A stretch of 64,000 nucleotides of DNA, taken from Gymnodinialimonas sp. 202GB13-11 (lineage in GTDB: Bacteria; Pseudomonadota; Alphaproteobacteria; Rhodobacterales; Rhodobacteraceae). A program made the position numbers and the translations under genes. Every line of letters starts with the position of its first letter. Positions within the stretch are counted from its first letter, which is position 1. Shown here in pieces: positions 1-64,000 of this stretch. The stretch is from the NCBI RefSeq assembly GCF_040932485.1, contig NZ_JBFRBH010000001.1, positions 1,054,001 through 1,118,000 on the forward strand, read 5' to 3'. The notes beneath the pieces were generated by a model. The model searched no databases. It was not told where the DNA came from and saw only the letters and a program-made list of their open reading frames with translations.

Positions 1-701
1 AGGCCGCGGCGATGGTGGAGCTTGAGCAATTCCTGGATCGCAAGCCTGCCGCCTTGTCCGGTGGTCAGCGCCAGCGCGTGGCCCTGGCCCGCGCAATCGT
101 GCGTGAGCCGCAGGTGTTCCTGATGGATGAGCCGCTGTCGAACCTCGACGCGAAACTGCGCGTCAGCACGCGCGCCCAGATCAAGAACCTCAGCCATGAG
201 CTGAAGGTGACAACGATCTACGTGACCCATGACCAGATCGAGGCGATGACGCTGGCTGACCGCGTGGTGGTGATGAAGGCGGGCATTGTGCAGCAGGTCG
301 GCACGCCCACGGACATCTACGACAAGCCTGCGAACACGTTCGTGGCCGGCTTCATTGGTTCACCTGCGATGAACTTGATGGAAGGCGAGATCACCGACGG
401 CACGTTCCACGGTGAGAATGTCGAAGTGCCGGGCGTATCCGGTGCTGGCAAGGTGACGCTCGGCTTCCGCGCCGAAGATGCGCATGTGACCGAAGCCGGG
501 CAGGGCGCGATCAATGCGCCTGTCTATTCGATGGAACTGTTGGGCGACGCGACAATGGTCACGGTGCGCGCGGGTGGCGCGATGGTGGCAGTGAAAGCGG
601 CCAAGGATTACCGGGCGCAGATTGGGGAGCCTGTCGGCATCGCCTTGCCAGACGGGATCACGCATCTGTTCGACGCAAGCACCGGGCAAAGGATCGACTA
701 A
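1..701 (+). CDS. ABC transporter ATP-binding protein, UgpC/MalK type (5' end missing)
   Basis: This is the C-terminal part of the ATPase of a sugar or polyol type ABC importer; it hydrolyses ATP at the inner face of the membrane to drive uptake. The open frame enters the window without a start codon, so the Walker A region lies outside. Visible are the signature LSGGQRQR, Walker B LMDEP with SNLDAKLR, and the switch histidine in VTHDQ. A regulatory OB-like tail follows (FIGSPAMNL onward, about 110 residues), typical of MalK/UgpC. It is clearly paralogous to the ATPase at 21653. A SnoaL-like gene follows after a gap of about 85 bases, just as at the second locus, so the two are probably one operon. 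Confidence 0.93.
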   Translation, partial: AAAMVELEQFLDRKPAALSGGQRQRVALARAIVREPQVFLMDEPLSNLDAKLRVSTRAQIKNLSHELKVTTIYVTHDQIEAMTLADRVVVMKAGIVQQVGTPTDIYDKPANTFVAGFIGSPAMNLMEGEITDGTFHGENVEVPGVSGAGKVTLGFRAEDAHVTEAGQGAINAPVYSMELLGDATMVTVRAGGAMVAVKAAKDYRAQIGEPVGIALPDGITHLFDASTGQRID

Positions 702-785
702 CGCGAAAGCGCTTAAGGATTTCGGGACATGTCGCTGAGCGGTGACACGTCCTTTTCTTTGGATGATGCAGGAAGGACGAAGACG

Positions 786-1310
786 ATGAAGGGAAGCCGC
801 CCGGAACAGGCCGCGCTGACGCGTGATACGGATATGTCGAAAACCGAGGACACGTGCGCCGTGATCGAGGGTATGGTCGACGGCCTGAACGACCACCGTA
901 TCGCAGATATCGGAGAGTTTTTCGCCGAGGGTTTTCGATGGATGGGCAATCGCGGCTGCGGCACCAAGACCGGCTTGCGGGAATTTCAGGACAATTGGCA
1001 AAAGCCGTTTCAAGCCGCGTTTTCCGACAAGGTCTGTGTGGATGAAGCGCGGCTTTACATGGGCGAATGGGCAGCGGCCTTTGGCCGGCAAGAGGCCGTG
1101 CATTCCGGTGAGTTCATGGGCGTGGCGGCGACCGGCAAACGCGTCACGATCCGCTACATGGATTTCTGGAAGGTCGTGGATGGCAAGATCGTCGACAATT
1201 ACGTGATGGTCGATTTCCCGGACGTGTTGGCTCAACTTGGCGTTGATGTGTTTGGCGGCGAGGGCTGGGAAGCCTTTGACGAGGGCCGCAAGACGCCACC
1301 CGCGCCTTGA
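786..1310 (+). CDS. SnoaL/NTF2-like family protein
   Basis: A 174-residue protein with the NTF2/SnoaL alpha+beta barrel pattern: a helical N-terminus (VIEGMVDGLNDH), a mid section ending GEFMGVAATGK, and the characteristic strand pair IRYMDFWKVVDGKIVDNYVM. The family includes polyketide cyclases, isomerases and non-enzymatic ligand-binding domains, so the reaction cannot be named. The frame is open from 729, but GGAAGGA at 771-777 sits 8 bases before the ATG at 786, so I chose that start. It follows an ABC ATPase gene. The paralogous importer operon (18468-25563) also carries a SnoaL-type gene right after its ATPase, so this protein probably acts on the imported substrate or a breakdown product. 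Confidence 0.8.
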   Translation: MKGSRPEQAALTRDTDMSKTEDTCAVIEGMVDGLNDHRIADIGEFFAEGFRWMGNRGCGTKTGLREFQDNWQKPFQAAFSDKVCVDEARLYMGEWAAAFGRQEAVHSGEFMGVAATGKRVTIRYMDFWKVVDGKIVDNYVMVDFPDVLAQLGVDVFGGEGWEAFDEGRKTPPAP

Positions 1311-1380
1311 TATGAAGGCGCGGCTTGCGCCGCATTCTTTTCTCCTCGCCTGCCTGCCTTGTAGCAGGCTGGCTCAGGCC

Positions 1381-1420
1381 AGCGGGCAATGCCCGCTGAC
1401 GGGGTGCCTTCGCCCCCGTC
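1381..1420. terminator. Two adjacent hairpins between convergent genes
   Basis: Two perfect 7-bp stems lie side by side in the 157-base gap between the convergent SnoaL gene and ggt. The first is AGCGGGC/GCCCGCT at 1381-1397 with a 3-base loop. The second is GACGGGG/CCCCGTC at 1398-1420. No long T run follows, so a role in ending transcription from either side is inferred from position. Confidence 0.45.
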
Positions 1421-1467
1421 CTTTCGAACTGGCTCGGAGGTTTTTGGGCAAGTTGAAAGCGCTGTGG

Positions 1468-3267
1468 CTATTCCCCGAGAGCGATGCCTTCGCGGCGCGG
1501 GTCTGCGGCGCCGACAAGTCCGTCGGGCGTGATGGCGATGGCGTGAAGGCCGGAATTCAAGCTGCGGATGTTGACCTCGTACCCCATGGCTTCGAGCGGT
1601 TCGGCCAACGCCTCGGCGTCTGTGCCTTCCTCCAGATCATAGGTGCCGAAGCGGTTGACGGCATGGGGCAGGGAGAGCGCGTCTTGCAGGTCGAGACCCC
1701 AATCGTAATGGGCGATAATGGCCGTGGCGACATAGCCGATGATGCGGCTGCCGCCCGGTGAGCCGATGGCGAGGATCGGCTCGCCATCCTGCATCACGAT
1801 GGTTGGCGACATGGAGGAGCGGGGGCGTTTTCCCGGCTCCAGCCGGTTGGCGATGGGCACGCGATCACGGTGGGTGCGGAAGCTGAAATCGGTGAGTTCG
1901 TTGTTCAGAAGGAAGCCGCCGGGTGCCATCAGGCGGGATCCGAAGCCGTTTTCGATGGTCGTCGTCATGCTCAGCACATTGCCGTAGGTGTCGACGATGG
2001 AGATGTGGGATGTGCTGGGGAACTCAAAGCTTTCATCATCGGCCCAAAGCTGCGCGTGATCCCATGTGGGGGTGCCGGGTGCGACCTCTGACAGGGCGGT
2101 GCCGGGATCGAGGCGGTCGCCTTCGATCAGCTGCGCGCGTTCTTCCAGATAGGCGGGATCGACCAGCCCTTCGGTCGGCATGGGAACGAAATCACTGTCG
2201 GCCATGTAGCGGCCTCGGTCTGCAAAGGCGAGGCGCGAGGCGTCCCCGATCAGGCGCCAATCGTCCGGATTGTCCGGGCCTTCTAGGGTAAAGTTATCAA
2301 CCATTCCAAGGATTTGGCCAACAGTAAGCGCGCCGGAGGAGGGCGGGCCCATGCCGCAGACATCCATGCCGCGGTACTCGGCGCAGACCGCCGGGCGTTC
2401 GATCACGCGGTAGGCTTCGAGGTCACGCAGCGAGAGAACGCCGGGATTGCCCTCGGCCGAGCGGACAGTGTCGATGATCCCTTCGGCGATGGGGCCTTCG
2501 TAAATCGCATCCGCGCCGTGGATCTGCATGGCGCGCAAGGTATCGGCGTAGGCGGGGTTTTGGAGCAACGAACCCTCGGCCAGTGGCGCGCCATCGGGCA
2601 GGAAATAGGCGGCGGTGGCAGGGAAGGTGGAGAGGCGCTCGGCGTCATTGGCGATTGCACCGGCCATGCGGGCGGAGACGCTAAAGCCCTCATCTGCAAG
2701 GGAAATCGCCGGGTCCAACAGGCTTTGCCAATTGGCCTGTCCCCAGCGGCGATGGGCATCTTCCATCAAGGCGGGCGTGCCCGGTGTACCCACGGAGAGG
2801 CCGCCGACAACCGCGTCGAAGAAGCCGAGCGGCTCACCAGTTTCGTCCTGAAACAAGGTCGGCGTAGCGGCATGTGGAGCGGTTTCGCGGCCGTCGAGCG
2901 TGGTCAATTCTCCGCTAAGGGCATCGTAATAAACAAGAAATGCGCCACCACCGAGACCGGAGCTTTGCGGCTCCACCAGTCCCAGAACGGCCTGCACGGC
3001 AACCATGGCGTCTGCGGCGGTGCCACCAGCGGCCAGAACATCGGCCCCGGCCTCGACCGCCAGCGGATTGGCGGCGGCGACCATCCAGTCTTGCGCCGTC
3101 ACCGGATCGCCGGCGTCGCGCGCGGCCAGGGCGGCCATCGCACGCTCAGACAGGCCGGACGTGCCCGTTTCTGTTGCATCTTCAGGCGCGACGGCATCGG
3201 CGGCCTCTTGCGCGAGACCGGGTGTGACGAGCATGAGCGTGACGAAAATTGGCAGGACAGATCGCAT
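1468..3267 (-). CDS. ggt: Gamma-glutamyltransferase precursor
   Basis: A 599-residue periplasmic Ntn-hydrolase that transfers or hydrolyses the gamma-glutamyl group of glutathione and related compounds. A Sec signal peptide (RSVLPIFVTLMLVTPGLAQ, cleavage near residue 20) opens the protein. The autocleavage site and nucleophile lie in STSHISIVD, where the Thr before SH matches the catalytic Thr of E. coli Ggt. Other family blocks are SSGLGGGAFLVYY, PPSSGALT and, near the C-terminus, PRSSMSPT with GSPGGSRII. The frame stays open far upstream to 3573, but the ATG at 3267 has GGAG upstream and begins the signal peptide. It is a single gene, convergent with the SnoaL gene. Supplying glutamate from glutathione would link it in function, though not in position, with the 5-oxoprolinase operon at 42657-50044. 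Confidence 0.94.
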   Translation of the reverse strand: MRSVLPIFVTLMLVTPGLAQEAADAVAPEDATETGTSGLSERAMAALAARDAGDPVTAQDWMVAAANPLAVEAGADVLAAGGTAADAMVAVQAVLGLVEPQSSGLGGGAFLVYYDALSGELTTLDGRETAPHAATPTLFQDETGEPLGFFDAVVGGLSVGTPGTPALMEDAHRRWGQANWQSLLDPAISLADEGFSVSARMAGAIANDAERLSTFPATAAYFLPDGAPLAEGSLLQNPAYADTLRAMQIHGADAIYEGPIAEGIIDTVRSAEGNPGVLSLRDLEAYRVIERPAVCAEYRGMDVCGMGPPSSGALTVGQILGMVDNFTLEGPDNPDDWRLIGDASRLAFADRGRYMADSDFVPMPTEGLVDPAYLEERAQLIEGDRLDPGTALSEVAPGTPTWDHAQLWADDESFEFPSTSHISIVDTYGNVLSMTTTIENGFGSRLMAPGGFLLNNELTDFSFRTHRDRVPIANRLEPGKRPRSSMSPTIVMQDGEPILAIGSPGGSRIIGYVATAIIAHYDWGLDLQDALSLPHAVNRFGTYDLEEGTDAEALAEPLEAMGYEVNIRSLNSGLHAIAITPDGLVGAADPRREGIALGE

Positions 3268-3362
3268 GGGGCATCTCCGGGGCAGGGGTGTCTGCCGATC
3301 AGGATGGGCGATGCTGACGCAAAGTAAAGCGGTGCGTCCAAGATGGGCCAAAAGCCGCCGGT

Positions 3363-3578
3363 TCAGCCGAGGAAGACGCCCAACACCACGCACATCAGGC
3401 CGAGAACCGATAGCAAAAGCGCGCCCATGTTGATGGCAACGATCTTTTGCAGCTGCTGGCGCATCTCGGCATCGTCTAGGCCTGCCCGCTTGATGGAGAA
3501 AGCCGAATAGATACAATAGCCTAGAAGACCAATGCCGACCACCGCCATGGCTGTTCCCAGCAAGACCAACCAACCCAT
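3363..3578 (-). CDS. Small inner-membrane protein, two membrane segments
   Basis: A 71-residue protein with two hydrophobic segments: residues about 2-27 (GWLVLLGTAMAVVGIGLLG) and about 48-70 (MGALLLSVLGLMCVVLGVF). A charged linker (IKRAGLDDAEMRQQLQK) separates them. The ATG at 3578 has GGGAG about 7 bases upstream, which favours it over the longer open frame to 3629. It lies upstream of ggt on the same strand with a gap of about 95 bases. I do not recognise the family, and small two-helix proteins of this kind are common in Rhodobacteraceae. Confidence 0.7.
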   Translation of the reverse strand: MGWLVLLGTAMAVVGIGLLGYCIYSAFSIKRAGLDDAEMRQQLQKIVAINMGALLLSVLGLMCVVLGVFLG

Positions 3579-3705
3579 TTTGCGCGCTCCCTGACGTGTT
3601 TGGGGGACCTTAGCGCGCGGGCCGCGCACCGCAAGCCTTGCAGCCCGGGTGAGGCCCCGCTATCCGGTGTTTTCCAGCCGCAACTCATCTGAAAGGCCGC
3701 CTTCC

Positions 3706-3978
3706 ATGGATGATATGTCCGACGCCTCTGCCCGCCCCGAAAGCTACCGTGTGACCGCCGATGAGCTGCGCCAGTTTATCGAGCGTTATGAACGGCTTGA
3801 GGCCGAGAAGAAGGACATCGCAGACCAGCAGAAAGAGGTCATGGCCGAGGCGAAATCGCGCGGCTACGACACCAAGGTGCTCCGCAAGGTTGTGGCATTG
3901 CGCAAGCGTGAGCCCGATGACATTGCCGAGGAAGAGGCGGTGCTGGAGATGTACAAGGAAGCGCTTGGAATGCGCTGA
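3706..3978 (+). CDS. GapR-like nucleoid-associated protein (DUF2312)
   Basis: A 90-residue, highly charged, helical protein matching the DUF2312/GapR family. Motifs are ELRQFIERYERLEAEKK and, after a short linker, GYDTKVLRKVVALRKRE and a final acidic helix. In Caulobacter, GapR is a small DNA clamp that binds overtwisted AT-rich DNA ahead of replication and transcription and stimulates topoisomerases. The usual length is about 80-90 residues, so this one is complete. The ATG at 3706 fits the family start and has GAAAGG upstream; the frame is open back to 3649 with no other good start. Confidence 0.93.
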   Translation: MDDMSDASARPESYRVTADELRQFIERYERLEAEKKDIADQQKEVMAEAKSRGYDTKVLRKVVALRKREPDDIAEEEAVLEMYKEALGMR

Positions 3979-3994
3979 GCTGCGTACCAGTCAC

Positions 3995-4870
3995 CTACGG
4001 CGTCAGCAGCGTGACTCCGGGAATGCGCGCGATGACGTCCAGATCGGCGTCATAGCTTTCCGACATTTCATTGATCAGAGCCTCATTCCAGCCGGGCAGA
4101 TTCAGCGTTTCCTGAATCTCGGTGTCGAGCGCATAGCGTTCGAGGAAGGCCGCAAGGACGCGGCGGCGTTGGGTCTCGGTCTCCGGCGGATTGTCCGTGA
4201 GCCAGGTTTGCATCCGGGCAAACCCTTCTTCCTCCATGATGCCCTGCACCAGATCGTCTACACCATCGAGATCGGCTTGCGGGGCGACGCCGGCCAGCTC
4301 ACGCATGATCTGACCCCATAGAAGCGGGGTGTCTTCGTTGCACCAAACGGTGATCCGGGCGTCGGGATGGGCCACCGACAGGCGGCGCAGCATCTCGGAC
4401 CAGGCCACGGCATGGGGCTGCATGTTTTCAGTGAATTCTGCAAAGTCCGAGAAACGCGAGGCCTTGAACAGGGCAGGGATCAGGGTTCCGGGATCCCGCA
4501 TTCCGATGAAGAATTCCGCCGGAGAGGTCGGGAAAAGGGCGCGCAACTGGGTCGTGGCGCGTTCGATCATCGGCCAGATTTGCGGGCCCTGCACGACAAG
4601 GCGATTGATGCACACAAAGCGAGGATCGGACAGGACCAGCCGGTCAACAGCGGCATCGTCCAGAATGGCATCGAGAAGGGCGTCTTGCACTTCCTCACCC
4701 GCAGCCCGCCCTTTGAGCGCACGGGCCGTGTCGCGCACCACGGCGCGGTAGCGGCCCGGTGGAGGCACCGCGATGCCGGCTTGTGCCAGACGGAGCCTGT
4801 TTTTGAGGAGCGACAGGATCAACTGATCGCCATCGGTGCAGGGGGCGCCAAGGTGAAAGACAACCTGCAT
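3995..4870 (-). CDS. Sulfotransferase-like protein of unknown substrate
   Basis: A 291-residue soluble protein. The N-terminus (VVFHLGAPCTDGDQL) resembles the phosphosulfate-binding start of bacterial sulfotransferase-like proteins (beta strand, then G-x-x-x-T). Later LFPTSPAEFFIGMRDP fits the second cofactor-binding strand (RDP). No full set of catalytic residues can be confirmed by eye, so the enzyme activity is open. The ATG at 4870 begins this conserved strand; the frame extends to 4960 but the extra residues look non-coding. It is convergent with the GapR gene with only 16 bases between their stops. Proteins of this kind are common in Rhodobacteraceae and are usually annotated hypothetical. 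Confidence 0.6.
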   Translation of the reverse strand: MQVVFHLGAPCTDGDQLILSLLKNRLRLAQAGIAVPPPGRYRAVVRDTARALKGRAAGEEVQDALLDAILDDAAVDRLVLSDPRFVCINRLVVQGPQIWPMIERATTQLRALFPTSPAEFFIGMRDPGTLIPALFKASRFSDFAEFTENMQPHAVAWSEMLRRLSVAHPDARITVWCNEDTPLLWGQIMRELAGVAPQADLDGVDDLVQGIMEEEGFARMQTWLTDNPPETETQRRRVLAAFLERYALDTEIQETLNLPGWNEALINEMSESYDADLDVIARIPGVTLLTP

Positions 4871-5032
4871 TGGTAATGTGTCGCCTGTATTGGTGTTGAG
4901 CCTGCTTTGGGGGCTGTATACCGGCCCGACCGATCCTGTGCAAATTGTTGAGCGCTGCACCGCCGGATTGCCATTGCCCGAGCGTTACAAACTTGCTATC
5001 GCCCCACCGTGGTCGGTTTCCCGCCGGTCCGT

Positions 5033-5108
5033 GCCCCTATAGCTCAGCTGGTAGAGCAACTGATTTGTAATCAGTAGGTCCGCGGTTCGAGTCCGTGTGG
5101 GGGCACCA
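5033..5108 (+). tRNA. tRNA-Thr (anticodon TGT)
   Basis: A 76-base cloverleaf including an encoded CCA. The acceptor stem is GCCCCTA/TGGGGGC, the D-arm GCTC...GAGC, the anticodon stem ACTGA/TCAGT with loop TTTGTAA (anticodon TGT, reads ACA) and the T-arm CGCGG-TTCGAGT-CCGTG. All stems pair, with two G-T pairs. The 3' part from the anticodon loop onward is the crossover target of the element that follows. The copy here is whole because the element restores the 3' half. Confidence 0.98.
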
Positions 5109-5111
5109 TTT
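5064..5111 (+). repeat. attL: 48-bp direct repeat within tRNA-Thr
   Basis: The 48 bases from the anticodon loop (tttgtaatcag) to just past the CCA end (caccattt) recur exactly at 13194-13241, 8130 bases away. Tyrosine integrases commonly recombine in the anticodon or T loop of a tRNA gene, and the element integrase lies just inside the other copy. This marks the left attachment site. Confidence 0.95.
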
Positions 5112-5474
5112 AATCCTTAAATATCAGCATGATGCACGGTTTGTGTGGTTTTGAGCGTCCTTCGTGTGCTCGTTTTGGAAGCGTAGTGGCAGCATCCGTT
5201 TCGCTTCTGTTCGTGCTCTCAGAGCAACATGCGGATTGCACGGAGGGAGTCGCACCGTGTGCAAAGGCAGTCCGCACCTACCCTCGCTTCGCTCGGCGCG
5301 TCTATCGCGCAGGATGTCGGCCTACCGGCAAGCGCCGCACCAAAGGTCACCCCCGAGGGGGCCATTCGCCATGGCCCCCTTCTCGATCCCCCTAGGCACT
5401 GCCCGATAGGACGGGGGGAGGGGAACGGCCCAAAGCGGACGCCAAGGAAGGGTTTGGTGCTGCATCGCAGCTTT
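5112..5474. other. GC-rich left arm of the element, no clear gene
   Basis: I find no convincing coding region here; short frames overlap on both strands without family features. The stretch is GC-rich, unlike the AT-rich DNA to its right. It holds a strong perfect hairpin at 5357-5379 (9-bp stem GGGGGCCAT/ATGGCCCCC, 5-base loop) followed by TTCTC. It could contain the replication origin or transfer site used by the element's Rep protein, or just the end of a former gene. Confidence 0.5.
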
Positions 5475-5741
5475 CTAAAAGGGGACATCGACACATAGTG
5501 GTTTCGGCCTGCAAACAACGTACGGTAGTTGAAGGAGGTCTGAGAACGAAGCAACGCTTTCTTCTGTCCACGTTGCCGTTCCATCATTTGAAGTAGTTGG
5601 CGCGAAGCGAATTCCGATAACTTCGCCACCCTCATTCAAGATCGGAGCCCCTACAGAACTGAGCGAGGTGTTAGCGTCGTGCATAATCCTTCCGCGAAGC
5701 CCTGTCAGATGCTCTTCTAATCTACCATTTTTTTCTATTTT
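5475..5741 (-). pseudogene. Fragment resembling a trypsin-like serine protease C-terminus
   Basis: The minus-strand frame between the stop at 5742-5744 and its end at 5475 encodes a peptide containing LTGLRGRIMHDANTSLSS and then VGAPILNEGGEVIGIRFAP. The second piece is like the nucleophile region of trypsin-like peptidases, where a G-x-S-G-x-P box is followed by N-x-x-G-E-V-[IV]-G-I. Here the box is irregular (SSVGAP), and the frame is closed upstream, so His and Asp regions are missing. There is no good start or ribosome site except an ATG at 5684. I call it a decayed fragment; it could be a short unrelated gene. Confidence 0.35.
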
Positions 5742-5998
5742 CTAAAACGGCTTCTCCATACCGTCTGTTTCCTTGTCGCAAGACAAGCTAAATCAAAACA
5801 CCGGACGGTTCAATGGATCAGGTCAACACGATACTCAAAACTCCAGGTCGCGATTGGTGGGGTGCGGCCCTTCTTTGCGTTTGGATGCCGAGGCTCGGTG
5901 TAAGTTGCAGGAATTCGACATGGTTCCAAATCTCCGACTGCCCTTAAATACTTATTACAGTGTATTCCTCGCTTTAGAAGCTGCAAGAGATATGCCAA
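5742..5998. other. AT-rich gap downstream of the cargo gene
   Basis: I see no supported gene here. The sequence is AT-rich and has stops in most frames. A homopolymer-rich patch at about 5727-5755 (runs of T on the plus strand) separates the protease-like fragment from the rest. It may hold the transcription end of the large cargo gene, but I could not find a strong hairpin. Confidence 0.4.
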
Positions 5999-8900
5999 TC
6001 ACAAGCCAAGGCGGGCATCCCAATCGATTGGCCTCTGCCGCCAGGAGAACGGGTCATAGCACTCGAGTTTGGCAACATCGTCCCAAAGCGCTTGGCACTC
6101 TTCAAGAGGCTGTTCGTTCTTAGCCAAAAGCGGTTCCGGCATTGTTTTACGCAATTCAGCAAAAATATCGTTCATTTCCTTATAGTACTGATCCGCTGAA
6201 AGTGCGGCAGCCGTCAAAGTGAAGTAGGCAACTCGGTTGAAGTTAACATCATTCTCCCAATCACTAGGGGCATTTATGAAAAAGTCCGCAACCTTACTTC
6301 CAGGCAGCAAATAAAGATTGCCAAGCGTTATAACGGCCTGAAAGGCTTCGAGCCCTTCTGTATCCGCATGATTCTTACCACGAGGTGCGAGGACAGAAAC
6401 AGAGCGCGTCATCCCTATTCGGCGGCGGCCGGAACTATCCTCCATGTGCCGATAAAAGTCGAAGTCTTGATACCCATCAAGTTCCATAAGCGACGAAAAA
6501 ACCTGCTCTTGCGAAAACCACCTCTCCTTTTTCTTTGACCATTTGACATCCAGCCTTCGCTCTTGAATATGCCCACGGAAGTGAGAAATATCGAATAGAG
6601 ATTGAACGATATCTCTGCAAACTGGCGTGTTAGCGTTGGGGACGACTAGAAGATCATTAAGTGAGTTTTCATTGTCGCCGTAAACTAACTCAAGTAGGTC
6701 CAATCTGGAGACTTCTCGCTTTGCCTCTCGAATGAACTGCTCCGTCGAAGTAAGGAGCATGGAGTCGACCATCCAAAAACCTTCTCGCTTCAACAATTCA
6801 TCTGCGGAGCAAGAACTGCGTTTGCCAGATTCTTCGATCAAGAACATCTTGGTTCTGTTGAGCTCGGCCTCCTTCACTGCTTCAGTCTTTTTGGACTCCG
6901 AAGCGCCCCGCCCGGCAACGATTGGGTGCATCATTCGCGGCATTTGCTCGACGGCCCAAGTCAAAGAATAGTCTTCGTCATCGACCAAACGCTTTGTCTC
7001 AGTCTCCACGACGCTCAGCAAAAGGCGATTGATTGTTTGGACGGCCGTATCAAACTCGTCAGTTGTTTCCAATGCCGACCGTGCAACGTTCGTTTTGGGA
7101 GCTTCCTTACCAGTCATGTTGACAACTGCCAGGAGCGTACGATCAATTCCGCCGACCAATTGATTTTGGACAACGATACCCTCTACGCAAGTCATGATTG
7201 GCGGCAGCTTATCTTGACTTTGCTTAAGTGGTGAGCGTTCCGGGACTCGGATGAACTGCCAATCCTTGTAGTGAGAGCTATACGACATAGCGTATGCAAT
7301 GGTTATGCCATTAGAGGATTTCTCTCGCACCTCGACCCGTTCTTCGGCATATCTTGCAACCGTGGTTTCCTTGTTTAAGTAGTCAGTCAGAGCATCCTTT
7401 GGCGTGGCGAAGCCAATTCGATCCGGATCAGCTCCATCAACTGACAAAGTCACCGAACATCTGGGAAAAAGAACATACGTTTCCAAAGTTCTCTGGATAT
7501 TCATTTTCTGAGCAGATGCTCTGAAGCGAAGCACGAATTTACTGCCATGAGAACCAATTTCGTTGGCCACTTCATCCGATGACTTGTCTATCAGCTTGAT
7601 CAGATACTTGCCGTGTACTGACCTCAATGAAATCTTACGTGCTTTTTCATCATCTGGGCTAACAGTAATTATTTCAACCTTGTCCGCGACCATGAAAGCA
7701 GTCAAGACACCAATGCCAAAGCGACTAATTGGCGTGAAGTTTGGAAACTCTTCCTTGAATTTAGGATCTTGATACTTCGAAGAACCAACTTTCAAAAGGT
7801 GGTTCTCAATCGTTGCCTGAGACATCCCCGTCCCATTATCGATTATGGTGAGCTCGCTTGTCTCGCTAGACCAGAAAACATGGATCTTGCCTTTTTCTTC
7901 CGAACCCTCTTTTTGATCATGGTACTTGAGCCTCACTGCATCTATCGCATTCTGCGTCAGCTCACGGACAACCACGCTGCTGTCATTGTACAAGGTGTGG
8001 CCGGTAAGAAGATCTAGAATCTTTTCTTGATCTATCTCGAACCCAAATGGCTCCTGCTCAAAGCCTGCCGCCTTTACGTGAGTGTCATCAATACGCCGCC
8101 ATGGAAAAAGATACTCTTTTGGAGCTGTGGCTTTCGTTCGTTCGATGGCATCAAAAGTACTTTTAATTTGATCATTGGCATAGCGAAGATAGGCGTTGAG
8201 CCCAAAAAAACTTGCCTCCTCGTTGAACCTAGCAAAGACCTCGATTGTATCAGGTTGTTTTGAGGAAAGAATAGCGCCGTCGTCGTCAAGTTGCTTCTGC
8301 GGGCGCACACTTTTTACAGCATTTTGTTTTGCCCATTCAAGCTGACTGATTGGATCAGCTGGGTCAATGAGTCTATAAAGAGCCGACGGAGCGCGCCTTT
8401 CTGTGATTTGAATCAAGTCGATAGTGCGTAGCAATGCGGCAATATATTGTAAGTTCACTTCTTCTGAAGCTGTATTTCCATAAGGATGATCCTGGCGATA
8501 TTTCTTTGTATCTTCGATATCATCAAGATTATGGCTCTCGCACACCTGCGCTAGATCAATGCGAAATTCCTCACCGAGCGGCGCCAATAATTCTTCAACC
8601 AACTGGACCTGAGCTTTGCAATAGCCAAGTTCGGAGCATGTATCGCCAGCAAGCCATACTTTAATGCGTGTAGCGTGATGATATCGTACAAATTCCTGGT
8701 AAAGCAGACGATCGCGTACTTCAGCATCAAGGCCTTCCAATTTCGCCTGATAGTCTCCGCCTCCGTCGCCGCTAAACAATTGATCACGACAGAAACTATC
8801 GAAGGTGGTCTTCGAGCGGTTTTTGAACTCATCCTCCGTAACGACAAGGCCCATGTCGTGAAAATAGATGCTGAGTACCAACATCAACCAGTCTCCATCT

Positions 8901-9124
8901 GACATGATATCTTTGGTATTGTTGGGAATTACCCAGTCAACTGTCGCAAGCATATCGTCAATATGAGAGATATCGTGTGTAGTATACTCCTTGAATATCA
9001 AATTCGCCCCAAAAGTAGACAAGATATCCTTCACAACCCGCCGAACTTCGGGGAGATTTACTGGAAATGCTGAAAGCTTCGTGGCTTTTTCTGCTCTTTT
9101 TTCTGCATCAAACTCTAAGGACAT
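5999..9124 (-). CDS. HD-domain/HSP90-like GHKL ATPase fusion protein (candidate defence protein)
   Basis: A 1041-residue two-enzyme protein. Residues about 45-245 form an HD phosphohydrolase-like domain with H50/H54, H89-D90, HH149-150 and a late LLRTID aspartate near 236. Residues about 360-560 form a GHKL ATPase of the HSP90 type: N box RELTQNAIDA (387-396), G1 box DNGTGMS (429-435) and lid/G2 box SRFGIGVLTAF near 467-477. The remaining 480 residues resemble no domain I know but follow the HSP90-like order. I chose the ATG at 9124 (GGTGAG upstream) rather than the longer frame to 9232. The gene is strikingly AT-rich against its neighbours. HD plus HSP90-like ATPases are reported in NTP-dependent conflict systems of bacteria. 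A role in sensing phage or stress, with the HD domain as a nucleotide-acting effector, is inference. Confidence 0.85.
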   Translation of the reverse strand: MSLEFDAEKRAEKATKLSAFPVNLPEVRRVVKDILSTFGANLIFKEYTTHDISHIDDMLATVDWVIPNNTKDIMSDGDWLMLVLSIYFHDMGLVVTEDEFKNRSKTTFDSFCRDQLFSGDGGGDYQAKLEGLDAEVRDRLLYQEFVRYHHATRIKVWLAGDTCSELGYCKAQVQLVEELLAPLGEEFRIDLAQVCESHNLDDIEDTKKYRQDHPYGNTASEEVNLQYIAALLRTIDLIQITERRAPSALYRLIDPADPISQLEWAKQNAVKSVRPQKQLDDDGAILSSKQPDTIEVFARFNEEASFFGLNAYLRYANDQIKSTFDAIERTKATAPKEYLFPWRRIDDTHVKAAGFEQEPFGFEIDQEKILDLLTGHTLYNDSSVVVRELTQNAIDAVRLKYHDQKEGSEEKGKIHVFWSSETSELTIIDNGTGMSQATIENHLLKVGSSKYQDPKFKEEFPNFTPISRFGIGVLTAFMVADKVEIITVSPDDEKARKISLRSVHGKYLIKLIDKSSDEVANEIGSHGSKFVLRFRASAQKMNIQRTLETYVLFPRCSVTLSVDGADPDRIGFATPKDALTDYLNKETTVARYAEERVEVREKSSNGITIAYAMSYSSHYKDWQFIRVPERSPLKQSQDKLPPIMTCVEGIVVQNQLVGGIDRTLLAVVNMTGKEAPKTNVARSALETTDEFDTAVQTINRLLLSVVETETKRLVDDEDYSLTWAVEQMPRMMHPIVAGRGASESKKTEAVKEAELNRTKMFLIEESGKRSSCSADELLKREGFWMVDSMLLTSTEQFIREAKREVSRLDLLELVYGDNENSLNDLLVVPNANTPVCRDIVQSLFDISHFRGHIQERRLDVKWSKKKERWFSQEQVFSSLMELDGYQDFDFYRHMEDSSGRRRIGMTRSVSVLAPRGKNHADTEGLEAFQAVITLGNLYLLPGSKVADFFINAPSDWENDVNFNRVAYFTLTAAALSADQYYKEMNDIFAELRKTMPEPLLAKNEQPLEECQALWDDVAKLECYDPFSWRQRPIDWDARLGL

Positions 9125-9413
9125 TCGGTTCTCACCAACTTGATTTGTAGGATATACACGCTTGATCTCGACGATAGAATAACCGCTTCGGAGAACGCAA
9201 CCAAGACGGTTGCTACAAGGACGGCCTAACACTTCTTCCGAGTATGAGCACGACGTGCATATTGTAGCTTTTTGAGCAGAAACGGTTCACGCCATCGGCT
9301 TTCCGCCGGACTTGCTGACGACGATAATATCAATGTGACATTCAGACAAATGTCCGCTTGTGTACCTCGGTACTTGTTGTTTCGCAGGTGCGGCCAATGA
9401 CTGTTTGCGGCCC
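9125..9413. other. Promoter-bearing gap upstream of the HD/ATPase gene
   Basis: This 289-base gap separates two minus-strand genes and must hold the promoter of the large cargo gene. I found no gene and no confident promoter boxes. Base composition changes here from AT-rich on the cargo side to GC-rich on the rep side, which marks the border of the cargo module. Confidence 0.4.
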
Positions 9414-10568
9414 TCAGTCTCCGACCAAGACGCCATACTTTTCGGCGGCTTCACTTAAGCGAGTGCCTAAGTCCCGTCTATGTTGCTCCAGAAAGAACTC
9501 AACGCGGCCTGGCATGTTCTCTAGGAACTCCGGCACATCGGCTTCTGTGACGCCTTCTAAGTAAGCCAGCGTCACGCTGTGTGCGGCGACCAAATTGAGG
9601 AACTCGAGCTGCTTTTGTTTGAGATCCGCGTCGTGAACGAACTCCGGCGCCACTCTCACCTCATGGGCGAACAGACCCTGCTTGGTTGCGCCCGCCACCG
9701 TTGTCCAAAGCGGATGCCAGGGCCAGCGGGCGCGGTTTGTGTCGGCGGTTGGGACGTGTAGCGACACATCTTCCGCCAGTTTGATCATCTCTGCTTCTAG
9801 CTCTTCATAGAAGGATACCCAGCCTCGTATGGAGGTCCTGTTGCGTAGGGCGGTCTTTCCCAGGCGCAGTTCTACCCGCCAGACCTGGCTGTTTTCGCGT
9901 TGTGTCGTGTCGAGTGGGGCAAGGCCGAGGCGCTTTGCGGCCTCATTCCAGATCAGTGGCCATTCGTGTTTGTGCTTCTGCAAAACCTCTTCGCGCTTGT
10001 CGTAGACGATCACCTGGCGACCGGGCATCTTACCAAGGGTCACAGAGGTCACGCGCCCAGAGTGGGAATGGATGCTGACTTCTGCCAAATCCGCGTGGGT
10101 TTTCAGCTTCATCCGAGAGTGGACGACGAAGGAATTGGGGTCGAGCGTAAAGTCTGGGTCGAGAATGTCGATGGCATAGTCAACCCGGCTAACGCTGATG
10201 CCATCGGGTGTAATGCGGAAGCCTAGCTTGTCGCATGTGGCCTCAAGATCCTGACGCACTTTTTCGAGGCCGTGCAACGCAAGGGCGCGAGATCTGATGG
10301 ACACATGAATGCCCCAAGGGTCGGAGGCTTTAGGTTTCTTCACCGCCCAGATCGCGCCTTCCGGGCCAGTGTGGAACGTGTAGGCATAGCCGCCCCTGCG
10401 CCCCGATCCGCCAATGTAGAGTTTGACGCCGTTGAATACGGTACGGGCGTCACATTGGTACTCAGACGCGAAGGCTTTTCCCGCTTCCAATTCTTCAACC
10501 AGCCTGGGCGGGGCGTGTGTCTTGATGGCGAGGTCGAGCCCGTCAAAGCCGGAGTAGAGAACGTGCAT
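9414..10568 (-). CDS. Replication initiation factor, Rep_trans-like
   Basis: A 384-residue protein with the three conserved blocks I associate with the Rep_trans family of rolling-circle initiators and MobT-like relaxases. They are RVDYAID near residue 127-133, VYDKREEV near 186 (candidate catalytic Tyr) and WRVELRLGK near 230. Such proteins nick a double-strand origin and start rolling-circle replication of phages, plasmids or integrative elements. The start ATG at 10568 has GGAG about 9 bases upstream. It lies directly downstream of the AlpA-like gene on the same strand, with hairpins between them. No host-type replication gene accompanies it, so the host or a helper would supply polymerase and helicase. 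The family call is by motif only. Confidence 0.72.
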   Translation of the reverse strand: MHVLYSGFDGLDLAIKTHAPPRLVEELEAGKAFASEYQCDARTVFNGVKLYIGGSGRRGGYAYTFHTGPEGAIWAVKKPKASDPWGIHVSIRSRALALHGLEKVRQDLEATCDKLGFRITPDGISVSRVDYAIDILDPDFTLDPNSFVVHSRMKLKTHADLAEVSIHSHSGRVTSVTLGKMPGRQVIVYDKREEVLQKHKHEWPLIWNEAAKRLGLAPLDTTQRENSQVWRVELRLGKTALRNRTSIRGWVSFYEELEAEMIKLAEDVSLHVPTADTNRARWPWHPLWTTVAGATKQGLFAHEVRVAPEFVHDADLKQKQLEFLNLVAAHSVTLAYLEGVTEADVPEFLENMPGRVEFFLEQHRRDLGTRLSEAAEKYGVLVGD

Positions 10569-10594
10569 CTTTTTTGCTCCATGTATTTCTAGAG

Positions 10595-10615
10595 GGGGGT
10601 GCTACAAAGACCCCC
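10595..10615. other. Hairpin upstream of the rep-like gene
   Basis: A 6-bp perfect stem GGGGGT/ACCCCC with a 9-base loop lies 27 bases upstream of the rep start. On the plus strand TTTT follows directly, as in an intrinsic terminator. On the minus strand, the direction of the rep gene, it would form in the 5' leader. It could be a leader control element or part of the nick region used by Rep. Confidence 0.4.
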
Positions 10616-10658
10616 TTTTCAAACCGTCCGACCAAGGCCGTAGCGCACACCCGCACCT

Positions 10659-10674
10659 GCCGCCTGACGGCGGC
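10659..10674. other. Perfect hairpin between alpA-like and rep-like genes
   Basis: The stem GCCGCC/GGCGGC with loop TGAC lies in the gap between the AlpA-like stop and the rep leader. With the hairpin at 10595-10615 it makes this 145-base gap unusually structured. That would suit a replication origin or a leader that tunes rep expression. Confidence 0.35.
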
Positions 10675-10713
10675 TGTGCACGGATGCGCGCGACGGCTTG
10701 GGCGAGGCATTAG

Positions 10714-10926
10714 TTAACGAGAGGTGCGGGAGACCCTTTGCCGTGCCACCCAAACGTTCACATCGTCGAGGCTGTAGCGCACTGACTGGCCGAATTTGTG
10801 AAAGCACGGCCCACAGCCCGTGAGCCGCCATTTCTGAATTGTGCGGGGCGATTGGCAGATCATGTCCGCCACTTGCAGTTCAGTCAGGAAAACTGAGTTT
10901 GAACGGGCACTGCTATGGTCTGCCAT
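10714..10926 (-). CDS. AlpA/excisionase-type helix-turn-helix protein
   Basis: A 70-residue DNA-binding protein. The core reads FLTELQVADMICQSPRTI, then QKWRLTGCGPCFHKFGQSV and RYSLDDVNVWVARQR. This is the winged MerR-like fold of AlpA and phage excisionases (helix, helix with W-R, then the wing G-x-x-V-R-Y and the D-V-x-x-W helix). Such proteins bind attachment sites to steer the integrase toward excision, or act as activators of element genes. The gene sits between the integrase module and the rep-like gene, as is usual in small integrative elements. Confidence 0.85.
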   Translation of the reverse strand: MADHSSARSNSVFLTELQVADMICQSPRTIQKWRLTGCGPCFHKFGQSVRYSLDDVNVWVARQRVSRTSR

Positions 10927-10983
10927 ATCGTCCTCTTGGTTGCGTCCAGTGAGGATTGCGTACGACAGCTTATTGATAACGAC

Positions 10984-11823
10984 CTAGCGAGAACGCTCGG
11001 AATAATGCCTGATGAAATCTGGTAATTCTTCCAAGCTGCTGACTTTATATGATTTTCTTCGCGTTTCGGCAGAGCTGGAGACTATCCTGCTTGGGACCGT
11101 GCCCGTGTCGAACACCTCAACGACATCTACGCAAAAGCGCGCGGCCTCTGAGAGGGGTTCGTTCTTTTCGGTCCAAAGCAGTGAGCAGCGTTTCCCAGTG
11201 AAGTTCTCGTAGACCTGGAGGGCAATGGTCAGCAGGGGATCGAGGGTTGCGTTCTCGCGCCTGCCTTTCTTGCCTTTTCCTGCAACCCGCAGTGATACCT
11301 CCATCGCTTGGTCTAAGGCGTCGAGCGATGCCAACACATCGTCGAGGTCCAAAGGATCTGTATTTGGGCGCTCAAGAACTGCTTTCTGCCCGTTCCACGC
11401 AATCGTCGACGAAGGTTCCAGAGCCGTTTCGCCAATCATCTCCAGAAGCGAGGCGTTCGTCGCATGAGTCATTGCGATTGAAGCTTGGTTTGCGGCGTAG
11501 AGGTCTTCCTCGTCGAGGTCTCGCAGTGCTTTTTGTAGAGCGCGACCGTGTTTTTGAACGGTGGAGAGTTTCTGCCTCACCTTTGGAAGATCGGTGGCGG
11601 CCCATTTTGCTTCGGACTTTGATAAATGTGCCGCGACGTTAAGGAGCAATCGCGCCATGGCAAATGACTCTGGAATGAAGCCGTAGGTTTCTGCGATGGG
11701 CGCGAACACCTCGTCGGAGAATGGCTTGTGGTGGTCGAGACCGTTGGTGATCAATTGGCGTAGATCAATCCCGCTAGCCGCTAGGGCCTGCGTGGCATCA
11801 GCCAAGAACTGCTCTTCATCCAT
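10984..11823 (-). CDS. Protein of unknown function in the integrative element
   Basis: A 279-residue soluble, mainly helical protein. I do not recognise a family. The N-terminal half is acidic and helical; a basic patch GKGKKGRRE lies near residue 190. A conserved-looking stretch, DPLLTIALQVYENFTGK, follows with SEAARFCVDVVEVF after it; similar stretches occur in proteins beside integrases on other elements. It starts 10 bases after the integrase stop (11834), so the two are co-transcribed. It could be an integrase partner or a regulator of element maintenance, but nothing in the sequence settles this. Confidence 0.7.
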   Translation of the reverse strand: MDEEQFLADATQALAASGIDLRQLITNGLDHHKPFSDEVFAPIAETYGFIPESFAMARLLLNVAAHLSKSEAKWAATDLPKVRQKLSTVQKHGRALQKALRDLDEEDLYAANQASIAMTHATNASLLEMIGETALEPSSTIAWNGQKAVLERPNTDPLDLDDVLASLDALDQAMEVSLRVAGKGKKGRRENATLDPLLTIALQVYENFTGKRCSLLWTEKNEPLSEAARFCVDVVEVFDTGTVPSRIVSSSAETRRKSYKVSSLEELPDFIRHYSERSR

Positions 11824-11833
11824 ATGCTCGATC

Positions 11834-13024
11834 TCACTTAATCACGCGCAAGTGGCCTTGGCGCTCTTGTTTGGCGGTCTCAAGGCTATCAAATATTGCG
11901 GCGCTATTTTGCTCCGCAGCTGCCCGAATGGGATCATCTGCAAGATGGGCGTAGCGTAGGGTCGTTTGCAACTGAGTATGGCCCAACAATTGCCCGACCA
12001 TCTGGATTGGCATGCCGCCCGAGACGGCGACCGAGGCATATGTGTGGCGCAAGTCGTGGATGCGAACATCGTGAAGGCCCGCCAGATTGCGAATGCGCCG
12101 CCAGGGGTGCTGCAAGTCGGTAATGTGCGCGTTGGCGAACTTGCCTTCAATGATGAACGGATGGCCACTGGTGCGGGGCAAGGAGGCCAAAACCTCGCGG
12201 GCCGCATGGGGGAGGGGGACACAACGCTTGCCCACCTTGCTATCGGGCAACTCTAGGCCCCGGTCGGTGACATGCTCCCAACGCGCAGTCTGTATCTCGG
12301 ACAGGCGGCATCCCGTCAGGAGGAGGAGGCGGAAGGCGGCCACGACATGGGGCGTCTCAATCCGCTCTTCTTCGCATGTGGTCAGCACATCCCCGAGGGT
12401 TCTAAGCTCTTGCTGTGTCAGGAACCTCTCGCGGCGGTTCTCTTTGTACTTCGGCACATGTCGGCAAGGGTTCGTGCCGTCCGGGCGCAAGCCCCACATC
12501 TCGGCCATGTTGAACATCTTGGAAAGGACCGAGAGCATCCGGTTCGCCTGGATCGGTGTGGCCCGGTGGCGGTAATGCAGGTCGGCAATGTCTTTGCGCA
12601 TGACCTCTGACACTTTGAACGTGCCAATCGCGGGGCGGATCATTCGCCGAATGGTGGAACGGTAATCGCGCGCGGTGGACGACTTCACATGGACTGCGAC
12701 GTGCACCTGCAAGAACCGGTCGCAGAGGTCTGCGACAGTGGGGGCAATGCGGGCCAGGGCGATCTCTTCGACGGGATCATAGCCGCCCGCGACTTGACCC
12801 AGCATTTCACGGGCATGGTCTCGAGCCTGGTCCAAAGCTACGACACCCACCCGTCCCAATGACGACCGCCGGGTGCGCCGTCCCTTTCTGTATTGCACCT
12901 GAAACGTCTTGGTTCCGGACGGCATGACGCGAACACCAAATCCGACGACAACCGAGTCCCAGACGAAGTAGGACGACGCATCGGGTTTGAGAGCATCAAT
13001 GGTGCGTTTCGTCAGTTTTGGCAT
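11834..13024 (-). CDS. Tyrosine-type site-specific integrase
   Basis: A 396-residue phage-type integrase of the P4/DUF4102-like group that integrates at tRNA genes. The N-terminal arm-binding domain opens with PKLTKRTIDALKP and GFGVRVMPSGTKTF. A SAM-like core-binding domain covers about residues 105-195. The catalytic domain has R in TGCRLSEIQ (near 238), HDLRHTYAS (near 321) and the nucleophile in TLRYAHLAD (near 357), so the R-H-x-x-R-Y set is complete. The ATG at 13024 has a GGAG-type site upstream and matches the family start; the frame is open to 13126. It lies about 170 bases inside the right attachment repeat and is read away from it. It should carry out insertion at the tRNA-Thr site seen here. 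Confidence 0.95.
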   Translation of the reverse strand: MPKLTKRTIDALKPDASSYFVWDSVVVGFGVRVMPSGTKTFQVQYRKGRRTRRSSLGRVGVVALDQARDHAREMLGQVAGGYDPVEEIALARIAPTVADLCDRFLQVHVAVHVKSSTARDYRSTIRRMIRPAIGTFKVSEVMRKDIADLHYRHRATPIQANRMLSVLSKMFNMAEMWGLRPDGTNPCRHVPKYKENRRERFLTQQELRTLGDVLTTCEEERIETPHVVAAFRLLLLTGCRLSEIQTARWEHVTDRGLELPDSKVGKRCVPLPHAAREVLASLPRTSGHPFIIEGKFANAHITDLQHPWRRIRNLAGLHDVRIHDLRHTYASVAVSGGMPIQMVGQLLGHTQLQTTLRYAHLADDPIRAAAEQNSAAIFDSLETAKQERQGHLRVIK

Positions 13025-13193
13025 GCTCCAGACCTCGCCGAGTGCGCTTGTGTGTGGAAGCATAGTGGTCACAAGCGGTAGGAAATCGTGGAGTAAGGGG
13101 TAGGACTGTGGCGTTGCGCGCGTCAATATTAACGCAGCAAATACAGTAATTTAGCGTAGAGTAGGGTAGGGTGGCGTAACGGGTTGGGGTCGG
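13025..13193. promoter_or_regulatory. Right arm of the element with short G-rich repeats
   Basis: This 169-base stretch between the integrase start and attR holds the integrase promoter and probably the arm-type integrase sites. The direct repeats GTAGGA (13079-) and GTAGAGTAGGGTAGGG (13156-) and related AGTAAGGGGTAGG units recur. Such short repeats fit arm sites, but this is inference. Confidence 0.35.
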
Positions 13194-13241
13194 TTTGTAA
13201 TCAGTAGGTCCGCGGTTCGAGTCCGTGTGGGGGCACCATTT
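13194..13241 (+). repeat. attR: 48-bp copy of the tRNA-Thr 3' part
   Basis: An exact copy of 5064-5111, consisting of half the anticodon loop, the variable and T arms, the 3' acceptor strand, CCA and four more bases. It has no 5' half, so it is not a working tRNA gene. It marks the right end of the element. After both copies a short, imperfectly matching stretch continues (aaatatcag), hinting that host and element shared a slightly longer original match. Confidence 0.95.
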
Positions 13242-13482
13242 CTTCCCAAAATATCAGGTATGTGCCGCACGAAATCCTTCGGACAGGTTTCTTTGCGTGA
13301 TGACGACTCCAAAGCAGCCGCGTCGGGGGGGGCGCTTCGTGACTTGTCTGCAGGCGAGTCTAAACGCGAGGACTTTGCCGCAACCGGTGATTTGGGTATT
13401 GCTCCTTCGATCCAACCGCCGCTGAGCAAACTGCACGCACCCGCCACCCAAGCCAAACTCCCCGCCCACGAGATAATCTGAG
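13242..13482. other. Chromosomal gap between attR and matB
   Basis: A 241-base stretch of host DNA that would have followed the tRNA gene before insertion. Short frames are present on both strands but none has a good start or family likeness. It must hold the promoter of the MatB gene; I could not mark it. Confidence 0.4.
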
Positions 13483-14943
13483 ATGAGCAAGAATACACTT
13501 CTCGACACCCTATTGAACACTCAGCCCGACGCGGACGTGTTCCTTGTAACGCCGGAGGGAGAGACACTCACTTACGGCGTTCTGCGATCCCGGGTGGCCC
13601 AAACAGCAGGTCATCTGATCGCCGCCGGTGTCACACCGGGCGATCGTGTCTTGTGCCAGATTGAGAAGTCGCCGCAGGGCCTTATCCTTTATCTGGCAAC
13701 GGTAGCTGCGGGCGGCGTGTTCGTGCCATTAAACACCGGCTATATCGGGGCGGAGATTGATTACTTCCTCGAAGATGCGGAACCGGCTTTGCTGATCCTA
13801 GATGCTTCGACAGAGGGTGCGCGCGATGTGGCCAAAGCCCGTGGTGTGCGTGTCGCCACGCCAAAAGACCTGACAGCAGATGGACCGGAGGCCGCACCTG
13901 TACCGCGCGGACCGGATGATCTTGCCGGAATCCTTTACACGTCTGGCACCACCGGGCGGTCCAAAGGCGCGATGCTGACCCATGACAACCTGATCTCCAA
14001 CGCAAAGGTCCTGACCGATCTTTGGCGCTTTACGCGGGACGATACACTCCTCCACGCGCTGCCGATCTTTCATACGCATGGGCTGTTTGTGGCCACCAAC
14101 GTCATCTTATGCGCCGGTGCGCGCATGGTGTTTCTGCCGGCTTTCAATGTTGATGCCTTGGCCCACCAACTTCCCCGCTGCACGGCGATAATGGGCGTGC
14201 CAACCTTCTATACCCGTATGTTGGACGATCCCCGTTTCACACGCGACACGCTGGCCCATATGCGCCTGATCATTTCAGGTTCTGCCCCACTTCTGGCCGA
14301 AAGCCATAAAGCGTTTGAGGAGCAGACTGGCCACGCCATCCTTGAACGCTACGGCATGACCGAGACCAATATGATCACCTCCAACCCCTACGACGGCGCG
14401 CGGCGTGCGGGCACCGTTGGTATGCCCTCGCCGGGCGTGTCCTTGCGGATTGCGCAGCCCGACGAAAAGGGCATCGGCGGGATCGAAGTGCGCGGACCCA
14501 ACGTGACAAAGGGCTATTGGCGCAACCCGGAAAAGACGGATGAAAGCTTCACCAAAGACGGCTGGTTCATCACCGGGGATCTCGGCCAGATGGACGAAGA
14601 CGGCTATCTGTCCATCGTCGGCCGGCAAAAGGATCTGGTGATTTCAGGCGGATTCAACGTCTACCCTAAAGAGGTCGAGGTTCAGATCGACGACCTGCCG
14701 GGCGTTCTTGAAAGCGCTGTGTATGGTGTCCCGCACCCTGATCTGGGCGAGGCCGTGGCCGCTGCGGTCGTGCTGAACGATGCCGCTGAGACCGACGCCG
14801 ATACCATCATTGCCGCGCTCGCGGACCGGCTTGCGCGTTACAAGATCCCGCGCACTGTCCGCATCCTGCCCGAGTTGCCACGCAACACGATGGGTAAGGT
14901 GCAAAAGAACATTCTGCGCGACGAGGCGGCGCACAACGCCTGA
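13483..14943 (+). CDS. matB: Malonyl-CoA synthetase
   Basis: A 486-residue AMP-forming acid:CoA ligase. It turns malonate, ATP and CoA into malonyl-CoA, AMP and PPi. The P-loop is YTSGTTGRSKGAMLTHDNL. LERYGMTETNMITSNPYDG, from the adenylate-binding motif onward, is typical of MatB rather than of acyl- or acetyl-CoA synthetases. The hinge SIVGRQKDLVISGGFNVYPKE and the C-terminal PRNTMGKVQKN with the catalytic Lys are present. The length equals that of the family. No malonyl-CoA decarboxylase or malonate transporter gene lies beside it in this window. The insertion of the element has placed attR 241 bases upstream. Confidence 0.92.
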   Translation: MSKNTLLDTLLNTQPDADVFLVTPEGETLTYGVLRSRVAQTAGHLIAAGVTPGDRVLCQIEKSPQGLILYLATVAAGGVFVPLNTGYIGAEIDYFLEDAEPALLILDASTEGARDVAKARGVRVATPKDLTADGPEAAPVPRGPDDLAGILYTSGTTGRSKGAMLTHDNLISNAKVLTDLWRFTRDDTLLHALPIFHTHGLFVATNVILCAGARMVFLPAFNVDALAHQLPRCTAIMGVPTFYTRMLDDPRFTRDTLAHMRLIISGSAPLLAESHKAFEEQTGHAILERYGMTETNMITSNPYDGARRAGTVGMPSPGVSLRIAQPDEKGIGGIEVRGPNVTKGYWRNPEKTDESFTKDGWFITGDLGQMDEDGYLSIVGRQKDLVISGGFNVYPKEVEVQIDDLPGVLESAVYGVPHPDLGEAVAAAVVLNDAAETDADTIIAALADRLARYKIPRTVRILPELPRNTMGKVQKNILRDEAAHNA

Positions 14944-15112
14944 ACCGAAAACACTGTCGTGAACCATTTCCGCGCTGTCTTTAGGCAAAGGCGGCCAATG
15001 GCGCTGTAATGACCAAGGCCGCGCCCACCCATGAGGTCCGAAAAATCGCTTGTGGCAAATCCATCGGGCTGAAACGGTGATGGCCAGTGCCACGTTACAA
15101 AGAGACGCTCCT

Positions 15113-16759
15113 ATGACTGATCGCCCCAATGTTCTGTGGATCATGGCAGATCAGTTGCGGTTCGACTATCTCAGTTGCTACGGCCATCCGCATCTGCACA
15201 CGCCCCACATTGATGCGCTGGCGGCGCGGGGCGTGCGGTTCTCAAACGCCTATGTGCAGTCGCCCGTCTGTGGGCCATCGCGGATGTCAGCCTATACCGG
15301 GCGCTACATGCGCAGCCATGGCTCTACCTGGAACGGCATGCCCCTGCGCGTGGGGGAGCCAACGCTGGGCGATCATTTGCGTGAAGCCGGGGCCCGCGCG
15401 GTTCTGGTCGGCAAAACCCATATGCGGGCGGATCTAGAAGGCATGGCCTGGCTTGGGATCGACCCCGATAGCGAGATCGGCGTGCGACGTGCGGAATGCG
15501 GATTTGAACCGTTTGAGCGGGATGACGGCCTGCACCCCGACAGCGCGCGGCAGGGCTGGTCCGCCTATGACGATTACCTCGTCTCTCATGGGTTTGAGAG
15601 TGACAATCCGTGGGAGGATTTCGCCAATTCCGGTCTCGACGCCGACGGGGAATTGATGTCGGCCTGGCTACTCAAGAACTCCCGCCTTGCCGCAAATGTG
15701 CCCGAAGAGCATTCTGAGACGGCCTACATGACCAACCGTGCCATGGATTTCATGGAAAGCGCGGCGGAGGACGGGCGGCCCTGGCTGTGCCATCTAAGCT
15801 ATATCAAGCCCCACTGGCCCTACATCGTGCCCGCGCCCTACCATGACATGTATGATGAACGGCACATCGTCGATCCGGTCCGTTCAGTCGCTGAGCGGGG
15901 AGATGAACATCCCCTCTTGGGCGCCTACCGCAATGGCCGTGTGTGCCAGACCTTCGCCCGCGATGAGGTGCGCAAACATGTGATCCCGGCCTATATGGGC
16001 CTGATCAAACAGCTTGATGACAATCTCGGGCGGTTGTTCGCTTGGATGGACGAGAAGGGGCTCAGCGAGAACACGATCATCGCCTTCGCGTCTGACCATG
16101 GCGATTACATGGGCGATCACTGGATGGGTGAGAAGGACTTTTACCATGAAATGGCGGTGAAAGTGCCCATGATCCTTGCCGATCCGCGGCCAGAGGCTGA
16201 TCCATCCCGCGGCAGTACCTGCGATGCTTTGGTCGAGATGATAGACCTTGCCCCGACCTTCATGACTGCGCTGGGGGCGGAGGCGAAGCCGCACGTGATC
16301 GAGGGCAGGGATCTGACGCCGATCTTGCACGGGGCAGGCAACATCAACCGACGCTACGCGATCAGCGAATATGATTACCACTGGTCCGAGATGGCCGAAG
16401 CTCTTGGCGTTGCGCAGGAAGACGCGCGCACGACCATGATCTTCGATGGCCGGTGGAAATACGTGCGCTGTGAAGGGTTCGATCCCATCCTGTTCGATCT
16501 GGAAAGTGATCCGCAGGAATTGGTTGATCTGGGCCGATCAGACGCGCGCGATCATGTTGCCGTGCGCGCCCGCATGGACGCCGCCTTGCTCAAATGGGCG
16601 ACACAGCACCACACGCGGATCACGGCCACGCCGGACGTCCTGGCAGGCCAGAAGCTTGCGGCAGAGGAGGGGATTTTGATCGGGTTCTGGGATGAGGCGG
16701 AGTTTGAGGCGCATACGGGCTTCGCGTTCTCGGACCTGACACCGAAAGGGCGGCCATAG
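15113..16759 (+). CDS. Sulfatase-family hydrolase, phosphonate monoester hydrolase type
   Basis: A 548-residue alkaline phosphatase superfamily enzyme. The formylglycine motif C-x-P-S-R is present as SPVCGPSRMSAYTGRY, so Cys53 should be oxidised to formylglycine. Metal ligands fit MADQ near residue 13 and ASDHGDYMGDH near 325. The blocks YVQSPVCGPSRM, TLGDHLREAG and LVGKTHMRADLEG are those I know from rhizobial and Burkholderia phosphonate monoester hydrolases, which split phosphonate and sulfate esters. I chose the ATG at 15113 (MTDRPNVLW, the family start) rather than 15080 or 15050. It has no signal peptide and so is cytoplasmic. No maturase gene (FGE) lies nearby. The natural substrate is unknown. 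Confidence 0.87.
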   Translation: MTDRPNVLWIMADQLRFDYLSCYGHPHLHTPHIDALAARGVRFSNAYVQSPVCGPSRMSAYTGRYMRSHGSTWNGMPLRVGEPTLGDHLREAGARAVLVGKTHMRADLEGMAWLGIDPDSEIGVRRAECGFEPFERDDGLHPDSARQGWSAYDDYLVSHGFESDNPWEDFANSGLDADGELMSAWLLKNSRLAANVPEEHSETAYMTNRAMDFMESAAEDGRPWLCHLSYIKPHWPYIVPAPYHDMYDERHIVDPVRSVAERGDEHPLLGAYRNGRVCQTFARDEVRKHVIPAYMGLIKQLDDNLGRLFAWMDEKGLSENTIIAFASDHGDYMGDHWMGEKDFYHEMAVKVPMILADPRPEADPSRGSTCDALVEMIDLAPTFMTALGAEAKPHVIEGRDLTPILHGAGNINRRYAISEYDYHWSEMAEALGVAQEDARTTMIFDGRWKYVRCEGFDPILFDLESDPQELVDLGRSDARDHVAVRARMDAALLKWATQHHTRITATPDVLAGQKLAAEEGILIGFWDEAEFEAHTGFAFSDLTPKGRP

Positions 16760-16772
16760 GGGCGTCAGCCCT

Positions 16773-18206
16773 TCAGTCGCGCGCGTACAGGTCTTCGTAG
16801 CGCACGATGTCATCTTCGCCCAGATAGCCGCCGGTCTGCACCTCAACCAACCGCATGGGCAGTTTGCCGGGATTTTCCAGACGGTGTGCAGCACCCAGCG
16901 GCACGTAGACGGATTGGTTCTCCGACACCAAATGCACCTCATCATTTATGGTGACCTTCGCGGTCCCCTCAACGACGATCCAGTGTTCCGCCCTATGATG
17001 GTGGCTTTGCAGCGACAGCGCGGCCCCCGGCTTCACCACGATCTGTTTGACCTGAAAGCGCTGGCCCATTGTCAGGCTTTCGAACCAGCCCCACGGGCGA
17101 TAATCGACAGGCAGTTGCGTGGCCTGATCCGCACCTTTCGCCGCCAATCGCGCCACGGCCTCTTTCGCCTCCTGCGCGCGGTCACGATGCGCCACCAGCA
17201 CCGCATCCTTCATTGCCACGACGACAAGGTCCTCCAACCCGATGCCGACAACCTCCTGCCGGTCGGAGGCACCAAACAGAAGCGTGTCTTTGCAATCGAC
17301 AGCAGTGACATGCCCGCTCTCGGACAGGCCGCTGGCATCTTTGTCCGCCTCGCGCCAGACGGCGTGCCAATCGCCCATATCGCTCCACGCGCCCTCGAAC
17401 GGAACGACGACCAAGCCCTCGGCCTTTTGCATCACCGCATGATCGATGGAGATATCGGGCAGGTTTTCCCACGGGGCGGGCGCAAGGCGGCGAAAGGCCA
17501 GATCGAGCTCTGAGGCGTCCATCGCCGCGCGGGTATGTTCCAACGTGTCCGGGGCGTGGCGGGCCAGTTCCGCAAGGATCGTTTGGGTGGAGAAGAAGAA
17601 GATCCCCGCATTCCAAAGGTGTTTGCCACTGGCGAGCATCGTGGCGGCGGTCTGGGCATCGGGCTTTTCGACGAAGGAAAGAAGCGGCTGTGCTACGGGG
17701 CCTAGGCCGTCCGCGTCGGCCTCAGACAATTCCAGCCAGCCATACCCTGTCTCCGCACGGTCAGGCCGAATGCCGAACGTCACGATATGACCCGCCTCCG
17801 CCGAAGGGCGCGCCGCTTCGATGGCCGCGTGGAAAAGATCGACGTCGGGGATCAGATGATCACTCGGCGCGACCAGCATCAGCGACGGGCCATGCCGCGC
17901 CTCAATCGACAAGGCGGCGGCGCAGATCGCAGCGGCGGTGTTTTTGGCTGACGGCTCCAGCAGGATGTCGGATGGCGCAATCTCGATCGCAGCAAGCTGT
18001 TCCAGTGCTATGAACCGAAAGTCCGAGGCTGTGACAATGACTGGCGCGGCAAAGCCCGGCCGGTTCAGGCGCGCCGCTGATGTCTGGAACAAGGATTGCT
18101 CACCCGTCAGCTTGGTAAACTGCTTTGGAAAAGACTGCCGTGACACCGGCCAAAGCCGCGTGCCTGAACCGCCGCACAGGATGACCGGATGCACGTCCTT
18201 CGCCAT
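16773..18206 (-). CDS. manC: Mannose-1-phosphate guanylyltransferase/mannose-6-phosphate isomerase
   Basis: A 477-residue two-domain enzyme that makes GDP-mannose from mannose-1-phosphate and, in the bifunctional types, interconverts fructose-6- and mannose-6-phosphate. The nucleotidyltransferase domain opens with VILCGGSGTRLWPVSR (pyrophosphorylase motif) and runs to about residue 340; FVEKP is the sugar-binding motif. The C-terminal cupin domain carries RPWGWFESL and LQSHHHRAEHWIVVEGTA, the metal-binding isomerase signature. The ATG at 18206 has GGAAGG upstream; the frame extends to 18266 without a better start. It stands alone, with no polysaccharide genes nearby, and is convergent with the sulfatase gene. 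Confidence 0.92.
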   Translation of the reverse strand: MAKDVHPVILCGGSGTRLWPVSRQSFPKQFTKLTGEQSLFQTSAARLNRPGFAAPVIVTASDFRFIALEQLAAIEIAPSDILLEPSAKNTAAAICAAALSIEARHGPSLMLVAPSDHLIPDVDLFHAAIEAARPSAEAGHIVTFGIRPDRAETGYGWLELSEADADGLGPVAQPLLSFVEKPDAQTAATMLASGKHLWNAGIFFFSTQTILAELARHAPDTLEHTRAAMDASELDLAFRRLAPAPWENLPDISIDHAVMQKAEGLVVVPFEGAWSDMGDWHAVWREADKDASGLSESGHVTAVDCKDTLLFGASDRQEVVGIGLEDLVVVAMKDAVLVAHRDRAQEAKEAVARLAAKGADQATQLPVDYRPWGWFESLTMGQRFQVKQIVVKPGAALSLQSHHHRAEHWIVVEGTAKVTINDEVHLVSENQSVYVPLGAAHRLENPGKLPMRLVEVQTGGYLGEDDIVRYEDLYARD

Positions 18207-18374
18207 ATTGCGCCTTCCGCCTTTGCCCTGAGATCGGACGTCACGTCCCCCGGAGGAGGGATGCAATCAGCTTATCTGCCATAACCCGCTTTGTCGTCAC
18301 GGATTTTTCCAAACACGAACAACGTGGCATGGCCCGTCGCACGCTTGTGGAAAACCGTCCACAGGGTCAAGAAA

Positions 18375-18388
18375 TGCATACCTATGCA
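18375..18388. promoter_or_regulatory. Inverted repeat upstream of the ABC operon, possible operator
   Basis: TGCATA-CC-TATGCA is a perfect 6-bp inverted repeat about 80 bases before the start of the solute-binding protein gene. It is a plausible binding site for a dimeric repressor of LacI or GntR type. No regulator gene lies next to the operon, so the partner is unknown. Confidence 0.4.
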
Positions 18389-18467
18389 AAAATGCTTTGA
18401 GGAACGCGAAACTCCGCTTAAGGTTGTGACTATCGGACTGAGAATCGCCAATCTGGGAGGTATAGCG

Positions 18468-19790
18468 ATGCAAAGACGGACATTCCTTACAACGGTATCG
18501 GCCATGGCAATGGCTGCGGGGCTTCCAAGGCTCGCCCATGCGCAAGACCTGCCATATGGCCTGCTTCCGGATCGCCCGTACGAAGGCACGACCATCAACG
18601 TGCTTTCCGTTGTGACGCCGCAATTCGACGGCCTGCGCCTGCGCGACAGCGAATTTACTGAGCTGACCGGCATCAACGTGGAATGGACGTTCATCCCGTT
18701 CGGCTCCCTGCAGGAGCGTGTGAACGCCGAAGGCATCGCCGCCAACGGCGCCTTCGACGTGGTCAACTACCTCGACAGCTGGGGCCCGCCCAACGCGCAT
18801 TGGCTGACGCGGATCGACGAATTGATGGCCCGTGATGGCATCTCGATGGATCGCTATCCGCCCGCCTTCGCCCGCTCCGCCCAGTTCGAGGGCGAGACGC
18901 TCGGCTTCCCGCTCCGCGCCCATGCGCAGCTGATGTTCTACCGCAAGGACCTGATCGAAACGCCGCCCGCCACGTGGGATGACGTGATCCGCATCGGACA
19001 GGAACTGGGGGAGAGCAACCCCGACATCGCGCCGCTCGCGCTCTACTACAACAACGACGGCAACCGTCAGAACCTGTTCATCTGGATCAACTTCCTCTGG
19101 GCCGCTGGCGGACAGATCTTCAACGACGACTTCACCGCAGGCTGGACCACGGAAGAAGCGCTGGCCGCGACCGAGGCTTATATCGCGCTGCACACCGAGC
19201 ATGGCGTGACGAACCCGAACAGCCTCGCCTTTGTCGAACAGGATGCCCGGCAATCGTTCATGCAGGGCAATTCGGCCATGATCCCTGTCTGGTGGTGGGC
19301 CTATTCCGGCTTCATCAACCCCGACAGCTCCACGCTCAACGCCGATCAGGTGGGCTTCGTTGGCATGCCGTCCTACCAGGGCACCACGGCGACCTACGCA
19401 ATCTCCATGCCGTTCTCGATCTCCAGCTATTCGCAGAACCAGGAAGCGGCATGGGAATTCCTCAAGTGGCTGTCGAACCCCGATATGGATCGCGCGAATG
19501 CAATCGAGCGGGAAGTGGGTGGCGAGACGATCATCAACAACGTGGTGACCCATGTGACCTCGCTGACCGACCCGGATGTGAACGCGGCCAACGCCGACAT
19601 TCAATCCGCGGCATACGACAGCCTGCAGAACTCCGACATCATGCCGCAAATCCCGGAATGGCCGGAAGTGGGCGACATCCTTTCGGCCGCCATTGCCGAA
19701 GCGGCGGCAGGCGGGAACGTGCGCGAGCTGATGCTGGCGGCCGCCGAACAATCGGACCGTGTGCTGCGGCGCGCGGGACGCATCCAGTAA
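18468..19790 (+). CDS. ABC transporter substrate-binding protein, sugar/polyol type
   Basis: A 440-residue periplasmic solute-binding protein of family 1. The N-terminus MQRRTFLTTVSAMAMAAG ending LAHAQ is a twin-arginine-like or Sec signal with cleavage after AHA near residue 25. The mature protein has the family pattern TEFTGINVEWTFIPF, then APLALYYNNDGN, then EAYIALH and a C-terminal EFLKWLSNPD. The ATG at 18468 lies 7 bases after GGGAGG, so the longer frame to 18291 is not used. It is the first gene of an importer operon with two permeases, an ATPase and probable catabolic genes. The substrate cannot be told by eye. Confidence 0.92.
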   Translation: MQRRTFLTTVSAMAMAAGLPRLAHAQDLPYGLLPDRPYEGTTINVLSVVTPQFDGLRLRDSEFTELTGINVEWTFIPFGSLQERVNAEGIAANGAFDVVNYLDSWGPPNAHWLTRIDELMARDGISMDRYPPAFARSAQFEGETLGFPLRAHAQLMFYRKDLIETPPATWDDVIRIGQELGESNPDIAPLALYYNNDGNRQNLFIWINFLWAAGGQIFNDDFTAGWTTEEALAATEAYIALHTEHGVTNPNSLAFVEQDARQSFMQGNSAMIPVWWWAYSGFINPDSSTLNADQVGFVGMPSYQGTTATYAISMPFSISSYSQNQEAAWEFLKWLSNPDMDRANAIEREVGGETIINNVVTHVTSLTDPDVNAANADIQSAAYDSLQNSDIMPQIPEWPEVGDILSAAIAEAAAGGNVRELMLAAAEQSDRVLRRAGRIQ

Positions 19791-19801
19791 CCTCCCTGGA
19801 G

Positions 19802-19827
19802 GGGTGGGGGCGTTCGCGTCCCCGCCC
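19802..19827 (+). terminator. UUCG-tetraloop hairpin between substrate-binding and permease genes
   Basis: An 11-bp stem (GGGTGGGGGCG/CGTCCCCGCCC, with two G-T pairs) is capped by a TTCG tetraloop and followed by GCTTTT. It lies 12 bases after the binding-protein stop and just before the first permease start. Such hairpins stabilise the 5' part of the mRNA and reduce read-through, so the binding protein is made in excess over membrane parts. Confidence 0.65.
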
Positions 19828-19835
19828 GCTTTTCG

Positions 19836-20708
19836 ATGCGTGATCAAACCCTGAAATACCTGCTGGTCGTGCCAGCGGTGCTGGTGGTCTTTGCCACCGC
19901 CGTCTGGCCCCTGATCGAGTCCCTGCGGTTTTCCTTCTATCAAGGCCGCACCGACCGGGGCGATTTCCCCCAGAATTGGCTGGGGTTTGAGAACTATACC
20001 TGGGCTTTCCTCTATGAGCCCGCTTTCTGGAATTCCGTCTGGGTCACGGGCCTTTACACAGTGATCACCGTAGCGCTCACGACGCTGTTTGCGCTCGGCC
20101 TCGCTATGCTGCTGGCCCCCGGCGGCAAGCTGCGCTCCGGCGTGCAGACCCTCCTGATCCTGCCGTTCGCCATGAGCCCCGCGCTCATCGGCGTCTCCTT
20201 TCGCTTTATGTTCAACCCGGAATTCGGCCTCTTCGATGCGTTCTTCGGCGTGGTCTTCCCGCCCTTGGCCGATGTCAGCTGGCTCGCCGACCCGGACCTC
20301 GCCTTTGCCGTGATCGTCATGGCCGATGTCTGGGGTTGGATCCCGTTTCTGACGCTGGTTTTGATCGGCGGGCTGGCCTCCGTGCCGCAAGATACGATTG
20401 AGGCAGCACAGGTCGATGGCGCCTCGGGCTGGCGAGTTTTCAAGGATGTGACCCTGCCGCAGCTGATGCCGGTTCTGGCCGTGGTGATCATTCTCAAGGC
20501 AATTTTCAGCCTCAAGACCTTCGATCAGGTCTTCATGCTCACCAATGGCGGGCCGGGCACTGCGACCCAGACGCTTAGCCATTACATCTACATCACCTCC
20601 ACCCGCTACGGGCAGGTCGGCTACGCCGCCTCGGTCGCCTGGCTGATGGTGATCCCGATGATGGTGCTGACGTATTTCTACGCCAAATTCGTGTTCAAGA
20701 AGGATTGA
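19836..20708 (+). CDS. ABC transporter permease, MalF/UgpA type
   Basis: A 290-residue inner-membrane subunit with six predicted membrane segments; the first spans about residues 8-30 (YLLVVPAVLVVFATAVWPL). The cytoplasmic EAA loop, which docks to the ATPase, reads EAAQVDGASGWRVFKDVTLPQL near residue 188. It belongs to the binding-protein-dependent transport system inner membrane family. It forms the translocation pore with the next gene product. No clear ribosome site precedes the ATG at 19836, so it may be translated at low level after the hairpin upstream. Confidence 0.93.
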   Translation: MRDQTLKYLLVVPAVLVVFATAVWPLIESLRFSFYQGRTDRGDFPQNWLGFENYTWAFLYEPAFWNSVWVTGLYTVITVALTTLFALGLAMLLAPGGKLRSGVQTLLILPFAMSPALIGVSFRFMFNPEFGLFDAFFGVVFPPLADVSWLADPDLAFAVIVMADVWGWIPFLTLVLIGGLASVPQDTIEAAQVDGASGWRVFKDVTLPQLMPVLAVVIILKAIFSLKTFDQVFMLTNGGPGTATQTLSHYIYITSTRYGQVGYAASVAWLMVIPMMVLTYFYAKFVFKKD

Positions 20709-20713
20709 GGGCG

Positions 20714-21589
20714 ATGAGTGAGCAATCCGTAGTCCCGACGACCGGCGCCAATTCCGAATTCTGGACCGGCAAGCGCAAGCAACGCCTCTGGCGTGGCGTG
20801 CAGACCATCCTGATCTTGATCGCGGCCTTCATCATGCTGATCCCGATCATCTGGATCTTCCTCGCGGCGTTCAAAAGCCACGTCGAAGTCTACCAGCTGC
20901 GCCTGTTCTTCACGCCGACGCTGGAGAATTTCGGCACGGTCTTTGAGGAGCCCTACGACCTCGGCGCGAAGCTCTTCAATTCCACCATCGTGGCCTTCGT
21001 GACCGTGATCTTCGCGATCCCCATTGCCACCATGGCCGCTTACAGCTTCAGCCGCTTCCGCCTGAAGTTTGAGACCACGATCCTCGTCGTCATCCTCGCC
21101 ACGCAATTCGTGCCGGCGGTGGTCATCATCCTGCCGTTCTTCATCATGTTCCGCGATCTGGGGCTTTTGGATACACGCATTGGCCTGATCCTCGTGAACC
21201 TCGCCATCGTCATGCCGTTTGCGATCTGGATGATCAAAGGCTTCATCGACGGCATCCCGATGGACACCGAAGAGGCCGCGATGGTCGACGGCTCCTCGCG
21301 TATTCAGGTGATTAAGAACATCGTGCTGCCGATGGCCGCACCGGGTTTGGTCACCGCTTCGATCTTCTGCTTCATCCTCGCCTGGAACGAGTTTCTCTTC
21401 GCACTGTTCCTCACGAACCGCGAGGCCACGACGCTGCCCATCGGCCTGGCGCTCTTCCGGGGGGAAGAGGGCGATCTGTGGAATCTGCTCTCTGCGGCCG
21501 GGATCATCATCATGCTGCCGATGTTCGTCCTCGCCCTCGCGATCCGGAAGTATTTCGTTCAGGGCATGACGATGGGGGCGGTGAGATGA
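20714..21589 (+). CDS. ABC transporter permease, MalG/UgpE type
   Basis: A 291-residue inner-membrane subunit, partner of the preceding permease, whose stop lies 5 bases upstream of this ATG. A polar N-terminal tail of about 25 residues precedes the first membrane segment (TILILIAAFIMLIPIIWIF). The EAA loop reads EEAAMVDGSSRIQVIKNIVLPM. The C-terminus ends FVQGMTMGAVR, as is usual for MalG-type permeases. A TTG 9 bases earlier in the frame overlaps the previous stop, but the ATG at 20714 after GAGGGCG is the better start. Confidence 0.93.
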   Translation: MSEQSVVPTTGANSEFWTGKRKQRLWRGVQTILILIAAFIMLIPIIWIFLAAFKSHVEVYQLRLFFTPTLENFGTVFEEPYDLGAKLFNSTIVAFVTVIFAIPIATMAAYSFSRFRLKFETTILVVILATQFVPAVVIILPFFIMFRDLGLLDTRIGLILVNLAIVMPFAIWMIKGFIDGIPMDTEEAAMVDGSSRIQVIKNIVLPMAAPGLVTASIFCFILAWNEFLFALFLTNREATTLPIGLALFRGEEGDLWNLLSAAGIIIMLPMFVLALAIRKYFVQGMTMGAVR

Positions 21590-21660
21590 GTGTAGTTACA
21601 GAAAAACTACCGAAACACTACAGCTTCACTACAGCACAAAAGGGCCTGATCCATGGCTGA
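21586..21660 (+). CDS. Possible 24-residue coupled small protein or leader peptide
   Basis: The ATG at 21586 overlaps the permease stop as ATGA, and the frame ends at TGA 21658-21660, so it overlaps the ATPase start (21653) by 8 bases. The peptide begins SVVTEKLPKHYSF. This is the classic layout for translational coupling across a 63-base gap. It may only carry ribosomes to the ATPase start, or be the remnant of an older N-terminus. No family can be assigned. Confidence 0.3.
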   Translation: MSVVTEKLPKHYSFTTAQKGLIHG

Positions 21661-22720
21661 AATCCGGCTCAACAACCTCACCAAACGCTGGGGCGATTTC
21701 GTGGGTGTCGACGACCAGTCGTTGCACATCCATGACGAGGAATTCCTTGTCCTGCTCGGCCCCTCAGGCTGCGGGAAAACCACGACGATGCGCATGATTG
21801 CGGGGCTGGAGGATCCAACAGCCGGAGAGATCTGGATTGGCGACCGCATGGTCAACGATGACCTGCCCAAAGACCGCGACGTGGCCATGGTCTTCCAGAA
21901 CTACGGCCTTTATCCGCACATGACGATCTTCGACAATATCGCCTACCCGTTGAAGGTGCGTGGCACGCCCAAAGCCGATATCGAGCCGCGCGTGAAGAAA
22001 GCCGCAGAACAGGTTGAACTGACTGAGTTTTTGCACCGTAAGCCCAAAGCGCTTTCGGGCGGCCAGCGGCAGCGTGTGGCACTCGCCCGCGCCATTGTCC
22101 GCACGCCCAAAGTATTTCTGATGGACGAGCCTTTGTCCAACCTCGACGCCAAGCTGCGTGTCACCATGCGGGCTGAACTCAAGCACCTTTCCCGCGAATT
22201 GCAGATCACCACCGTCTACGTCACCCACGACCAGATCGAAGCCATGACGCTCGCAGACCGCGTGGCCGTCATGCGCCACGGCATCATCCAGCAGCTCGGA
22301 ACGCCTGATGACATCTACAACGACCCCGCCAACATGTTCGTTGCAGGCTTCATCGGCTCGCCTGCCATGAACCTCATCAACGGATCGGTCCAATCCGGTA
22401 TGTTCGTCACCACCGGCGGCACCAAGCTCGTCGGCATCGGCGGCCCCGACCGCGCGAGTGCTATTCTGGGCGTGCGCGCGGACGATATGAGCGTGCACGA
22501 CGCGGGGCAGGGTGACATTGATGTCAGCATCTATGCCTTTGAGAGTACTGGTGAAAGCACGCTTCTGACTGTGCAATGGGGCAAGCAGCGCGTGATCGCG
22601 CGCGGCGACCGCCACCTGCGCAAGGAACAGGGGGAAACGGTGGGCATCAAGCTCGATCCCGACCACCTTTACCTCTTCGATCCCGAAAGCGGCGACCGTA
22701 TCCGGCTTGGGGGCAACTGA
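21653..22720 (+). CDS. ABC transporter ATP-binding protein, UgpC/MalK type
   Basis: A 355-residue ATPase. Walker A is LGPSGCGKTTTMR (residues about 37-49), the Q loop lies in MVFQNYGLYPHM, the signature is LSGGQRQRVALARA near 135, Walker B is LMDEPLSNLDAKLR and the switch is VTHDQIEAMT. The regulatory domain covers about 240-355. It powers import through the two permeases just upstream. It is a paralog of the partial ATPase at 1-701, and both are followed by SnoaL-type genes. Its stop overlaps the next start as ATGA. Confidence 0.95.
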   Translation: MAEIRLNNLTKRWGDFVGVDDQSLHIHDEEFLVLLGPSGCGKTTTMRMIAGLEDPTAGEIWIGDRMVNDDLPKDRDVAMVFQNYGLYPHMTIFDNIAYPLKVRGTPKADIEPRVKKAAEQVELTEFLHRKPKALSGGQRQRVALARAIVRTPKVFLMDEPLSNLDAKLRVTMRAELKHLSRELQITTVYVTHDQIEAMTLADRVAVMRHGIIQQLGTPDDIYNDPANMFVAGFIGSPAMNLINGSVQSGMFVTTGGTKLVGIGGPDRASAILGVRADDMSVHDAGQGDIDVSIYAFESTGESTLLTVQWGKQRVIARGDRHLRKEQGETVGIKLDPDHLYLFDPESGDRIRLGGN

Positions 22721-23862
22721 TGGCCAAGGTCCCGGCAGTGGCAAAAGCGACGAACAGTCTTTTGGCTGTTCCGGCTGAGCTTATGCCGACGGACTTGAGC
22801 GTCTCGCTCCAGGATTACACGCGCGGCGGGACGGACCGGTTTCTTGCCGAAGGGCAGGGCGTCCAACAGGACATGACGGGGTTCGAGGACCAATACGTCA
22901 ACATCATCGACTACATCGTCCGCATCACGCACCGCATCTGGGAAGAGAAGGACATCGGCTACATTTACGACACCTATGCCCACAATTGCCGGGTGTGGGA
23001 TGACGTGGGCCTGCAATACGGGCGCGACAAGATCGTGGCCGACACGACCCACACGATCAACGCCTTCCCGGATGTGAAGCTTTACGCGGATGAGATCATC
23101 TGGGCCGGCGATGCAGAACACGGCTTCCACACCTCGCACCGCACCGTCATCAAGGGCACGAACACCGGTTTCAGCCGCTGGGGGCCGCCAACGATGCGGC
23201 CCGTGAATGTCTGGTGCATCGCCAATTGCGTGGCCCGCGAGAACGAGATTTTCGAGGAGCATGTCCAGTATAATCTGGGCGCGACCCTGCAACAGCTCGG
23301 CTACGACCTGAAGGCGCTGGCCGCCGCCGCGCGGGCGGCAGGCGTGGAGACCGACCCACTTTTCGCCGCCTCCGGCCGCACCTGCGTCCCGGGCCAAGGC
23401 AAGCCGCCCCATGGCGCGCCGCGCGGGGATGGGCCGTTCGATGTGGCCGATTTCCTGTGTTCCATGACGCAGGATGTCTGGAACCGCCGGATGCTGTCGC
23501 GCCTGACCCGCGCCTATGCGCCCGCACTCAACTACCAAGGCCCCACCAACCGCAGCTACCGCAGCCTCGCGCAATATCAATCCGCGCTCCTGTCGCTGCT
23601 CGCCACGTTCCCCGACCTCAGCTTCGAGCCTGAGGCGCTTTACTACATGCAGGACGGGCAGGGCACGACATGGTCGTCGCTGCGCTGGTCTGCCACTGGC
23701 ACCCATGGCGGCTTTGGGCCATACGGCACCCCGACCGGACGCGAAGTGCGTCTGTGGGGCATTACCCAACACAAGATCGAAGGTGAAACGATCACCGAAG
23801 AATGGATGCAGTTCAACGAATTCGACCTGCTCCGCCAGCTGGCACCGGACCCTGTGGTCTAG
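22720..23862 (+). CDS. Tandem SnoaL/NTF2-like protein
   Basis: A 380-residue protein made of two SnoaL-like domains. The first covers about residues 45-185: RITHRIWEEKDIGYIYDTYAHN, in two pieces, then GRDKIVADTTHTINAFPD and EHVQYN. The second covers about 240-375: RRMLSRLTRAYAPALN, then LLATFPDLSFEPEA and EEWMQFNEFDLLRQL. Such proteins include cyclases and the carbohydrate-linked SnoaL-like proteins often found beside ABC importers. The ATG overlaps the ATPase stop, so it is co-translated in the operon. A smaller single-domain relative follows the paralogous ATPase at the left end of the window. It is probably cytoplasmic and acts on the imported compound; the reaction is unknown. Confidence 0.8.
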   Translation: MAKVPAVAKATNSLLAVPAELMPTDLSVSLQDYTRGGTDRFLAEGQGVQQDMTGFEDQYVNIIDYIVRITHRIWEEKDIGYIYDTYAHNCRVWDDVGLQYGRDKIVADTTHTINAFPDVKLYADEIIWAGDAEHGFHTSHRTVIKGTNTGFSRWGPPTMRPVNVWCIANCVARENEIFEEHVQYNLGATLQQLGYDLKALAAAARAAGVETDPLFAASGRTCVPGQGKPPHGAPRGDGPFDVADFLCSMTQDVWNRRMLSRLTRAYAPALNYQGPTNRSYRSLAQYQSALLSLLATFPDLSFEPEALYYMQDGQGTTWSSLRWSATGTHGGFGPYGTPTGREVRLWGITQHKIEGETITEEWMQFNEFDLLRQLAPDPVV

Positions 23863-23891
23863 GCACCCATCAGACCGACCGAGAGGACGAC

Positions 23892-24866
23892 ATGAAAGAC
23901 ATGGATATGACCGATATGGCGCGCAACATCGTCCGCTATGGCGAGCTCAAGCCCTGCAAGACCGCCTTCATCGACGCCCATACCCCGGGCAGCGACCAGA
24001 AGGAAAACTTCACGATCATCGGCGGCGGCGTCTCAGAGTCCGCCGATCAGCACGTCCACATCACCGACAAGATCGGCTTCAACATCGGCGCGGCAGGGCA
24101 GCCGCCCAAGTGCCGAAACTCGCTGCACTCGCACCGCACGGCAGAGGTGTTCTTCGTGCTGAAAGGCCGCTGGCGGTTTTTCTGGGGGCGCTGGGGCGAT
24201 GCCGGAGAGGTAACGCTGGAGGAAGGCGATATCTTCAACATTCCCACGGGAATCTTCCGTGGCTTCGAGAACATCGGCGACGATTACGGGATGATCATGG
24301 CGATCCTGGGCGGGGATGATGCGGGCGGTGGCGTGATCTGGGCGCCGCAGGTGATCGAAGATGCCGCTGATCACGGTCTGGTCCTGTCCGAGCAGGGCAA
24401 GCTTTACGACAGCAAGAAGGGGGAGGCGCTGCCAGATGGTGTTAGGCCGATGCCCTTGCTCACGGAAGACGAACTCAAGGCCTTCCCGGAACCGACGACG
24501 TCCGATGTCGTGCCGAATTACGTGGCGCGCTACTGGGATATGGTGGCCCTGTCCGACCGCGCACCGGCCAAGGTGATTGGCGAAAACGGCATGTTGCGGG
24601 ACAAGCCGGGGTTTGAGGTGGATTTCATCACGCGCGGATCGGCGTCCGAGGCGATGCACAGCCACGACCATGCCTCGGTGCTGATGCCCGTCAAAGGCCA
24701 TTGGCGCGTGACCTGGGAGGGCGGGGAGACGACGCTTGCCCCAGGCGACACGATGAAAGTGCCAGCAAACCTGCCCCATGCCGCCGTGCCTTCCATGACG
24801 GGGGAGGCGGGGATGTATCATGTCGTTGCCACCGACGATCCGGCAGGGGCGACTTGGAATGGCTGA
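23892..24866 (+). CDS. Two-cupin-domain protein
   Basis: A 324-residue bicupin. The first cupin lies at about residues 55-150, with LHSHRTAEVFFVLKGRWRFFWG and the second motif EGDIFNIPTGIFRGFEN. The second lies at about 230-320, with MHSHDHASVLMPVKGHWRV and PGDTMKVPANLPHAAV. Both have the His pairs that bind a metal in cupins, so a metal-dependent dioxygenase or isomerase of a ring or keto acid is likely. GAGAGGA lies just before the ATG at 23892, which rules out the longer frame from 23802. It is in the importer operon and overlaps the next gene by 8 bases. Confidence 0.87.
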   Translation: MKDMDMTDMARNIVRYGELKPCKTAFIDAHTPGSDQKENFTIIGGGVSESADQHVHITDKIGFNIGAAGQPPKCRNSLHSHRTAEVFFVLKGRWRFFWGRWGDAGEVTLEEGDIFNIPTGIFRGFENIGDDYGMIMAILGGDDAGGGVIWAPQVIEDAADHGLVLSEQGKLYDSKKGEALPDGVRPMPLLTEDELKAFPEPTTSDVVPNYVARYWDMVALSDRAPAKVIGENGMLRDKPGFEVDFITRGSASEAMHSHDHASVLMPVKGHWRVTWEGGETTLAPGDTMKVPANLPHAAVPSMTGEAGMYHVVATDDPAGATWNG

Positions 24867-25563
24867 TATCCCCGTAGATTTGCTGGCCCTTCTGCGCCAG
24901 GTCGACACGCCCACCGTCTGCAACGCCATCGAAGTCGCGCAAGGCGGGCGCGGCTTCAACCGCTTCACACGCGGCACGATGCAGCATTCCAAACCCGGTG
25001 ATCCACCCATCGTGGGCCGGGCCCGGACCGCCAAGATCGCGGGCCTTGCCCCGCCGCAAGAAGCGCCGGACGTCATCAAGGCGCGGCGGATGGAGTATTT
25101 CCGCTCGATGGCCGACGGCGATGGCCCGACCTGCGCGGTTGTCGAAGATCTCGACTACCCGAATTGCATCGCCGGTTGGTGGGGCGAGGTGCATGTCGCC
25201 GTCCATAAGGGTCTGGGATTGGCTGGGGCCGTGACCAATGGCGTGATGCGGGATCTCGACGTGATTGATGATGGGTTCCCAGTGCTGGCAGGCTCTGTCG
25301 GGGTGAGCCACGGTTTTGTCCATGTGCGAGAGATCGGCACGCCCGTCTCGATCATGGGCTTACAAGTCGCGCAGGGCGAATTGGTCCATGCTGACCGCCA
25401 TGGCGCATTGGTCGTGCCGGAGGATGTGATCCCCAAACTGAAGGCCGCGATTGAAACAGTCGTCGCCTCTGAGGCCATCGTGCTTGGACCAGCCCGTGAG
25501 GACGGCTTCGATATCGAAAAATTGGCCGAAGCTTGGGCCAAGTTCGAGGCTGCGCGCACATAG
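24859..25563 (+). CDS. RraA/HMG-aldolase family protein
   Basis: A 234-residue protein of the family that holds RraA, an RNase E inhibitor, and class II pyruvate aldolases (4-hydroxy-4-methyl-2-oxoglutarate and 4-carboxy-4-hydroxy-2-oxoadipate aldolase). The pattern is DTPTVCNAIE near residue 13, VTNGVMRDLDVI near 120 (the G-x-x-R-D substrate and metal motif) and ADRHGALVVPEDV near 178. The intact R-D pair points to an aldolase or decarboxylase rather than to RraA itself. It is the last gene of the importer operon and overlaps the bicupin gene. Cleaving a hydroxy-keto acid formed by upstream steps would complete a catabolic route; the substrate is inferred only. Confidence 0.85.
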   Translation: MADIPVDLLALLRQVDTPTVCNAIEVAQGGRGFNRFTRGTMQHSKPGDPPIVGRARTAKIAGLAPPQEAPDVIKARRMEYFRSMADGDGPTCAVVEDLDYPNCIAGWWGEVHVAVHKGLGLAGAVTNGVMRDLDVIDDGFPVLAGSVGVSHGFVHVREIGTPVSIMGLQVAQGELVHADRHGALVVPEDVIPKLKAAIETVVASEAIVLGPAREDGFDIEKLAEAWAKFEAART

Positions 25564-25973
25564 CTAATCCAACCCCGTGGGGAACCCGCCTGGCTTTCGC
25601 ATGGCCTGCGTGAGCGGCAGGTCGCGGTCGCTTTGACGCGGCGCTATGCGTTGCCAACTTGCCGTTGCGTTAACTGAACACCTGTACACAGCTTCGGTAG
25701 ATTGACGCTCTGGTGCAGCTAGCTTGCGCCTTTCCGCGAAGCGCGGTCTGAAATTTACTCACGGAAAAATAGGTAAATTACTGCAAAACATAGATAAAAA
25801 CCGTATCTGAAAAGAAATTTGCAACTCACCTCCTGGTTGCATGGAAAGATTTACCAAATAAAAACTATTTGATCTGCCACAACATGCTGGCTGCTGAACC
25901 TTGTGTAGCTTCTGTCGCAAGGGACGCTTTGGGGAAAAGTGTCCACCGGTCCGAATGCGCAGGAGGAAGCATC
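25564..25973 (+). promoter_or_regulatory. Regulatory gap upstream of acs, AT-rich with TGCAA motifs
   Basis: No gene is seen in these 410 bases. The right half becomes AT-rich (25750-25870), as promoters in this GC-rich genome are. An imperfect palindrome GCAAC-N10-GTTGC lies at 25821-25840, extended to TTTGCAAC on the left, and another TGCAAAA lies near 25783. TTTGC-type boxes are the known sites of short-chain fatty acyl-CoA regulators (PccR/RamB group) in related bacteria, which would suit an acetate operon. AGGAGG at 25961-25966 is the acs ribosome site. Confidence 0.4.
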
Positions 25974-27920
25974 ATGAAGGACGCCGTCCAGAAAGGCTCG
26001 ACCAAACCGACACCGCATGTGGATGCAGCAGGCTATGCCAGCATGTACGCAGAGTCGGTTGAAAACCCGGATGCGTTCTGGGAAGAGCAGGGCAAGCGGA
26101 TCGACTGGATCAAGCCTTACACGAAGGTCAAGAACACCAGCTTCGCGCCCGGCAATATCGACATCCGTTGGTATGAGGATGGCACGCTGAACGTCAGTGC
26201 CAATTGCATCGACCGCCACCTCGAGGCGCGCGGTGATCAGACCGCCATCATCTGGGAGCCTGACAGCCCCGAGGATGAGGCGCTGCATATCACCTACCGT
26301 CAGTTGCATGCCGAAGTAAGCAAGATGGCGAATGTTCTGAAAGAACTCGGCGTGACGAAGGGCGACCGTGTCGTCCTCTACCTGCCGATGATCCCGGAAG
26401 CCGCCTATGCGATGCTGGCCTGCGCACGGATCGGGGCCATTCATTCCATCGTTTTCGCGGGCTTCTCCGCCGATGCGCTTGGTGCACGGATCAACGCCTG
26501 TGACGCAAAGGTGGTCATCACCGCCGATGGCGCACCGCGTGGTGGACGGGTCACGAAGCTGAAGGACAACGTTAATCAGGCACTGCTGCACGATATGGAC
26601 GCTGTGAAGTGTCTTGTTGTGAAGCGGACCGGCGAACAGGTCGCGTGGCGCGATGGTCTCGATTTCTGGCTGCACGAGATGGCGGAAAAGGTCAGCGCCG
26701 ATTGCACGCCGGAGGAGATGGCCGCGGAAGACCCGCTGTTCATTCTCTATACCTCCGGTTCGACCGGCCAGCCCAAGGGCGTGGTGCACACGACCGGCGG
26801 CTACATCGTCTACGCCGCGATGACCCACGAATATACGTTTGACTACCATGACGGCGACATCTTCTGGTGTACCGCTGACGTCGGCTGGGTCACAGGACAC
26901 AGCTATATCGTCTACGGCCCGCTGGCCAACGGTGGCACAACGATCATGTTCGAAGGCGTGCCGACTTACCCCGATGCCGGCCGGTTCTGGGCCGTTTGCG
27001 AGAAGCACAAGGTCAACCAATTCTACACGGCCCCCACCGCGATCCGTGCCCTGATGGGCAAGGGGAATGAGTGGGTCGAGAAGTATGACCTGAGCGATCT
27101 GCGGGTTCTGGGATCGGTGGGTGAGCCGATCAACCCGGAGGCGTGGAACTGGTACAATGACGTTGTGGGTAAGGGGAATTGCCCCATCGTCGACACCTTC
27201 TGGCAGACCGAAACCGGCGGTCACATGATGACACCGCTGCCTTTTGCCACCAAGCTCAAGCCCGGCGCGGCGCAGCAGCCGTTCTTCGGCGTGCAGCCCG
27301 TGGTGCTGGAGCCGACCTCCGGCGAAGTGGTTGAAGGCAATGGCGTCGAAGGCGTGCTTTGCATGGCCGATAGCTGGCCGGGTCAGATGCGGACCGTATG
27401 GGGCGACCATGAACGGTTCGAGAAGACCTATTTCAGCGACTACAAAGGCTACTATTTCTCAGGCGATGGCTGCCGCCGCGATGAGGATGGAGACTACTGG
27501 ATCACGGGTCGTGTGGACGATGTGATCAACGTCTCCGGCCACCGGATGGGCACCGCGGAAGTCGAAAGCGCGCTGGTGGCCCATGCCAAGGTCGCCGAGT
27601 CCGCCGTGGTCGGCTACCCCCATGACGTCAAAGGGCAGGGCATCTACGCCTATGTCACGCTCATGCAGGGCGAAGAGCCCTCCGATGAGCTGCGCAAGGA
27701 GCTTGAGACTTGGGTCCGCTCCGAGATTGGCCCGATTGCCAAGCCCGACCTGATCCAATGGGCGCCGGGCCTGCCCAAGACCCGTTCCGGCAAGATCATG
27801 CGCCGCATCCTGCGCAAGATTGCCGAGGATGATTTCGGCGCGCTTGGCGACACGTCCACGCTGGCCGAACCGGAAGTGGTTGACGATCTGATCGCCAACC
27901 GCATGAACCGGAGGGATTGA
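25974..27920 (+). CDS. acs: Acetyl-CoA synthetase, AMP-forming
   Basis: A 648-residue enzyme that turns acetate, ATP and CoA into acetyl-CoA, AMP and PPi. P-loop motif [19 protein letters not shown] (near residue 262), the acetate-pocket stretch ending [13 protein letters not shown], and [12 protein letters not shown] are typical of Acs. The C-terminal [11 protein letters not shown] carries the lysine that is shut off by acetylation in this family. Length matches the E. coli protein. A strong AGGAGG precedes the ATG at 25974; the frame upstream to 25869 is not needed. It leads an operon with an adenylate kinase, a symporter and signalling proteins. Confidence 0.96.
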
Positions 27921-27923
27921 GCG

Positions 27924-28604
27924 ATGGATGGAGCAACAACAGCCGCCACCACGCCGATCCTGATCCTGCTGGGGCCACCGGGCGCGGGCAAGGGCACGCA
28001 AGCGCGCAAGCTGGAGGAAGGCTTCGGCCTGATCCAGCTGTCCACCGGTGATCTTCTGCGCGCCGCCGTGGCGGCCGGGACCGAAGCCGGGAAATCCGCC
28101 GAAGCTGTGATGAAGGCCGGTGGTCTTGTGAGCGACGAGATCGTGCTTGCCATTCTCACCGACCGTCTGGCGCAGGACGATTGCGCCAAGGGCGTGGTGC
28201 TCGACGGCTTCCCCCGCACCACTGCTCAGGCTGAGGCGCTGGACGCCATGCTGGCCGAGCGGGGGCAGGGCATCAGTGCCGTCATCTCGCTGGAGGTGGA
28301 TGATGAGGCGATGGTGCGCCGCGTCGCAGGCCGCTTCACCTGCGGCAATTGCGGCGAGGGGTTCCATGAGGATTTCAAGCCCACGGCCATCGACGGCGTC
28401 TGCGATGCCTGCGGGTCGCGCAACATGACCCGCCGGGCGGACGACAACGCGGACACCGCGCGGTCTCGCCTGCAGGCATACCACGAACAGACTGCCCCGC
28501 TCGTCGCTTACTACGACGCGCGCGGCACGCTCGCCCGGGTCGATGCGATGGGCGACATCGAAGACATCAGCACACAGATCAGCCGGATCGTCGCATCCGC
28601 CTGA
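27924..28604 (+). CDS. adk: Adenylate kinase, zinc-lid type, in the acs operon
   Basis: A 226-residue long-form adenylate kinase that makes 2 ADP from ATP and AMP. The P-loop is LLGPPGAGKGTQA (residues about 15-27), the AMP-binding part LSTGDLLRAA and LDGFPRTTAQA. The lid has CGNC near 145 and CDAC near 165, the four-cysteine zinc site. An N-terminal tail of ten residues (MDGATTAATT) is longer than in the housekeeping enzyme. It starts 3 bases after the acs stop. Since Acs releases AMP, a linked kinase would clear it. Housekeeping adk normally lies in a ribosomal protein cluster, which is absent here, so this is probably a second copy. Confidence 0.93.
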   Translation: MDGATTAATTPILILLGPPGAGKGTQARKLEEGFGLIQLSTGDLLRAAVAAGTEAGKSAEAVMKAGGLVSDEIVLAILTDRLAQDDCAKGVVLDGFPRTTAQAEALDAMLAERGQGISAVISLEVDDEAMVRRVAGRFTCGNCGEGFHEDFKPTAIDGVCDACGSRNMTRRADDNADTARSRLQAYHEQTAPLVAYYDARGTLARVDAMGDIEDISTQISRIVASA

Positions 28605-28681
28605 CCGCTTTGCGGCGCCCGGTTGGGCGGCACCAAGACCCATTCAGAAACGACCTCAGACACACAAAGAGGAGGACAGTC

Positions 28682-28966
28682 ATGGTCGACAATCCAAACG
28701 AGGCTCCAGCCGCGACCGGGGAGGACACGGTCTACTGGAAAACCAACATCCGCATCATCATGGCCTGCCTTGCCATCTGGGCGCTCGTATCCTTCGGCTT
28801 CGGCATCGTGCTGCGCCCCATGCTCTCGGGCATCGGCGTCGGCGGCACCGATCTGGGCTTCTGGTTCGCGCAGCAAGGCTCGATCCTGTGCTTCCTGGCA
28901 CTGATCTTCTTCTACGCCTGGCGGATGAACAAACTCGACAAGCAATACGGCGTGGATGAGGAGTAA
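28682..28966 (+). CDS. Sodium/solute symporter small subunit (DUF4212)
   Basis: A 94-residue membrane protein with two hydrophobic segments at about residues 26-47 (IIMACLAIWALVSFGFGI) and 62-82 (FWFAQQGSILCFLALIFFYA). It ends RMNKLDKQYGVDEE. This matches DUF4212, the small partner of the VC_2705-type sodium:solute symporters. It lies 6 bases upstream of the large subunit gene, the usual arrangement. GGAGG lies before the ATG at 28682. Confidence 0.92.
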   Translation: MVDNPNEAPAATGEDTVYWKTNIRIIMACLAIWALVSFGFGIVLRPMLSGIGVGGTDLGFWFAQQGSILCFLALIFFYAWRMNKLDKQYGVDEE

Positions 28967-28972
28967 TCAGCC

Positions 28973-30754
28973 ATGGACCAGTTTACCCTTAACTTGCTGT
29001 TTGTAGGCGCATCTTTCGCGCTCTACATCGGCATTGCTGTGTGGGCCCGTGCGGGTTCGACCAGCGAATTTTACGCCGCCGGTCGCGGCGTTCACCCGGT
29101 CACCAACGGTATGGCCACCGCGGCAGACTGGATGTCTGCGGCCTCGTTCATCTCGATGGCGGGCCTCATTGCCTTCACCGGCTACGACAACTCGTCCTTC
29201 CTGATGGGTTGGACGGGCGGCTACGTGCTTCTGGCCCTGCTTCTGGCGCCTTACCTGCGCAAGTTCGGCAAGTTCACCGTGTCCGAGTTCATCGGTGATC
29301 GCTTCTACTCCAAGACCGCGCGCCTTGTGGCCGTGATCTGCCTGTTGGTGGCCTCCATCACTTACGTGATCGGCCAGATGCAGGGCGTCGGCATTGCCTT
29401 CGGACGCTTCCTTGAAATCGACGCCTTCTGGGGCCTGCTCATCGGCGCCTGTGTGGTCTTCGCCTATGCCGTGTTCGGCGGCATGAAGGGTGTGACCTAC
29501 ACTCAAGTCGCGCAGTACTGCGTTCTGATCACCGCCTACACGATCCCGGCTGTGTTCATCTCGCTGCAATTGACGGGCAATCCGATCCCGGCTTTGGGCC
29601 TCTTTGGCTCGACCGAGAGTGGTGAGCCGCTTCTGGCGACGCTGAACCAGATCGTCACCGATCTTGGCTTCAACGAATACACCGCCGCCCATGGCTCGAC
29701 CATCAACATGGTGCTCTTCACCTTGTCGCTGATGATCGGTACCGCGGGTCTGCCCCACGTCATCATGCGCTTCTTCACGGTGCCCAAGGTGTCTGACGCC
29801 CGCTGGTCGGCCGGTTGGACGCTGGTGTTCATTGCGCTGCTGTACCTGACGGCTCCGGCTGTGGGGGCCATGGCACGCCTGAACATCTCCGAGATGATGT
29901 GGCCCAACGGCACGGGCGGCGATGCTGTCAGTGTTGAGACCATCGAAAACGATCCCGACTATGCCTGGATGGGTACCTGGGCGGCCACTGGCCTTCTGGG
30001 TTGGGAGGATCGCAACGGCGACGGCATGATCCAGTACTACAACGACGCGAACCCTGATCTTCAGGAACGCGCCGCAGCGGCTGGCTGGGAAGGCAATGAG
30101 CTGACCAACTTCAACCGCGACATCCTGGTGCTGGCCAACCCCGAGATTGCCAACCTTCCGGGCTGGGTGATCGGCCTTGTGGCAGCAGGCGGCCTTGCGG
30201 CGGCTCTGTCCACGGCAGCGGGTCTTCTGCTGGCGATCTCTTCGGCGGTCTCGCATGACCTACTGAAAGGTCAGCTGACGCCGAACATGTCTGAGAAGTC
30301 CGAGCTCTTGGCAGCGCGGATCTCGATGGCAGCGGCAATTGTGGTGGCGGTTCTTCTGGGCCTCAACCCACCAGGATTTGCGGCGCAAACCGTGGCCTTG
30401 GCCTTCGGCTTGGCGGCAGCCTCGATCTTCCCCGCACTGATGATGGGCATCTTCTCTAAGCGCATCAACAACACCGGGGCCGTGGCAGGTATGCTGGCCG
30501 GTCTGGTCGTCACTTTGGTCTACATCTTCCTGCACAAGGGCTGGCTGTTCATCCCGGACACCAACTCCTTCACGGATGCAGACCCGCTGCTTGGGCCGAT
30601 CAAGTCGACCTCGTTCGGCGCCATCGGTGCAGCGATCAACTTCGCGGTGGCGTATATCGTCTCCGGTATGACGAAGGAGACGCCGCAGCACATCAAGGAC
30701 CTGGTGGAAAGCGTCCGCATCCCGCGTGGTGCCGGTGCGGCAAGCGACCACTAA
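28973..30754 (+). CDS. Sodium:solute symporter, VC_2705/ActP-like
   Basis: A 593-residue inner-membrane symporter of the SSS family with about 13 membrane segments. Family motifs are AAGRGVHPVTNGMATAADW near residue 35 (sodium and substrate site), then SAASFISMAGLIAF, and GTAGLPHVIMRFFTVP near 255, then GLAAALSTAAGLLLAIS near 405. A hydrophilic insert lies at about residues 305-385, a mark of this subfamily. With acs next to it, short-chain carboxylates such as acetate are the likely substrate. It works with the DUF4212 protein just upstream. Confidence 0.93.
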   Translation: MDQFTLNLLFVGASFALYIGIAVWARAGSTSEFYAAGRGVHPVTNGMATAADWMSAASFISMAGLIAFTGYDNSSFLMGWTGGYVLLALLLAPYLRKFGKFTVSEFIGDRFYSKTARLVAVICLLVASITYVIGQMQGVGIAFGRFLEIDAFWGLLIGACVVFAYAVFGGMKGVTYTQVAQYCVLITAYTIPAVFISLQLTGNPIPALGLFGSTESGEPLLATLNQIVTDLGFNEYTAAHGSTINMVLFTLSLMIGTAGLPHVIMRFFTVPKVSDARWSAGWTLVFIALLYLTAPAVGAMARLNISEMMWPNGTGGDAVSVETIENDPDYAWMGTWAATGLLGWEDRNGDGMIQYYNDANPDLQERAAAAGWEGNELTNFNRDILVLANPEIANLPGWVIGLVAAGGLAAALSTAAGLLLAISSAVSHDLLKGQLTPNMSEKSELLAARISMAAAIVVAVLLGLNPPGFAAQTVALAFGLAAASIFPALMMGIFSKRINNTGAVAGMLAGLVVTLVYIFLHKGWLFIPDTNSFTDADPLLGPIKSTSFGAIGAAINFAVAYIVSGMTKETPQHIKDLVESVRIPRGAGAASDH

Positions 30755-30862
30755 GGCCCCTTGGCATCGCCGCGACCTCTCCCATGCGGCGATGCCCCAT
30801 TAACGACCCGAGCCTGTCCGCCTTTCACGGCGAGCAGGAACGCCATTTCCAGGAAAAGCGAC

Positions 30863-32683
30863 ATGTCCCTTTCGGTTGAACTGATCCGCTTTCTTGCGTC
30901 CGTCCATCCCTACGACACGCTGACTGAAGCCGAATTGGGCGCTCTGGCCGAGCATTGCAGCCTGGCTGAAATGTCCGCAGGCCAGCAGGTTTTCGGCGTG
31001 GGGGATGTAGTCGAATACCTCTATCTGCTCGTCGCCGGTGAGGTTGAGGTGTTTGATGAGGTCGGCGCCCCGTTATCCTTCCTTGGACCGCGAAACTCGT
31101 TCGGTGAACGCGCAATTCTGCGGGGAACGCACGCCAGCCGTACGGCGATTGTCTTCGCCGATGCCGCGATGATCCGCATTCCCGCCGCGACGCTGAACGC
31201 TTTGATCGCGCAACATCCCGCGGTCGCACGGTTCTTTGACCGAACGGGACGCGCACAACCCGCCAAGCGCGACCTCGCCACCATGGCGGTTGAGGGGTTG
31301 ATGACCCGCGATCCGGTCGTTTGCCCGCCCGATTCCACGATCCGAGAGGCCGCGTCGAAGATGTATGCGCAGCGCATTTCCTCCATCTGCATTGCCCAAG
31401 ACGGTGCATTTCAAGGCATCGTCACCCTGCGCGACATGAACGGGAAGGTCGTTGTCGAAGGCGCGGACCCGACGGCTGATGTGGCCACGATCATGACCCG
31501 CGCGCCCCTGACCCTTGGCCCAAAGGCCCTTGTGACTGATGTGCTGCATCTGATGGTCGAACGCGGCATTGGGCACGTTCCCATTGCCGAAGGTGAGACC
31601 CTTGTCGGCATCGTTACGCAAACTGACCTGACCCGCGCGCAGGCCATGACCTCCGCCGATCTGGTGGGCCGTGTTTCCAAGGCGCAGGACGCGGCACAGA
31701 TGGCGCGTGCGACAGCCGAAATCCCGCAGCTTCTGGTCCAACTTATCTCCAGCGGCTCACGGCATGAGGTCGTCACGCGCCTGATCACCGACATCGCCGA
31801 TACCGCAACGCGCCGCCTTCTGGCGCTGGCTGAAGCAGAACTTGGCGCGCCACCGGTGCCCTACCTTTGGCTCGCCTGCGGCAGCCAGGGACGGCAGGAA
31901 CAAACCGGCGTCTCCGACCAAGACAATTGCCTGATCCTGTCAGACGATGTGACCGAGGCCGACATGCCCTATTTCGAAGCGCTCGCGCGTTTCGTCTGCG
32001 ACGGCCTCAACACCATCGGCTATGTCTATTGCCCGGGCGACATGATGGCCACCAATCCACGGTGGCGGCAGCCGCTGTCTGTCTGGCGCAGCTATTTCGA
32101 CGGCTGGATCGCCAAGCCCAACCCCGAGGCGCAGATGCTCGCCTCCGTCATGTTTGACCTGCGCCCCATCGGCGGCGATACCAGCCTGTTTGACGGGCTC
32201 CAGGCCGAAACACTCAGGAAAGCCTCCGCCAATTCCATCTTCGTGGCCCACATGGTGGCAAATTCGCTCAAGCATTACCCACCGCTCGGGCTGCTGCGCG
32301 GGCTGGCGACGATCCGCGCGGGCGAACATCGCAACCAGCTCGACATGAAACACAACGGGGTGGTGCCTATTACCGATCTGGGCCGCATCTACGCGCTGCA
32401 AGGACAATTGGCCCCGGTGAACACCCGCGCCCGGCTGGAAGCGGCGATGGAGGCAGGCGTTTTGTCCGTGACGGGAGGGGCCGACCTTTTGGATGCCTAT
32501 GATCTGATCGCCACCATGCGACTGGAGGATCAAGTGAGCCAGATCAAAGCGGGCGATGCACCTGACAATTACCTTGATCCCGCGACGCTGTCGGATTTCG
32601 AACGCAGCCATCTGCGCGACGCGTTTGTTGTGGTAAAAACCATGCAATCGGCCGCCGGGTCAGGGAAGGGAGCTTTGTCCTGA
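30863..32683 (+). CDS. cNMP-binding/CBS/DUF294 nucleotidyltransferase-like protein
   Basis: A 606-residue cytoplasmic signalling protein. It has a cyclic-nucleotide-binding-like domain (about residues 15-120), a CBS pair that binds adenine nucleotides (about 145-265), and a DUF294 nucleotidyltransferase domain with ACGSQGRQEQTGVSDQDN near 335-352. The G-S-x-G-R and D-x-D pattern is the active-site motif of GlnD/GlnE-type transferases. A DUF294 C-terminal domain follows to the end. Such genes accompany VC_2705-type symporters in many marine bacteria and probably tie transport or acetate use to energy state. The ATG at 30863 follows AGGAAAAGCG. Its stop overlaps the next start. Confidence 0.9.
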   Translation: MSLSVELIRFLASVHPYDTLTEAELGALAEHCSLAEMSAGQQVFGVGDVVEYLYLLVAGEVEVFDEVGAPLSFLGPRNSFGERAILRGTHASRTAIVFADAAMIRIPAATLNALIAQHPAVARFFDRTGRAQPAKRDLATMAVEGLMTRDPVVCPPDSTIREAASKMYAQRISSICIAQDGAFQGIVTLRDMNGKVVVEGADPTADVATIMTRAPLTLGPKALVTDVLHLMVERGIGHVPIAEGETLVGIVTQTDLTRAQAMTSADLVGRVSKAQDAAQMARATAEIPQLLVQLISSGSRHEVVTRLITDIADTATRRLLALAEAELGAPPVPYLWLACGSQGRQEQTGVSDQDNCLILSDDVTEADMPYFEALARFVCDGLNTIGYVYCPGDMMATNPRWRQPLSVWRSYFDGWIAKPNPEAQMLASVMFDLRPIGGDTSLFDGLQAETLRKASANSIFVAHMVANSLKHYPPLGLLRGLATIRAGEHRNQLDMKHNGVVPITDLGRIYALQGQLAPVNTRARLEAAMEAGVLSVTGGADLLDAYDLIATMRLEDQVSQIKAGDAPDNYLDPATLSDFERSHLRDAFVVVKTMQSAAGSGKGALS

Positions 32684-33201
32684 TGTTCATCGAATTGATT
32701 GCCACAGCCTTTGCGGGCATCGCCTGCGCCGGGATCGCCATGCTGCTCAACCGCATTACAGGGCGTCGCCTGCCGCGTTGGTTGACGCCGGTTGCGGCGG
32801 GTTTGGGGATGTTGGCGATGACAATCTCCAACGAATACACATGGTTCGACCGCACGGCCGAGGAGCTGCCGGAAGGCATCGAGATCGCCATGACGGTTGA
32901 AAACCAAAGCTGGTTCCGCCCGTGGACCCGCGCCTATCCTTACGTCGAACGCTTCGTGGCCGTCGATACCGGCACCGCGCGCACGAATGAGGCTTTGCCA
33001 GATCAGCGCTTGGCCGACCTCTATTTCTTTGGCCGCTGGTCGCCCGTGAACCAAGCGCCGATGCTGTTTGATTGCGCCGAGGCGCGCTCAGCCCTGCTGA
33101 TCGATGGCGCGGACTTCGCGGCAGACGGCACCGTGACCGACGCTGCGTGGGAGCAGATGCCCGAAGACGATCCGATCCTCACCCTCGTGTGCGAGACCTG
33201 A
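32683..33201 (+). CDS. Inner-membrane protein of the symporter operon, unknown family
   Basis: A 172-residue protein with two N-terminal membrane segments (about residues 3-22 and 33-50). A hydrophilic domain of about 120 residues with two cysteines (FDCAEAR and TLVCET) follows. The domain contains NEYTWFDRTAEELPEG and FGRWSPVNQAPMLFDC. I do not know the family. The ATG overlaps the stop of the DUF294 gene and the next gene starts 1 base after its stop, so it belongs to the same unit. It is a likely accessory or sensor part of the operon. Confidence 0.75.
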   Translation: MFIELIATAFAGIACAGIAMLLNRITGRRLPRWLTPVAAGLGMLAMTISNEYTWFDRTAEELPEGIEIAMTVENQSWFRPWTRAYPYVERFVAVDTGTARTNEALPDQRLADLYFFGRWSPVNQAPMLFDCAEARSALLIDGADFAADGTVTDAAWEQMPEDDPILTLVCET

Positions 33202-33202
33202 C

Positions 33203-34597
33203 ATGCTGACGCTTCTGTCCCTGCGGCTGCGCATCTTCCTGTTCTTTTGCCTGCTGGCATTGGGCGGGGCGGCGGTGGCGGTAGGGGCAATCTGGTTTGG
33301 TGTGTCGCGGGGCGATCCGTTCCTGACCAGCATTCTGATATTCATCTTCCTTAACACCGGCCTGATCCTTGGCATCTGGCTTCTGTTCGATGAAAACGTC
33401 GCCAAGCCAATCCTGAACATGTCCGCGCAACTGCGCCTCCACGCCCATGCGCTGGCAGGTGCGGGTGTTGATATGGAAGAGGGACGATACCTCGGCGATC
33501 TGGCCCCCGCCGCCGACGCGCTTTCGGCCCGCGCCCTTGAAGCACAGCATGAGGCCGATGAACGGGTTGCGGCGGAAACCGAACGACTAGCCGCCGAGCG
33601 CGCACGCCTGACGGCGATCCTCAGCGACATTCCAATGGCGGTGATCCTGCTAAATGACGCGGAAGAAATCGTCCTTTACGACAGCCAGGCGGCGCAGGCC
33701 CTGTCCCGTATCGCACCGCCGCGCTTAAAGGCACGCCTCACGGATTATTTCGACCCTGCGCCCATCGCCGCGGCGATGCAGGCGTTGCAGGGCGAGGCCT
33801 ATGATGTCGCCTTGCGCCTGTCGGATGCGGCGCAGACCCATGTCTTCCACGCGCGTCTGAAGGCGCAGACAGATGGCGGGTATATGGTTGTGATGGATTT
33901 GCCCGAAGACGGGGAAAACGCAATCTCCGCCCGCCCGCTGGTCTACGATTTCGATCTGCTGATCGCGGAGACATCAAATGAGCTGGCCGATACCCCGCTA
34001 GACGCGCTGTGTTATGTGGCGTTCGACACCGAAACGACCGGCCTCTCGGTTGAAGCAGATGACATCATCCAAATCGGCGCGGTTCGCGTTTTACGGGGGC
34101 GAATGGTGGAGGGCGAAACTGTCGATACCTATGTCGGCCCAGATCGCCCTATCCCGCCTGCCTCCACCAAGATCCACAAGATCACCGACGCGGACGTCAC
34201 GGGCGCGCCCGACATTGCATCTGCAGGTCGGATGCTGTCCCACTTCGCGCATGACGCTGTGCTCGTCGCCCACAATGCGCCCTTTGACATCGGCCTGTTG
34301 CGCAAGAGCGCTACCAAGATGGGCGTCGAATGGACCCATCCCGTTTTGGATACGGTGCTTTTGTCGGCGGTAGTCTTTGGCACCAACGCAGAACACTCCC
34401 TTGATGCGCTGTGCGATCGGCTTGGCGTTGAGATTGCCGAAGACCGGCGGCACACCGCGTTGGGTGATGCGGAGGCCACGGCCAAAGCACTCGTCTGTCT
34501 TTTGCCGCTTTTGAAAGCACGCGGGGTCGAGACCTTCGGCCAACTGATCGAGCAAACGCGCAAGCATGGGCGGCTCTTGCAGGACCTGAATGGTTAA
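33203..34597 (+). CDS. Membrane-bound PAS-like/DnaQ-type 3'-5' exonuclease
   Basis: A 464-residue protein. Two membrane segments lie near residues 9-30 and 41-60. A helical linker follows (about 75-135), then a PAS-like segment (about 135-235, LSDIPMAVILLNDAEEIVLYD). A DEDDh exonuclease domain covers about 270-440: FDTETTGL (D-E), HNAPFDIGLL (D) and HTALGDAEAT (H-x4-D). The exonuclease core resembles the epsilon subunit of DNA polymerase III, but the membrane and PAS-like front make a role in replication unlikely. It may act on a nucleotide signal or RNA. It is the last gene of the acs-symporter unit. Confidence 0.85.
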   Translation: MLTLLSLRLRIFLFFCLLALGGAAVAVGAIWFGVSRGDPFLTSILIFIFLNTGLILGIWLLFDENVAKPILNMSAQLRLHAHALAGAGVDMEEGRYLGDLAPAADALSARALEAQHEADERVAAETERLAAERARLTAILSDIPMAVILLNDAEEIVLYDSQAAQALSRIAPPRLKARLTDYFDPAPIAAAMQALQGEAYDVALRLSDAAQTHVFHARLKAQTDGGYMVVMDLPEDGENAISARPLVYDFDLLIAETSNELADTPLDALCYVAFDTETTGLSVEADDIIQIGAVRVLRGRMVEGETVDTYVGPDRPIPPASTKIHKITDADVTGAPDIASAGRMLSHFAHDAVLVAHNAPFDIGLLRKSATKMGVEWTHPVLDTVLLSAVVFGTNAEHSLDALCDRLGVEIAEDRRHTALGDAEATAKALVCLLPLLKARGVETFGQLIEQTRKHGRLLQDLNG

Positions 34598-34946
34598 GAA
34601 ATTGCGGCGATTGTAATTTATTAACGCGGCTTTGATGGCGCATTGGCGGTCCGATAACGCATCCATGGAATAGTGGACGTGTCGCCGGACCCCTTTTCTT
34701 GCCCGGTGTCGACTGCCTTTGAGACCCTCTTGTTCACCCGCTCACCAAACCCTCCGTCAGGGGTGCGGTCGGGTGGGGGACGACAAGTATCTTATTTGAG
34801 AACCAAAACCTTTCAGACCGGCGACTCGTCACGAGGTCGCCGGTCTCTTTTTGCGTGTTGGTCTGATGTGGAAGGGGTCGAAATAGCGGGTGCCCCGGTG
34901 GGGCGGGAGAGGGGGACAACCGGGGCACCGCGCGCTTGTGTCAGGG
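34598..34946 (+). other. Gap with a strong intrinsic terminator, possible small RNA
   Basis: I see no supported gene in these 349 bases. The left part (34601-34670) is AT-rich, like a promoter. The part from about 34675 to 34800 is GC-rich and free of long frames. A textbook terminator follows at 34815-34852. The terminator lies more than 200 bases after the exonuclease stop, so a separate short transcript ending there is possible. Confidence 0.4.
34815..34852 (+). terminator. Intrinsic terminator
   Basis: A perfect 11-bp stem AGACCGGCGAC/GTCGCCGGTCT with a 10-base loop is followed by CTTTTT. It reads on the plus strand and stops transcription before the minus-strand peroxidase gene. It could serve the acs-symporter operon or a small RNA starting in the gap. 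Confidence 0.85.
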
Positions 34947-36476
34947 CTAGCCCGTCACAAGATCTGAAGCATGGGCGACATGGGTGCGGTTCTGTTCCAC
35001 GAACCGCAGCATGTGACCCATGGAATAACTGCCATCGGCTTCGGCCCCGAGTTGCGGGCAGGGCACGAAATCAGGTGCGGAACAGGGCAGGCTGTCAGGG
35101 CTAAGGTGCAGCAGACGCATCAGCACAGTCGCAACCAACGTGCCGCCCACGGGGCCAAGCTTGCCGCCATGACCATTGCCTTCCTGTAGGCAGTAGAACC
35201 AGAGCGGCGTCTTGGTGATCCCGTGATCCTTCAGGGTGTCAGGCGCGGCAAGCTCAGCCACATGCATCCGGCGCGCGATCTGCTGGCCCGAGGCCATTTG
35301 CAACGTGAACCGGTCGCGGATCATGTTGCGCAGGGGCAGTTTGCGCGCTTGGGTCGTGTCGACATCAAAGGTGCCGCCCATCTTGTCGATCACAGTGAAG
35401 CCGCTGCCAACGAATGGCAGAATATAGATTGCATCGGCCAGGTTCGTACCGACCGGTCGCGCCTTCTGCGCTTGCGCCGATCCCGGAACGTCGAAGAACT
35501 GATCGAACTCGATATTGCGATCCGCAGGCCGGTGCGTGAATTCAGCTCGCCCCAGTTGGAACAGGTCGAACAGTGGCCCACCGTCTGCCAGCCGGTACTG
35601 GCTTTGCACGGTGGCATGGCCAAAGCGGTATGCCGCGCCCGAGAACTCCATCGGCATGACCGGGCTGTCATCTTTGAACGGGTGCGGAAGCGATCCGTGA
35701 TCGAACTTGGCCTTCACGCTATTCAGCACGTCCGCATCGACAAAGGCCGGTAGCAACCCGTTCAGGATGATCCATTGGTAGTGCAGGCGGCAGGCGCGAC
35801 GCGCGGTCTGGAAGGCCACCTGTTCGGCGGACATGGCGGCCAACTCGCTGGCAGGAACATGGGCCAGCATCTTGCCGACAAGCTCCGTATCGCCGTCCAG
35901 AACCTTGGTCATGACGATGTTGTGCAGGCAGACGAACGCACCTTGCAGCTGCGAAATCACCTGGTTCTCATCATTGCGCGGATCACCGATCAACGCGGTA
36001 CCATGCTGATTGCGCGCCAGGTCAAGCGGGTTTGCTGCGTTGCCGAACAGCAGGAAGCCACCATGATCTGGGTGATAAAGGTGCGGCGAGGCTTCCGGCC
36101 CCGCGCCATAGACGCAATCAAGATCCAGCGATGGCGTGCGCACATTGCGGATCGAGCCGATGGAAACCAGCCGCCCGATCTCGGACGTGGCATCAAAGGT
36201 GACGTCATGGTCCACGAATTGGCCAAAGAACGTCATCCCGGCCTCTGCCGGGCCTTCGGGCTCGGCACCTGAGGTCTGGCGCATCTCGTCGGTCAGCGCG
36301 ATCAGCGCGCGCGTCACACTCTCGGCGTTGAAGGCATTGCCATCAGGATCATTGCCGCTGACCGGGTTTTCCGGTCCGATCCGCCCGAATGTCGGCGCCA
36401 ACGGGGGCAAGGGCGCGTCTGCGCAATGTTTGGAGAGGGTTTCAAAACGGCTCATGCCATGGTGTTGGGTGGTCAT
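34947..36476 (-). CDS. Haem peroxidase, animal-type superfamily
   Basis: A 509-residue peroxidase-cyclooxygenase superfamily enzyme. The distal haem side is MTFFGQFVDHDVTFD (residue about 85-100), with the catalytic His in D-H-D. The proximal haem-ligand stretch is AAYRFGHATVQSQY near 280. The Arg of the distal site may lie in AEFTHRPAD or nearby and cannot be fixed by eye. Superb ribosome site GGAGG precedes the ATG at 36476. There is no signal peptide and no RTX repeats, so where it acts is unclear. Bacterial members are rare compared with catalase-peroxidases and are mostly uncharacterised. It is divergent from the subtilase gene (222-base gap). Confidence 0.9.
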   Translation of the reverse strand: MTTQHHGMSRFETLSKHCADAPLPPLAPTFGRIGPENPVSGNDPDGNAFNAESVTRALIALTDEMRQTSGAEPEGPAEAGMTFFGQFVDHDVTFDATSEIGRLVSIGSIRNVRTPSLDLDCVYGAGPEASPHLYHPDHGGFLLFGNAANPLDLARNQHGTALIGDPRNDENQVISQLQGAFVCLHNIVMTKVLDGDTELVGKMLAHVPASELAAMSAEQVAFQTARRACRLHYQWIILNGLLPAFVDADVLNSVKAKFDHGSLPHPFKDDSPVMPMEFSGAAYRFGHATVQSQYRLADGGPLFDLFQLGRAEFTHRPADRNIEFDQFFDVPGSAQAQKARPVGTNLADAIYILPFVGSGFTVIDKMGGTFDVDTTQARKLPLRNMIRDRFTLQMASGQQIARRMHVAELAAPDTLKDHGITKTPLWFYCLQEGNGHGGKLGPVGGTLVATVLMRLLHLSPDSLPCSAPDFVPCPQLGAEADGSYSMGHMLRFVEQNRTHVAHASDLVTG

Positions 36477-36698
36477 ATGTGCCTCCACATGTGAAAGAAA
36501 TTGGCAGTGAAAAGGGTCTTGTCTTCCAATGGCTCCAGCCTGCGCCAAGGCCGTCACGGCACCGCAAATCCTGCGCAATCGTTGCGCAAGAAAACGCGGC
36601 TAGCGTGAAAACTGTCAGAAATGCGTGAAAATCCGTCTCGCTGCGCGGTGGTTGTTGGACGCAGGCGCGCGCCCTACGCAAAGTAAGGGCGTGGACCG
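36477..36698. promoter_or_regulatory. Divergent promoter region of peroxidase and subtilase genes
   Basis: This 222-base gap lies between two genes that start in opposite directions, so it should carry both promoters. I found no confident boxes. The SARP-like regulator gene at 40056 is a candidate to act here. Confidence 0.4.
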
Positions 36699-38699
36699 AT
36701 GGGGGATGTCATGGGCGAAACACGCGGATGGAATGGGTACGGGGACTGGACCCTGGAACTCGCTGGCCTGAACGAAAAGGCGTGCAAGGATCTCAACAGC
36801 TATTGGGAGCCGATCTTCCTGCGTGTGCTCACACATAAGGGCGAGCCTGCCTTTCATGAGCAAAGCGATGAGTTCTTCAAGTATGCCGAAGCGATTGGCC
36901 GTGAAGGGGGTTTCTGGGTCCCTCCAATGGAGAAGCAGTTCCATGACGCCATCAAATCCCCGCGCGCGACGGTCGAGCTGATCGCCTATCGCCGCCTTGA
37001 TCTGCGCGAAAAGCTGAACGGCAAGGAAAAGGGCCTCCTCTTCGAAACGCTCGCCGTCGGCACATGCCTGCACGACGATACACTGCCCACCTTGAATCGC
37101 GTTGAGCCGCGCGACCCGTTCCTCCCTCCGAAACTCGTCTTCGGTATCATCGACGACGGGATCGGGGTCTTGCACGGACGCAGCCGCCGTTACCCAACTG
37201 CCAGCCGGATTGAGAAGGTGCTCTGGCTGTCAGGATCAATGGGCGCTGCGTCCGTGCAAACCATCTCGCAGATTGATGCGGAGCTTTCGCGCCCCATCCA
37301 ACGCGCGGAACAGGATGCGTATCATGAATATGCGCAAGCCGCCTACGCGCCGCTGACCCGCCATTCCCTTGGCCGCGCACAAACCCATGGCGCGCATATG
37401 CTGGACCTCGCCGTGGGCGCCAATGCGGGCGATCCGCTGACCAAGGTGCCGATCCTCGCAGTGCAGGTTGCGCCGGAGAGTTTTGACGACACGTCCGGCA
37501 CGCGCCTGAACTTCGATATCCTTATCGGGCTACGCTGGTTGATCCTTGAAACGGCGCTTCTTGCCGGGCTTGGCACACCGGTTGATCTGGTCGTGAACAT
37601 GAGCCTTGGCTATGTCGCGGGCCCCAAGAACGGGCGATCGTTCATCGAACAGGCCATCGCGCGCCTGATGGAGGTGGCCGAGCACGCGCTGCACATGAAC
37701 GTCCACCTCGTCGTGCCGTTCGGGAATGCCTATTCGGATAACGTTGTGGCACGCAGCAAGATCGAGGCCGGCGGCGCGCAAGACTTCAACCTGCGCGTGC
37801 AGCCCGACGACCGCACACCATCCTTCCTTGAAATGCGGCTGACGGATCAAAGCCCTGCACAGGACCCCGGCCAGATCGAAGTGACCGTCACCGCTCCGCG
37901 CGGCGGGCTTCAGGCGAACGTGTTTACGCTGAACGCAGGCCAGTTCGCCGATTTGAATGATGATGCCGGACGCTTGGTTGGGCGGCTTTACCATATTCCC
38001 GCCCGCTTGCTGTTCGCCGGGCAGGTTGAACCTGCCTATCTTCTGTTCGCCCTCGCGCCCACGGTGCGCTCCCGCTCGGATGCGGAGCTGACATGCCCCA
38101 GCGGCCAATGGCGGCTTTCGCTACGCAATCTCGGCAAGCAGGCAATGGATTTGACCGCGCAGGTGCAACGCGACGACGATCCGTCAGATCGCAACACCGG
38201 CGCGCGTCAGGCCCGACTTGAAGGCGAGGAAACGCGGACTTGGGACCTTGTGGGACGTGATTTTGAGGGCGTCGATGAAACCGCCGGCCGGGTGACACGC
38301 AAAGGCACGAACTCCGCCCTTTCCACAATCCAGCACAGCAGGCGCTTGTCGGTGGGTGGCGCGCTCGTGCGTCGTGATCCGGCGGTTCCGGCCCATCTGC
38401 TGGTAGAACCGGCGGAGTATTATGGCGCGGAAGGGGCGGATTGGTCCGGCCTTGCCCCCGACCTCAGCGCAATCAGTGAGGTTGAGCGAAACGCGCCGGG
38501 CGTCACAGCGGCCGGATTGACCACCGCCGGAAATGCGCGCTTGTCAGGCAGCAGCACGGCCTGCGCCACGGCCTCGCGCGATCTGGTCAATCAGTTGTTG
38601 GGTGTGGCGCATCTGCCGGACGTCCCGCATCCTGTCTCTGATCCCCGACTGGGGCAGCGGACCTTGCTGGATACACCTGCAATTCGGCGGCGCCCCTGA
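36699..38699 (+). CDS. Subtilisin-like serine protease (S8), cytoplasmic type
   Basis: A 666-residue S8-family protein with the full set in the usual order. Asp is in GIIDDGIG (near 153), His in THGAHMLDLA (near 229), the oxyanion Asn in VPFGNAYSD (near 346) and Ser in SGSSTACATASR (near 619). The Asn-to-Ser distance is far greater than in subtilisin, so a large beta-rich domain of about 270 residues is inserted. There is no signal peptide or I9 propeptide, which suggests it works in the cell. The ATG at 36711 with GGGGGA upstream is a possible alternative start. It is convergent with the PAP2 gene and divergent from the peroxidase gene, as part of one cluster. Confidence 0.8.
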   Translation: MGDVMGETRGWNGYGDWTLELAGLNEKACKDLNSYWEPIFLRVLTHKGEPAFHEQSDEFFKYAEAIGREGGFWVPPMEKQFHDAIKSPRATVELIAYRRLDLREKLNGKEKGLLFETLAVGTCLHDDTLPTLNRVEPRDPFLPPKLVFGIIDDGIGVLHGRSRRYPTASRIEKVLWLSGSMGAASVQTISQIDAELSRPIQRAEQDAYHEYAQAAYAPLTRHSLGRAQTHGAHMLDLAVGANAGDPLTKVPILAVQVAPESFDDTSGTRLNFDILIGLRWLILETALLAGLGTPVDLVVNMSLGYVAGPKNGRSFIEQAIARLMEVAEHALHMNVHLVVPFGNAYSDNVVARSKIEAGGAQDFNLRVQPDDRTPSFLEMRLTDQSPAQDPGQIEVTVTAPRGGLQANVFTLNAGQFADLNDDAGRLVGRLYHIPARLLFAGQVEPAYLLFALAPTVRSRSDAELTCPSGQWRLSLRNLGKQAMDLTAQVQRDDDPSDRNTGARQARLEGEETRTWDLVGRDFEGVDETAGRVTRKGTNSALSTIQHSRRLSVGGALVRRDPAVPAHLLVEPAEYYGAEGADWSGLAPDLSAISEVERNAPGVTAAGLTTAGNARLSGSSTACATASRDLVNQLLGVAHLPDVPHPVSDPRLGQRTLLDTPAIRRRP

Positions 38700-38715
38700 A
38701 AAACAGGGACGCCGC
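38687..38715. terminator. Hairpin between convergent subtilase and PAP2 genes
   Basis: A 12-bp stem with one mismatch (GCGGCGCCCCTG/CAGGGACGCCGC) and an AAAAA loop spans the subtilase stop codon. It lies between two convergent genes that end 26 bases apart. A shared terminator is likely, though no long T run follows on either strand. Confidence 0.5.
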
Positions 38716-38725
38716 AAGCCGTGAT

Positions 38726-39877
38726 TTAGGAAAGTTCCGGCATTTGGCCCATGGCCTTCTGCCAAAGATAGGCGCTGACGTCATCCACCGGCGCAGTCAG
38801 CGGAACAGCGTTGGGCGGCGGCGGCGGATTGGGCGCCGCATCCCCCAGCAACAGCCGCACACTGTCTTCGGTCAGATCGTGGACCGGGTTTGCGGGCCCG
38901 GGCAGATCGAGCGTGCGAACCGCCGTTTCTCCCGCGCCTGAGAGCCAGTTGACCAAAGCCTCCCCCAGCGTGACGCCAAGGATAAGACCACATAGGCTGT
39001 CATGGGGATAATGAACGCCCGCAACAGTGCGGTTGTCCGAAATCCGCATGGCGGTACGCATCAGCATCCGGGCCGAGCCATTCACATCGCGCGTGGCGTC
39101 GTTCATGTCGAACCGGCCAGCCCCGCCTGCCTTGCGGTCAACAAGGCCCGCCAAAACCGTCGCTAGCGCAAACGCTTCCGTCGCATGGCCAGAGGGCCAG
39201 GCCCCGTGGGTCGGCGTGTCGATCACTGGCATGACCTTCGATGACAGAAGGGACGGGCGTGGCACATCGAAGACGAATTTGAACGGAAACTCGATATAGC
39301 CACACAGGCGGACAACCGCCTCGGTCAGCTCAAAGATCCAATCACTGCGCGACCAATCCAGCAGCAGGACAGCGCCAAAAAACGACGTGATGTCCTCGGT
39401 CTGCATCAGGATTTCATCAATCCGGTCCGCCCGCAGATCCGCGGCGTCCCGCACCATGGGAAGCTGCGTGTTGGCGAAATACGCATTGTCCGGGCGGTTG
39501 AGCGTAACCAGCGGGTTGGCCGGGTCAATCAGGGTGCTGTGAAGCTCGCTTCCCGAAACCGCAAAGCGCGCGAACAGCTGATCGTCGATGACCACCTCGC
39601 GGGGAATGTCCGAAAGGGCCTCCAGCTTTTCCCCGGCAGTGCGGTTGTCGAGGACGTTGTCTGGCACGGTCCCGGGGTCAATATCGCCGGTCCAATAGGG
39701 GGCGACGCCTTCGCGGTGGCTCATCAAGGCCGAGGACAGCAGGCCATCGACATCCCCCGAATCCTCACGCCCCGCCCGTCCTGCGCGACCAGCCCGCCCT
39801 GCGCGGCCAGCCCGTCCTGCGCGCCCGGCACGTCCCGCCCGTCCGGCGCGACCCGCGCGCCCTGCATAGGTAGCCAT
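38726..39877 (-). CDS. PAP2/vanadium haloperoxidase-fold protein with a Gly-Arg-Ala tail
   Basis: A 383-residue protein. The N-terminus is a low-complexity tail, (GRA)10 plus GR, at residues 6-37. The rest carries the full PAP2/vanadium-haloperoxidase signature: KFVFDVPRP (K-x6-R-P), PSGHATEAFA and NRTVAGVHYPHD (R-x5-H-x3-D), all on a soluble chain without membrane segments. That favours a vanadium-dependent haloperoxidase or soluble acid phosphatase over a membrane lipid phosphatase. GGGGGA lies just before the ATG at 39877; a TTG at 39889 would add only four residues. It lies about 180 bases from the SARP-like gene, which is read the other way, and is convergent with the subtilase gene. Confidence 0.87.
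   Translation of the reverse strand: MATYAGRAGRAGRAGRAGRAGRAGRAGRAGRAGRAGREDSGDVDGLLSSALMSHREGVAPYWTGDIDPGTVPDNVLDNRTAGEKLEALSDIPREVVIDDQLFARFAVSGSELHSTLIDPANPLVTLNRPDNAYFANTQLPMVRDAADLRADRIDEILMQTEDITSFFGAVLLLDWSRSDWIFELTEAVVRLCGYIEFPFKFVFDVPRPSLLSSKVMPVIDTPTHGAWPSGHATEAFALATVLAGLVDRKAGGAGRFDMNDATRDVNGSARMLMRTAMRISDNRTVAGVHYPHDSLCGLILGVTLGEALVNWLSGAGETAVRTLDLPGPANPVHDLTEDSVRLLLGDAAPNPPPPPNAVPLTAPVDDVSAYLWQKAMGQMPELS
39767..39862 (-). repeat. 9-base tandem repeats coding (Gly-Arg-Ala)10-Gly-Arg
   Basis: The 96 bases encode 32 residues as ten Gly-Arg-Ala triplets and a final Gly-Arg. The DNA units of 9 bases (like GGACGGGCG on the minus strand) vary at third positions. So the protein pattern is kept while the DNA drifts, which argues for selection on the peptide. 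Each Gly-X-Y triplet resembles collagen, but with one Arg per triplet the tail is strongly basic. Confidence 0.9.
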
Positions 39878-40055
39878 CTTATCCCCCAATTCTGTTTCGT
39901 TGAAACGTGTTAACCTTCGGCAGGGAAGATGCTTGCCGTTGCGTCAAGGCGTCAACGCTGGCAGAAAGGTGCAGGCTTTTTTCACGAAAAATTTGCGATT
40001 TTTTCTGGTTTCGTGCTCCATAGGCGCGAGTAAAGGGGCTACTCCGGGAAAGCTG
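39878..40055. promoter_or_regulatory. Divergent gap between PAP2 gene and SARP-like regulator
   Basis: The gap is about 180 bases if the regulator starts at 40056. AT-rich parts lie near 39975-40010 (ttttttcacgaaaaatttgcgattttttctgg), fit for promoters of both genes. The frame of the regulator stays open through it back to 39900, so part could be coding if an upstream TTG is used. Confidence 0.35.
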
Positions 40056-41663
40056 TTGAAAAACCGTGTGAAAATTCGGTTCTTTGGGACGTTTGCTGTC
40101 ATCGACAGCAGCGGCAATGACGTCACGCCCAAAGGCAAGAAAGCGCGCGGCATCGTGGCTTTGCTGGCAGAGACCGCAACCATGCGCCGCGGACGGCGCT
40201 GGTTGGAGGCCATGCTGTGGAGCGACCGCGCCCCAAGTCAGGCCAGCGGCTCGCTCCGCCAAAGCCTCAGCGAATTGCGATCTGCGTTTGGCGATAACGT
40301 CGATATCCTCAGCTCTGATCGCGGCGATGTCTGGCTGGATGTCGATGCGGTGGATACGGACATCGATCCGGGCAGTCCGTTGCGCGAACCGGGGCGGTCC
40401 TTCCTTGAAGGGTTCGACATTCGCGATGAGGCGTTCGAGCAGTGGCTGGCCGAAGCGCGCAGTCGCTACGATGGGGCCGCGCCCGTGGCCGCCGCGCCTA
40501 CCGCCGCCAAACCCCTCCAGAACGTCGTCACCATCCGCTCTGCCGTGTCAGAGATCGGATCGGTCGCCGAGAATGTCGTCGGTCGCGTTCTGGCCGATAC
40601 CGTGGCGCGCGGGATCGAGCAAAACTTCAGCGCAGCGCGCTATGTCAGCGCGTCCCGCAACGACCCTGACTTAAGGCCAGACCTCGAAATTCGCTGTGAT
40701 ACGGCCAATGACGGTGGGCGCGCTGTGGCCTTCATCCGGGTGGAGGAAGGGGCCAGTGGCCGCGTCCTATTCTCCGAACATCTCACTGTTCCCGGCTCTT
40801 CCGCCGATCTGCTGCAATCCGATGCCATCCATGGCATCGTGAACGCTGCCTCCGCCCAGGTCCCTGCGCGGCTCGCCAGCCATATCGATCTGCACCGCCC
40901 CGAAGCGGCGGCCATGGGCTTTTCCAGCCTCGCGCGCCGTCAACTCAAGCGGCTGGACGGTGAAGGGCTGGCCGAGGCGAATGAGAATTTCCAGCGCGCC
41001 TACGAAGTCGACAGCAACGGGGTCTTCCTCGCATGGCGGGCTTTCGTGCGCATGGCACAGCTCGTCGAAGCCGTGGATGGCGATGCCCAGGGTTGGCGGG
41101 ACGAGGTGGATCAACTGGCCTCAGACGCCCTGAACCAGTCCGGCGGCAATAGCCTCGCTGTCGCCCTTGTGGCGCTCACACGTTTCATGCTGGAGGATGA
41201 TCTGCGCCCGGCAGCGGAATTGGCCAAGACCGCTTTGTCGCAGAACACCAACAGCCTGTTTGCCCGGCAGACCCTTGCGTTGGCGCATTCTGCAGTGGGG
41301 GATGCGGAAAAGGCTTACGCCATGTCGTCTAGTTGCCGCACGGCAGCGGCCAATGACGAACTCAGCCATCTTTGGGATCTGTACCATTCGCTGGTTTGCA
41401 TCGGGGCAGGGCGGTTGGATGAGGCGCGGGCAACGTCCGACAGCTCGGCCGCCAAATCGCCCACCTTCATCGCACCCCGCCGTCAGTTGGTTGCCCTTTG
41501 CGCCCATTCCGGTGACTTCGATGATGCAAAGGCGCATCTGACGGCTTTGGAGAAACTGGAAGGCGGGTTTACCATCGACCGCTACCTGAATGATCCGGAT
41601 TACCCCAACCTGACCTTGCGCAATGCCGGGCTTCTTGATCCTGTCCGAAAGATCAAGGACTAG
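40056..41663 (+). CDS. SARP-like winged-helix regulator with TPR-type C-terminus
   Basis: A protein of about 535 residues. The N-terminal domain (VKIRFFGTFAV, KKARGIVALLA, then RGRRWLEAMLWSD and ASGSLRQSLSELR) matches the OmpR-like winged helix of SARP/AfsR-type activators. A bacterial transcriptional activation segment to residue about 150 follows (FLEGFDIRDEAFEQWL). A middle domain resembles the sugar- or ligand-sensor parts seen in adenylate-cyclase-type regulators, and residues from about 300 have TPR-like helical repeats. No ATG fits: I use the TTG at 40056 (GGGAAAG upstream); the GTG at 40068 or the far upstream TTG at 39900 are alternatives. It is the likely control gene of the peroxidase-subtilase-PAP2 cluster. 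Confidence 0.8.
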   Translation: MKNRVKIRFFGTFAVIDSSGNDVTPKGKKARGIVALLAETATMRRGRRWLEAMLWSDRAPSQASGSLRQSLSELRSAFGDNVDILSSDRGDVWLDVDAVDTDIDPGSPLREPGRSFLEGFDIRDEAFEQWLAEARSRYDGAAPVAAAPTAAKPLQNVVTIRSAVSEIGSVAENVVGRVLADTVARGIEQNFSAARYVSASRNDPDLRPDLEIRCDTANDGGRAVAFIRVEEGASGRVLFSEHLTVPGSSADLLQSDAIHGIVNAASAQVPARLASHIDLHRPEAAAMGFSSLARRQLKRLDGEGLAEANENFQRAYEVDSNGVFLAWRAFVRMAQLVEAVDGDAQGWRDEVDQLASDALNQSGGNSLAVALVALTRFMLEDDLRPAAELAKTALSQNTNSLFARQTLALAHSAVGDAEKAYAMSSSCRTAAANDELSHLWDLYHSLVCIGAGRLDEARATSDSSAAKSPTFIAPRRQLVALCAHSGDFDDAKAHLTALEKLEGGFTIDRYLNDPDYPNLTLRNAGLLDPVRKIKD

Positions 41664-41683
41664 GCATTGCAGGGTTCCGCACC

Positions 41684-42562
41684 GTGACCTTCGAACAAAT
41701 CCGCACCTTTCTATGGGTCGCGCGGTTGGGCGGCTTTCGCAAAGCGTCCGAGCGTCTGCACCTGTCGCAACCCGCCGTGTCCACCCGCATCGCGAACCTC
41801 GAAGATGAGTTGCAGGTCGCCTTGTTCGAACGCGGCGCGGGCAAGTTGATCCTGACCAAACAGGGCCAACAGCTTCTGGCCTACGCCGAGCAGATGCTGT
41901 TTGTTGAGGAAGAGATCAAACACCGCGTCGGCTCTGCCGCGCAGGTCGAGGGGCTTTTCCGTGTCGGCGCATCCGAGACCATTGCCCAAGCCTGGCTGCC
42001 TGAGTTTCTGCAAGCCTTTTCAAATAGCTACCCAAGCGTGAATGTCGATCTGACGGTCGACATCTCCGGCGCTCTGCGCGATGGCTTGGTGGAACGACGC
42101 CTCGACCTCGCTTTCCTTATGGGGCCGATCTCGGAATTCTCAGTCAAGAACGTGACCCTCCCGCGCTTCGATTTGCATTGGTATTGCGCCACCCATCTGG
42201 CCAAGCCTGATCTCGCAACAACACCAGTCATCTCCTATTCCAGCCGCACGCGCCCCCATCGGGAGCTGACAAGCGCCTTGGCCCAACGGGTCGGTCCCAA
42301 AATGCGTGTCTTCACCTCGGCCTCGCTGTCGGCCAGCCTGCGTATGATCGCGGCCGGAATCGCGGTGGGGCCATACCCCAAGGTTCTTGCGGGACCGTTC
42401 ATGGAGGCCGGTGAGATCGTGGAGTTTGACCCCGATCTGCCCCTGTCGCCGCTGGAATTCACGGCGTCCTACCTAGCTGAGCCGCGGTCTGTCTTGGTCG
42501 AAGCCTCCGCCGAAATCGCGGCAGAGGTAGCCGCGAAATGGCATCACCAGCACCCAGATTGA
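41684..42562 (+). CDS. LysR-type transcriptional regulator
   Basis: A 292-residue LysR regulator. The helix-turn-helix lies at residues about 2-60 (FEQIRTFLWVARLGGFRKAS, then LHLSQPAVSTRIANLEDEL). The effector domain of about 200 residues follows (FRVGASETIAQAWLPEFLQAF). It uses a GTG start at 41684. It stands 20 bases after the SARP-like gene, but functionally it leads the 5-oxoproline-type operon read in the same direction 94 bases downstream. The operator-like palindrome at 42587-42598 is its likely site. Confidence 0.92.
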   Translation: MTFEQIRTFLWVARLGGFRKASERLHLSQPAVSTRIANLEDELQVALFERGAGKLILTKQGQQLLAYAEQMLFVEEEIKHRVGSAAQVEGLFRVGASETIAQAWLPEFLQAFSNSYPSVNVDLTVDISGALRDGLVERRLDLAFLMGPISEFSVKNVTLPRFDLHWYCATHLAKPDLATTPVISYSSRTRPHRELTSALAQRVGPKMRVFTSASLSASLRMIAAGIAVGPYPKVLAGPFMEAGEIVEFDPDLPLSPLEFTASYLAEPRSVLVEASAEIAAEVAAKWHHQHPD

Positions 42563-42586
42563 CTTCCAAAAAATCTATCAGACTTA

Positions 42587-42598
42587 ATCAAGAATGAT
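42587..42598. promoter_or_regulatory. Candidate LysR operator
   Basis: ATCA-AGAA-TGAT is a 4-bp inverted repeat that extends imperfectly to TTAATCA...TGATAAT, in the AT-rich gap between the LysR gene and the DUF1445 gene. LysR proteins bind such T-N11-A type dyads. No experiment is implied. Confidence 0.4.
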
Positions 42599-42656
42599 AA
42601 TTTGAACGGATGAAGCCTCCTGTGCAACCCTTGCGGTGATTGAACAGGGGGATGCG

Positions 42657-43469
42657 ATGGCCATGCCATCCGAGATGATGCAAGACAGCGCGCGCAACAT
42701 TCGCCAACGTATTCGGGCTGGGGAACATACCGGTCACACGGCTGGCCTCGCCCCCGGCAAACTGCAATGCAACCTTGCTATTTTGCCGGAACGCTACGCG
42801 CTCGATTTCCTGCGGTTCTGCCAGCGCAACCCAAAGCCATGCCCGGTCGTGGCCGTGTCGGAAACTGGCGATCCGATGCTGCCGACCTTGGGCGAAGACA
42901 TCGACATTCGCACCGACGTGCCGAAGTACCGCGTGTTTCGGGAAGGGGTGCTGACCGGGGAGGTCACGAACATCGCGGATCTCTGGGCCGATGATCTGGT
43001 CACGGTCGCGCTGGGGTGCTCATTTACCTTCGAGAACGCGCTGATGCGTGCGGGCATTCCTGTGCGTCATATCGAGCAAGGGCGAAATGTGCCCATGTTC
43101 CGCTCTAACATCCCGCTACAACCGGCCGGGCCATTTGGGGGCAAGATGGTCATCACCATGCGTCCAATCCCCGCCGACCGTGTTCAGGACGCACATACAA
43201 TCAGCGCCCGCTATCCACAGGCCCATGGCGCACCGATCGCAACCGGTGATCCGGCAGCGCTTGGCATCGCCTCACTCGATGCGCCCGACTATGGTGATCC
43301 CGTTGATGTTCGCCCAGGTGAAGTGCCGGTTTACTGGGCTTGCGGGGTCACGCCGCAAAACGTGCTTTTGCAAGCAAAACTGCCGCTCTGCATCACCCAT
43401 TCGCCCGGTCACATGCTGATCTCGGACGTCGCGGAAGACGCCGAAACACCAATCTATTCGAATCCATAA
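42657..43469 (+). CDS. DUF1445 family protein, D-glutamate cyclase-like
   Basis: A 270-residue cytoplasmic protein of the DUF1445 (putative hydro-lyase) family. Typical blocks are GLAPGKLQCNLAILPE near residue 33, NPKPCPVVAVSETGDP near 60, TVALGCSFTFENAL near 118 and VPMFRSNI near 145. Mammalian DGLUCY, a fusion with a DUF1445 domain, turns D-glutamate into 5-oxo-D-proline. Here the gene sits in one operon with a TRAP transporter and a 5-oxoprolinase-type enzyme, which fits the same chemistry. The ATG at 42657 has a G-rich site upstream; 42636 is less likely. Confidence 0.88.
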   Translation: MAMPSEMMQDSARNIRQRIRAGEHTGHTAGLAPGKLQCNLAILPERYALDFLRFCQRNPKPCPVVAVSETGDPMLPTLGEDIDIRTDVPKYRVFREGVLTGEVTNIADLWADDLVTVALGCSFTFENALMRAGIPVRHIEQGRNVPMFRSNIPLQPAGPFGGKMVITMRPIPADRVQDAHTISARYPQAHGAPIATGDPAALGIASLDAPDYGDPVDVRPGEVPVYWACGVTPQNVLLQAKLPLCITHSPGHMLISDVAEDAETPIYSNP

Positions 43470-43492
43470 ACGACCCAACAGGAGGATATCCC

Positions 43493-44518
43493 ATGAAAAA
43501 GACATTAGGCATTCTGGCCGCCACCACAGCCCTTGCCGGTGCTGCGCAGGCCGAAGATTTCAACGTTGTCGGAAGCTGGTCATCGCTGCCGCTCCACAAC
43601 CAGTATGAGGCACCGTTCTGGACCGAGGTTCTGCCCGGCGCGGGTGACTTCAACGTCGAATTGACCACCCACAACCAGATGGGCCTTGGCCTGTCGGAGA
43701 TTTATCCGCTGCTGGGGCAGGGCGTTTATGACGTCGCCATGACCGTGGCTGACTATGCTGTGGGCGATGCACCCGAGTTGGAAGGCCTCGATGTGCCGCT
43801 TGTGGCGCTGACGGCTGATGAGGCGCGCGCGATGGTCGACGCGGCCCGACCAATGGTCGAGGAAATCTTCCGCGACCGCTTCAACGCCGAAGTCCTCGCC
43901 ATCGCGCCTTATCCGCCGCAGGTCGTGTTCTGCAACGCCGAGATCAACAGCCTCGCCGACCTCGAAGGCCTGCAAGTCCGCGCCTCGGGCCGGATGACCG
44001 CCATCTTCCTGGAAGCACTGGGCGCGGAAGGCGTGAACGTCTCCTTCTCCGAAGTGCCGGGTGCGCTTCAAAACGGCGTCGTGGATTGTGCGGTGACCGG
44101 TGCAGGCTCGGGCTACTCTGCCGGTTGGTGGGAAGTCTCCACACACCTTCTGCCAATCCCGCTGGGGGGCTGGGACAGCGTTGTAACCGCCATGAATGCG
44201 GATCGCTGGGACGGGCTTTCGGCTGACGTGCAGGCCACCATCGAAGCTGAGATCGCATCCGGCTTTGAGGACCCGGCCTGGGCCTCAGCTCAGGACGCTC
44301 TGGTCAACGACATTGCCTGCCTGACGGGCAATGGTGAGTGCCCCGCGGGCGAGGCGCGGGACATGACGTTGGTCGAGGTCTCGGACGCCGATTTCGAGCG
44401 TGCGCGCGAAGTTCTGGTGGGGCAGGTCCTGCCGGATTGGGCGGAACGCGCGGGCGGAGATTGGGCTGAGCGCTGGAATGCCTCGGTCGGTGCCGTCGTC
44501 GGCGTGACCATCGAGTGA
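43493..44518 (+). CDS. TRAP transporter solute-binding protein, DctP type
   Basis: A 341-residue periplasmic binding protein. The signal peptide is KKTLGILAATTALAGAAQA with cleavage near residue 20. The mature part has the DctP family blocks EIYPLLGQGVYDVAMTVA, LADLEGLQVRASGRMTA and then FSEVPGALQNGVVDCAVTG, where the Arg that clamps a carboxylate in TRAP proteins is in VRASGR. GGAGG lies before the ATG at 43493. The ligand is a carboxylate, and from context 5-oxoproline or glutamate-like compounds are favoured. Confidence 0.92.
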   Translation: MKKTLGILAATTALAGAAQAEDFNVVGSWSSLPLHNQYEAPFWTEVLPGAGDFNVELTTHNQMGLGLSEIYPLLGQGVYDVAMTVADYAVGDAPELEGLDVPLVALTADEARAMVDAARPMVEEIFRDRFNAEVLAIAPYPPQVVFCNAEINSLADLEGLQVRASGRMTAIFLEALGAEGVNVSFSEVPGALQNGVVDCAVTGAGSGYSAGWWEVSTHLLPIPLGGWDSVVTAMNADRWDGLSADVQATIEAEIASGFEDPAWASAQDALVNDIACLTGNGECPAGEARDMTLVEVSDADFERAREVLVGQVLPDWAERAGGDWAERWNASVGAVVGVTIE

Positions 44519-44530
44519 TCGTGCGAACAG

Positions 44531-44558
44531 GGTATCTGCTCACGCGTGAGCAGATACC
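44531..44558. terminator. Perfect 28-bp palindrome between TRAP P and Q genes
   Basis: GGTATCTGCTCACG and its exact reverse complement meet without a spacer. As RNA this gives a 12-bp stem with a CGCG loop. It lies 12 bases after the binding-protein stop. It is followed by TTATCC rather than a T run. It probably stabilises the binding-protein mRNA and lowers read-through to the membrane genes. Confidence 0.75.
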
Positions 44559-44585
44559 TTATCCATCTGATAAGAAAGTATAATC

Positions 44586-45134
44586 ATGGAATTGGTTTTG
44601 ATCGACCGCCTGCGCCGGATCAACCGCGCCGTGGCTTTGCTGGTGGGCCTTGGCCTGCTGGGGATGGCCGGGTTCGTCGTGCTCGACATCATCCTGCGCC
44701 AATTCCATGCCTCTTTCGGCGGGTCGGAGGAACTGGCGGGTTACGCCATGGCGCTCGCGACAAGCTGGGGCATGGCCTATGCGCTGCTGGAGCTCGGCCA
44801 TATCCGCATCGACCTGCTGCGGTCGCGCACCGGGCCGCAGATCAAAGCGTTGTTTGATGTGCTGGCGCTGATCGCCATGTCGGGCGTGGTTGTGACCGTC
44901 GCCATCAAATGCTGGCCCGTGGTCGAGCGCGCCATCACCAACGGCAGCCGCGCCAACACGCCGCTGGCCACGCCGCTGGCATGGGTTCAGGTGCCGTGGT
45001 TCGCGGGCTGGGTCTGGTTCGCCCTCATGTCCTGCCTCGTGACGCTCTGCGCGATCCTTCTGACCGTCAAAGGACGCGGGCCTGAGACCGAGCCCTTCGC
45101 GGGCGCCTTCGCAGAACAGGACAGCCTGCAATGA
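44586..45134 (+). CDS. TRAP transporter small permease, DctQ type
   Basis: A 182-residue membrane protein with four membrane segments, the usual DctQ plan. Segment one is LLVGLGLLGMAGFVVLDIIL (about 20-40), and typical GGSEELAGYAMALATSWGMA follows. Its stop overlaps the DctM start as ATGA. It forms the membrane part of the uptake system with DctM. Confidence 0.92.
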   Translation: MELVLIDRLRRINRAVALLVGLGLLGMAGFVVLDIILRQFHASFGGSEELAGYAMALATSWGMAYALLELGHIRIDLLRSRTGPQIKALFDVLALIAMSGVVVTVAIKCWPVVERAITNGSRANTPLATPLAWVQVPWFAGWVWFALMSCLVTLCAILLTVKGRGPETEPFAGAFAEQDSLQ

Positions 45135-46414
45135 TCACTTACGTTTCAGCTGGCCTGCTCGCCCTTCTGGCCCTGTCGATCCCCGTGGGTATCGTCCTGT
45201 TCCTTCTGGGCTTTGGCGTGGATCAGTTTTTCTCAAGCTTTCCGCTGACGCGCGGGCTTGGGAACATGGTTTGGTCGTCGTCCAATTCCGCGACGCTGAT
45301 AGCCATTCCCTTCTTTGTGCTGCTTGGCGAGGTGCTTGTCCGTTCCGGCGTGGCGACGCGCACCTATGCAGCGCTCGACCGCTGGGTCAGCTGGCTGCCC
45401 GGTGGCCTTGTCCATGCCAATGTGGCCACGGCCACGATGTTCTCCGCCACTTCCGGCTCTTCTGTGGCGACCGCCGCCACCGTGGCCACCGTCGCCATGC
45501 CGCAGGCCGAAAAACTGGGCTATGACCCAAAGCTCTTCTCCGGCGCGATTGCCGCGGGCGGCACGCTTGGCATCATGATCCCGCCGTCGATCAACCTGAT
45601 CGTCTATGGCTTCCTGACGCAATCGAGCATCCCGCAACTGTTCCTCGCGGGCCTGATCCCGGGCCTTGCCCTGGCGCTCGCTTTCCTGATCGTGACTGCG
45701 ATCATCTGCCTGATCCGCCCCGACCTAGGCGGCCAGCGCCGCCTGTTCCCGTTCCCGCAAATGCTGCGCGCGTTGCTGGACTTGATCCCGATCATCATCC
45801 TGTTCGGCCTGATCGTCGGCTCTATCTACCGCGGGTGGGCCACACCGACTGAGGCCGCCGCCGTGGGCGTTGCCGGAGCTCTTCTCATTGCCGCCGCGTT
45901 CGGAGGTATATCAATGACCATGATGCGCGATGCCCTTCTGGGTACCGTCAAGATTACCTCAATGATCATGCTGATCATCATCGGTGCGTCTTTCCTGAAC
46001 TTCACCCTCTCTTCCGCCGGTCTGGGCCGCGAATTGACCGCCTTTATGGAAGGCCTCGGCCTCGGCCCATTGGGCTTCATCATGGTCGTCGTTGTCCTTT
46101 ACATCGTGCTTGGCTTTTTCATTGAAACCCTGTCGCTGATGGTCGTCACAATCCCGATCATCGTGCCGATGGTGCTGGCGCAGGGCTATGACGTCATCTG
46201 GTTCGGCATCCTGATGATCGTGTTGATCGAGATGGCGCTGATCACCCCGCCGGTGGGCTTGAACCTCTACGTGGTGCAAGGCGCGCGGAAATCAGGAAGC
46301 TTGAACGAAGTGATGCTTGGCGCGCTGCCTTACTGCCTTGTGATGTTGGCGATGGCCTTTGCCCTGATCTGGTTGCCCGACATCGCGCTTTGGCTGCCAA
46401 ACGCGCTCGAATAG
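45131..46414 (+). CDS. TRAP transporter large permease, DctM type
   Basis: A 427-residue inner-membrane protein with about 12 membrane segments. Family blocks are HANVATATMFSATSGSS, GIMIPPSINLIVYGF, GWATPTEAAAVGV and ALITPPVGLNLYVVQG near the end. It carries the sodium-driven transport path. It is followed after 70 bases by the 5-oxoprolinase-type gene. Confidence 0.95.
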   Translation: MITYVSAGLLALLALSIPVGIVLFLLGFGVDQFFSSFPLTRGLGNMVWSSSNSATLIAIPFFVLLGEVLVRSGVATRTYAALDRWVSWLPGGLVHANVATATMFSATSGSSVATAATVATVAMPQAEKLGYDPKLFSGAIAAGGTLGIMIPPSINLIVYGFLTQSSIPQLFLAGLIPGLALALAFLIVTAIICLIRPDLGGQRRLFPFPQMLRALLDLIPIIILFGLIVGSIYRGWATPTEAAAVGVAGALLIAAAFGGISMTMMRDALLGTVKITSMIMLIIIGASFLNFTLSSAGLGRELTAFMEGLGLGPLGFIMVVVVLYIVLGFFIETLSLMVVTIPIIVPMVLAQGYDVIWFGILMIVLIEMALITPPVGLNLYVVQGARKSGSLNEVMLGALPYCLVMLAMAFALIWLPDIALWLPNALE

Positions 46415-46483
46415 CGCTCAGACCCCTTGTGAATGTTGAATCAATGCGGTCCAAACGGCCCGCAAACGAAGAGGAACCCTCCG

Positions 46484-49400
46484 ATGAGCTGGCAATTCTG
46501 GGTCGACCGTGGCGGCACCTTCACCGATATCGTGGCCAAGGATCCGCACGGCGCGCTGCACACGCATAAATTGCTGTCCGAGAACCCCGAGGCCTACCGC
46601 GATGCTGCCGTGCACGGCGTGCGAACGTTGCTTGGGTTGGGGGCGGAGGATGCGATCCCCGAGGGCGCCGTTGATGCGGTGAAGATGGGGACGACGGTTG
46701 CGACAAATGCTCTGCTGGAACGGAAGGGGGAACGGACACTTCTGCTGATCACGCAAGGCTTGGGCGATCTGCTGCGGATCGGGTATCAGAACCGGCCGCG
46801 CCTGTTTGACCTGAACATTGAGTTGCCAGAATTGCTCTACGACGATGTCGTGGAGGTCCGCGAACGCCTTGACGCGGAGGGGCAGGTTGAAGTGCCGCTG
46901 GACGTGGAGGCGGCGCGGGCGGCATTGCAGAAAGCCTTTGATGAGGGCTACCGGTCTGTGGCGATTGCGTTGATGCATTCGTACCGGTTCCCGGGCCATG
47001 AGATCACTTTGGGCGCGCTCGCGGCGGAGGTCGGATTTACCCAGATCTCGCTCAGCCATGAGGCCTCGCCTTTGATCAAGCTCGTCGGGCGGGGCGATAC
47101 GGCAGTGGTGGATGCGTATCTCTCGCCGATCCTGCGGCGCTACGTGGATCAGGTGGCAGCTGCTTTGGGTGCGGACACGCGGCTGATGTTCATGCAGTCC
47201 AATGGCGGTCTGACCGATGCGAGCCTGTTTCAGGGGCGGGATGCGATCCTGTCTGGTCCGGCTGGCGGCGTGGTCGGAATGGTGCGCACGGCGGAGGCGC
47301 TGGGGCATCACAAGCTGATCGGCTTCGACATGGGCGGCACGTCCACGGACGTGTGCCACTATGCGGGTGAGTACGAGCGGTCTTTCGAGACCGAGGTGGC
47401 CGGCGTGCGGATGCGCGCGCCAATGATGTCGATCCATACGGTTGCGGCGGGCGGTGGCTCGATCCTGTCGTACCGCGACGGTCGGATGCAGGTGGGCCCG
47501 GAAAGCGCGGGCGCCAACCCCGGACCGGCAGCCTATCGGCGCGGCGGGCCTTTGACAGTGACCGATTGCAACGTGCTTCTGGGCAAGTTGCAGCCCGCCC
47601 ATTTCCCGGCGGTCTTTGGGCCGAATGGCGATGAGTTGCTGGACGCCGACGTGGTGCGCGAGAAGTTCGAGGCGCTGAGGGCCGAGATCGGGACGGAGAA
47701 ATCGGTGGAGGAATTGGCCGAGGGCTTCCTGCGCATTGCCGTTGAAAACATGGCCAATGCGATCAAGAAAATCTCCGTCCAACGCGGCTATGACGTGACG
47801 CAATATACGATGAACTGCTTTGGCGGCGCGGGGGGGCAGCATGCCTGTCTGGTGGCCGATGCGCTGGGGATTGAGAGCATCTTTATCCATCCGTTTGCGG
47901 GGGTTTTGTCGGCCTTTGGGATGGGGTTGGCGGATATCCGCGCGATGAAGGAACGGCAGATCGGGGCGTCCATCACCGAGGATGCGACCGCCGAAATGGC
48001 GGCTTTGTCCGACCTCGCCCGCGTCGAAGTGGCGGGGCAGGGGATGGCCGACGATCAGATTCAGGTGATTGCCACCGCCCATATCCGCCCCCGTGGCGCG
48101 CAGCAGACGCAGGAAGTGCCCTTCGGCGATGCGGCGCAAATGACGGCGGATTTCGTTGAGGCCCACAAGCAACGCTTTGGGTTTGCGCCGGATACCTCTG
48201 ACCTGCTGCTTGATGTGCTGGTGGCCGAGGCGGTGGGGCAGACGGGCGAGGGGGTTTCCATGCCTGACCCGGACGGCGCAGGGGCGGCTGCCGTGGATGC
48301 GCGTCTCTATACGGGCGGCGATTGGTGCGACGTGCCGCTTGTGGACCGCGCGACGCTGAAGATCGGCGCCCATGTCGACGGGCCCGCCATCCTAACGGAA
48401 CCCACCGGTACCAATATGATAGAAGAAGGCTGGCGCGCGACCTGTGTGGCGGGCGGCAACCTTCTGCTCGAACGGGTCGTGCCGTTGCAGCGGGCCGAGG
48501 CCATCGGCACCGCCGTCGATCCGGTGATGCTGGAGGTTTTCAACAACCTCTTCATGTCCATTGCCGAGCAGATGGGTGCAACTCTACGGAACACCGCTTA
48601 CTCGGTTAACATTAAGGAACGGCTCGACTTTTCCTGCGCCATCTTCGATCAGTTCGGTGATCTTGTGGCCAACGCGCCGCATGTGCCTGTGCACCTCGGC
48701 TCGATGTCGGAATCCGTACGCACGATCCTGCGCCTGAACGAAGGCAAGATCCGGCCCGGCGATGTGTTCATGATGAACAATCCGTTCAATGGCGGCACGC
48801 ATTTGCCCGACGTAACGGTTATCACCCCTGTCTTCGACGCGAACGGGAAGGACATCATCTACACCGTCGCTTCCCGTGGGCACCACGCCGATATCGGCGG
48901 CAAAACCCCCGGCTCGGCCCCGCCGGACAGCCGCGTCATCACCGAGGAAGGCGTCGTGATCGACAACTTCCTGCTGGTTGAGCAAGGCACGCTGCGGGAT
49001 GCGGAGACGCGCAAGCTTCTGGCTTCGGGCGAATGCCCTTGCCGCAATATCGAAGAGAATATGGCCGACCTTGCAGCGCAGATCGCAGCCAACGCGACGG
49101 GCGTGGCGGAGCTGACGAAGATCACCGACCAATTCGGGCTTGAGACGATCCACGCCTATATGGGCCACGTGCAGGACAATGCCGAGGAAAGCGTCCGCCG
49201 AGTCCTCGACGTGCTGAAAGACAGTGCCTTCACCTACCCGATGGATGACGGCGCGCAGATCAAGGTCGCCATCACCGTCGACAAGGCGGCGCGTGAGGCG
49301 ACGCTGGATTTCACCGGCACCTCCCCACAGTCGGAGTTCAACTACAACGCCCCGCTCGCCATTTGCCGCGCGGTCGTTCTCTATGTCTTCCGCACCTTGG

Positions 49401-50044
49401 TCGGCAGCGACATCCCGATGAACGAGGGCTGCCTGAAGCCGATCAACCTGATCGTGCCCGAAGGCTCCATGATCAACCCGGCCTATCCGGCTGCGGTGAT
49501 CTCGGGCAATACCGAGGTCAGCCAATCCATCGCCGACACGCTTTACGGCGCGCTTGGGGTGATCGCGGGCAGCCAGGGGACGATGAACAATTTCGTCTAC
49601 GGCAATGCGGCCTACCAGAATTACGATACGATCTGCGGCGGCACGGGCGCGGGGGAAGGTTTCCACGGCACCTCTGCCGTTCATTCCCACATGACCAACA
49701 CGCGCATGACCGACCCGGAAGTGCTGGAAACCCGGTTCCCCGTCACAGTCGAAGAATTCTCGATCCGCAAAGGCTCCGGCGGGCAGGGGCGCTGGCAAGG
49801 CGGCGAAGGGATCACGCGACGCTTGCGGTTCAATGAAGCAATGACCGTGACAACGCTTACGTCACACCGGTCCGTCCCGCCCCATGGCGCGGCTGGCGGT
49901 GGACAAGGCGGTGTTGGGATCAACGCTGTTGAGCGGTCGGACGGTCGCACAGAGCCGTTGCAAGGAAACGATCAGGTGGAGCTTGAACCGGGTGACGCGT
50001 TCATCATGCAAACGCCCGGCGGCGGCGGCTTTGGCGCGGCCTAG
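46484..50044 (+). CDS. Hydantoinase/5-oxoprolinase, fused A and B subunits
   Basis: A 1186-residue cytoplasmic enzyme that joins a hydantoinase A-type half (about residues 1-680) to a hydantoinase B-type half (about 690-1186), as in eukaryotic-type OplAH. The first half has DRGGTFTDIVA, GTTVATNALLERKG and GFDMGGTSTDV, the actin-like ATP site. The second half begins around NTAYSVNIKERLDFSCAIFD and has HADIGGKTPGS. ATP-dependent opening of 5-oxoproline to glutamate is the leading guess, with hydantoins or related lactams as others. GAAGAGGA precedes the ATG at 46484. It ends the LysR-DUF1445-TRAP unit. The stop overlaps that of the convergent gene by 4 bases. Confidence 0.92.
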   Translation: MSWQFWVDRGGTFTDIVAKDPHGALHTHKLLSENPEAYRDAAVHGVRTLLGLGAEDAIPEGAVDAVKMGTTVATNALLERKGERTLLLITQGLGDLLRIGYQNRPRLFDLNIELPELLYDDVVEVRERLDAEGQVEVPLDVEAARAALQKAFDEGYRSVAIALMHSYRFPGHEITLGALAAEVGFTQISLSHEASPLIKLVGRGDTAVVDAYLSPILRRYVDQVAAALGADTRLMFMQSNGGLTDASLFQGRDAILSGPAGGVVGMVRTAEALGHHKLIGFDMGGTSTDVCHYAGEYERSFETEVAGVRMRAPMMSIHTVAAGGGSILSYRDGRMQVGPESAGANPGPAAYRRGGPLTVTDCNVLLGKLQPAHFPAVFGPNGDELLDADVVREKFEALRAEIGTEKSVEELAEGFLRIAVENMANAIKKISVQRGYDVTQYTMNCFGGAGGQHACLVADALGIESIFIHPFAGVLSAFGMGLADIRAMKERQIGASITEDATAEMAALSDLARVEVAGQGMADDQIQVIATAHIRPRGAQQTQEVPFGDAAQMTADFVEAHKQRFGFAPDTSDLLLDVLVAEAVGQTGEGVSMPDPDGAGAAAVDARLYTGGDWCDVPLVDRATLKIGAHVDGPAILTEPTGTNMIEEGWRATCVAGGNLLLERVVPLQRAEAIGTAVDPVMLEVFNNLFMSIAEQMGATLRNTAYSVNIKERLDFSCAIFDQFGDLVANAPHVPVHLGSMSESVRTILRLNEGKIRPGDVFMMNNPFNGGTHLPDVTVITPVFDANGKDIIYTVASRGHHADIGGKTPGSAPPDSRVITEEGVVIDNFLLVEQGTLRDAETRKLLASGECPCRNIEENMADLAAQIAANATGVAELTKITDQFGLETIHAYMGHVQDNAEESVRRVLDVLKDSAFTYPMDDGAQIKVAITVDKAAREATLDFTGTSPQSEFNYNAPLAICRAVVLYVFRTLVGSDIPMNEGCLKPINLIVPEGSMINPAYPAAVISGNTEVSQSIADTLYGALGVIAGSQGTMNNFVYGNAAYQNYDTICGGTGAGEGFHGTSAVHSHMTNTRMTDPEVLETRFPVTVEEFSIRKGSGGQGRWQGGEGITRRLRFNEAMTVTTLTSHRSVPPHGAAGGGQGGVGINAVERSDGRTEPLQGNDQVELEPGDAFIMQTPGGGGFGAA

Positions 50045-50760
50045 TCATCCATCCGGCGAAGCGCCTTCATCGTGCGAAATTCCTCCGGCGCGGGCTCTGC
50101 TGCGCGCAGGGGGCGGTTTTCGAGTTGCTTGGAATAGGCGCGGCTTTCCAAACGGGTCAATTCACGTTTGACCAGTTCGACCTGAAACAGAAGCCGATCT
50201 TTTGAGACACGCAGTTGATCCATTGCGGCTTCCAACTGCGTCTCCTGATCTTCGGTCAGGATCGAAATGTCATCGATGGCAACCGCATTGATGGCCGGCA
50301 AAAGCACCCAATCCAGCGCGTCACGGTAGACTTGGCTGGTCAAAGCCTCCAACGGGTAGCTGAACCCATCTTCGCTTTTGAGCGCACGGTGCGGGTTGCC
50401 CGCGATGGCGGCAAACCGCACCAAGGCGCGGTTGGGTTGATCGTCAAAATGCGAATACAGGACCCGCAATTGCCGCAGCGACAGGCCGGGCAACTGGATC
50501 TCTTCATCGGGATTGCTGAAAACACCATCAGATCCGGTGCGCGAAAACTCGTCCAGCACGGCCATGATGCGATCGCTGATCTCAGGGCAGAAAACCTCGT
50601 CCAGCGGGCGTTCTGTGGTGAAGGTGATCCGGTGTCGATGCTCAGGTTTGGAAATGACCAAAGCGACAGGAACCCATGGCGCATCAGGTGATGCGTGGGA
50701 AAGTGTGATCGACAGCCCGTCTGAATGCTGTACGTCGGACAAGCCAAGCTCCTCCGTCAT
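50041..50760 (-). CDS. Protein of unknown function, next to the CheB-CheR hybrid
   Basis: A 239-residue soluble protein. I do not recognise a family. It has a beta-rich N-terminal half (SITLSHASPDAPWVPVALVI), then a helical middle and a C-terminal coiled coil (ILTEDQETQLEAAMDQLRVS and KRELTRLESRAY). It lies 114 bases downstream of the CheB-CheR-PAS gene on the same strand, so it may be a partner. The stop codons of this gene and the oxoprolinase gene overlap as CTAG. Confidence 0.65.
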   Translation of the reverse strand: MTEELGLSDVQHSDGLSITLSHASPDAPWVPVALVISKPEHRHRITFTTERPLDEVFCPEISDRIMAVLDEFSRTGSDGVFSNPDEEIQLPGLSLRQLRVLYSHFDDQPNRALVRFAAIAGNPHRALKSEDGFSYPLEALTSQVYRDALDWVLLPAINAVAIDDISILTEDQETQLEAAMDQLRVSKDRLLFQVELVKRELTRLESRAYSKQLENRPLRAAEPAPEEFRTMKALRRMDD

Positions 50761-50874
50761 GGTCGCTGAACCCGATAATTATAACGATCTCCTTAAGAAA
50801 CCGTTAATACTCGGAAAAAGGGCCCACGGGAACCTCTCAGCGCAACGGATTTCACGCAAGGTAAACGCGTGCTG

Positions 50875-53391
50875 TCACTCGCGCTGGCCATCCTCCACAA
50901 GCGTCGCGACAACCCCCAGCACCTCCTCGGCCTGGTTCAGGAAGGGGGTCACCGACAATCGCATATCCACGCCGTCGATCTGGAAATAATGCGTCTGCTC
51001 TTCGCGAAGCCGGAAGACTTCGTTGCAAATGCTGGTCAGCTGGGCGGTATCATCGGGCAAATAGCATTGCGACAGATGTATGCCGGTCTTGGGAAGGTCG
51101 TTGATCTTGAACCGATCAATGGCCGCTTGCGAGGCGCGGCGCACGATAAGCGCCTGATCAATAACGAGAACCGGGAATGGTACCACATCCAACGTCGCCC
51201 CCAATTCCGTCGAAACACGCTGCAATTCGGCGGAGTTGACCTGCAATTCCTCGTTAACAGTGATCAGTTCTTCGTTGGTTGACTGCAGCTCTTCGTTTGA
51301 GGTTTCCAATTCCTCATTCGTGGCCTGAAGCTCCTCATTGGTGGATTGCATCTCTTCATTGATGCTTTGCAGTTCCTCGTTCGAGGTTTGCAGTTCTTCA
51401 ACGGTCTGCTGCAGCGCCTCCCGGGTCTGGCTGATCTCCTGCTCCATCTGGCGGATATAATTGCGCTGCTCGTCCTCACTGAGGCTTTCGAGAACATCAA
51501 TCTGGCTCGCCTTGGTGCGCGTCTCTATTCCGACAAGGATGTGGTCTTCGCCGTGATCCACACTGGGCAGCGGATAACAAACGGCGCGCACTTCGTTGAA
51601 ACCTTCCCCCTCCAGGGTATGCCAGCGCCCCGACCGCCGTTGCTTGTTCTTCAAGGCCGTGGCGCACAATCCGGTAATTTCGTCTCGCAGGGGTTTGCGC
51701 AGGTTGCGCACACCGATCCACAGCGGTGCGTTTTCCGTCATCTGGGTGAAAGGGGAGATATCGCCGAACACGCGCACCATCTCTCCGCTGCGGGTGACGA
51801 TAAAGCCGTTCTTTGCGACCACGCGGGCAAGAGCGTCGAATGTGCCGTGGGGGGATATCTGAGGGTCGGCCACCGTTTCCACGCGCGGCAAGTTTGGGGT
51901 CGGTGTCCAGCGTCCCATTGTGTTTCCGACATTGGAAAACCGGGGCGAGGTGGGTTGCCCCATGCGGCGCTTGGAAAAGATCTTCTCGCCGCCGCGCCGC
52001 GTCTCAAACAGGGTGTCCATGGACCCCACAGTCTCGGACGTTCCAAGAAACAGCAGGCCCGTTGATTTCAGGGCATAGTGGATGCGGTGCAGAACCCGGT
52101 TCTGAAGCGAGGTGTTGAAGTAGATCAACACATTGCGAAGGCTGACGAAGTCCACGTTCAGGAACGGCGGATCGTGGAAGATATTGTGCATCGAAAACAG
52201 CGTGATGGCGCGCAGTTCCGGCACCACTTCGATCCGTCCTTCATGGACCTTGAAGTAGGTCTCAAGGATATGCTCGGGGATGTCAGAGGCCGCCGTGATC
52301 GGATAGCTGCCGCGGCGCGCCATCTCCAACGCTCTGTCGTCGATATCGGTGGCAAATATCTGCACCCGCGCTTTGCGGAGCTTTTCCAATCCGCCCATCG
52401 CCTCAGAGAGCATGATGGCGATCGAATAAGCCTCTTCACCGGTCGCGCACCCGGCGACCCACAGCCGCAGCTGACCCACCTCCTTACCGCCAACAAGTCG
52501 CTCGAACTCGCCGTGCAATTGCTCGAACTGGGTCTGGTCGCGGAAAAACCGCGTCACCGAGATCAAAAGATCTCTGAACAACGCGTCGACTTCTTCGGCG
52601 GAGGTGCGGCAGAAGTCGACGTAATCGTCATAGTCATTGATATCGAGCGCGGCCATGCGCCGGTTGATGCGACGCGTGACCGTGGTTTCCTTATAGTCTC
52701 GGAAGTCGACATTGGTGCGGGCCAGAAGGATCTGAAAGATATCCGACAGCTTGCTGGGACGCTCATTGAGGCGGCGCAGTTGTGAGAAATCCCGCGTCTG
52801 GGTCAGGATTTTTGTCAGATGCTGCCCGATCTGCTCCGGTGACAGGGTCAGGTCGATGCAGCCGGTTTCAGCGGCCGAGGCGGGCATACCATCGTATTTT
52901 GCGGTCGCCACGTCTTGCGCGATTGTGATGCCACCGGCCTCGCGGATGGCCTGCACGCCGTAGCTGCCGTCGCTGCCCGTGCCCGAAAGCACGACCCCCA
53001 CGGTCCGCTCCCCCACCTCTTCTGCAATGGATTTGAAAAGCCGGTCCGCCGAAGGCTTGGGGGAGGCAGGGTGCCCGCTTGGCTCGACGAGTTTCAACAC
53101 CCCATCCTTCAGGACCACATCGGAATTCGGCGGCGTGATGAAGATGGTATTGGCGATCGGTTCGGTTGTTCCGTCCAGCTCCACCACTGGCAAGGGCGTC
53201 TCACGTGAAATCAGCGAGGTCAGTAGGCTTTTGTGTGTCGGCGACATGTGTTGCGCCAGAACGTAGACCGCATTCGCATCCGGGGGCAGGTTCTGCACCA
53301 GCGACGAGGCCGCCTCTAGCCCCCCGGCCGAGGCTGCAATGCCCACGAAGTAGAGTGTCTCATCCAGAGACTTTGTTTCTGTTTCAGACAT
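50875..53391 (-). CDS. CheB methylesterase/CheR methyltransferase/PAS hybrid protein
   Basis: An 838-residue signalling protein. The CheB-like methylesterase domain (about residues 12-195) has Ser21 in GIAASAGG, His48 in AQHMSPTH and Asp141 in SGTGSDGSYG, an intact triad. A CheR methyltransferase domain follows (about 215-470, VAGCATGEEAYSIAIML is the SAM site). A PAS-like part (about 525-640), a long coiled coil of NEELQ-type heptads (about 650-720) and a final PAS (about 720-838) follow. Many relatives have a histidine kinase at the C-terminus; here the protein ends after PAS. The ATG at 53391 is preceded by GGAG. No receptor or flagellar gene lies near, so the modified target is unknown. 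Confidence 0.93.
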   Translation of the reverse strand: MSETETKSLDETLYFVGIAASAGGLEAASSLVQNLPPDANAVYVLAQHMSPTHKSLLTSLISRETPLPVVELDGTTEPIANTIFITPPNSDVVLKDGVLKLVEPSGHPASPKPSADRLFKSIAEEVGERTVGVVLSGTGSDGSYGVQAIREAGGITIAQDVATAKYDGMPASAAETGCIDLTLSPEQIGQHLTKILTQTRDFSQLRRLNERPSKLSDIFQILLARTNVDFRDYKETTVTRRINRRMAALDINDYDDYVDFCRTSAEEVDALFRDLLISVTRFFRDQTQFEQLHGEFERLVGGKEVGQLRLWVAGCATGEEAYSIAIMLSEAMGGLEKLRKARVQIFATDIDDRALEMARRGSYPITAASDIPEHILETYFKVHEGRIEVVPELRAITLFSMHNIFHDPPFLNVDFVSLRNVLIYFNTSLQNRVLHRIHYALKSTGLLFLGTSETVGSMDTLFETRRGGEKIFSKRRMGQPTSPRFSNVGNTMGRWTPTPNLPRVETVADPQISPHGTFDALARVVAKNGFIVTRSGEMVRVFGDISPFTQMTENAPLWIGVRNLRKPLRDEITGLCATALKNKQRRSGRWHTLEGEGFNEVRAVCYPLPSVDHGEDHILVGIETRTKASQIDVLESLSEDEQRNYIRQMEQEISQTREALQQTVEELQTSNEELQSINEEMQSTNEELQATNEELETSNEELQSTNEELITVNEELQVNSAELQRVSTELGATLDVVPFPVLVIDQALIVRRASQAAIDRFKINDLPKTGIHLSQCYLPDDTAQLTSICNEVFRLREEQTHYFQIDGVDMRLSVTPFLNQAEEVLGVVATLVEDGQRE

Positions 53392-53539
53392 CCAATTGCT
53401 CCGAAAGGCGCGCAACTTCAGGCACGGGTCTTACAGAGAATGCTAGAGGGTCCGGGCCACTGGAACAACAGCGTCAAACGGTGCAAAGGGCCGATAAATA
53501 AGGCAAAACCTCACATGGTATAGGGCATTTTCGCCACAC

Positions 53540-53995
53540 TCAGCGGGGTTCGAACGTCAGCGTCCCTGTCAGGCGCTGGGGGCCCAATGCCTGCATCTCG
53601 ACAACCAGCGCCCCGCCGCTGCCCGGCCCAAAGGCGACGCCCTGCCCGTCGGGCGAGGCCAGATCCACGCGCGTGTCCGATGCGCCGCCGGAAACCGCCA
53701 ATGTCGCATTTTCCGTGCCGGAAAACACAACCTGACCCGATGCCGTGCTGCCGGGTATGGCGATTTGCCATTGGCCCTGAAAACGCCCTTGAACCGTGGC
53801 ACATCCTAGGGTGCCGACCCAATTCGTGGCCCCCTCTGCTGCTGCGTCCAGTGTGCACCTGATGCGCAACTGCGCACCATCGGGCGCGGTCAGGCGCGCA
53901 TTGGTGCGCCATTCCCCGGAAAGCCATGCGGGCACTTCTGCCATGGCAGCGACCGGCAGGGCGGACATAATGACGGCAAGAGCAAGCTTTTTCAT
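53540..53995 (-). CDS. Small exported protein, downstream of the MMPL exporter
   Basis: A 151-residue protein with a Sec signal peptide (KKLALAVIMSALPVAAMA, cleavage near 19). The mature part is a single beta-rich domain with two cysteines (IRCTLD and LGCATV) and a final GTLTFEPR. It looks like a small periplasmic beta-barrel or beta-sandwich, though I do not know the family. It overlaps the exporter stop by 4 bases (ATGA), so the two are co-translated. It could be a periplasmic partner of the exporter. Confidence 0.75.
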   Translation of the reverse strand: MKKLALAVIMSALPVAAMAEVPAWLSGEWRTNARLTAPDGAQLRIRCTLDAAAEGATNWVGTLGCATVQGRFQGQWQIAIPGSTASGQVVFSGTENATLAVSGGASDTRVDLASPDGQGVAFGPGSGGALVVEMQALGPQRLTGTLTFEPR

Positions 53996-56055
53996 CTTTT
54001 CACCATTCGGATCAGGGACGGCAGAAATCCTAGGTCAACGATCAACGCCATCCAGAGCGAGAAGATCACAAACGCGCCAAATACCGGTAAACTTGCCGTG
54101 GCACTGAAGACCGTTGCGATGAACCCCAGCGACATGATGAGCGTGGAGGCGACCATGGGCGGCCCGGCATGGGTCAGCGCATCAGCCAGCCTTGCGTCTC
54201 GGTCGCCCTTCGATAACCGCCAGCGGTTCAGGAAGTGAATGGTGTCATCCACCGCGATCCCGAAGGCCACGGTCAGCGCAAATGCGACGGTCATGGTCAT
54301 GCCCTGGCCCGTCACAACCAGCGCGGCTTCAATCGCCATCATCGGCAAGGCGCTTACGCCGGTTGCCAGCACCGCCAGCACGATGGACCGCTGCGAGACC
54401 GCCACAACCAGCAGGATCGCACCCAAGGCGATGTAAAAGCTCATCCGCATGCTGGCGACGGTTTCCGGCACCACCTCATGCGACAGAAGCGATTGTCCCG
54501 CCAGCGTGGTCACGTCAGCCAGGCCAGCCTCGTCCAGCGCGGCCGATAGCGCATCCAGTTCCGCTCCAAACCGGTCGGGTGCCGTGCCAAGGGGCAGCAG
54601 AACAGGCAGGGCGACGGAAAGATCATCCCCCGCCCGGAACCGTTCCGGCACTTGCGGCGCACCGTCTGTGGAAGTGGCATTGCCGCTCAACGCGATCTCC
54701 GCCACGCGCGACAGACGGTCTGCATCAGCCTCGGACAGGCCGGGGGTGCCATCCGTATCTGCGACTTCAACAAACAGCGAGGCGGACCCAAGGCTCTCCG
54801 CCTCCATAAACGCCAGATCCGCGCCTAAGGGGCTCGTGTCGCGCACATGCTCCGATAGAGAGAAAGACGGCTCCGACCGGTTCAGCGTCGGCAACAGGGC
54901 CAGCACCACAACGCCGCCGATGATGACCGCGCGCATCGGATGGCGCAGGCCCGCTCGTGCTGGCACGAGAAAGCTGGAAAAGCCCCGCAGATCCGGCAAG
55001 GCATCATTTGCCAGCAGGCGGGCGAGCACCGGGAAGATCAGGCAGACGGAGGCAAAGCCACAGCCCACCGCCACTGGCCCCCAGATGGCGAGGCCCAGAA
55101 GCGCGTCTGTGCCGACAAACGCGAAACTACCAAGGGCGAGGGCCGATGTCAGCGACGTCATGAAGGCGGCTGGCAGAACCTCACGTATCGCCCGCTCCAG
55201 CCCCATGCCGCGTTCCCGGCTGGCGTAGAACAGGTGCAACGTGTCTGCGAAGGCCAGAACCATCACCAGTGTCGGCAAAGTCGCCAGCCAAGGGTCCAGA
55301 GACCGTCCGAACCATCCCAACAGGCCCGTGAACCAAAGCACGCCACAGATCGACGGGACCGCGCAGATCAGGATTGCGCGGAATGAGCGGACGATAAGCC
55401 AGCCGACGAGAATGCAGATCAGAACCGCCAAGGGCGTTACGACCGCCTGGTCGCGGATCAGGCTGGTAGAAATCTGTCGCTCCACGGCTTGTTGGCCCAC
55501 CGCGCGCACGTCGAGCGGTTGGGATGCGTCGATCAGCGGGGGAAGCATCTCGGCCAAAGTGCCCGGCTCAACGCCGCTCGCAGCGATAACATGGAGGAGG
55601 GCGGCAGACCTGTCAGAAGCCACAAGCGCCCCCGCCGCATCGCCTGCCGCAAAGTAGCTGGCGAACCGATCCTCCAGCGCGGCGTCTGGATCGGCAAGGA
55701 TCAGCGGGGTTGTTACCCCTTCCGCCAGGATGGAAAAGAGGCTGACAACCTCGGCCACACCATCGGTGAATTGCAGATCGAGGATCAGGTTTTCCAACGC
55801 CTCAAACGCCTCTGGGTCGGCCAGGTCATCGGCTCGCACCAAGAGCGCTTCATCAGCCACGCCCAGACCGAACCGGTCCTGAAAGCGTTCGTAAGCAAGA
55901 TAGCCCGCGCTGTCGCCTTCCAGCGCGCTGATCACGTCCGCCTCGACCTGCAGATCGCGCGCGCCGATGACCGCAAGGACGGTCAGAACCAGCGCCAGAC
56001 AAGCGGCCAGATAGGTTTGCGGCGTGCGTGTCGGGGCCGCTGTCGTGTCGCTCAT
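53992..56055 (-). CDS. MMPL/RND-superfamily exporter
   Basis: A 687-residue inner-membrane protein with two halves, each with a periplasmic loop after the first membrane segment and then a cluster of five segments. VVTPLAVLICILVGWLIV begins the first cluster. GIAVDDTIHFLNRWR in the second half matches the MMPL family signature with acidic residues for proton coupling. MMPL proteins export lipids, polyketides and hopanoid-type compounds. The chosen ATG at 56055 follows AGGCTAGAGG; the frame runs to 56145. It is divergent (127 bases) from an alpha-oxoamine synthase gene, which suggests export of that pathway's product. Confidence 0.88.
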   Translation of the reverse strand: MSDTTAAPTRTPQTYLAACLALVLTVLAVIGARDLQVEADVISALEGDSAGYLAYERFQDRFGLGVADEALLVRADDLADPEAFEALENLILDLQFTDGVAEVVSLFSILAEGVTTPLILADPDAALEDRFASYFAAGDAAGALVASDRSAALLHVIAASGVEPGTLAEMLPPLIDASQPLDVRAVGQQAVERQISTSLIRDQAVVTPLAVLICILVGWLIVRSFRAILICAVPSICGVLWFTGLLGWFGRSLDPWLATLPTLVMVLAFADTLHLFYASRERGMGLERAIREVLPAAFMTSLTSALALGSFAFVGTDALLGLAIWGPVAVGCGFASVCLIFPVLARLLANDALPDLRGFSSFLVPARAGLRHPMRAVIIGGVVVLALLPTLNRSEPSFSLSEHVRDTSPLGADLAFMEAESLGSASLFVEVADTDGTPGLSEADADRLSRVAEIALSGNATSTDGAPQVPERFRAGDDLSVALPVLLPLGTAPDRFGAELDALSAALDEAGLADVTTLAGQSLLSHEVVPETVASMRMSFYIALGAILLVVAVSQRSIVLAVLATGVSALPMMAIEAALVVTGQGMTMTVAFALTVAFGIAVDDTIHFLNRWRLSKGDRDARLADALTHAGPPMVASTLIMSLGFIATVFSATASLPVFGAFVIFSLWMALIVDLGFLPSLIRMVKR

Positions 56056-56181
56056 GCCTCTAGCCTGTTGTTTCTTCGCTGCATCACGCGCCGCACCTGT
56101 TGGTGCAAGTGGGGGCATTCTCCGTTGACGGCAGATAGGGCGCAATGCCCAATTGGCGAGTTACCAGACCATCGGATTGAA

Positions 56182-57381
56182 ATGACAGATTTGACAAACC
56201 GCCTTGCCACTTTGCGTGTGGGTCGTGGGTTGGGCTTGCTTCAGCAGGTCGCGGAAGATGAGGCGTTGACGGGCCGCGAGATTACGTTGGCCGGTCGACA
56301 GATGATGTCTTTCGCCTCCTGCTCATACCTCGGGCTTGAGATGGAGCCTGCGCTCAAGGCCGGTGCCATCGCGGCGACGGAAGCCTATGGCACGCAATTC
56401 TCCGCCTCACGCGCCTTCCTGTCGGCCCCGCCTTACGCGGAGGCTGAGGCGCTGTTGGCAGAGATCACCGGGCGGCCATCGCTGTTGGTGCCGTCCACCT
56501 CCCTCGGGCATCAGGCGGCTTTGCCGTTGCTGGTGGGGGAGGATGATCTGGTGCTGATCGACGTGCAGGCCCATGCCAGCCTGCATGTGGCCGCGAACCT
56601 GCTGAAAGCGCAGGGCGTTTGCGTACAAACCGTCGGCCATAGCGCGCCCGACCATGTCGCGCGAAAGCTGCGATCCAGCGATGCGCCGCGTGTATGGCTT
56701 TTGGTGGATGGCATCTATTCCATGATCGGCGATGTTGCCCTGTTCGCGGCGTATGACAGGCTGCTGGCCGAAGATGCGCGGCTGCGCCTCTATGTCGATG
56801 ATGCCCATGCAACGGGATGGTGCGGGGATCGGGGGCAGGGATTAGCCCTGCAACACTGGCCGGATCATGCGCGTGTTGTGGTTGCTTTGTCGTTGAACAA
56901 GAGCTTCGCCTGCGCGGGTGGATGTCTTGCCCTCGCCGATGAAGAACAAGCCGAGGCGGTGCGTGCCTTCGGCCCGGCGATGACCTTTTCCGGCCCCGTT
57001 CAGCCGCCGATGCTTGGGGCCATTCTGGCCTCCGCTCGCTTGCATCTTGGGGCGGGCCTCGCCGCGCGTCAGGACAAGCTGCGAGGATTGATTGCGCATT
57101 TTAATGCCGGTGCCGTGGCGCGGGGCCTGCCCTTGGCCTGCGCGCACGAAACACCCATGCGATACATGCGGATCGGCGATATTGGTCGCACGGCCACGAT
57201 CGCCACCGCGCTGCAAGATGCAGGGTATTTCATGGCCACCGTCGCTCCGCCAGCGGTTGCCGCCCGCGATGTTGGCTTGCGCATGACGCTGACCACGCAT
57301 CACAAAATGGCGGACATAGACGGCCTGCTCAATGCGTTGTCCGATGCGCTGGACGGGTCGATCCCGGCCGCGGCGGAGTGA
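56182..57381 (+). CDS. Alpha-oxoamine synthase family enzyme (AONS/SPT-like)
   Basis: A 399-residue PLP enzyme. The family joins an amino acid to an acyl-CoA or acyl-ACP with loss of CO2 (8-amino-7-oxononanoate synthase, serine palmitoyltransferase, 2-amino-3-ketobutyrate ligase). Visible are MMSFASCSYLGLEM near residue 40, a GTQFSASRAFL stretch near 72, VDDAHATGWCG near 208 (PLP ring Asp and His) and VALSLNKSFACAGG near 240 with the PLP lysine. There is no biotin gene nearby, so AONS in the strict sense is unlikely. Its neighbours, an acyltransferase and an exporter, suggest synthesis of a lipid-like amino ketone. Stop and next start overlap (GTGA). Confidence 0.87.
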   Translation: MTDLTNRLATLRVGRGLGLLQQVAEDEALTGREITLAGRQMMSFASCSYLGLEMEPALKAGAIAATEAYGTQFSASRAFLSAPPYAEAEALLAEITGRPSLLVPSTSLGHQAALPLLVGEDDLVLIDVQAHASLHVAANLLKAQGVCVQTVGHSAPDHVARKLRSSDAPRVWLLVDGIYSMIGDVALFAAYDRLLAEDARLRLYVDDAHATGWCGDRGQGLALQHWPDHARVVVALSLNKSFACAGGCLALADEEQAEAVRAFGPAMTFSGPVQPPMLGAILASARLHLGAGLAARQDKLRGLIAHFNAGAVARGLPLACAHETPMRYMRIGDIGRTATIATALQDAGYFMATVAPPAVAARDVGLRMTLTTHHKMADIDGLLNALSDALDGSIPAAAE

Positions 57382-58493
57382 GCCTGCTTCTGACACCGGC
57401 GGAGGCTGCGCTCTACCGGACCGGTCCCAACAATATCTCCATCCTGTTTGAGGCGAAGGGCGGCTTTGACCCCGCGCGCGCCCTGTTTGGCCTGCATCAG
57501 ATGGTCGAAGGGACGGAACGATTTCATCGGATCCCGAAAGGCCGGCTAAGCCCCTGTTTTGGCGCGCGCTTGCCGCTGCATTGGCCCGATCACGTTGCCA
57601 TTCTCGATGCGACCGATGTGACAGCTGCGCAGATGATGGCCCTGACCCGGCGGCTTGCGCTGCCAAGTGACCGCCCCCTGTGGCGGGCGGTTCTGGTGAA
57701 CCCGGATGGGGCGGGGTGGAGGGGGCTTGCCCTGCATTTCGACCACGCCATCGCAGACGGCACCCGGATTTCGCGCCACATCGTGAAGGAAGCGCGCCCG
57801 GGCGCCGAGCAAAAGGCGCCGATCGTGGATTTGCCACGCATTAAGCTGGCTCAATTGGAAACCGACACAGACCCGCGCCTGACCCCGGCCGATCCGGCTC
57901 TTCTGCGCCTGAGCTTTGCAGACCTCTCGCGCGCAATGCCGGACGCCGCCAGCCATTCCGATGCCCTTCTGCGTCTCGCGCACCGCATTCTGTCGGAAGA
58001 GCCGGCCTTTGCGGGCCTGCCCACCACCCGCCGCGATCATGCGCAGGTCGCGCGCATCGAGGCGCTGCGCACGGCGGGCGGCGTCCTCGGCAACCGCGCC
58101 CACATGGTAACTGTGGACCTTTCGGTTTCGGCTACAGCAAGCAGCGCCCTGTTCGAGCGGTCGCGCGCCTCCTGGGTCGAGGCCGCGCGTATGAACCTCG
58201 CGCGCTTCGTGCCCGCAGCCCTTCTGCGGCCCATCGTTCAAAAGGAATTTTCGCAACCCGGCATCGTGCTGACCGTCGTGCCGGTGGGCCGCACCCTTCC
58301 GCCCCTGTTCGGGTTGGATTTGCAGGCCATTCACCCCGCCGCGCCCGTTCTTGGGCGTCCACCTTTGGCGATCACGGCGGTCCGGACGGGGCAGGGGTTT
58401 GACATCTGCATAACGGCCCATGGCCCCGATGGGCGGGCAATCCCTGATCTCTCTCAACGTGTAGCGTCGCAAATGACGGAAATAGTTCAATAG
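57378..58493 (+). CDS. Condensation-domain/WS-DGAT-like acyltransferase
   Basis: A 371-residue protein of the CoA-dependent acyltransferase fold. The active-site motif is DHAIADG (H-x3-D-G), at about residue 120, as in NRPS condensation and wax-ester synthase/DGAT enzymes. The N-terminal part (NNISILFEAKGGFD) fits the start of such folds, and VVPVGRTLPPL with the following FGLDLQAIHP fits the C-terminal half. The GTG start at 57378 overlaps the synthase stop by 4 bases, so they are coupled. It would N- or O-acylate the product of the synthase. It is small for the family (usually about 430-470), so the lid may be reduced. Confidence 0.75.
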   Translation: MSLLLTPAEAALYRTGPNNISILFEAKGGFDPARALFGLHQMVEGTERFHRIPKGRLSPCFGARLPLHWPDHVAILDATDVTAAQMMALTRRLALPSDRPLWRAVLVNPDGAGWRGLALHFDHAIADGTRISRHIVKEARPGAEQKAPIVDLPRIKLAQLETDTDPRLTPADPALLRLSFADLSRAMPDAASHSDALLRLAHRILSEEPAFAGLPTTRRDHAQVARIEALRTAGGVLGNRAHMVTVDLSVSATASSALFERSRASWVEAARMNLARFVPAALLRPIVQKEFSQPGIVLTVVPVGRTLPPLFGLDLQAIHPAAPVLGRPPLAITAVRTGQGFDICITAHGPDGRAIPDLSQRVASQMTEIVQ

Positions 58494-58538
58494 AAAAATT
58501 CGATTGAAAGGCGTGCGCTTGATTGGCAAAAGCGCGTC

Positions 58539-59432
58539 ATGATCAACAAACTCGAAATGTTCATCGCCGTCGCGCGGGAGGGTCACTTTGGCCGCGCCGC
58601 CGAAAGCCTCGGCCTGACCCAGCCCACGCTGTCCACCGGGATCAAACAGCTTGAGGAAAGCCTCGGTGTGCAACTGATCTTTCGCGGTTCCCGCTTTGGG
58701 GGGCTGACACCCGAAGGCCAGCGCGCGCTTGTCTGGGCGCGGCAGCTGGTCAGCGATGCCCGCACCTTCCGGCAAGAAATGCGCACCGCCCGCCATGGGC
58801 TCAGCGGCATCGTCCGACTGGCCGTGATCCCGACCGCGTTGACCTGGGCCGCGCACTTGTCGGCCCAATTTGCCGAAGCCCACCCCAATGTGCGTTTCAC
58901 GATCCTTAGCCGCACCTCGGCTGAGATCCTCAAGATGCTGGAAAACCTCGAAATTGATGCGGGCCTGTCCTACCTTGATAACGAACCGCTCGGGCGCGTC
59001 ACGACGGAGCCGCTGTACCGGGAAAGCTATACGCTCGTGACCCACCGCGAAAGCGATCTGGCCTTGCAGGACAAGGTCGAATGGGCCGATCTGGCCGGAG
59101 AACGGATCTGCCTGCTGACGCCAGATATGCAGAACCGCCGCATCATCAACGAAGCCTTCATGGAGGCCGGGATCACGCCCGAGGCGCAGGTCGAAAGCAA
59201 CTCCACCGTCGTGCTAGCCGCCCATGTGGAGGCCGGTGGCTGGATCACGGTTCTGCCCCATGACATGGCGCAATTCCTGTGTGCCGGGAAACCTGATCTG
59301 GTCATCCGTCCCATTGATGGCGGCGGAATGGACCACGCCGTAGGCCTCGTTGCACCCTATCGGGAGCCGCACACACCGGTCATCGACGCCCTGATCAAAG
59401 CCACGCGCGCATTGGGTCGAAACCAATCCTGA
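58539..59432 (+). CDS. LysR-type regulator next to the formate dehydrogenase operon
   Basis: A 297-residue LysR regulator with helix-turn-helix LEMFIAVAREGHFGRAAESL and LTQPTLSTGIKQLEESLG (residues about 5-45), then the effector domain. Position 129 bases upstream of fdsG in the same direction fits the LysR gene often found with fds operons in alphaproteobacteria. It is likely to switch the operon according to formate or redox supply. The ATG at 58539 follows a weak site. Confidence 0.9.
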   Translation: MINKLEMFIAVAREGHFGRAAESLGLTQPTLSTGIKQLEESLGVQLIFRGSRFGGLTPEGQRALVWARQLVSDARTFRQEMRTARHGLSGIVRLAVIPTALTWAAHLSAQFAEAHPNVRFTILSRTSAEILKMLENLEIDAGLSYLDNEPLGRVTTEPLYRESYTLVTHRESDLALQDKVEWADLAGERICLLTPDMQNRRIINEAFMEAGITPEAQVESNSTVVLAAHVEAGGWITVLPHDMAQFLCAGKPDLVIRPIDGGGMDHAVGLVAPYREPHTPVIDALIKATRALGRNQS

Positions 59433-59464
59433 AGATGTCGGATTTAGAGTAACCGGTGTCGCAT

Positions 59465-59472
59465 TGTATACA
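59465..59472. promoter_or_regulatory. TGTATACA palindrome upstream of fdsG
   Basis: An 8-bp perfect palindrome in the AT-rich gap of 128 bases between the LysR gene and fdsG, about 90 bases before the fdsG start. It suits the T-N11-A type core of a LysR site (cattgtatacattgg). This is position-based inference. Confidence 0.3.
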
Positions 59473-59560
59473 TTGGTATTTTCAATCGACTGACGGTTTA
59501 GCGATATTGAATTCCGAATGATGGTCTTGCATCTTTAAGGGGAACGTTCCGGAGCAAGCC

Positions 59561-60028
59561 ATGTCGACCACAGCCGCCCCGCATGAAAGCGCCGATATCA
59601 GCGCGATCATCCAGAAAAACATCGGCCTTGAAGGGCCTTTGCTGCCGATCCTGCATGATGTGCAGGCGGCGTTCGGCCATGTGCCGGATACGGCCCGCGC
59701 GCCCATCGCGGATGCGCTGAACATCACCGAGGCTGAACTGCATGGCGTGATCTCTTTCTACCACGACTTCCGCCGTCAACCGGCGGGCAAGACAGTGCTC
59801 AAGATCTGCCGGGCCGAAGCCTGCCAGGCGGTTGGGGCCAATGATCTGTCTGACAAGGTGTTGAAGCTTCTGGGTCTGGATTGGCACGGCACCTCTGCCG
59901 ATGGGCGTATCACGGTGGAGCCGGTCTATTGCCTTGGCCTTTGCGCTTGCGGCCCGGCGGCGATGATCGACAACAAAGTGATTGGCCGCGTAACGGCTGA
60001 GGCGCTGGTGGCGGAGGTCTCTCAATGA
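59561..60028 (+). CDS. fdsG: NAD-dependent formate dehydrogenase gamma subunit
   Basis: A 155-residue NuoE-like subunit with one [2Fe-2S] cluster in a thioredoxin-like domain. The four ligand cysteines lie in CRAEACQAVG and YCLGLCACG. The N-terminal helical part (LPILHDVQAAFGHVPDTA) is that of the 24-kDa family. It passes electrons within the FdsGBA complex in the cytoplasm. The next gene starts 4 bases before its stop (ATGA). Confidence 0.94.
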   Translation: MSTTAAPHESADISAIIQKNIGLEGPLLPILHDVQAAFGHVPDTARAPIADALNITEAELHGVISFYHDFRRQPAGKTVLKICRAEACQAVGANDLSDKVLKLLGLDWHGTSADGRITVEPVYCLGLCACGPAAMIDNKVIGRVTAEALVAEVSQ

Positions 60029-61521
60029 AGGTCTGGGTTCCCCGCGACGCCGCCGCAAAGGCGCTCGGCGCAGATGCCGTGGCCACCGCGTTCGAGGCCG
60101 CTGGTGCCGAGGTTGTCCGCAACGGCTCTCGCGGCATGATCTGGCTGGAGCCGCTGGTTGAGGTGGAGCGCGACGGCGTGCGTGTGGGCTATGGCGCCGC
60201 GACACCCGCGGATGTGCCCGCCATCCTCGATGGCTCTGCCGATAGCCTTGGCCCGGTCGAGGAGATCCCGTTCTACGCTAAGCAAAACCGCCTGACATTC
60301 CAACGCTGCGGCGTGATCGACCCGCTTTCGCTGGCGGAATACGAAGCCCATGGCGGCCTTGCGGGTCTGCGCCGCGCGATTGAGAAGTCGGATGCCGATA
60401 TCGTGGCCGAAGTCACCGAGAGCGGTCTGCGGGGCCGGGGTGGCGCGGGCTTCCCCACCGGCATCAAGTGGGAGACGGTCCGCAAAGCCGATGGCCCACA
60501 GAAATACATCGTCTGCAACGCCGACGAAGGCGACAGCGGCACCTTCGCCGACCGTATGATCATGGAAGGCGACCCGTTCTGCCTGATCGAAGGCATGACG
60601 ATTGCAGGCCTCGGCGTGGGGGCCACGAAGGGCTACATCTACCTCCGCTCGGAATATCCCGACGCGATTGAGGTGATGAATACGGCCATTGAAATTGCGC
60701 GAGAAAACAACATTCTGGGTCGCGTTCTTAATTCATCACATGAATTCGATATCGAGGTCCGCGTTGGCGCAGGCGCCTATGTCTGCGGCGAAGAAACCAG
60801 CCTGCTGAACTCGCTCGAAGGCAAACGCGGCGTCGTGCGCGCCAAGCCACCGCTCCCTGCGCTCGAAGGCTTCCTGGGTCGTCCCACCGTGGTCAACAAC
60901 GTGATCTCTCTGGCAACCGTCCCGGTGATTTTTGAGAAGGGCGCGGCCCACTACGCCAGCTTCGGCCTCGGCCGTTCCAAGGGCACGATGCCGATCCAGA
61001 TCGCGGGCAACGTCAAGCAAGGCGGCCTGTTTGAAACCGCCTTCGGCATGCCACTGGGCGAGTTGGTCAACGACATCGCCGGCGGCACGGCGTCCGGCAC
61101 ACCTGTCAAGGCGGTGCAGGTCGGCGGCCCACTCGGCGCCTATTTCGCGCCTGAGAAATTCGACACGCCCTTCGCCTATGAGCCCTTTGACGGCGCTGGT
61201 GGCCTGATCGGCCACGCGGGCGTTGTGATCTTCGACGAAACCGCAGACATGCTCGGCATGGCCCGCTTCGCCATGGAATTCTGCGCCGTGGAAAGCTGTG
61301 GCAAATGCACGCCCTGCCGCATCGGCGCCGTGCGCGGGGTCGAGACCATCGACCGGATCGGGCAGGGCGATGCCTCTGCCATCCCGTTGCTGGTGGATCT
61401 CTGCGAGACGATGAAAGACGGCTCGCTCTGCGCATTGGGCGGCTTCACGCCGTACCCCGTCATGTCCGCCCTTGAACAATTCCCCGAAGAATTCGCCGTC
61501 GCTCAGGAGGCCGCAGAATGA
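60025..61521 (+). CDS. fdsB: NAD-dependent formate dehydrogenase beta subunit
   Basis: A 498-residue NuoF-like subunit that binds FMN and NAD. The N-terminal 100 residues are a thioredoxin-like domain typical of FdsB. The FMN/NAD site follows with GRGGAGFPTGIKW near residue 140, then NADEGDSGTFADR near 170. The [4Fe-4S] site is ESCGKCTPCR near 427 plus a later Cys in SLCALGG. It passes electrons from the cluster chain to NAD+. It overlaps fdsG and fdsA by 4 bases each, so the three are translationally coupled. Confidence 0.95.
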   Translation: MKVWVPRDAAAKALGADAVATAFEAAGAEVVRNGSRGMIWLEPLVEVERDGVRVGYGAATPADVPAILDGSADSLGPVEEIPFYAKQNRLTFQRCGVIDPLSLAEYEAHGGLAGLRRAIEKSDADIVAEVTESGLRGRGGAGFPTGIKWETVRKADGPQKYIVCNADEGDSGTFADRMIMEGDPFCLIEGMTIAGLGVGATKGYIYLRSEYPDAIEVMNTAIEIARENNILGRVLNSSHEFDIEVRVGAGAYVCGEETSLLNSLEGKRGVVRAKPPLPALEGFLGRPTVVNNVISLATVPVIFEKGAAHYASFGLGRSKGTMPIQIAGNVKQGGLFETAFGMPLGELVNDIAGGTASGTPVKAVQVGGPLGAYFAPEKFDTPFAYEPFDGAGGLIGHAGVVIFDETADMLGMARFAMEFCAVESCGKCTPCRIGAVRGVETIDRIGQGDASAIPLLVDLCETMKDGSLCALGGFTPYPVMSALEQFPEEFAVAQEAAE

Positions 61522-64000
61522 AAGATTTTATCATCCCCTGGGACGATCGCGATATGGGCACACCCGCCGTTGAGGGCGCGCCCGTCACGCTGACGGTTGA
61601 CGGGTTTGAGGTGACTGTGCCGGAAGGCACCTCCGTTATGCGCGCGGCGGCTGAGATCGGCATGTCGATCCCCAAGCTCTGCGCGTCGGACAACCTCGAA
61701 GCGTTCGGTTCTTGCCGGTTGTGCGTGGTCGAGATCGAGGGCCGTCGCGGCACGCCTGCCTCCTGCACCACACCTGTGGCTGAGGGCATGGTGGTGCGCA
61801 CACAATCCAGCAAGGTGAAGAAGATCCGCAAGGGCGTGATGGAGCTTTATATCTCCGACCACCCGCTGGATTGCCTGACCTGTGCGGCGAATGGCGATTG
61901 CGAATTGCAGGACATGGCAGGCGCCGTCGGCCTGCGCGATGTGCGCTATGAGGCGCCTGAAAACGCCCCTCTCGCCAACCATTTCGAAGCGCGTCAAGGC
62001 GTTCAGGACAACCCCGAATGGATGCCGAAGGACGACAGCAACCCCTATTTCACCTACGACCCGTCCAAATGCATCGTCTGCAACCGCTGCGTCCGCGCCT
62101 GCGAGGAAGTGCAGGGAACCTTCGCGCTGACCATCGAAGGCCGTGGCTTCGACAGCCGCGTCTCCGCCGGTGGCCCGGACAATGATTTCCTGACCTCCGA
62201 TTGCGTCTCCTGCGGGGCCTGCGTGCAGGCCTGCCCAACCGCGACGCTCGAGGAAAAATCGGTCATCGAGCTTGGCACGCCCGAACGCTCCGTCGTCACC
62301 ACCTGCGCCTATTGCGGCGTCGGCTGCTCATTCAAGGCCGAACTGAACGGCGACGAACTCGTCCGCATGACGCCTTACAAACATGGCGAGGCCAACCGGG
62401 GCCATTCCTGCGTCAAAGGCCGTTTCGCCTGGGGCTACGCCAACCACCAGGATCGTATTCTCAGCCCGATGATCCGCGACAGCATCGACCAGCCATGGAA
62501 GGAAGTCAGCTGGGAAGAGGCCATGGACTTCACCGCCAAGCGCCTGAAATCGCTTCAGGAAAAGCATGGCCGCAAATCCATCGGCGTGATCACGTCCTCG
62601 CGCTGCACGAATGAGGAAACCTACCTCGTCCAGAAGCTCGCCCGCGGCGTCTTCATGAACAACAACACCGACACCTGCGCCCGCGTCTGCCATTCGCCCA
62701 CCGGCTACGGCCTGGGCCAGACCTTCGGCACCTCCGCCGGGACGCAGAACTTCGACAGCGTGCAGCACACGGACGTCGCCGTCATCATCGGGGCGAACCC
62801 GACGGACGGCCACCCGGTCTTTGCCTCACGTCTGAAAAAGCGCCTGCGCCAAGGCGCGAAGCTCATCGTGATCGACCCGCGCCGCACCGATATCGTGCGC
62901 TCGGCCCATATCGAGGCGTCGCACCACCTGCCGCTTCGCCCGGGCACCAACGTGGCCGTCGTCACGGCGCTGGCCCATGTCATCGTCACCGAGAAGATCT
63001 ATGACGAGGCCTTCATCCGCGAGCGCTGCGATTGGGATGAATTCCAGGATTACGCGGCCTTCGTCTCCGACCCGCGCCACAGCCCCGAGATGACCGAAGT
63101 GCTGACCGGCGTGCCCGCCAAAGAGCTGCGCGAGGCCGCCCGCCTTTACGCCACCGGCGGCAACGGCGCGATCTACTACGGCCTCGGCGTCACCGAGCAT
63201 TCCCAAGGCTCAACAACTGTCATGGGCATCGCGAACCTTGCCATGATGACCGGCAATATCGGGCGCGAAGGCGTTGGCGTGAACCCGCTGCGCGGCCAGA
63301 ACAACGTGCAGGGCTCCTGCGACATGGGATCATTCCCGCACGAACTGCCCGGCTACCGCCATGTGAAGGGCGACGAAGTCCGCGCGATCTTCGAGAGCAA
63401 GTGGAACGTCAAGATCGACCCCGAACCGGGTCTGCGCATCCCCAACATGCTGGATGCCGCCGTCGCGGGGGACTTCAAGGGCCTCTACTGCCAGGGCGAA
63501 GACATCCTGCAATCGGACCCTGACACGCACCACGTCCAGGCGGGCCTTGCCGCGATGGAATGCGTGATCGTCCATGACCTGTTCCTGAACGAGACGGCGA
63601 ATTACGCCCATGTCTTCCTGCCGGGCTCCACCTTCCTCGAAAAGGACGGGACCTTCACCAATGCCGAACGCCGCATCAACCGCGTGCGCGAGGTGATGAA
63701 GCCGAAACAGGGCTACGCCGATTGGGAAGTCACCCAGCTTCTGGCGCAGGCCATGGGCGCGGATTGGAACTATAACCATCCGTCTGAAATCATGGACGAA
63801 ATCGCCGAAACCACGCCCGGCTTCGCCAACGTCAACTACGACATGCTGGAAGAGCGTGGCAGCGTCCAATGGCCCTGCAACGACAATGCGCCCGATGGCT
63901 CACCCATCATGCATATCGACGGCTTCGTGCGCGGCAAGGGGCGGTTCATCAACACCGAATATGTCGCTACCGATGAACGCACCGGCCCGCGTTTCCCGCT
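61518..64000 (+). CDS. fdsA: NAD-dependent formate dehydrogenase alpha subunit (3' end missing)
   Basis: The molybdenum catalytic subunit that oxidises formate to CO2. It starts at ATG 61518 overlapping the fdsB stop and stays open to the end of the window; 827 residues are visible of about 950. An N-terminal [2Fe-2S] domain has C55 and GSCRLC. A His-ligated cluster follows (HPLDCLTCAANGDC), then two ferredoxin-type clusters (CIVCNRCVRAC and CVSCGACVQACP) and the catalytic-side cluster (CAYCGVGC). The molybdenum ligand is Cys391 in ARVCHSPTG, so it is a cysteine and not selenocysteine form. fdsC and fdsD should follow beyond the window. Confidence 0.95.
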   Translation, partial: MKDFIIPWDDRDMGTPAVEGAPVTLTVDGFEVTVPEGTSVMRAAAEIGMSIPKLCASDNLEAFGSCRLCVVEIEGRRGTPASCTTPVAEGMVVRTQSSKVKKIRKGVMELYISDHPLDCLTCAANGDCELQDMAGAVGLRDVRYEAPENAPLANHFEARQGVQDNPEWMPKDDSNPYFTYDPSKCIVCNRCVRACEEVQGTFALTIEGRGFDSRVSAGGPDNDFLTSDCVSCGACVQACPTATLEEKSVIELGTPERSVVTTCAYCGVGCSFKAELNGDELVRMTPYKHGEANRGHSCVKGRFAWGYANHQDRILSPMIRDSIDQPWKEVSWEEAMDFTAKRLKSLQEKHGRKSIGVITSSRCTNEETYLVQKLARGVFMNNNTDTCARVCHSPTGYGLGQTFGTSAGTQNFDSVQHTDVAVIIGANPTDGHPVFASRLKKRLRQGAKLIVIDPRRTDIVRSAHIEASHHLPLRPGTNVAVVTALAHVIVTEKIYDEAFIRERCDWDEFQDYAAFVSDPRHSPEMTEVLTGVPAKELREAARLYATGGNGAIYYGLGVTEHSQGSTTVMGIANLAMMTGNIGREGVGVNPLRGQNNVQGSCDMGSFPHELPGYRHVKGDEVRAIFESKWNVKIDPEPGLRIPNMLDAAVAGDFKGLYCQGEDILQSDPDTHHVQAGLAAMECVIVHDLFLNETANYAHVFLPGSTFLEKDGTFTNAERRINRVREVMKPKQGYADWEVTQLLAQAMGADWNYNHPSEIMDEIAETTPGFANVNYDMLEERGSVQWPCNDNAPDGSPIMHIDGFVRGKGRFINTEYVATDERTGPRFP

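Follow-up and report, generated by a model that had tools for sequence, protein, structure and literature searches.

Locus organisation and cargo of the tRNA-Thr element

The window analysed here is a stretch of 64,000 nucleotides from Gymnodinialimonas sp. 202GB13-11, and contains an 8.1 kb element carrying the gene P0001 and inserted at a tRNA-Thr gene. At this same tRNA gene a congener (L123) carries an element built on the same backbone, with other cargo and without P0001; it serves below as the sister element. The features are as follows.

5033–5108, plus strand: tRNA-Thr(TGT), integration target (ARAGORN)
5064–5127, plus strand: attL, a 64-nt direct repeat of the 3' part of the tRNA and its flank, 94% identical to 13194–13257
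5999–9124, minus strand: cargo gene P0001, encoding an HD-CE and Hsp90-like ATPase protein of 1041 aa (ORF and Pfam)
9414–10568, minus strand: Rep_trans-like replication protein, backbone (weak PF02486 match, E 0.0068, below cut-off; homologue 50% identical in the sister element)
10714–10926, minus strand: small HTH protein, backbone, which we take to be AlpA/excisionase-like (64% identity in the sister element)
10984–11823, minus strand: 279-aa protein, backbone (42% identity in the sister element; no Pfam match above cut-off)
11834–13126, minus strand: tyrosine integrase with Arm-DNA-bind_3, backbone (Pfam; 90% identity in the sister element)
13194–13257, plus strand: attR, second copy of the direct repeat (repeat comparison)

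The integrase and the 279-aa, AlpA-like and Rep-like proteins are assigned to the backbone because they recur in the sister element alongside other cargo, in agreement with the initial annotation, which had described P0001 as the sole cargo. The suggestion that defence genes are swapped at this site also fits, since cargo is exchanged at one tRNA gene, with the PADLOC candidate PDC-S37 directly after that tRNA at one congener locus (L119) and, at another (L126), type I restriction proteins at a distance of about 4 kb. The 1041-residue frame and its AT-richness were likewise confirmed: the gene occupies the minus strand, starts with an ATG, and has a GC content of 45–49%, compared with 54–61% elsewhere in the element and about 60–64% in most of the flanks. 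A GTG at 9232, upstream of this ATG, would lengthen the protein by 36 aa; we kept the ATG because relatives begin at or near it.

Domain architecture of P0001

The protein was divided into four regions, all encoded on the minus strand.

8162–8995, minus strand: HD-CE domain, residues 44–321 (Pfam PF24391 and alignment)
7505–8062, minus strand: Hsp90-type GHKL ATPase domain, residues 355–540 (Pfam, alignment and hhalign)
7025–7504, minus strand: residues 541–700, perhaps Hsp90-middle-domain-like (fold and profile alignments for; hhalign of residues 541–1041 alone against)
6002–7024, minus strand: residues 701–1041, the fastest-changing part and candidate sensor (regional identity)

The HD-CE model PF24391 matched residues 44–321 (E 6.9e-51; 173.9 bits, cut-off 27) over positions 1–262 of its 263, and H50, H54, H89, D90, R147, H150, H198, D236 and R244 were invariant in all 25 aligned HD domains. 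These represent 25 of the 27 rows of the relatives' alignment, two rows lacking most of the domain (L070 and L087) having been dropped; the 27 rows take in 18 of the 24 IMG/VR loci (L063, L065, L074 and L078–L080 being left out) and all eight loci from the scan with a two-sequence alignment described below. Class I cyclic-nucleotide phosphodiesterases have the ligand pattern HxxxH...HD...D; P0001 has H50/H54/H89-D90/D236, and the corresponding fold match is weak (best E 0.02). The PDB sequences nearest to the HD profile were YedJ-type HD hydrolases and class I phosphodiesterases, a weak signal. A fold search with the HD domain gave no match at E ≤ 0.001; the top matches were cyclic-nucleotide phosphodiesterases, again weak (E 0.02 and worse, TM 0.26–0.34 in the top five), and CRISPR nucleases were absent among the 50 matches listed, which is also a weak signal. 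Sequence and fold lean weakly towards a nucleotidase/phosphodiesterase-like site rather than a nuclease.

In the ATPase domain, HATPase_c_3 matched residues 382–523 (E 7.8e-12; 45.8 bits, cut-off 25). The ATP-site motifs comprise an N box (R387, E388, Q391, N392), D429, G431 and G433, and G470 and G472; of these, the four N-box residues, D429, G433, G470 and G472 were invariant in 11 of 11 aligned sequences. As judged from sequence, both the HD-type metal-site motif and the ATP-site motifs of P0001 are complete. All motifs named in the initial annotation (H50/H54, H89-D90, D236, E388/N392, DNGTGM and RFGIGV) were found; its HD list had missed two histidines (H150, H198) and two arginines (R147, R244). 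The profile search that it had proposed placed HD-CE and HATPase_c_3 above their Pfam cut-offs and yielded weak PADLOC matches only, to REase_II (2.2e-4 and 0.017, in the ATPase part) and RTasSLATT (0.0054, residues 72–113). PADLOC has no model for P0001 and, these weak hits apart, gave no defence-model match beyond the ATPase core.

Comparison of the ATPase domain with HtpG by hhalign gave 99.6–99.8%, and all 50 listed PDB fold matches of the AlphaFold model (pLDDT 82.4, pTM 0.59) were Hsp90s, the best with an E of 7.4e-17. Of the roughly 480 C-terminal residues initially called unassigned, some are covered by alignments which begin in the ATPase and continue into the Hsp90 middle domain, extending about 460–750 columns by fold and reaching HtpG 421 or GRP94 588–676 by profile; residues 541–1041 alone, compared with HtpG by hhalign, gave nothing clearly above shuffled controls, and 701–1041 keep no assignment. 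Regional identities were 52, 61, 40, 27 and 17%, with 52–61% in the HD and ATPase domains, 27% in residues 701–860 and 17% in residues 861–1041. A drop to 17% in the last 180 residues is as expected of a sensor, making the C-terminal end the candidate sensing end. Against the relative L057, which is 58% identical overall, identity over these 180 residues is 27–29%.

Relatives of P0001 and comparison with known systems

By homology search, the P0001 subfamily is rare and patchy: of 385 genomes in the class only one, that of P0001 itself, has it, and it was also found in Alphaproteobacteria, Lachnospiraceae and Ruminococcus. Across the family (198 genomes, E ≤ 1e-15), the sole other match to P0001 was a 205-residue ATPase piece (G100). 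A scan of genome contigs with P0001 alone found no relative, a scan with the two-sequence alignment matched 8 of 133 stretches, and a search of E. coli genomes with three relatives (L075, L076 and L040) found nothing. Most IMG/VR relatives are shorter than the 1041 aa of P0001 (829–980 aa in 13 of 21 measured), and in at least one ATPase relative (L070) the frame is too short for an HD domain.

In prophages the gene is carried as an extra. A copy 58% identical to P0001 is located in a prophage, and in P2-like prophages more distant copies are placed between gpA and the portal gene in three of three records checked, which were picked because their ORF layout suggested that setting and probably represent two distinct prophages. 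We take this gap to be the site of old/tin, the defence locus of P2. In six of seven annotated plasmid relatives, genes for TIR, Shedu, UvrD helicase/AAA, AbiEii, type I RM or SIR2 proteins lie within 8 kb, and the seventh is set among ordinary genes. Conserved housekeeping operons, which the initial annotation had named as a finding that would speak against defence, were not recognised around the relatives looked at. A PADLOC control gave no clear enrichment among neighbours: 85 ORFs from seven loci matched 74 models, as against 52 for 99 control ORFs taken from eight stretches of these genomes; both sets included known systems. This comparison covered ORFs of at least 150 aa clear of locus ends, from seven of the eight sampled relatives with HD-CE and ATPase (L036, at a contig end, was left out) and 99 of the 101 listed control ORFs; a PHROG count of neighbours took in 92 of 123 listed, leaving out L064, L069 and L076.

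The HD-CE domain is already named by Pfam, and Nicastro, Burroughs, Iyer and Aravind reportedly predicted HSP90-coupled HD-CE conflict systems from genomics in 2023, bearing out the statement in the initial annotation that such architectures had been proposed on genomic grounds. As reportedly defined, members of the class have an HD-CE domain and then an HSP90-type ATPase whose ATP motifs are intact, and are found in loci that are variable, mobile or defence-related. P0001 has this order, with an N-terminal HD-CE, intact ATP motifs and a mobile setting, and it and its relatives occupy loci of this kind, the control for neighbour enrichment being negative; on these features it is best placed within the predicted class. 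It differs from the predicted relatives in that the C-terminal part of its subfamily is long, at about 340 aa, and changes fast. We know of no experimental test of the class; a literature search with incomplete coverage of subscription papers recognised no experiment on the HD-CE and Hsp90 architecture, which we do not therefore call unpublished.

Two further proteins (L046 and L048) combine iHD-CE (PF24401), which presumably means 'inactive', an HSP90-type ATPase and wHTH-HSP90_Na-assoc (PF24410). Their ATPase was detected by blastp to P0001, with no Pfam ATPase match at E ≤ 0.01. They share with P0001 an HSP90-type ATPase beside an HD-CE-like domain, but this domain scores better as iHD-CE and the proteins end in a wHTH, whereas P0001 matches neither PF24401 nor PF24410. 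Elsewhere HD-CE is fused to WD40, or to TPR and an nSTAND NTPase (nSTAND above cut-off in L045 only), an arrangement that, on domain content, is one effector under different sensors.

Several better-known proteins share one half of P0001. HtpG/Hsp90 has a homologous ATPase domain, to which P0001 adds the HD domain; a plain HtpG was rejected (80.5 bits against a cut-off of 371; 96.4 against 455 for the HSP90 family PRK14083, NCBIfam), as was a BbrUII/HgiDII-type restriction enzyme (47.2 against 550 bits, ATPase core only). Among viral structure matches, 16 of the 50 listed were named RIIA or 'protector', with an Hsp90-type fold. To our knowledge no phage RIIA protein has an HD domain, and the likeness probably reflects simply the common Hsp90 core. 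T4 rIIAB confers RexAB resistance (PMC8594841). In VcSduA/paraMORC3 (Shedu type I-D), a GHKL ATPase and a PD-(D/E)xK nuclease are both required for defence (PMC12137116), and P0001 similarly unites a GHKL ATPase and an effector in a single protein. The VcSduA effector is a C-terminal PD-(D/E)xK nuclease (DUF4263; PMC12137116), whereas P0001 has no DUF4263 match (Pfam, E ≤ 1), and a Shedu/MORC-type assignment was rejected. HD-superfamily effectors of anti-phage defence include Clover CloA and SpdGTPase; CloA is a dGTPase whose H126/E129 dyad lies 9 and 12 residues past the HD-motif H117, and the accessible portion of the source describes no Hsp90 module for it (PMC12265719). P0001 has such a module and carries D98 and K101 where CloA has the HE dyad, and a CloA-type dGTPase was rejected.

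Proposed function and alternative readings

We lean, by a little more than even chances, towards P0001 being a one-protein conflict system, anti-phage or anti-element, in which an Hsp90-like clamp would gate a nucleotide-hydrolysing HD enzyme, and it is probably a one-gene virus defence. P0001 might dimerise as Hsp90 does, and its C-terminal part might recognise, perhaps as a 'client', either a product of the phage or a host protein altered by infection. Driven by ATP, the clamp could then close and so release or align the HD domains, which would hydrolyse a free nucleotide or a nucleotide messenger, and loss of the nucleotide would starve replication so that the infected cell yields no phage. 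If gating of the HD effector is indeed Hsp90-driven, the Hsp90 module would fill the role that STAND/NLR NTPases have elsewhere. The initial model of an ATP-driven sensor or chaperone unleashing an HD enzyme, on an element that swaps defence genes, agrees with the exchanged cargo, the prophage carriage and the gpA-portal position; its 'nuclease or nucleotidase' went beyond the evidence, which leans weakly to the nucleotidase/phosphodiesterase side, and the neighbour control gave no clear enrichment.

The HD domain might instead cut DNA or RNA rather than free nucleotides, as an ATP-gated nuclease. The HD domains of the CRISPR effectors Cas3 and Cas10 are nucleases and offer a precedent. VcSduA also joins a GHKL ATPase to a PD-(D/E)xK nuclease (PMC12137116). 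We nevertheless regard this as unlikely, in view of the PDB sequences nearest to the HD profile and of the CRISPR nucleases missing among the 50 fold matches listed, weak as both signals are. Slightly less likely still is counter-defence by the mobile element, with the HD domain degrading the nucleotide messengers of CBASS, Pycsar or Thoeris and the ATPase as regulator: carriage on prophages and an integrative element would suit it, as would the phosphodiesterases at the top of the HD fold matches (E 0.02 and worse), but a 1041-aa ATP-driven machine would be a costly messenger cleaver, the integration site is common to defence-type genes, and fusion of HD-CE to nSTAND/TPR and WD40 is the usual build of invasion sensors.

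That the ATPase belongs to the Hsp90 family would also agree with a chaperone folding element proteins or a host client, with a regulatory HD domain; this is improbable given a score far below the HtpG cut-off (80.5 versus 371 bits), absence from the sister element despite its shared backbone, the rare and patchy subfamily and the strictly conserved HD metal site. Least probable, in our estimate, is a toxin-like factor, causing addiction or growth arrest, that keeps the element stable and is not aimed at phages. One large cargo gene on a small element would fit, and nucleotide-degrading effectors can be toxic (Clover CloA, PMC12265719), but no antitoxin-like partner gene was recognised by eye within the element, and visual comparison of the ORF lists of eight relatives showed no partner gene in common.

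P-loop STAND ATPases are the switches in many immune systems, and in P0001 an Hsp90 machine seems to take their place. Within the preferred reading of a clamp-gated HD enzyme, we entertain only tentatively a true Hsp90-type chaperone cycle acting as immune sensor, in which the tail would capture a phage or disturbed host protein and clamp closure would activate the nucleotide-destroying HD domain. If true, such a receptor would be the chaperone-built counterpart of NLR/STAND receptors, and small tRNA-integrated elements and prophages would spread it, the gpA-portal gap of P2-like phages included. Hsp90 has been linked to innate immune receptors of both plants and animals (PMC12169576). If the prediction is right, P0001 makes the question of an Hsp90 clamp as sensor experimentally answerable. 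The comparison offers two handles: the tail, whose divergence far outpaces that of the enzyme domains and in which the trigger should be read, and the relatives located in the gpA-portal gap of P2-like prophages.

Cargo exchange at the tRNA-Thr site

The 3′ part of the tRNA-Thr, together with its flank, is repeated at 13194-13257 (64 nt, 94%, 8130 bases apart). Between the repeats lie, all on the minus strand, a tyrosine integrase, an unknown 279-aa protein, a small protein that we take to be AlpA-like, a Rep_trans-like protein (E 0.0068, below the cut-off) and the gene of P0001 (the HD gene).

5033-5108: tRNA-Thr
5999-9124, minus strand: P0001 gene, an open reading frame of 1041 residues

The tRNA-Thr and its upstream flank had matches in 13 of 13 genomes of the genus (its own and 12 others), and we compared the tRNA-Thr regions of 11 of these 12, omitting G591 because its matches fell on separate contigs. 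One of the 11 regions, L123, carries the same element at the same tRNA-Thr, with att copies at both ends and identities of 90% for the integrase, 50% for Rep, 64% for the AlpA-like protein and 42% for the 279-aa protein. The HD gene is absent from the L123 element, and its place is taken by two proteins, 504 and 165 aa long, neither of which matches Pfam or PADLOC at E <= 0.001. An N-box-like stretch, TETLDNAERH, is present in the 504-aa cargo protein (L123:6255-7769), which, from its sequence, may be another GHKL-type conflict protein. No P0001 relative was found at E <= 1e-4 in any of the 11 congener regions. In L119, a PADLOC candidate, PDC-S37 (E 0), directly follows the tRNA-Thr, while L126 encodes type I restriction proteins (R, S and M) starting ~4 kb from it. 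The tRNA-Thr site is a hot spot of integration, and defence-type cargo uses it.

A 1570-aa protein lies just past the tRNA-Thr in two congeners (L119:1320-6032 and L120:1332-6044); the copy scanned, that of L119, matched PDC-S37 and contains DUF4011 and an MTES_1575 nuclease domain. In the window itself, a degraded fragment (SVGAPILNEGGEVIGIRFAPT; 5478-5717, minus strand) lies between the HD gene and attL; it presumably resembles the end of a trypsin-like protease, and is perhaps the remnant of an earlier cargo gene.

Domain architecture and active sites

The initial annotation described an HD domain joined to an Hsp90-like ATPase in an AT-rich gene. In line with this, Pfam assigns HD-CE to residues 44-321 (E 6.9e-51) and HATPase_c_3 to 382-523 (E 7.8e-12), and the gene has a GC content of 45-49%, compared with 54-61% elsewhere in the element. 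Hsp90 ATPase domains were also the top PDB sequence matches (E down to 1.4e-13). An AlphaFold2 model of P0001 (27 sequences) had a mean pLDDT of 82.4 and a pTM of 0.59, and its best 50 PDB fold matches were all Hsp90s, with TRAP1 fragments at TMt 0.51-0.56. The sequence profile alignment extends to residue 421 of HtpG and residues 588-676 of GRP94; profile-profile comparison with HtpG supported the ATPase domain only, and residues 541-1041 gave nothing clearly above shuffled columns. Among viral models (BFVD), 16 of the best 50 matches to the P0001 model (m59f710daabf8) bore RIIA or 'protector' names, the others being Hsp90s, topoisomerases and unnamed proteins.

Modelled alone (pLDDT 86.0, pTM 0.89), the HD domain had no PDB match at E <= 0.001. 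The top rows of its fold search were class I phosphodiesterases at E 0.02 and worse, with a Vibrio dGTPase lower, and its sequence profile best matched E. coli YedJ (E 1.4e-5), next Lin1889 and BH2835, and then phosphodiesterases. Tentatively, the HD domain could be a hydrolase of nucleotide-type phosphoesters.

H50, H54, H89, D90, R147, H150, H198, D236 and R244 were invariant in 25 of 25 HD domains including that of P0001 (two relatives, L070 and L087, were left out, as most of the HD domain is missing), and R387, E388, Q391, N392, D429, G433, G470 and G472 were invariant in 11 of 11 aligned proteins. Both the HD and the ATPase sites are thus strictly constrained, in proteins whose identity to P0001 in that alignment is otherwise just 17-19%. 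The Hsp90-type ATPase relative at L070:9749-12088 is 779 aa long, in a frame too short for the HD domain.

Relatives in genomes, prophages and plasmids

HD-CE was above the cut-off in 17 of 398 phylum genomes, including that of P0001, but in none of 14 control genomes. Relatives at 17 places outside this genome were sorted by alignment and by blastp to P0001. An HD-CE domain with an Hsp90-type ATPase after it occurs at eight (L033-L040, where L036 runs past its contig and L037 is truncated), and iHD-CE with an Hsp90-type ATPase at two, whose N-terminal ~170 residues have no assignment. The remaining seven comprise one WD40 protein, two TPR/nSTAND proteins, three short proteins with HD-CE only (L041-L043) and one that, from its sequence, we take to be Ppx/GppA-like (L049).

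L046:8334-11717 and L048:7297-11076: iHD-CE, Hsp90-type ATPase (blastp), C-terminal wHTH-HSP90_Na-assoc
L044:9024-12116: HD-CE joined to WD40 repeats
L045:9393-13277: HD-CE with TPR repeats and nSTAND NTPase
L047:7140-10979: HD-CE with TPR repeats and nSTAND NTPase (nSTAND weak, below cut-off)

In L044, L045 and L047, HD-CE would remain the effector while the sensor modules differ.

IMG/VR yielded 24 loci out of 209 pattern matches; L057 is 58% identical to P0001 across residues 7-1034. GTDB contigs gave 8 relatives out of 133 pattern matches, at 32-47% identity, from Methylobacterium, Bradyrhizobium (2), Azospirillum, a proteobacterial MAG, Lachnospiraceae (2) and Ruminococcus. Of 385 genomes of the class, a profile of the subfamily (HD-CE, Hsp90-type ATPase and long C-terminal part) found only this one at E <= 1e-30. 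Two relatives in the subfamily sit a short distance downstream of tRNAs (tRNA-Met, L082:9652-9727; tRNA-Leu and tRNA-Ser, L088:8959-9172), and no integrase was recognised by eye near either.

PHROG matches were obtained for 9 of the 10 neighbours of L057, including major head, portal, head-tail joining, terminase, minor tail, replication and integrase, and its HD gene is oriented opposite to all 10. In G449, L075 and L076, chosen for their suggestive ORF layout, the HD-CE gene lies between a Phage_GPA replication gene and a portal gene (3/3); as G449 and L076, with the same spacing, are probably the same phage, these count as two cases. In P2, the gpA-portal gap is the site of old and tin, a known defence locus. 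Among the matches listed for 92 neighbours in 8 IMG/VR loci (best 25 of 163 families), the commonest PHROGs at E <= 1e-10 were integrase (4) and repressor (3), with terminase and portal families at 2 each at most.

Both HD and ATPase were covered in 7 of 40 listed plasmid records (276 matched), and the ATPase part only in the other 33. Annotation within 8 kb was read for all seven:

Zymomonas: TIR
Aliarcobacter: Shedu
Pantoea: UvrD helicase, AAA ATPase, recombinase
Hymenobacter: AbiEii and integrases
Priestia: type I restriction
Lysinibacillus: SIR2
Pseudoalteromonas: ordinary genes and hypotheticals

A PADLOC control revealed no clear enrichment (85 neighbours matched 74 models; 99 control ORFs matched 52), and the location evidence therefore consists of specific sites, not of a statistic. 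Among the matches listed, models on neighbours included Thoeris, Septu, Mokosh and AriA, and those on control ORFs included type I restriction, NERD-UvrD and Gabija GajB.

Proposed mechanism and divergence along the protein

Pfam already names HD-CE and its sister families iHD-CE and wHTH-HSP90_Na-assoc, and Nicastro et al. reportedly named HD-CE and described HSP90-coupled systems in 2023; we therefore file P0001 under an already predicted kind. Three observations are new as far as we are aware: the exchange of cargo at a single tRNA, the location between gpA and portal in P2-like prophages, and the gradient of divergence in the tail.

We propose that P0001 would act as an ATP-gated effector, in which a sensor tail, an Hsp90-like clamp and an HD hydrolase are combined. 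The closest tested precedent is VcSduA, in which the GHKL ATPase and the nuclease residue are both required (PMC12137116). Clover demonstrates that a nucleotide-destroying HD enzyme can serve as a defence effector and requires restraint (PMC12265719).

Mean identity to P0001 across seven subfamily relatives was 52% for HD-CE and 61% for the ATPase, but fell to 40% in residues 541-700, 27% in 701-860 and 17% in 861-1041 (six relatives), and the corresponding values for L057 alone were 70, 76, 62, 46 and 29%. Such a fast-diverging tail beside constant enzymes resembles what might be expected of a recognition part, and relaxed constraint would look alike. Across 1029 codons, P0001 and L057 differ at 36, 24 and 64% of first, second and third positions, respectively, as is characteristic of a protein under selection.
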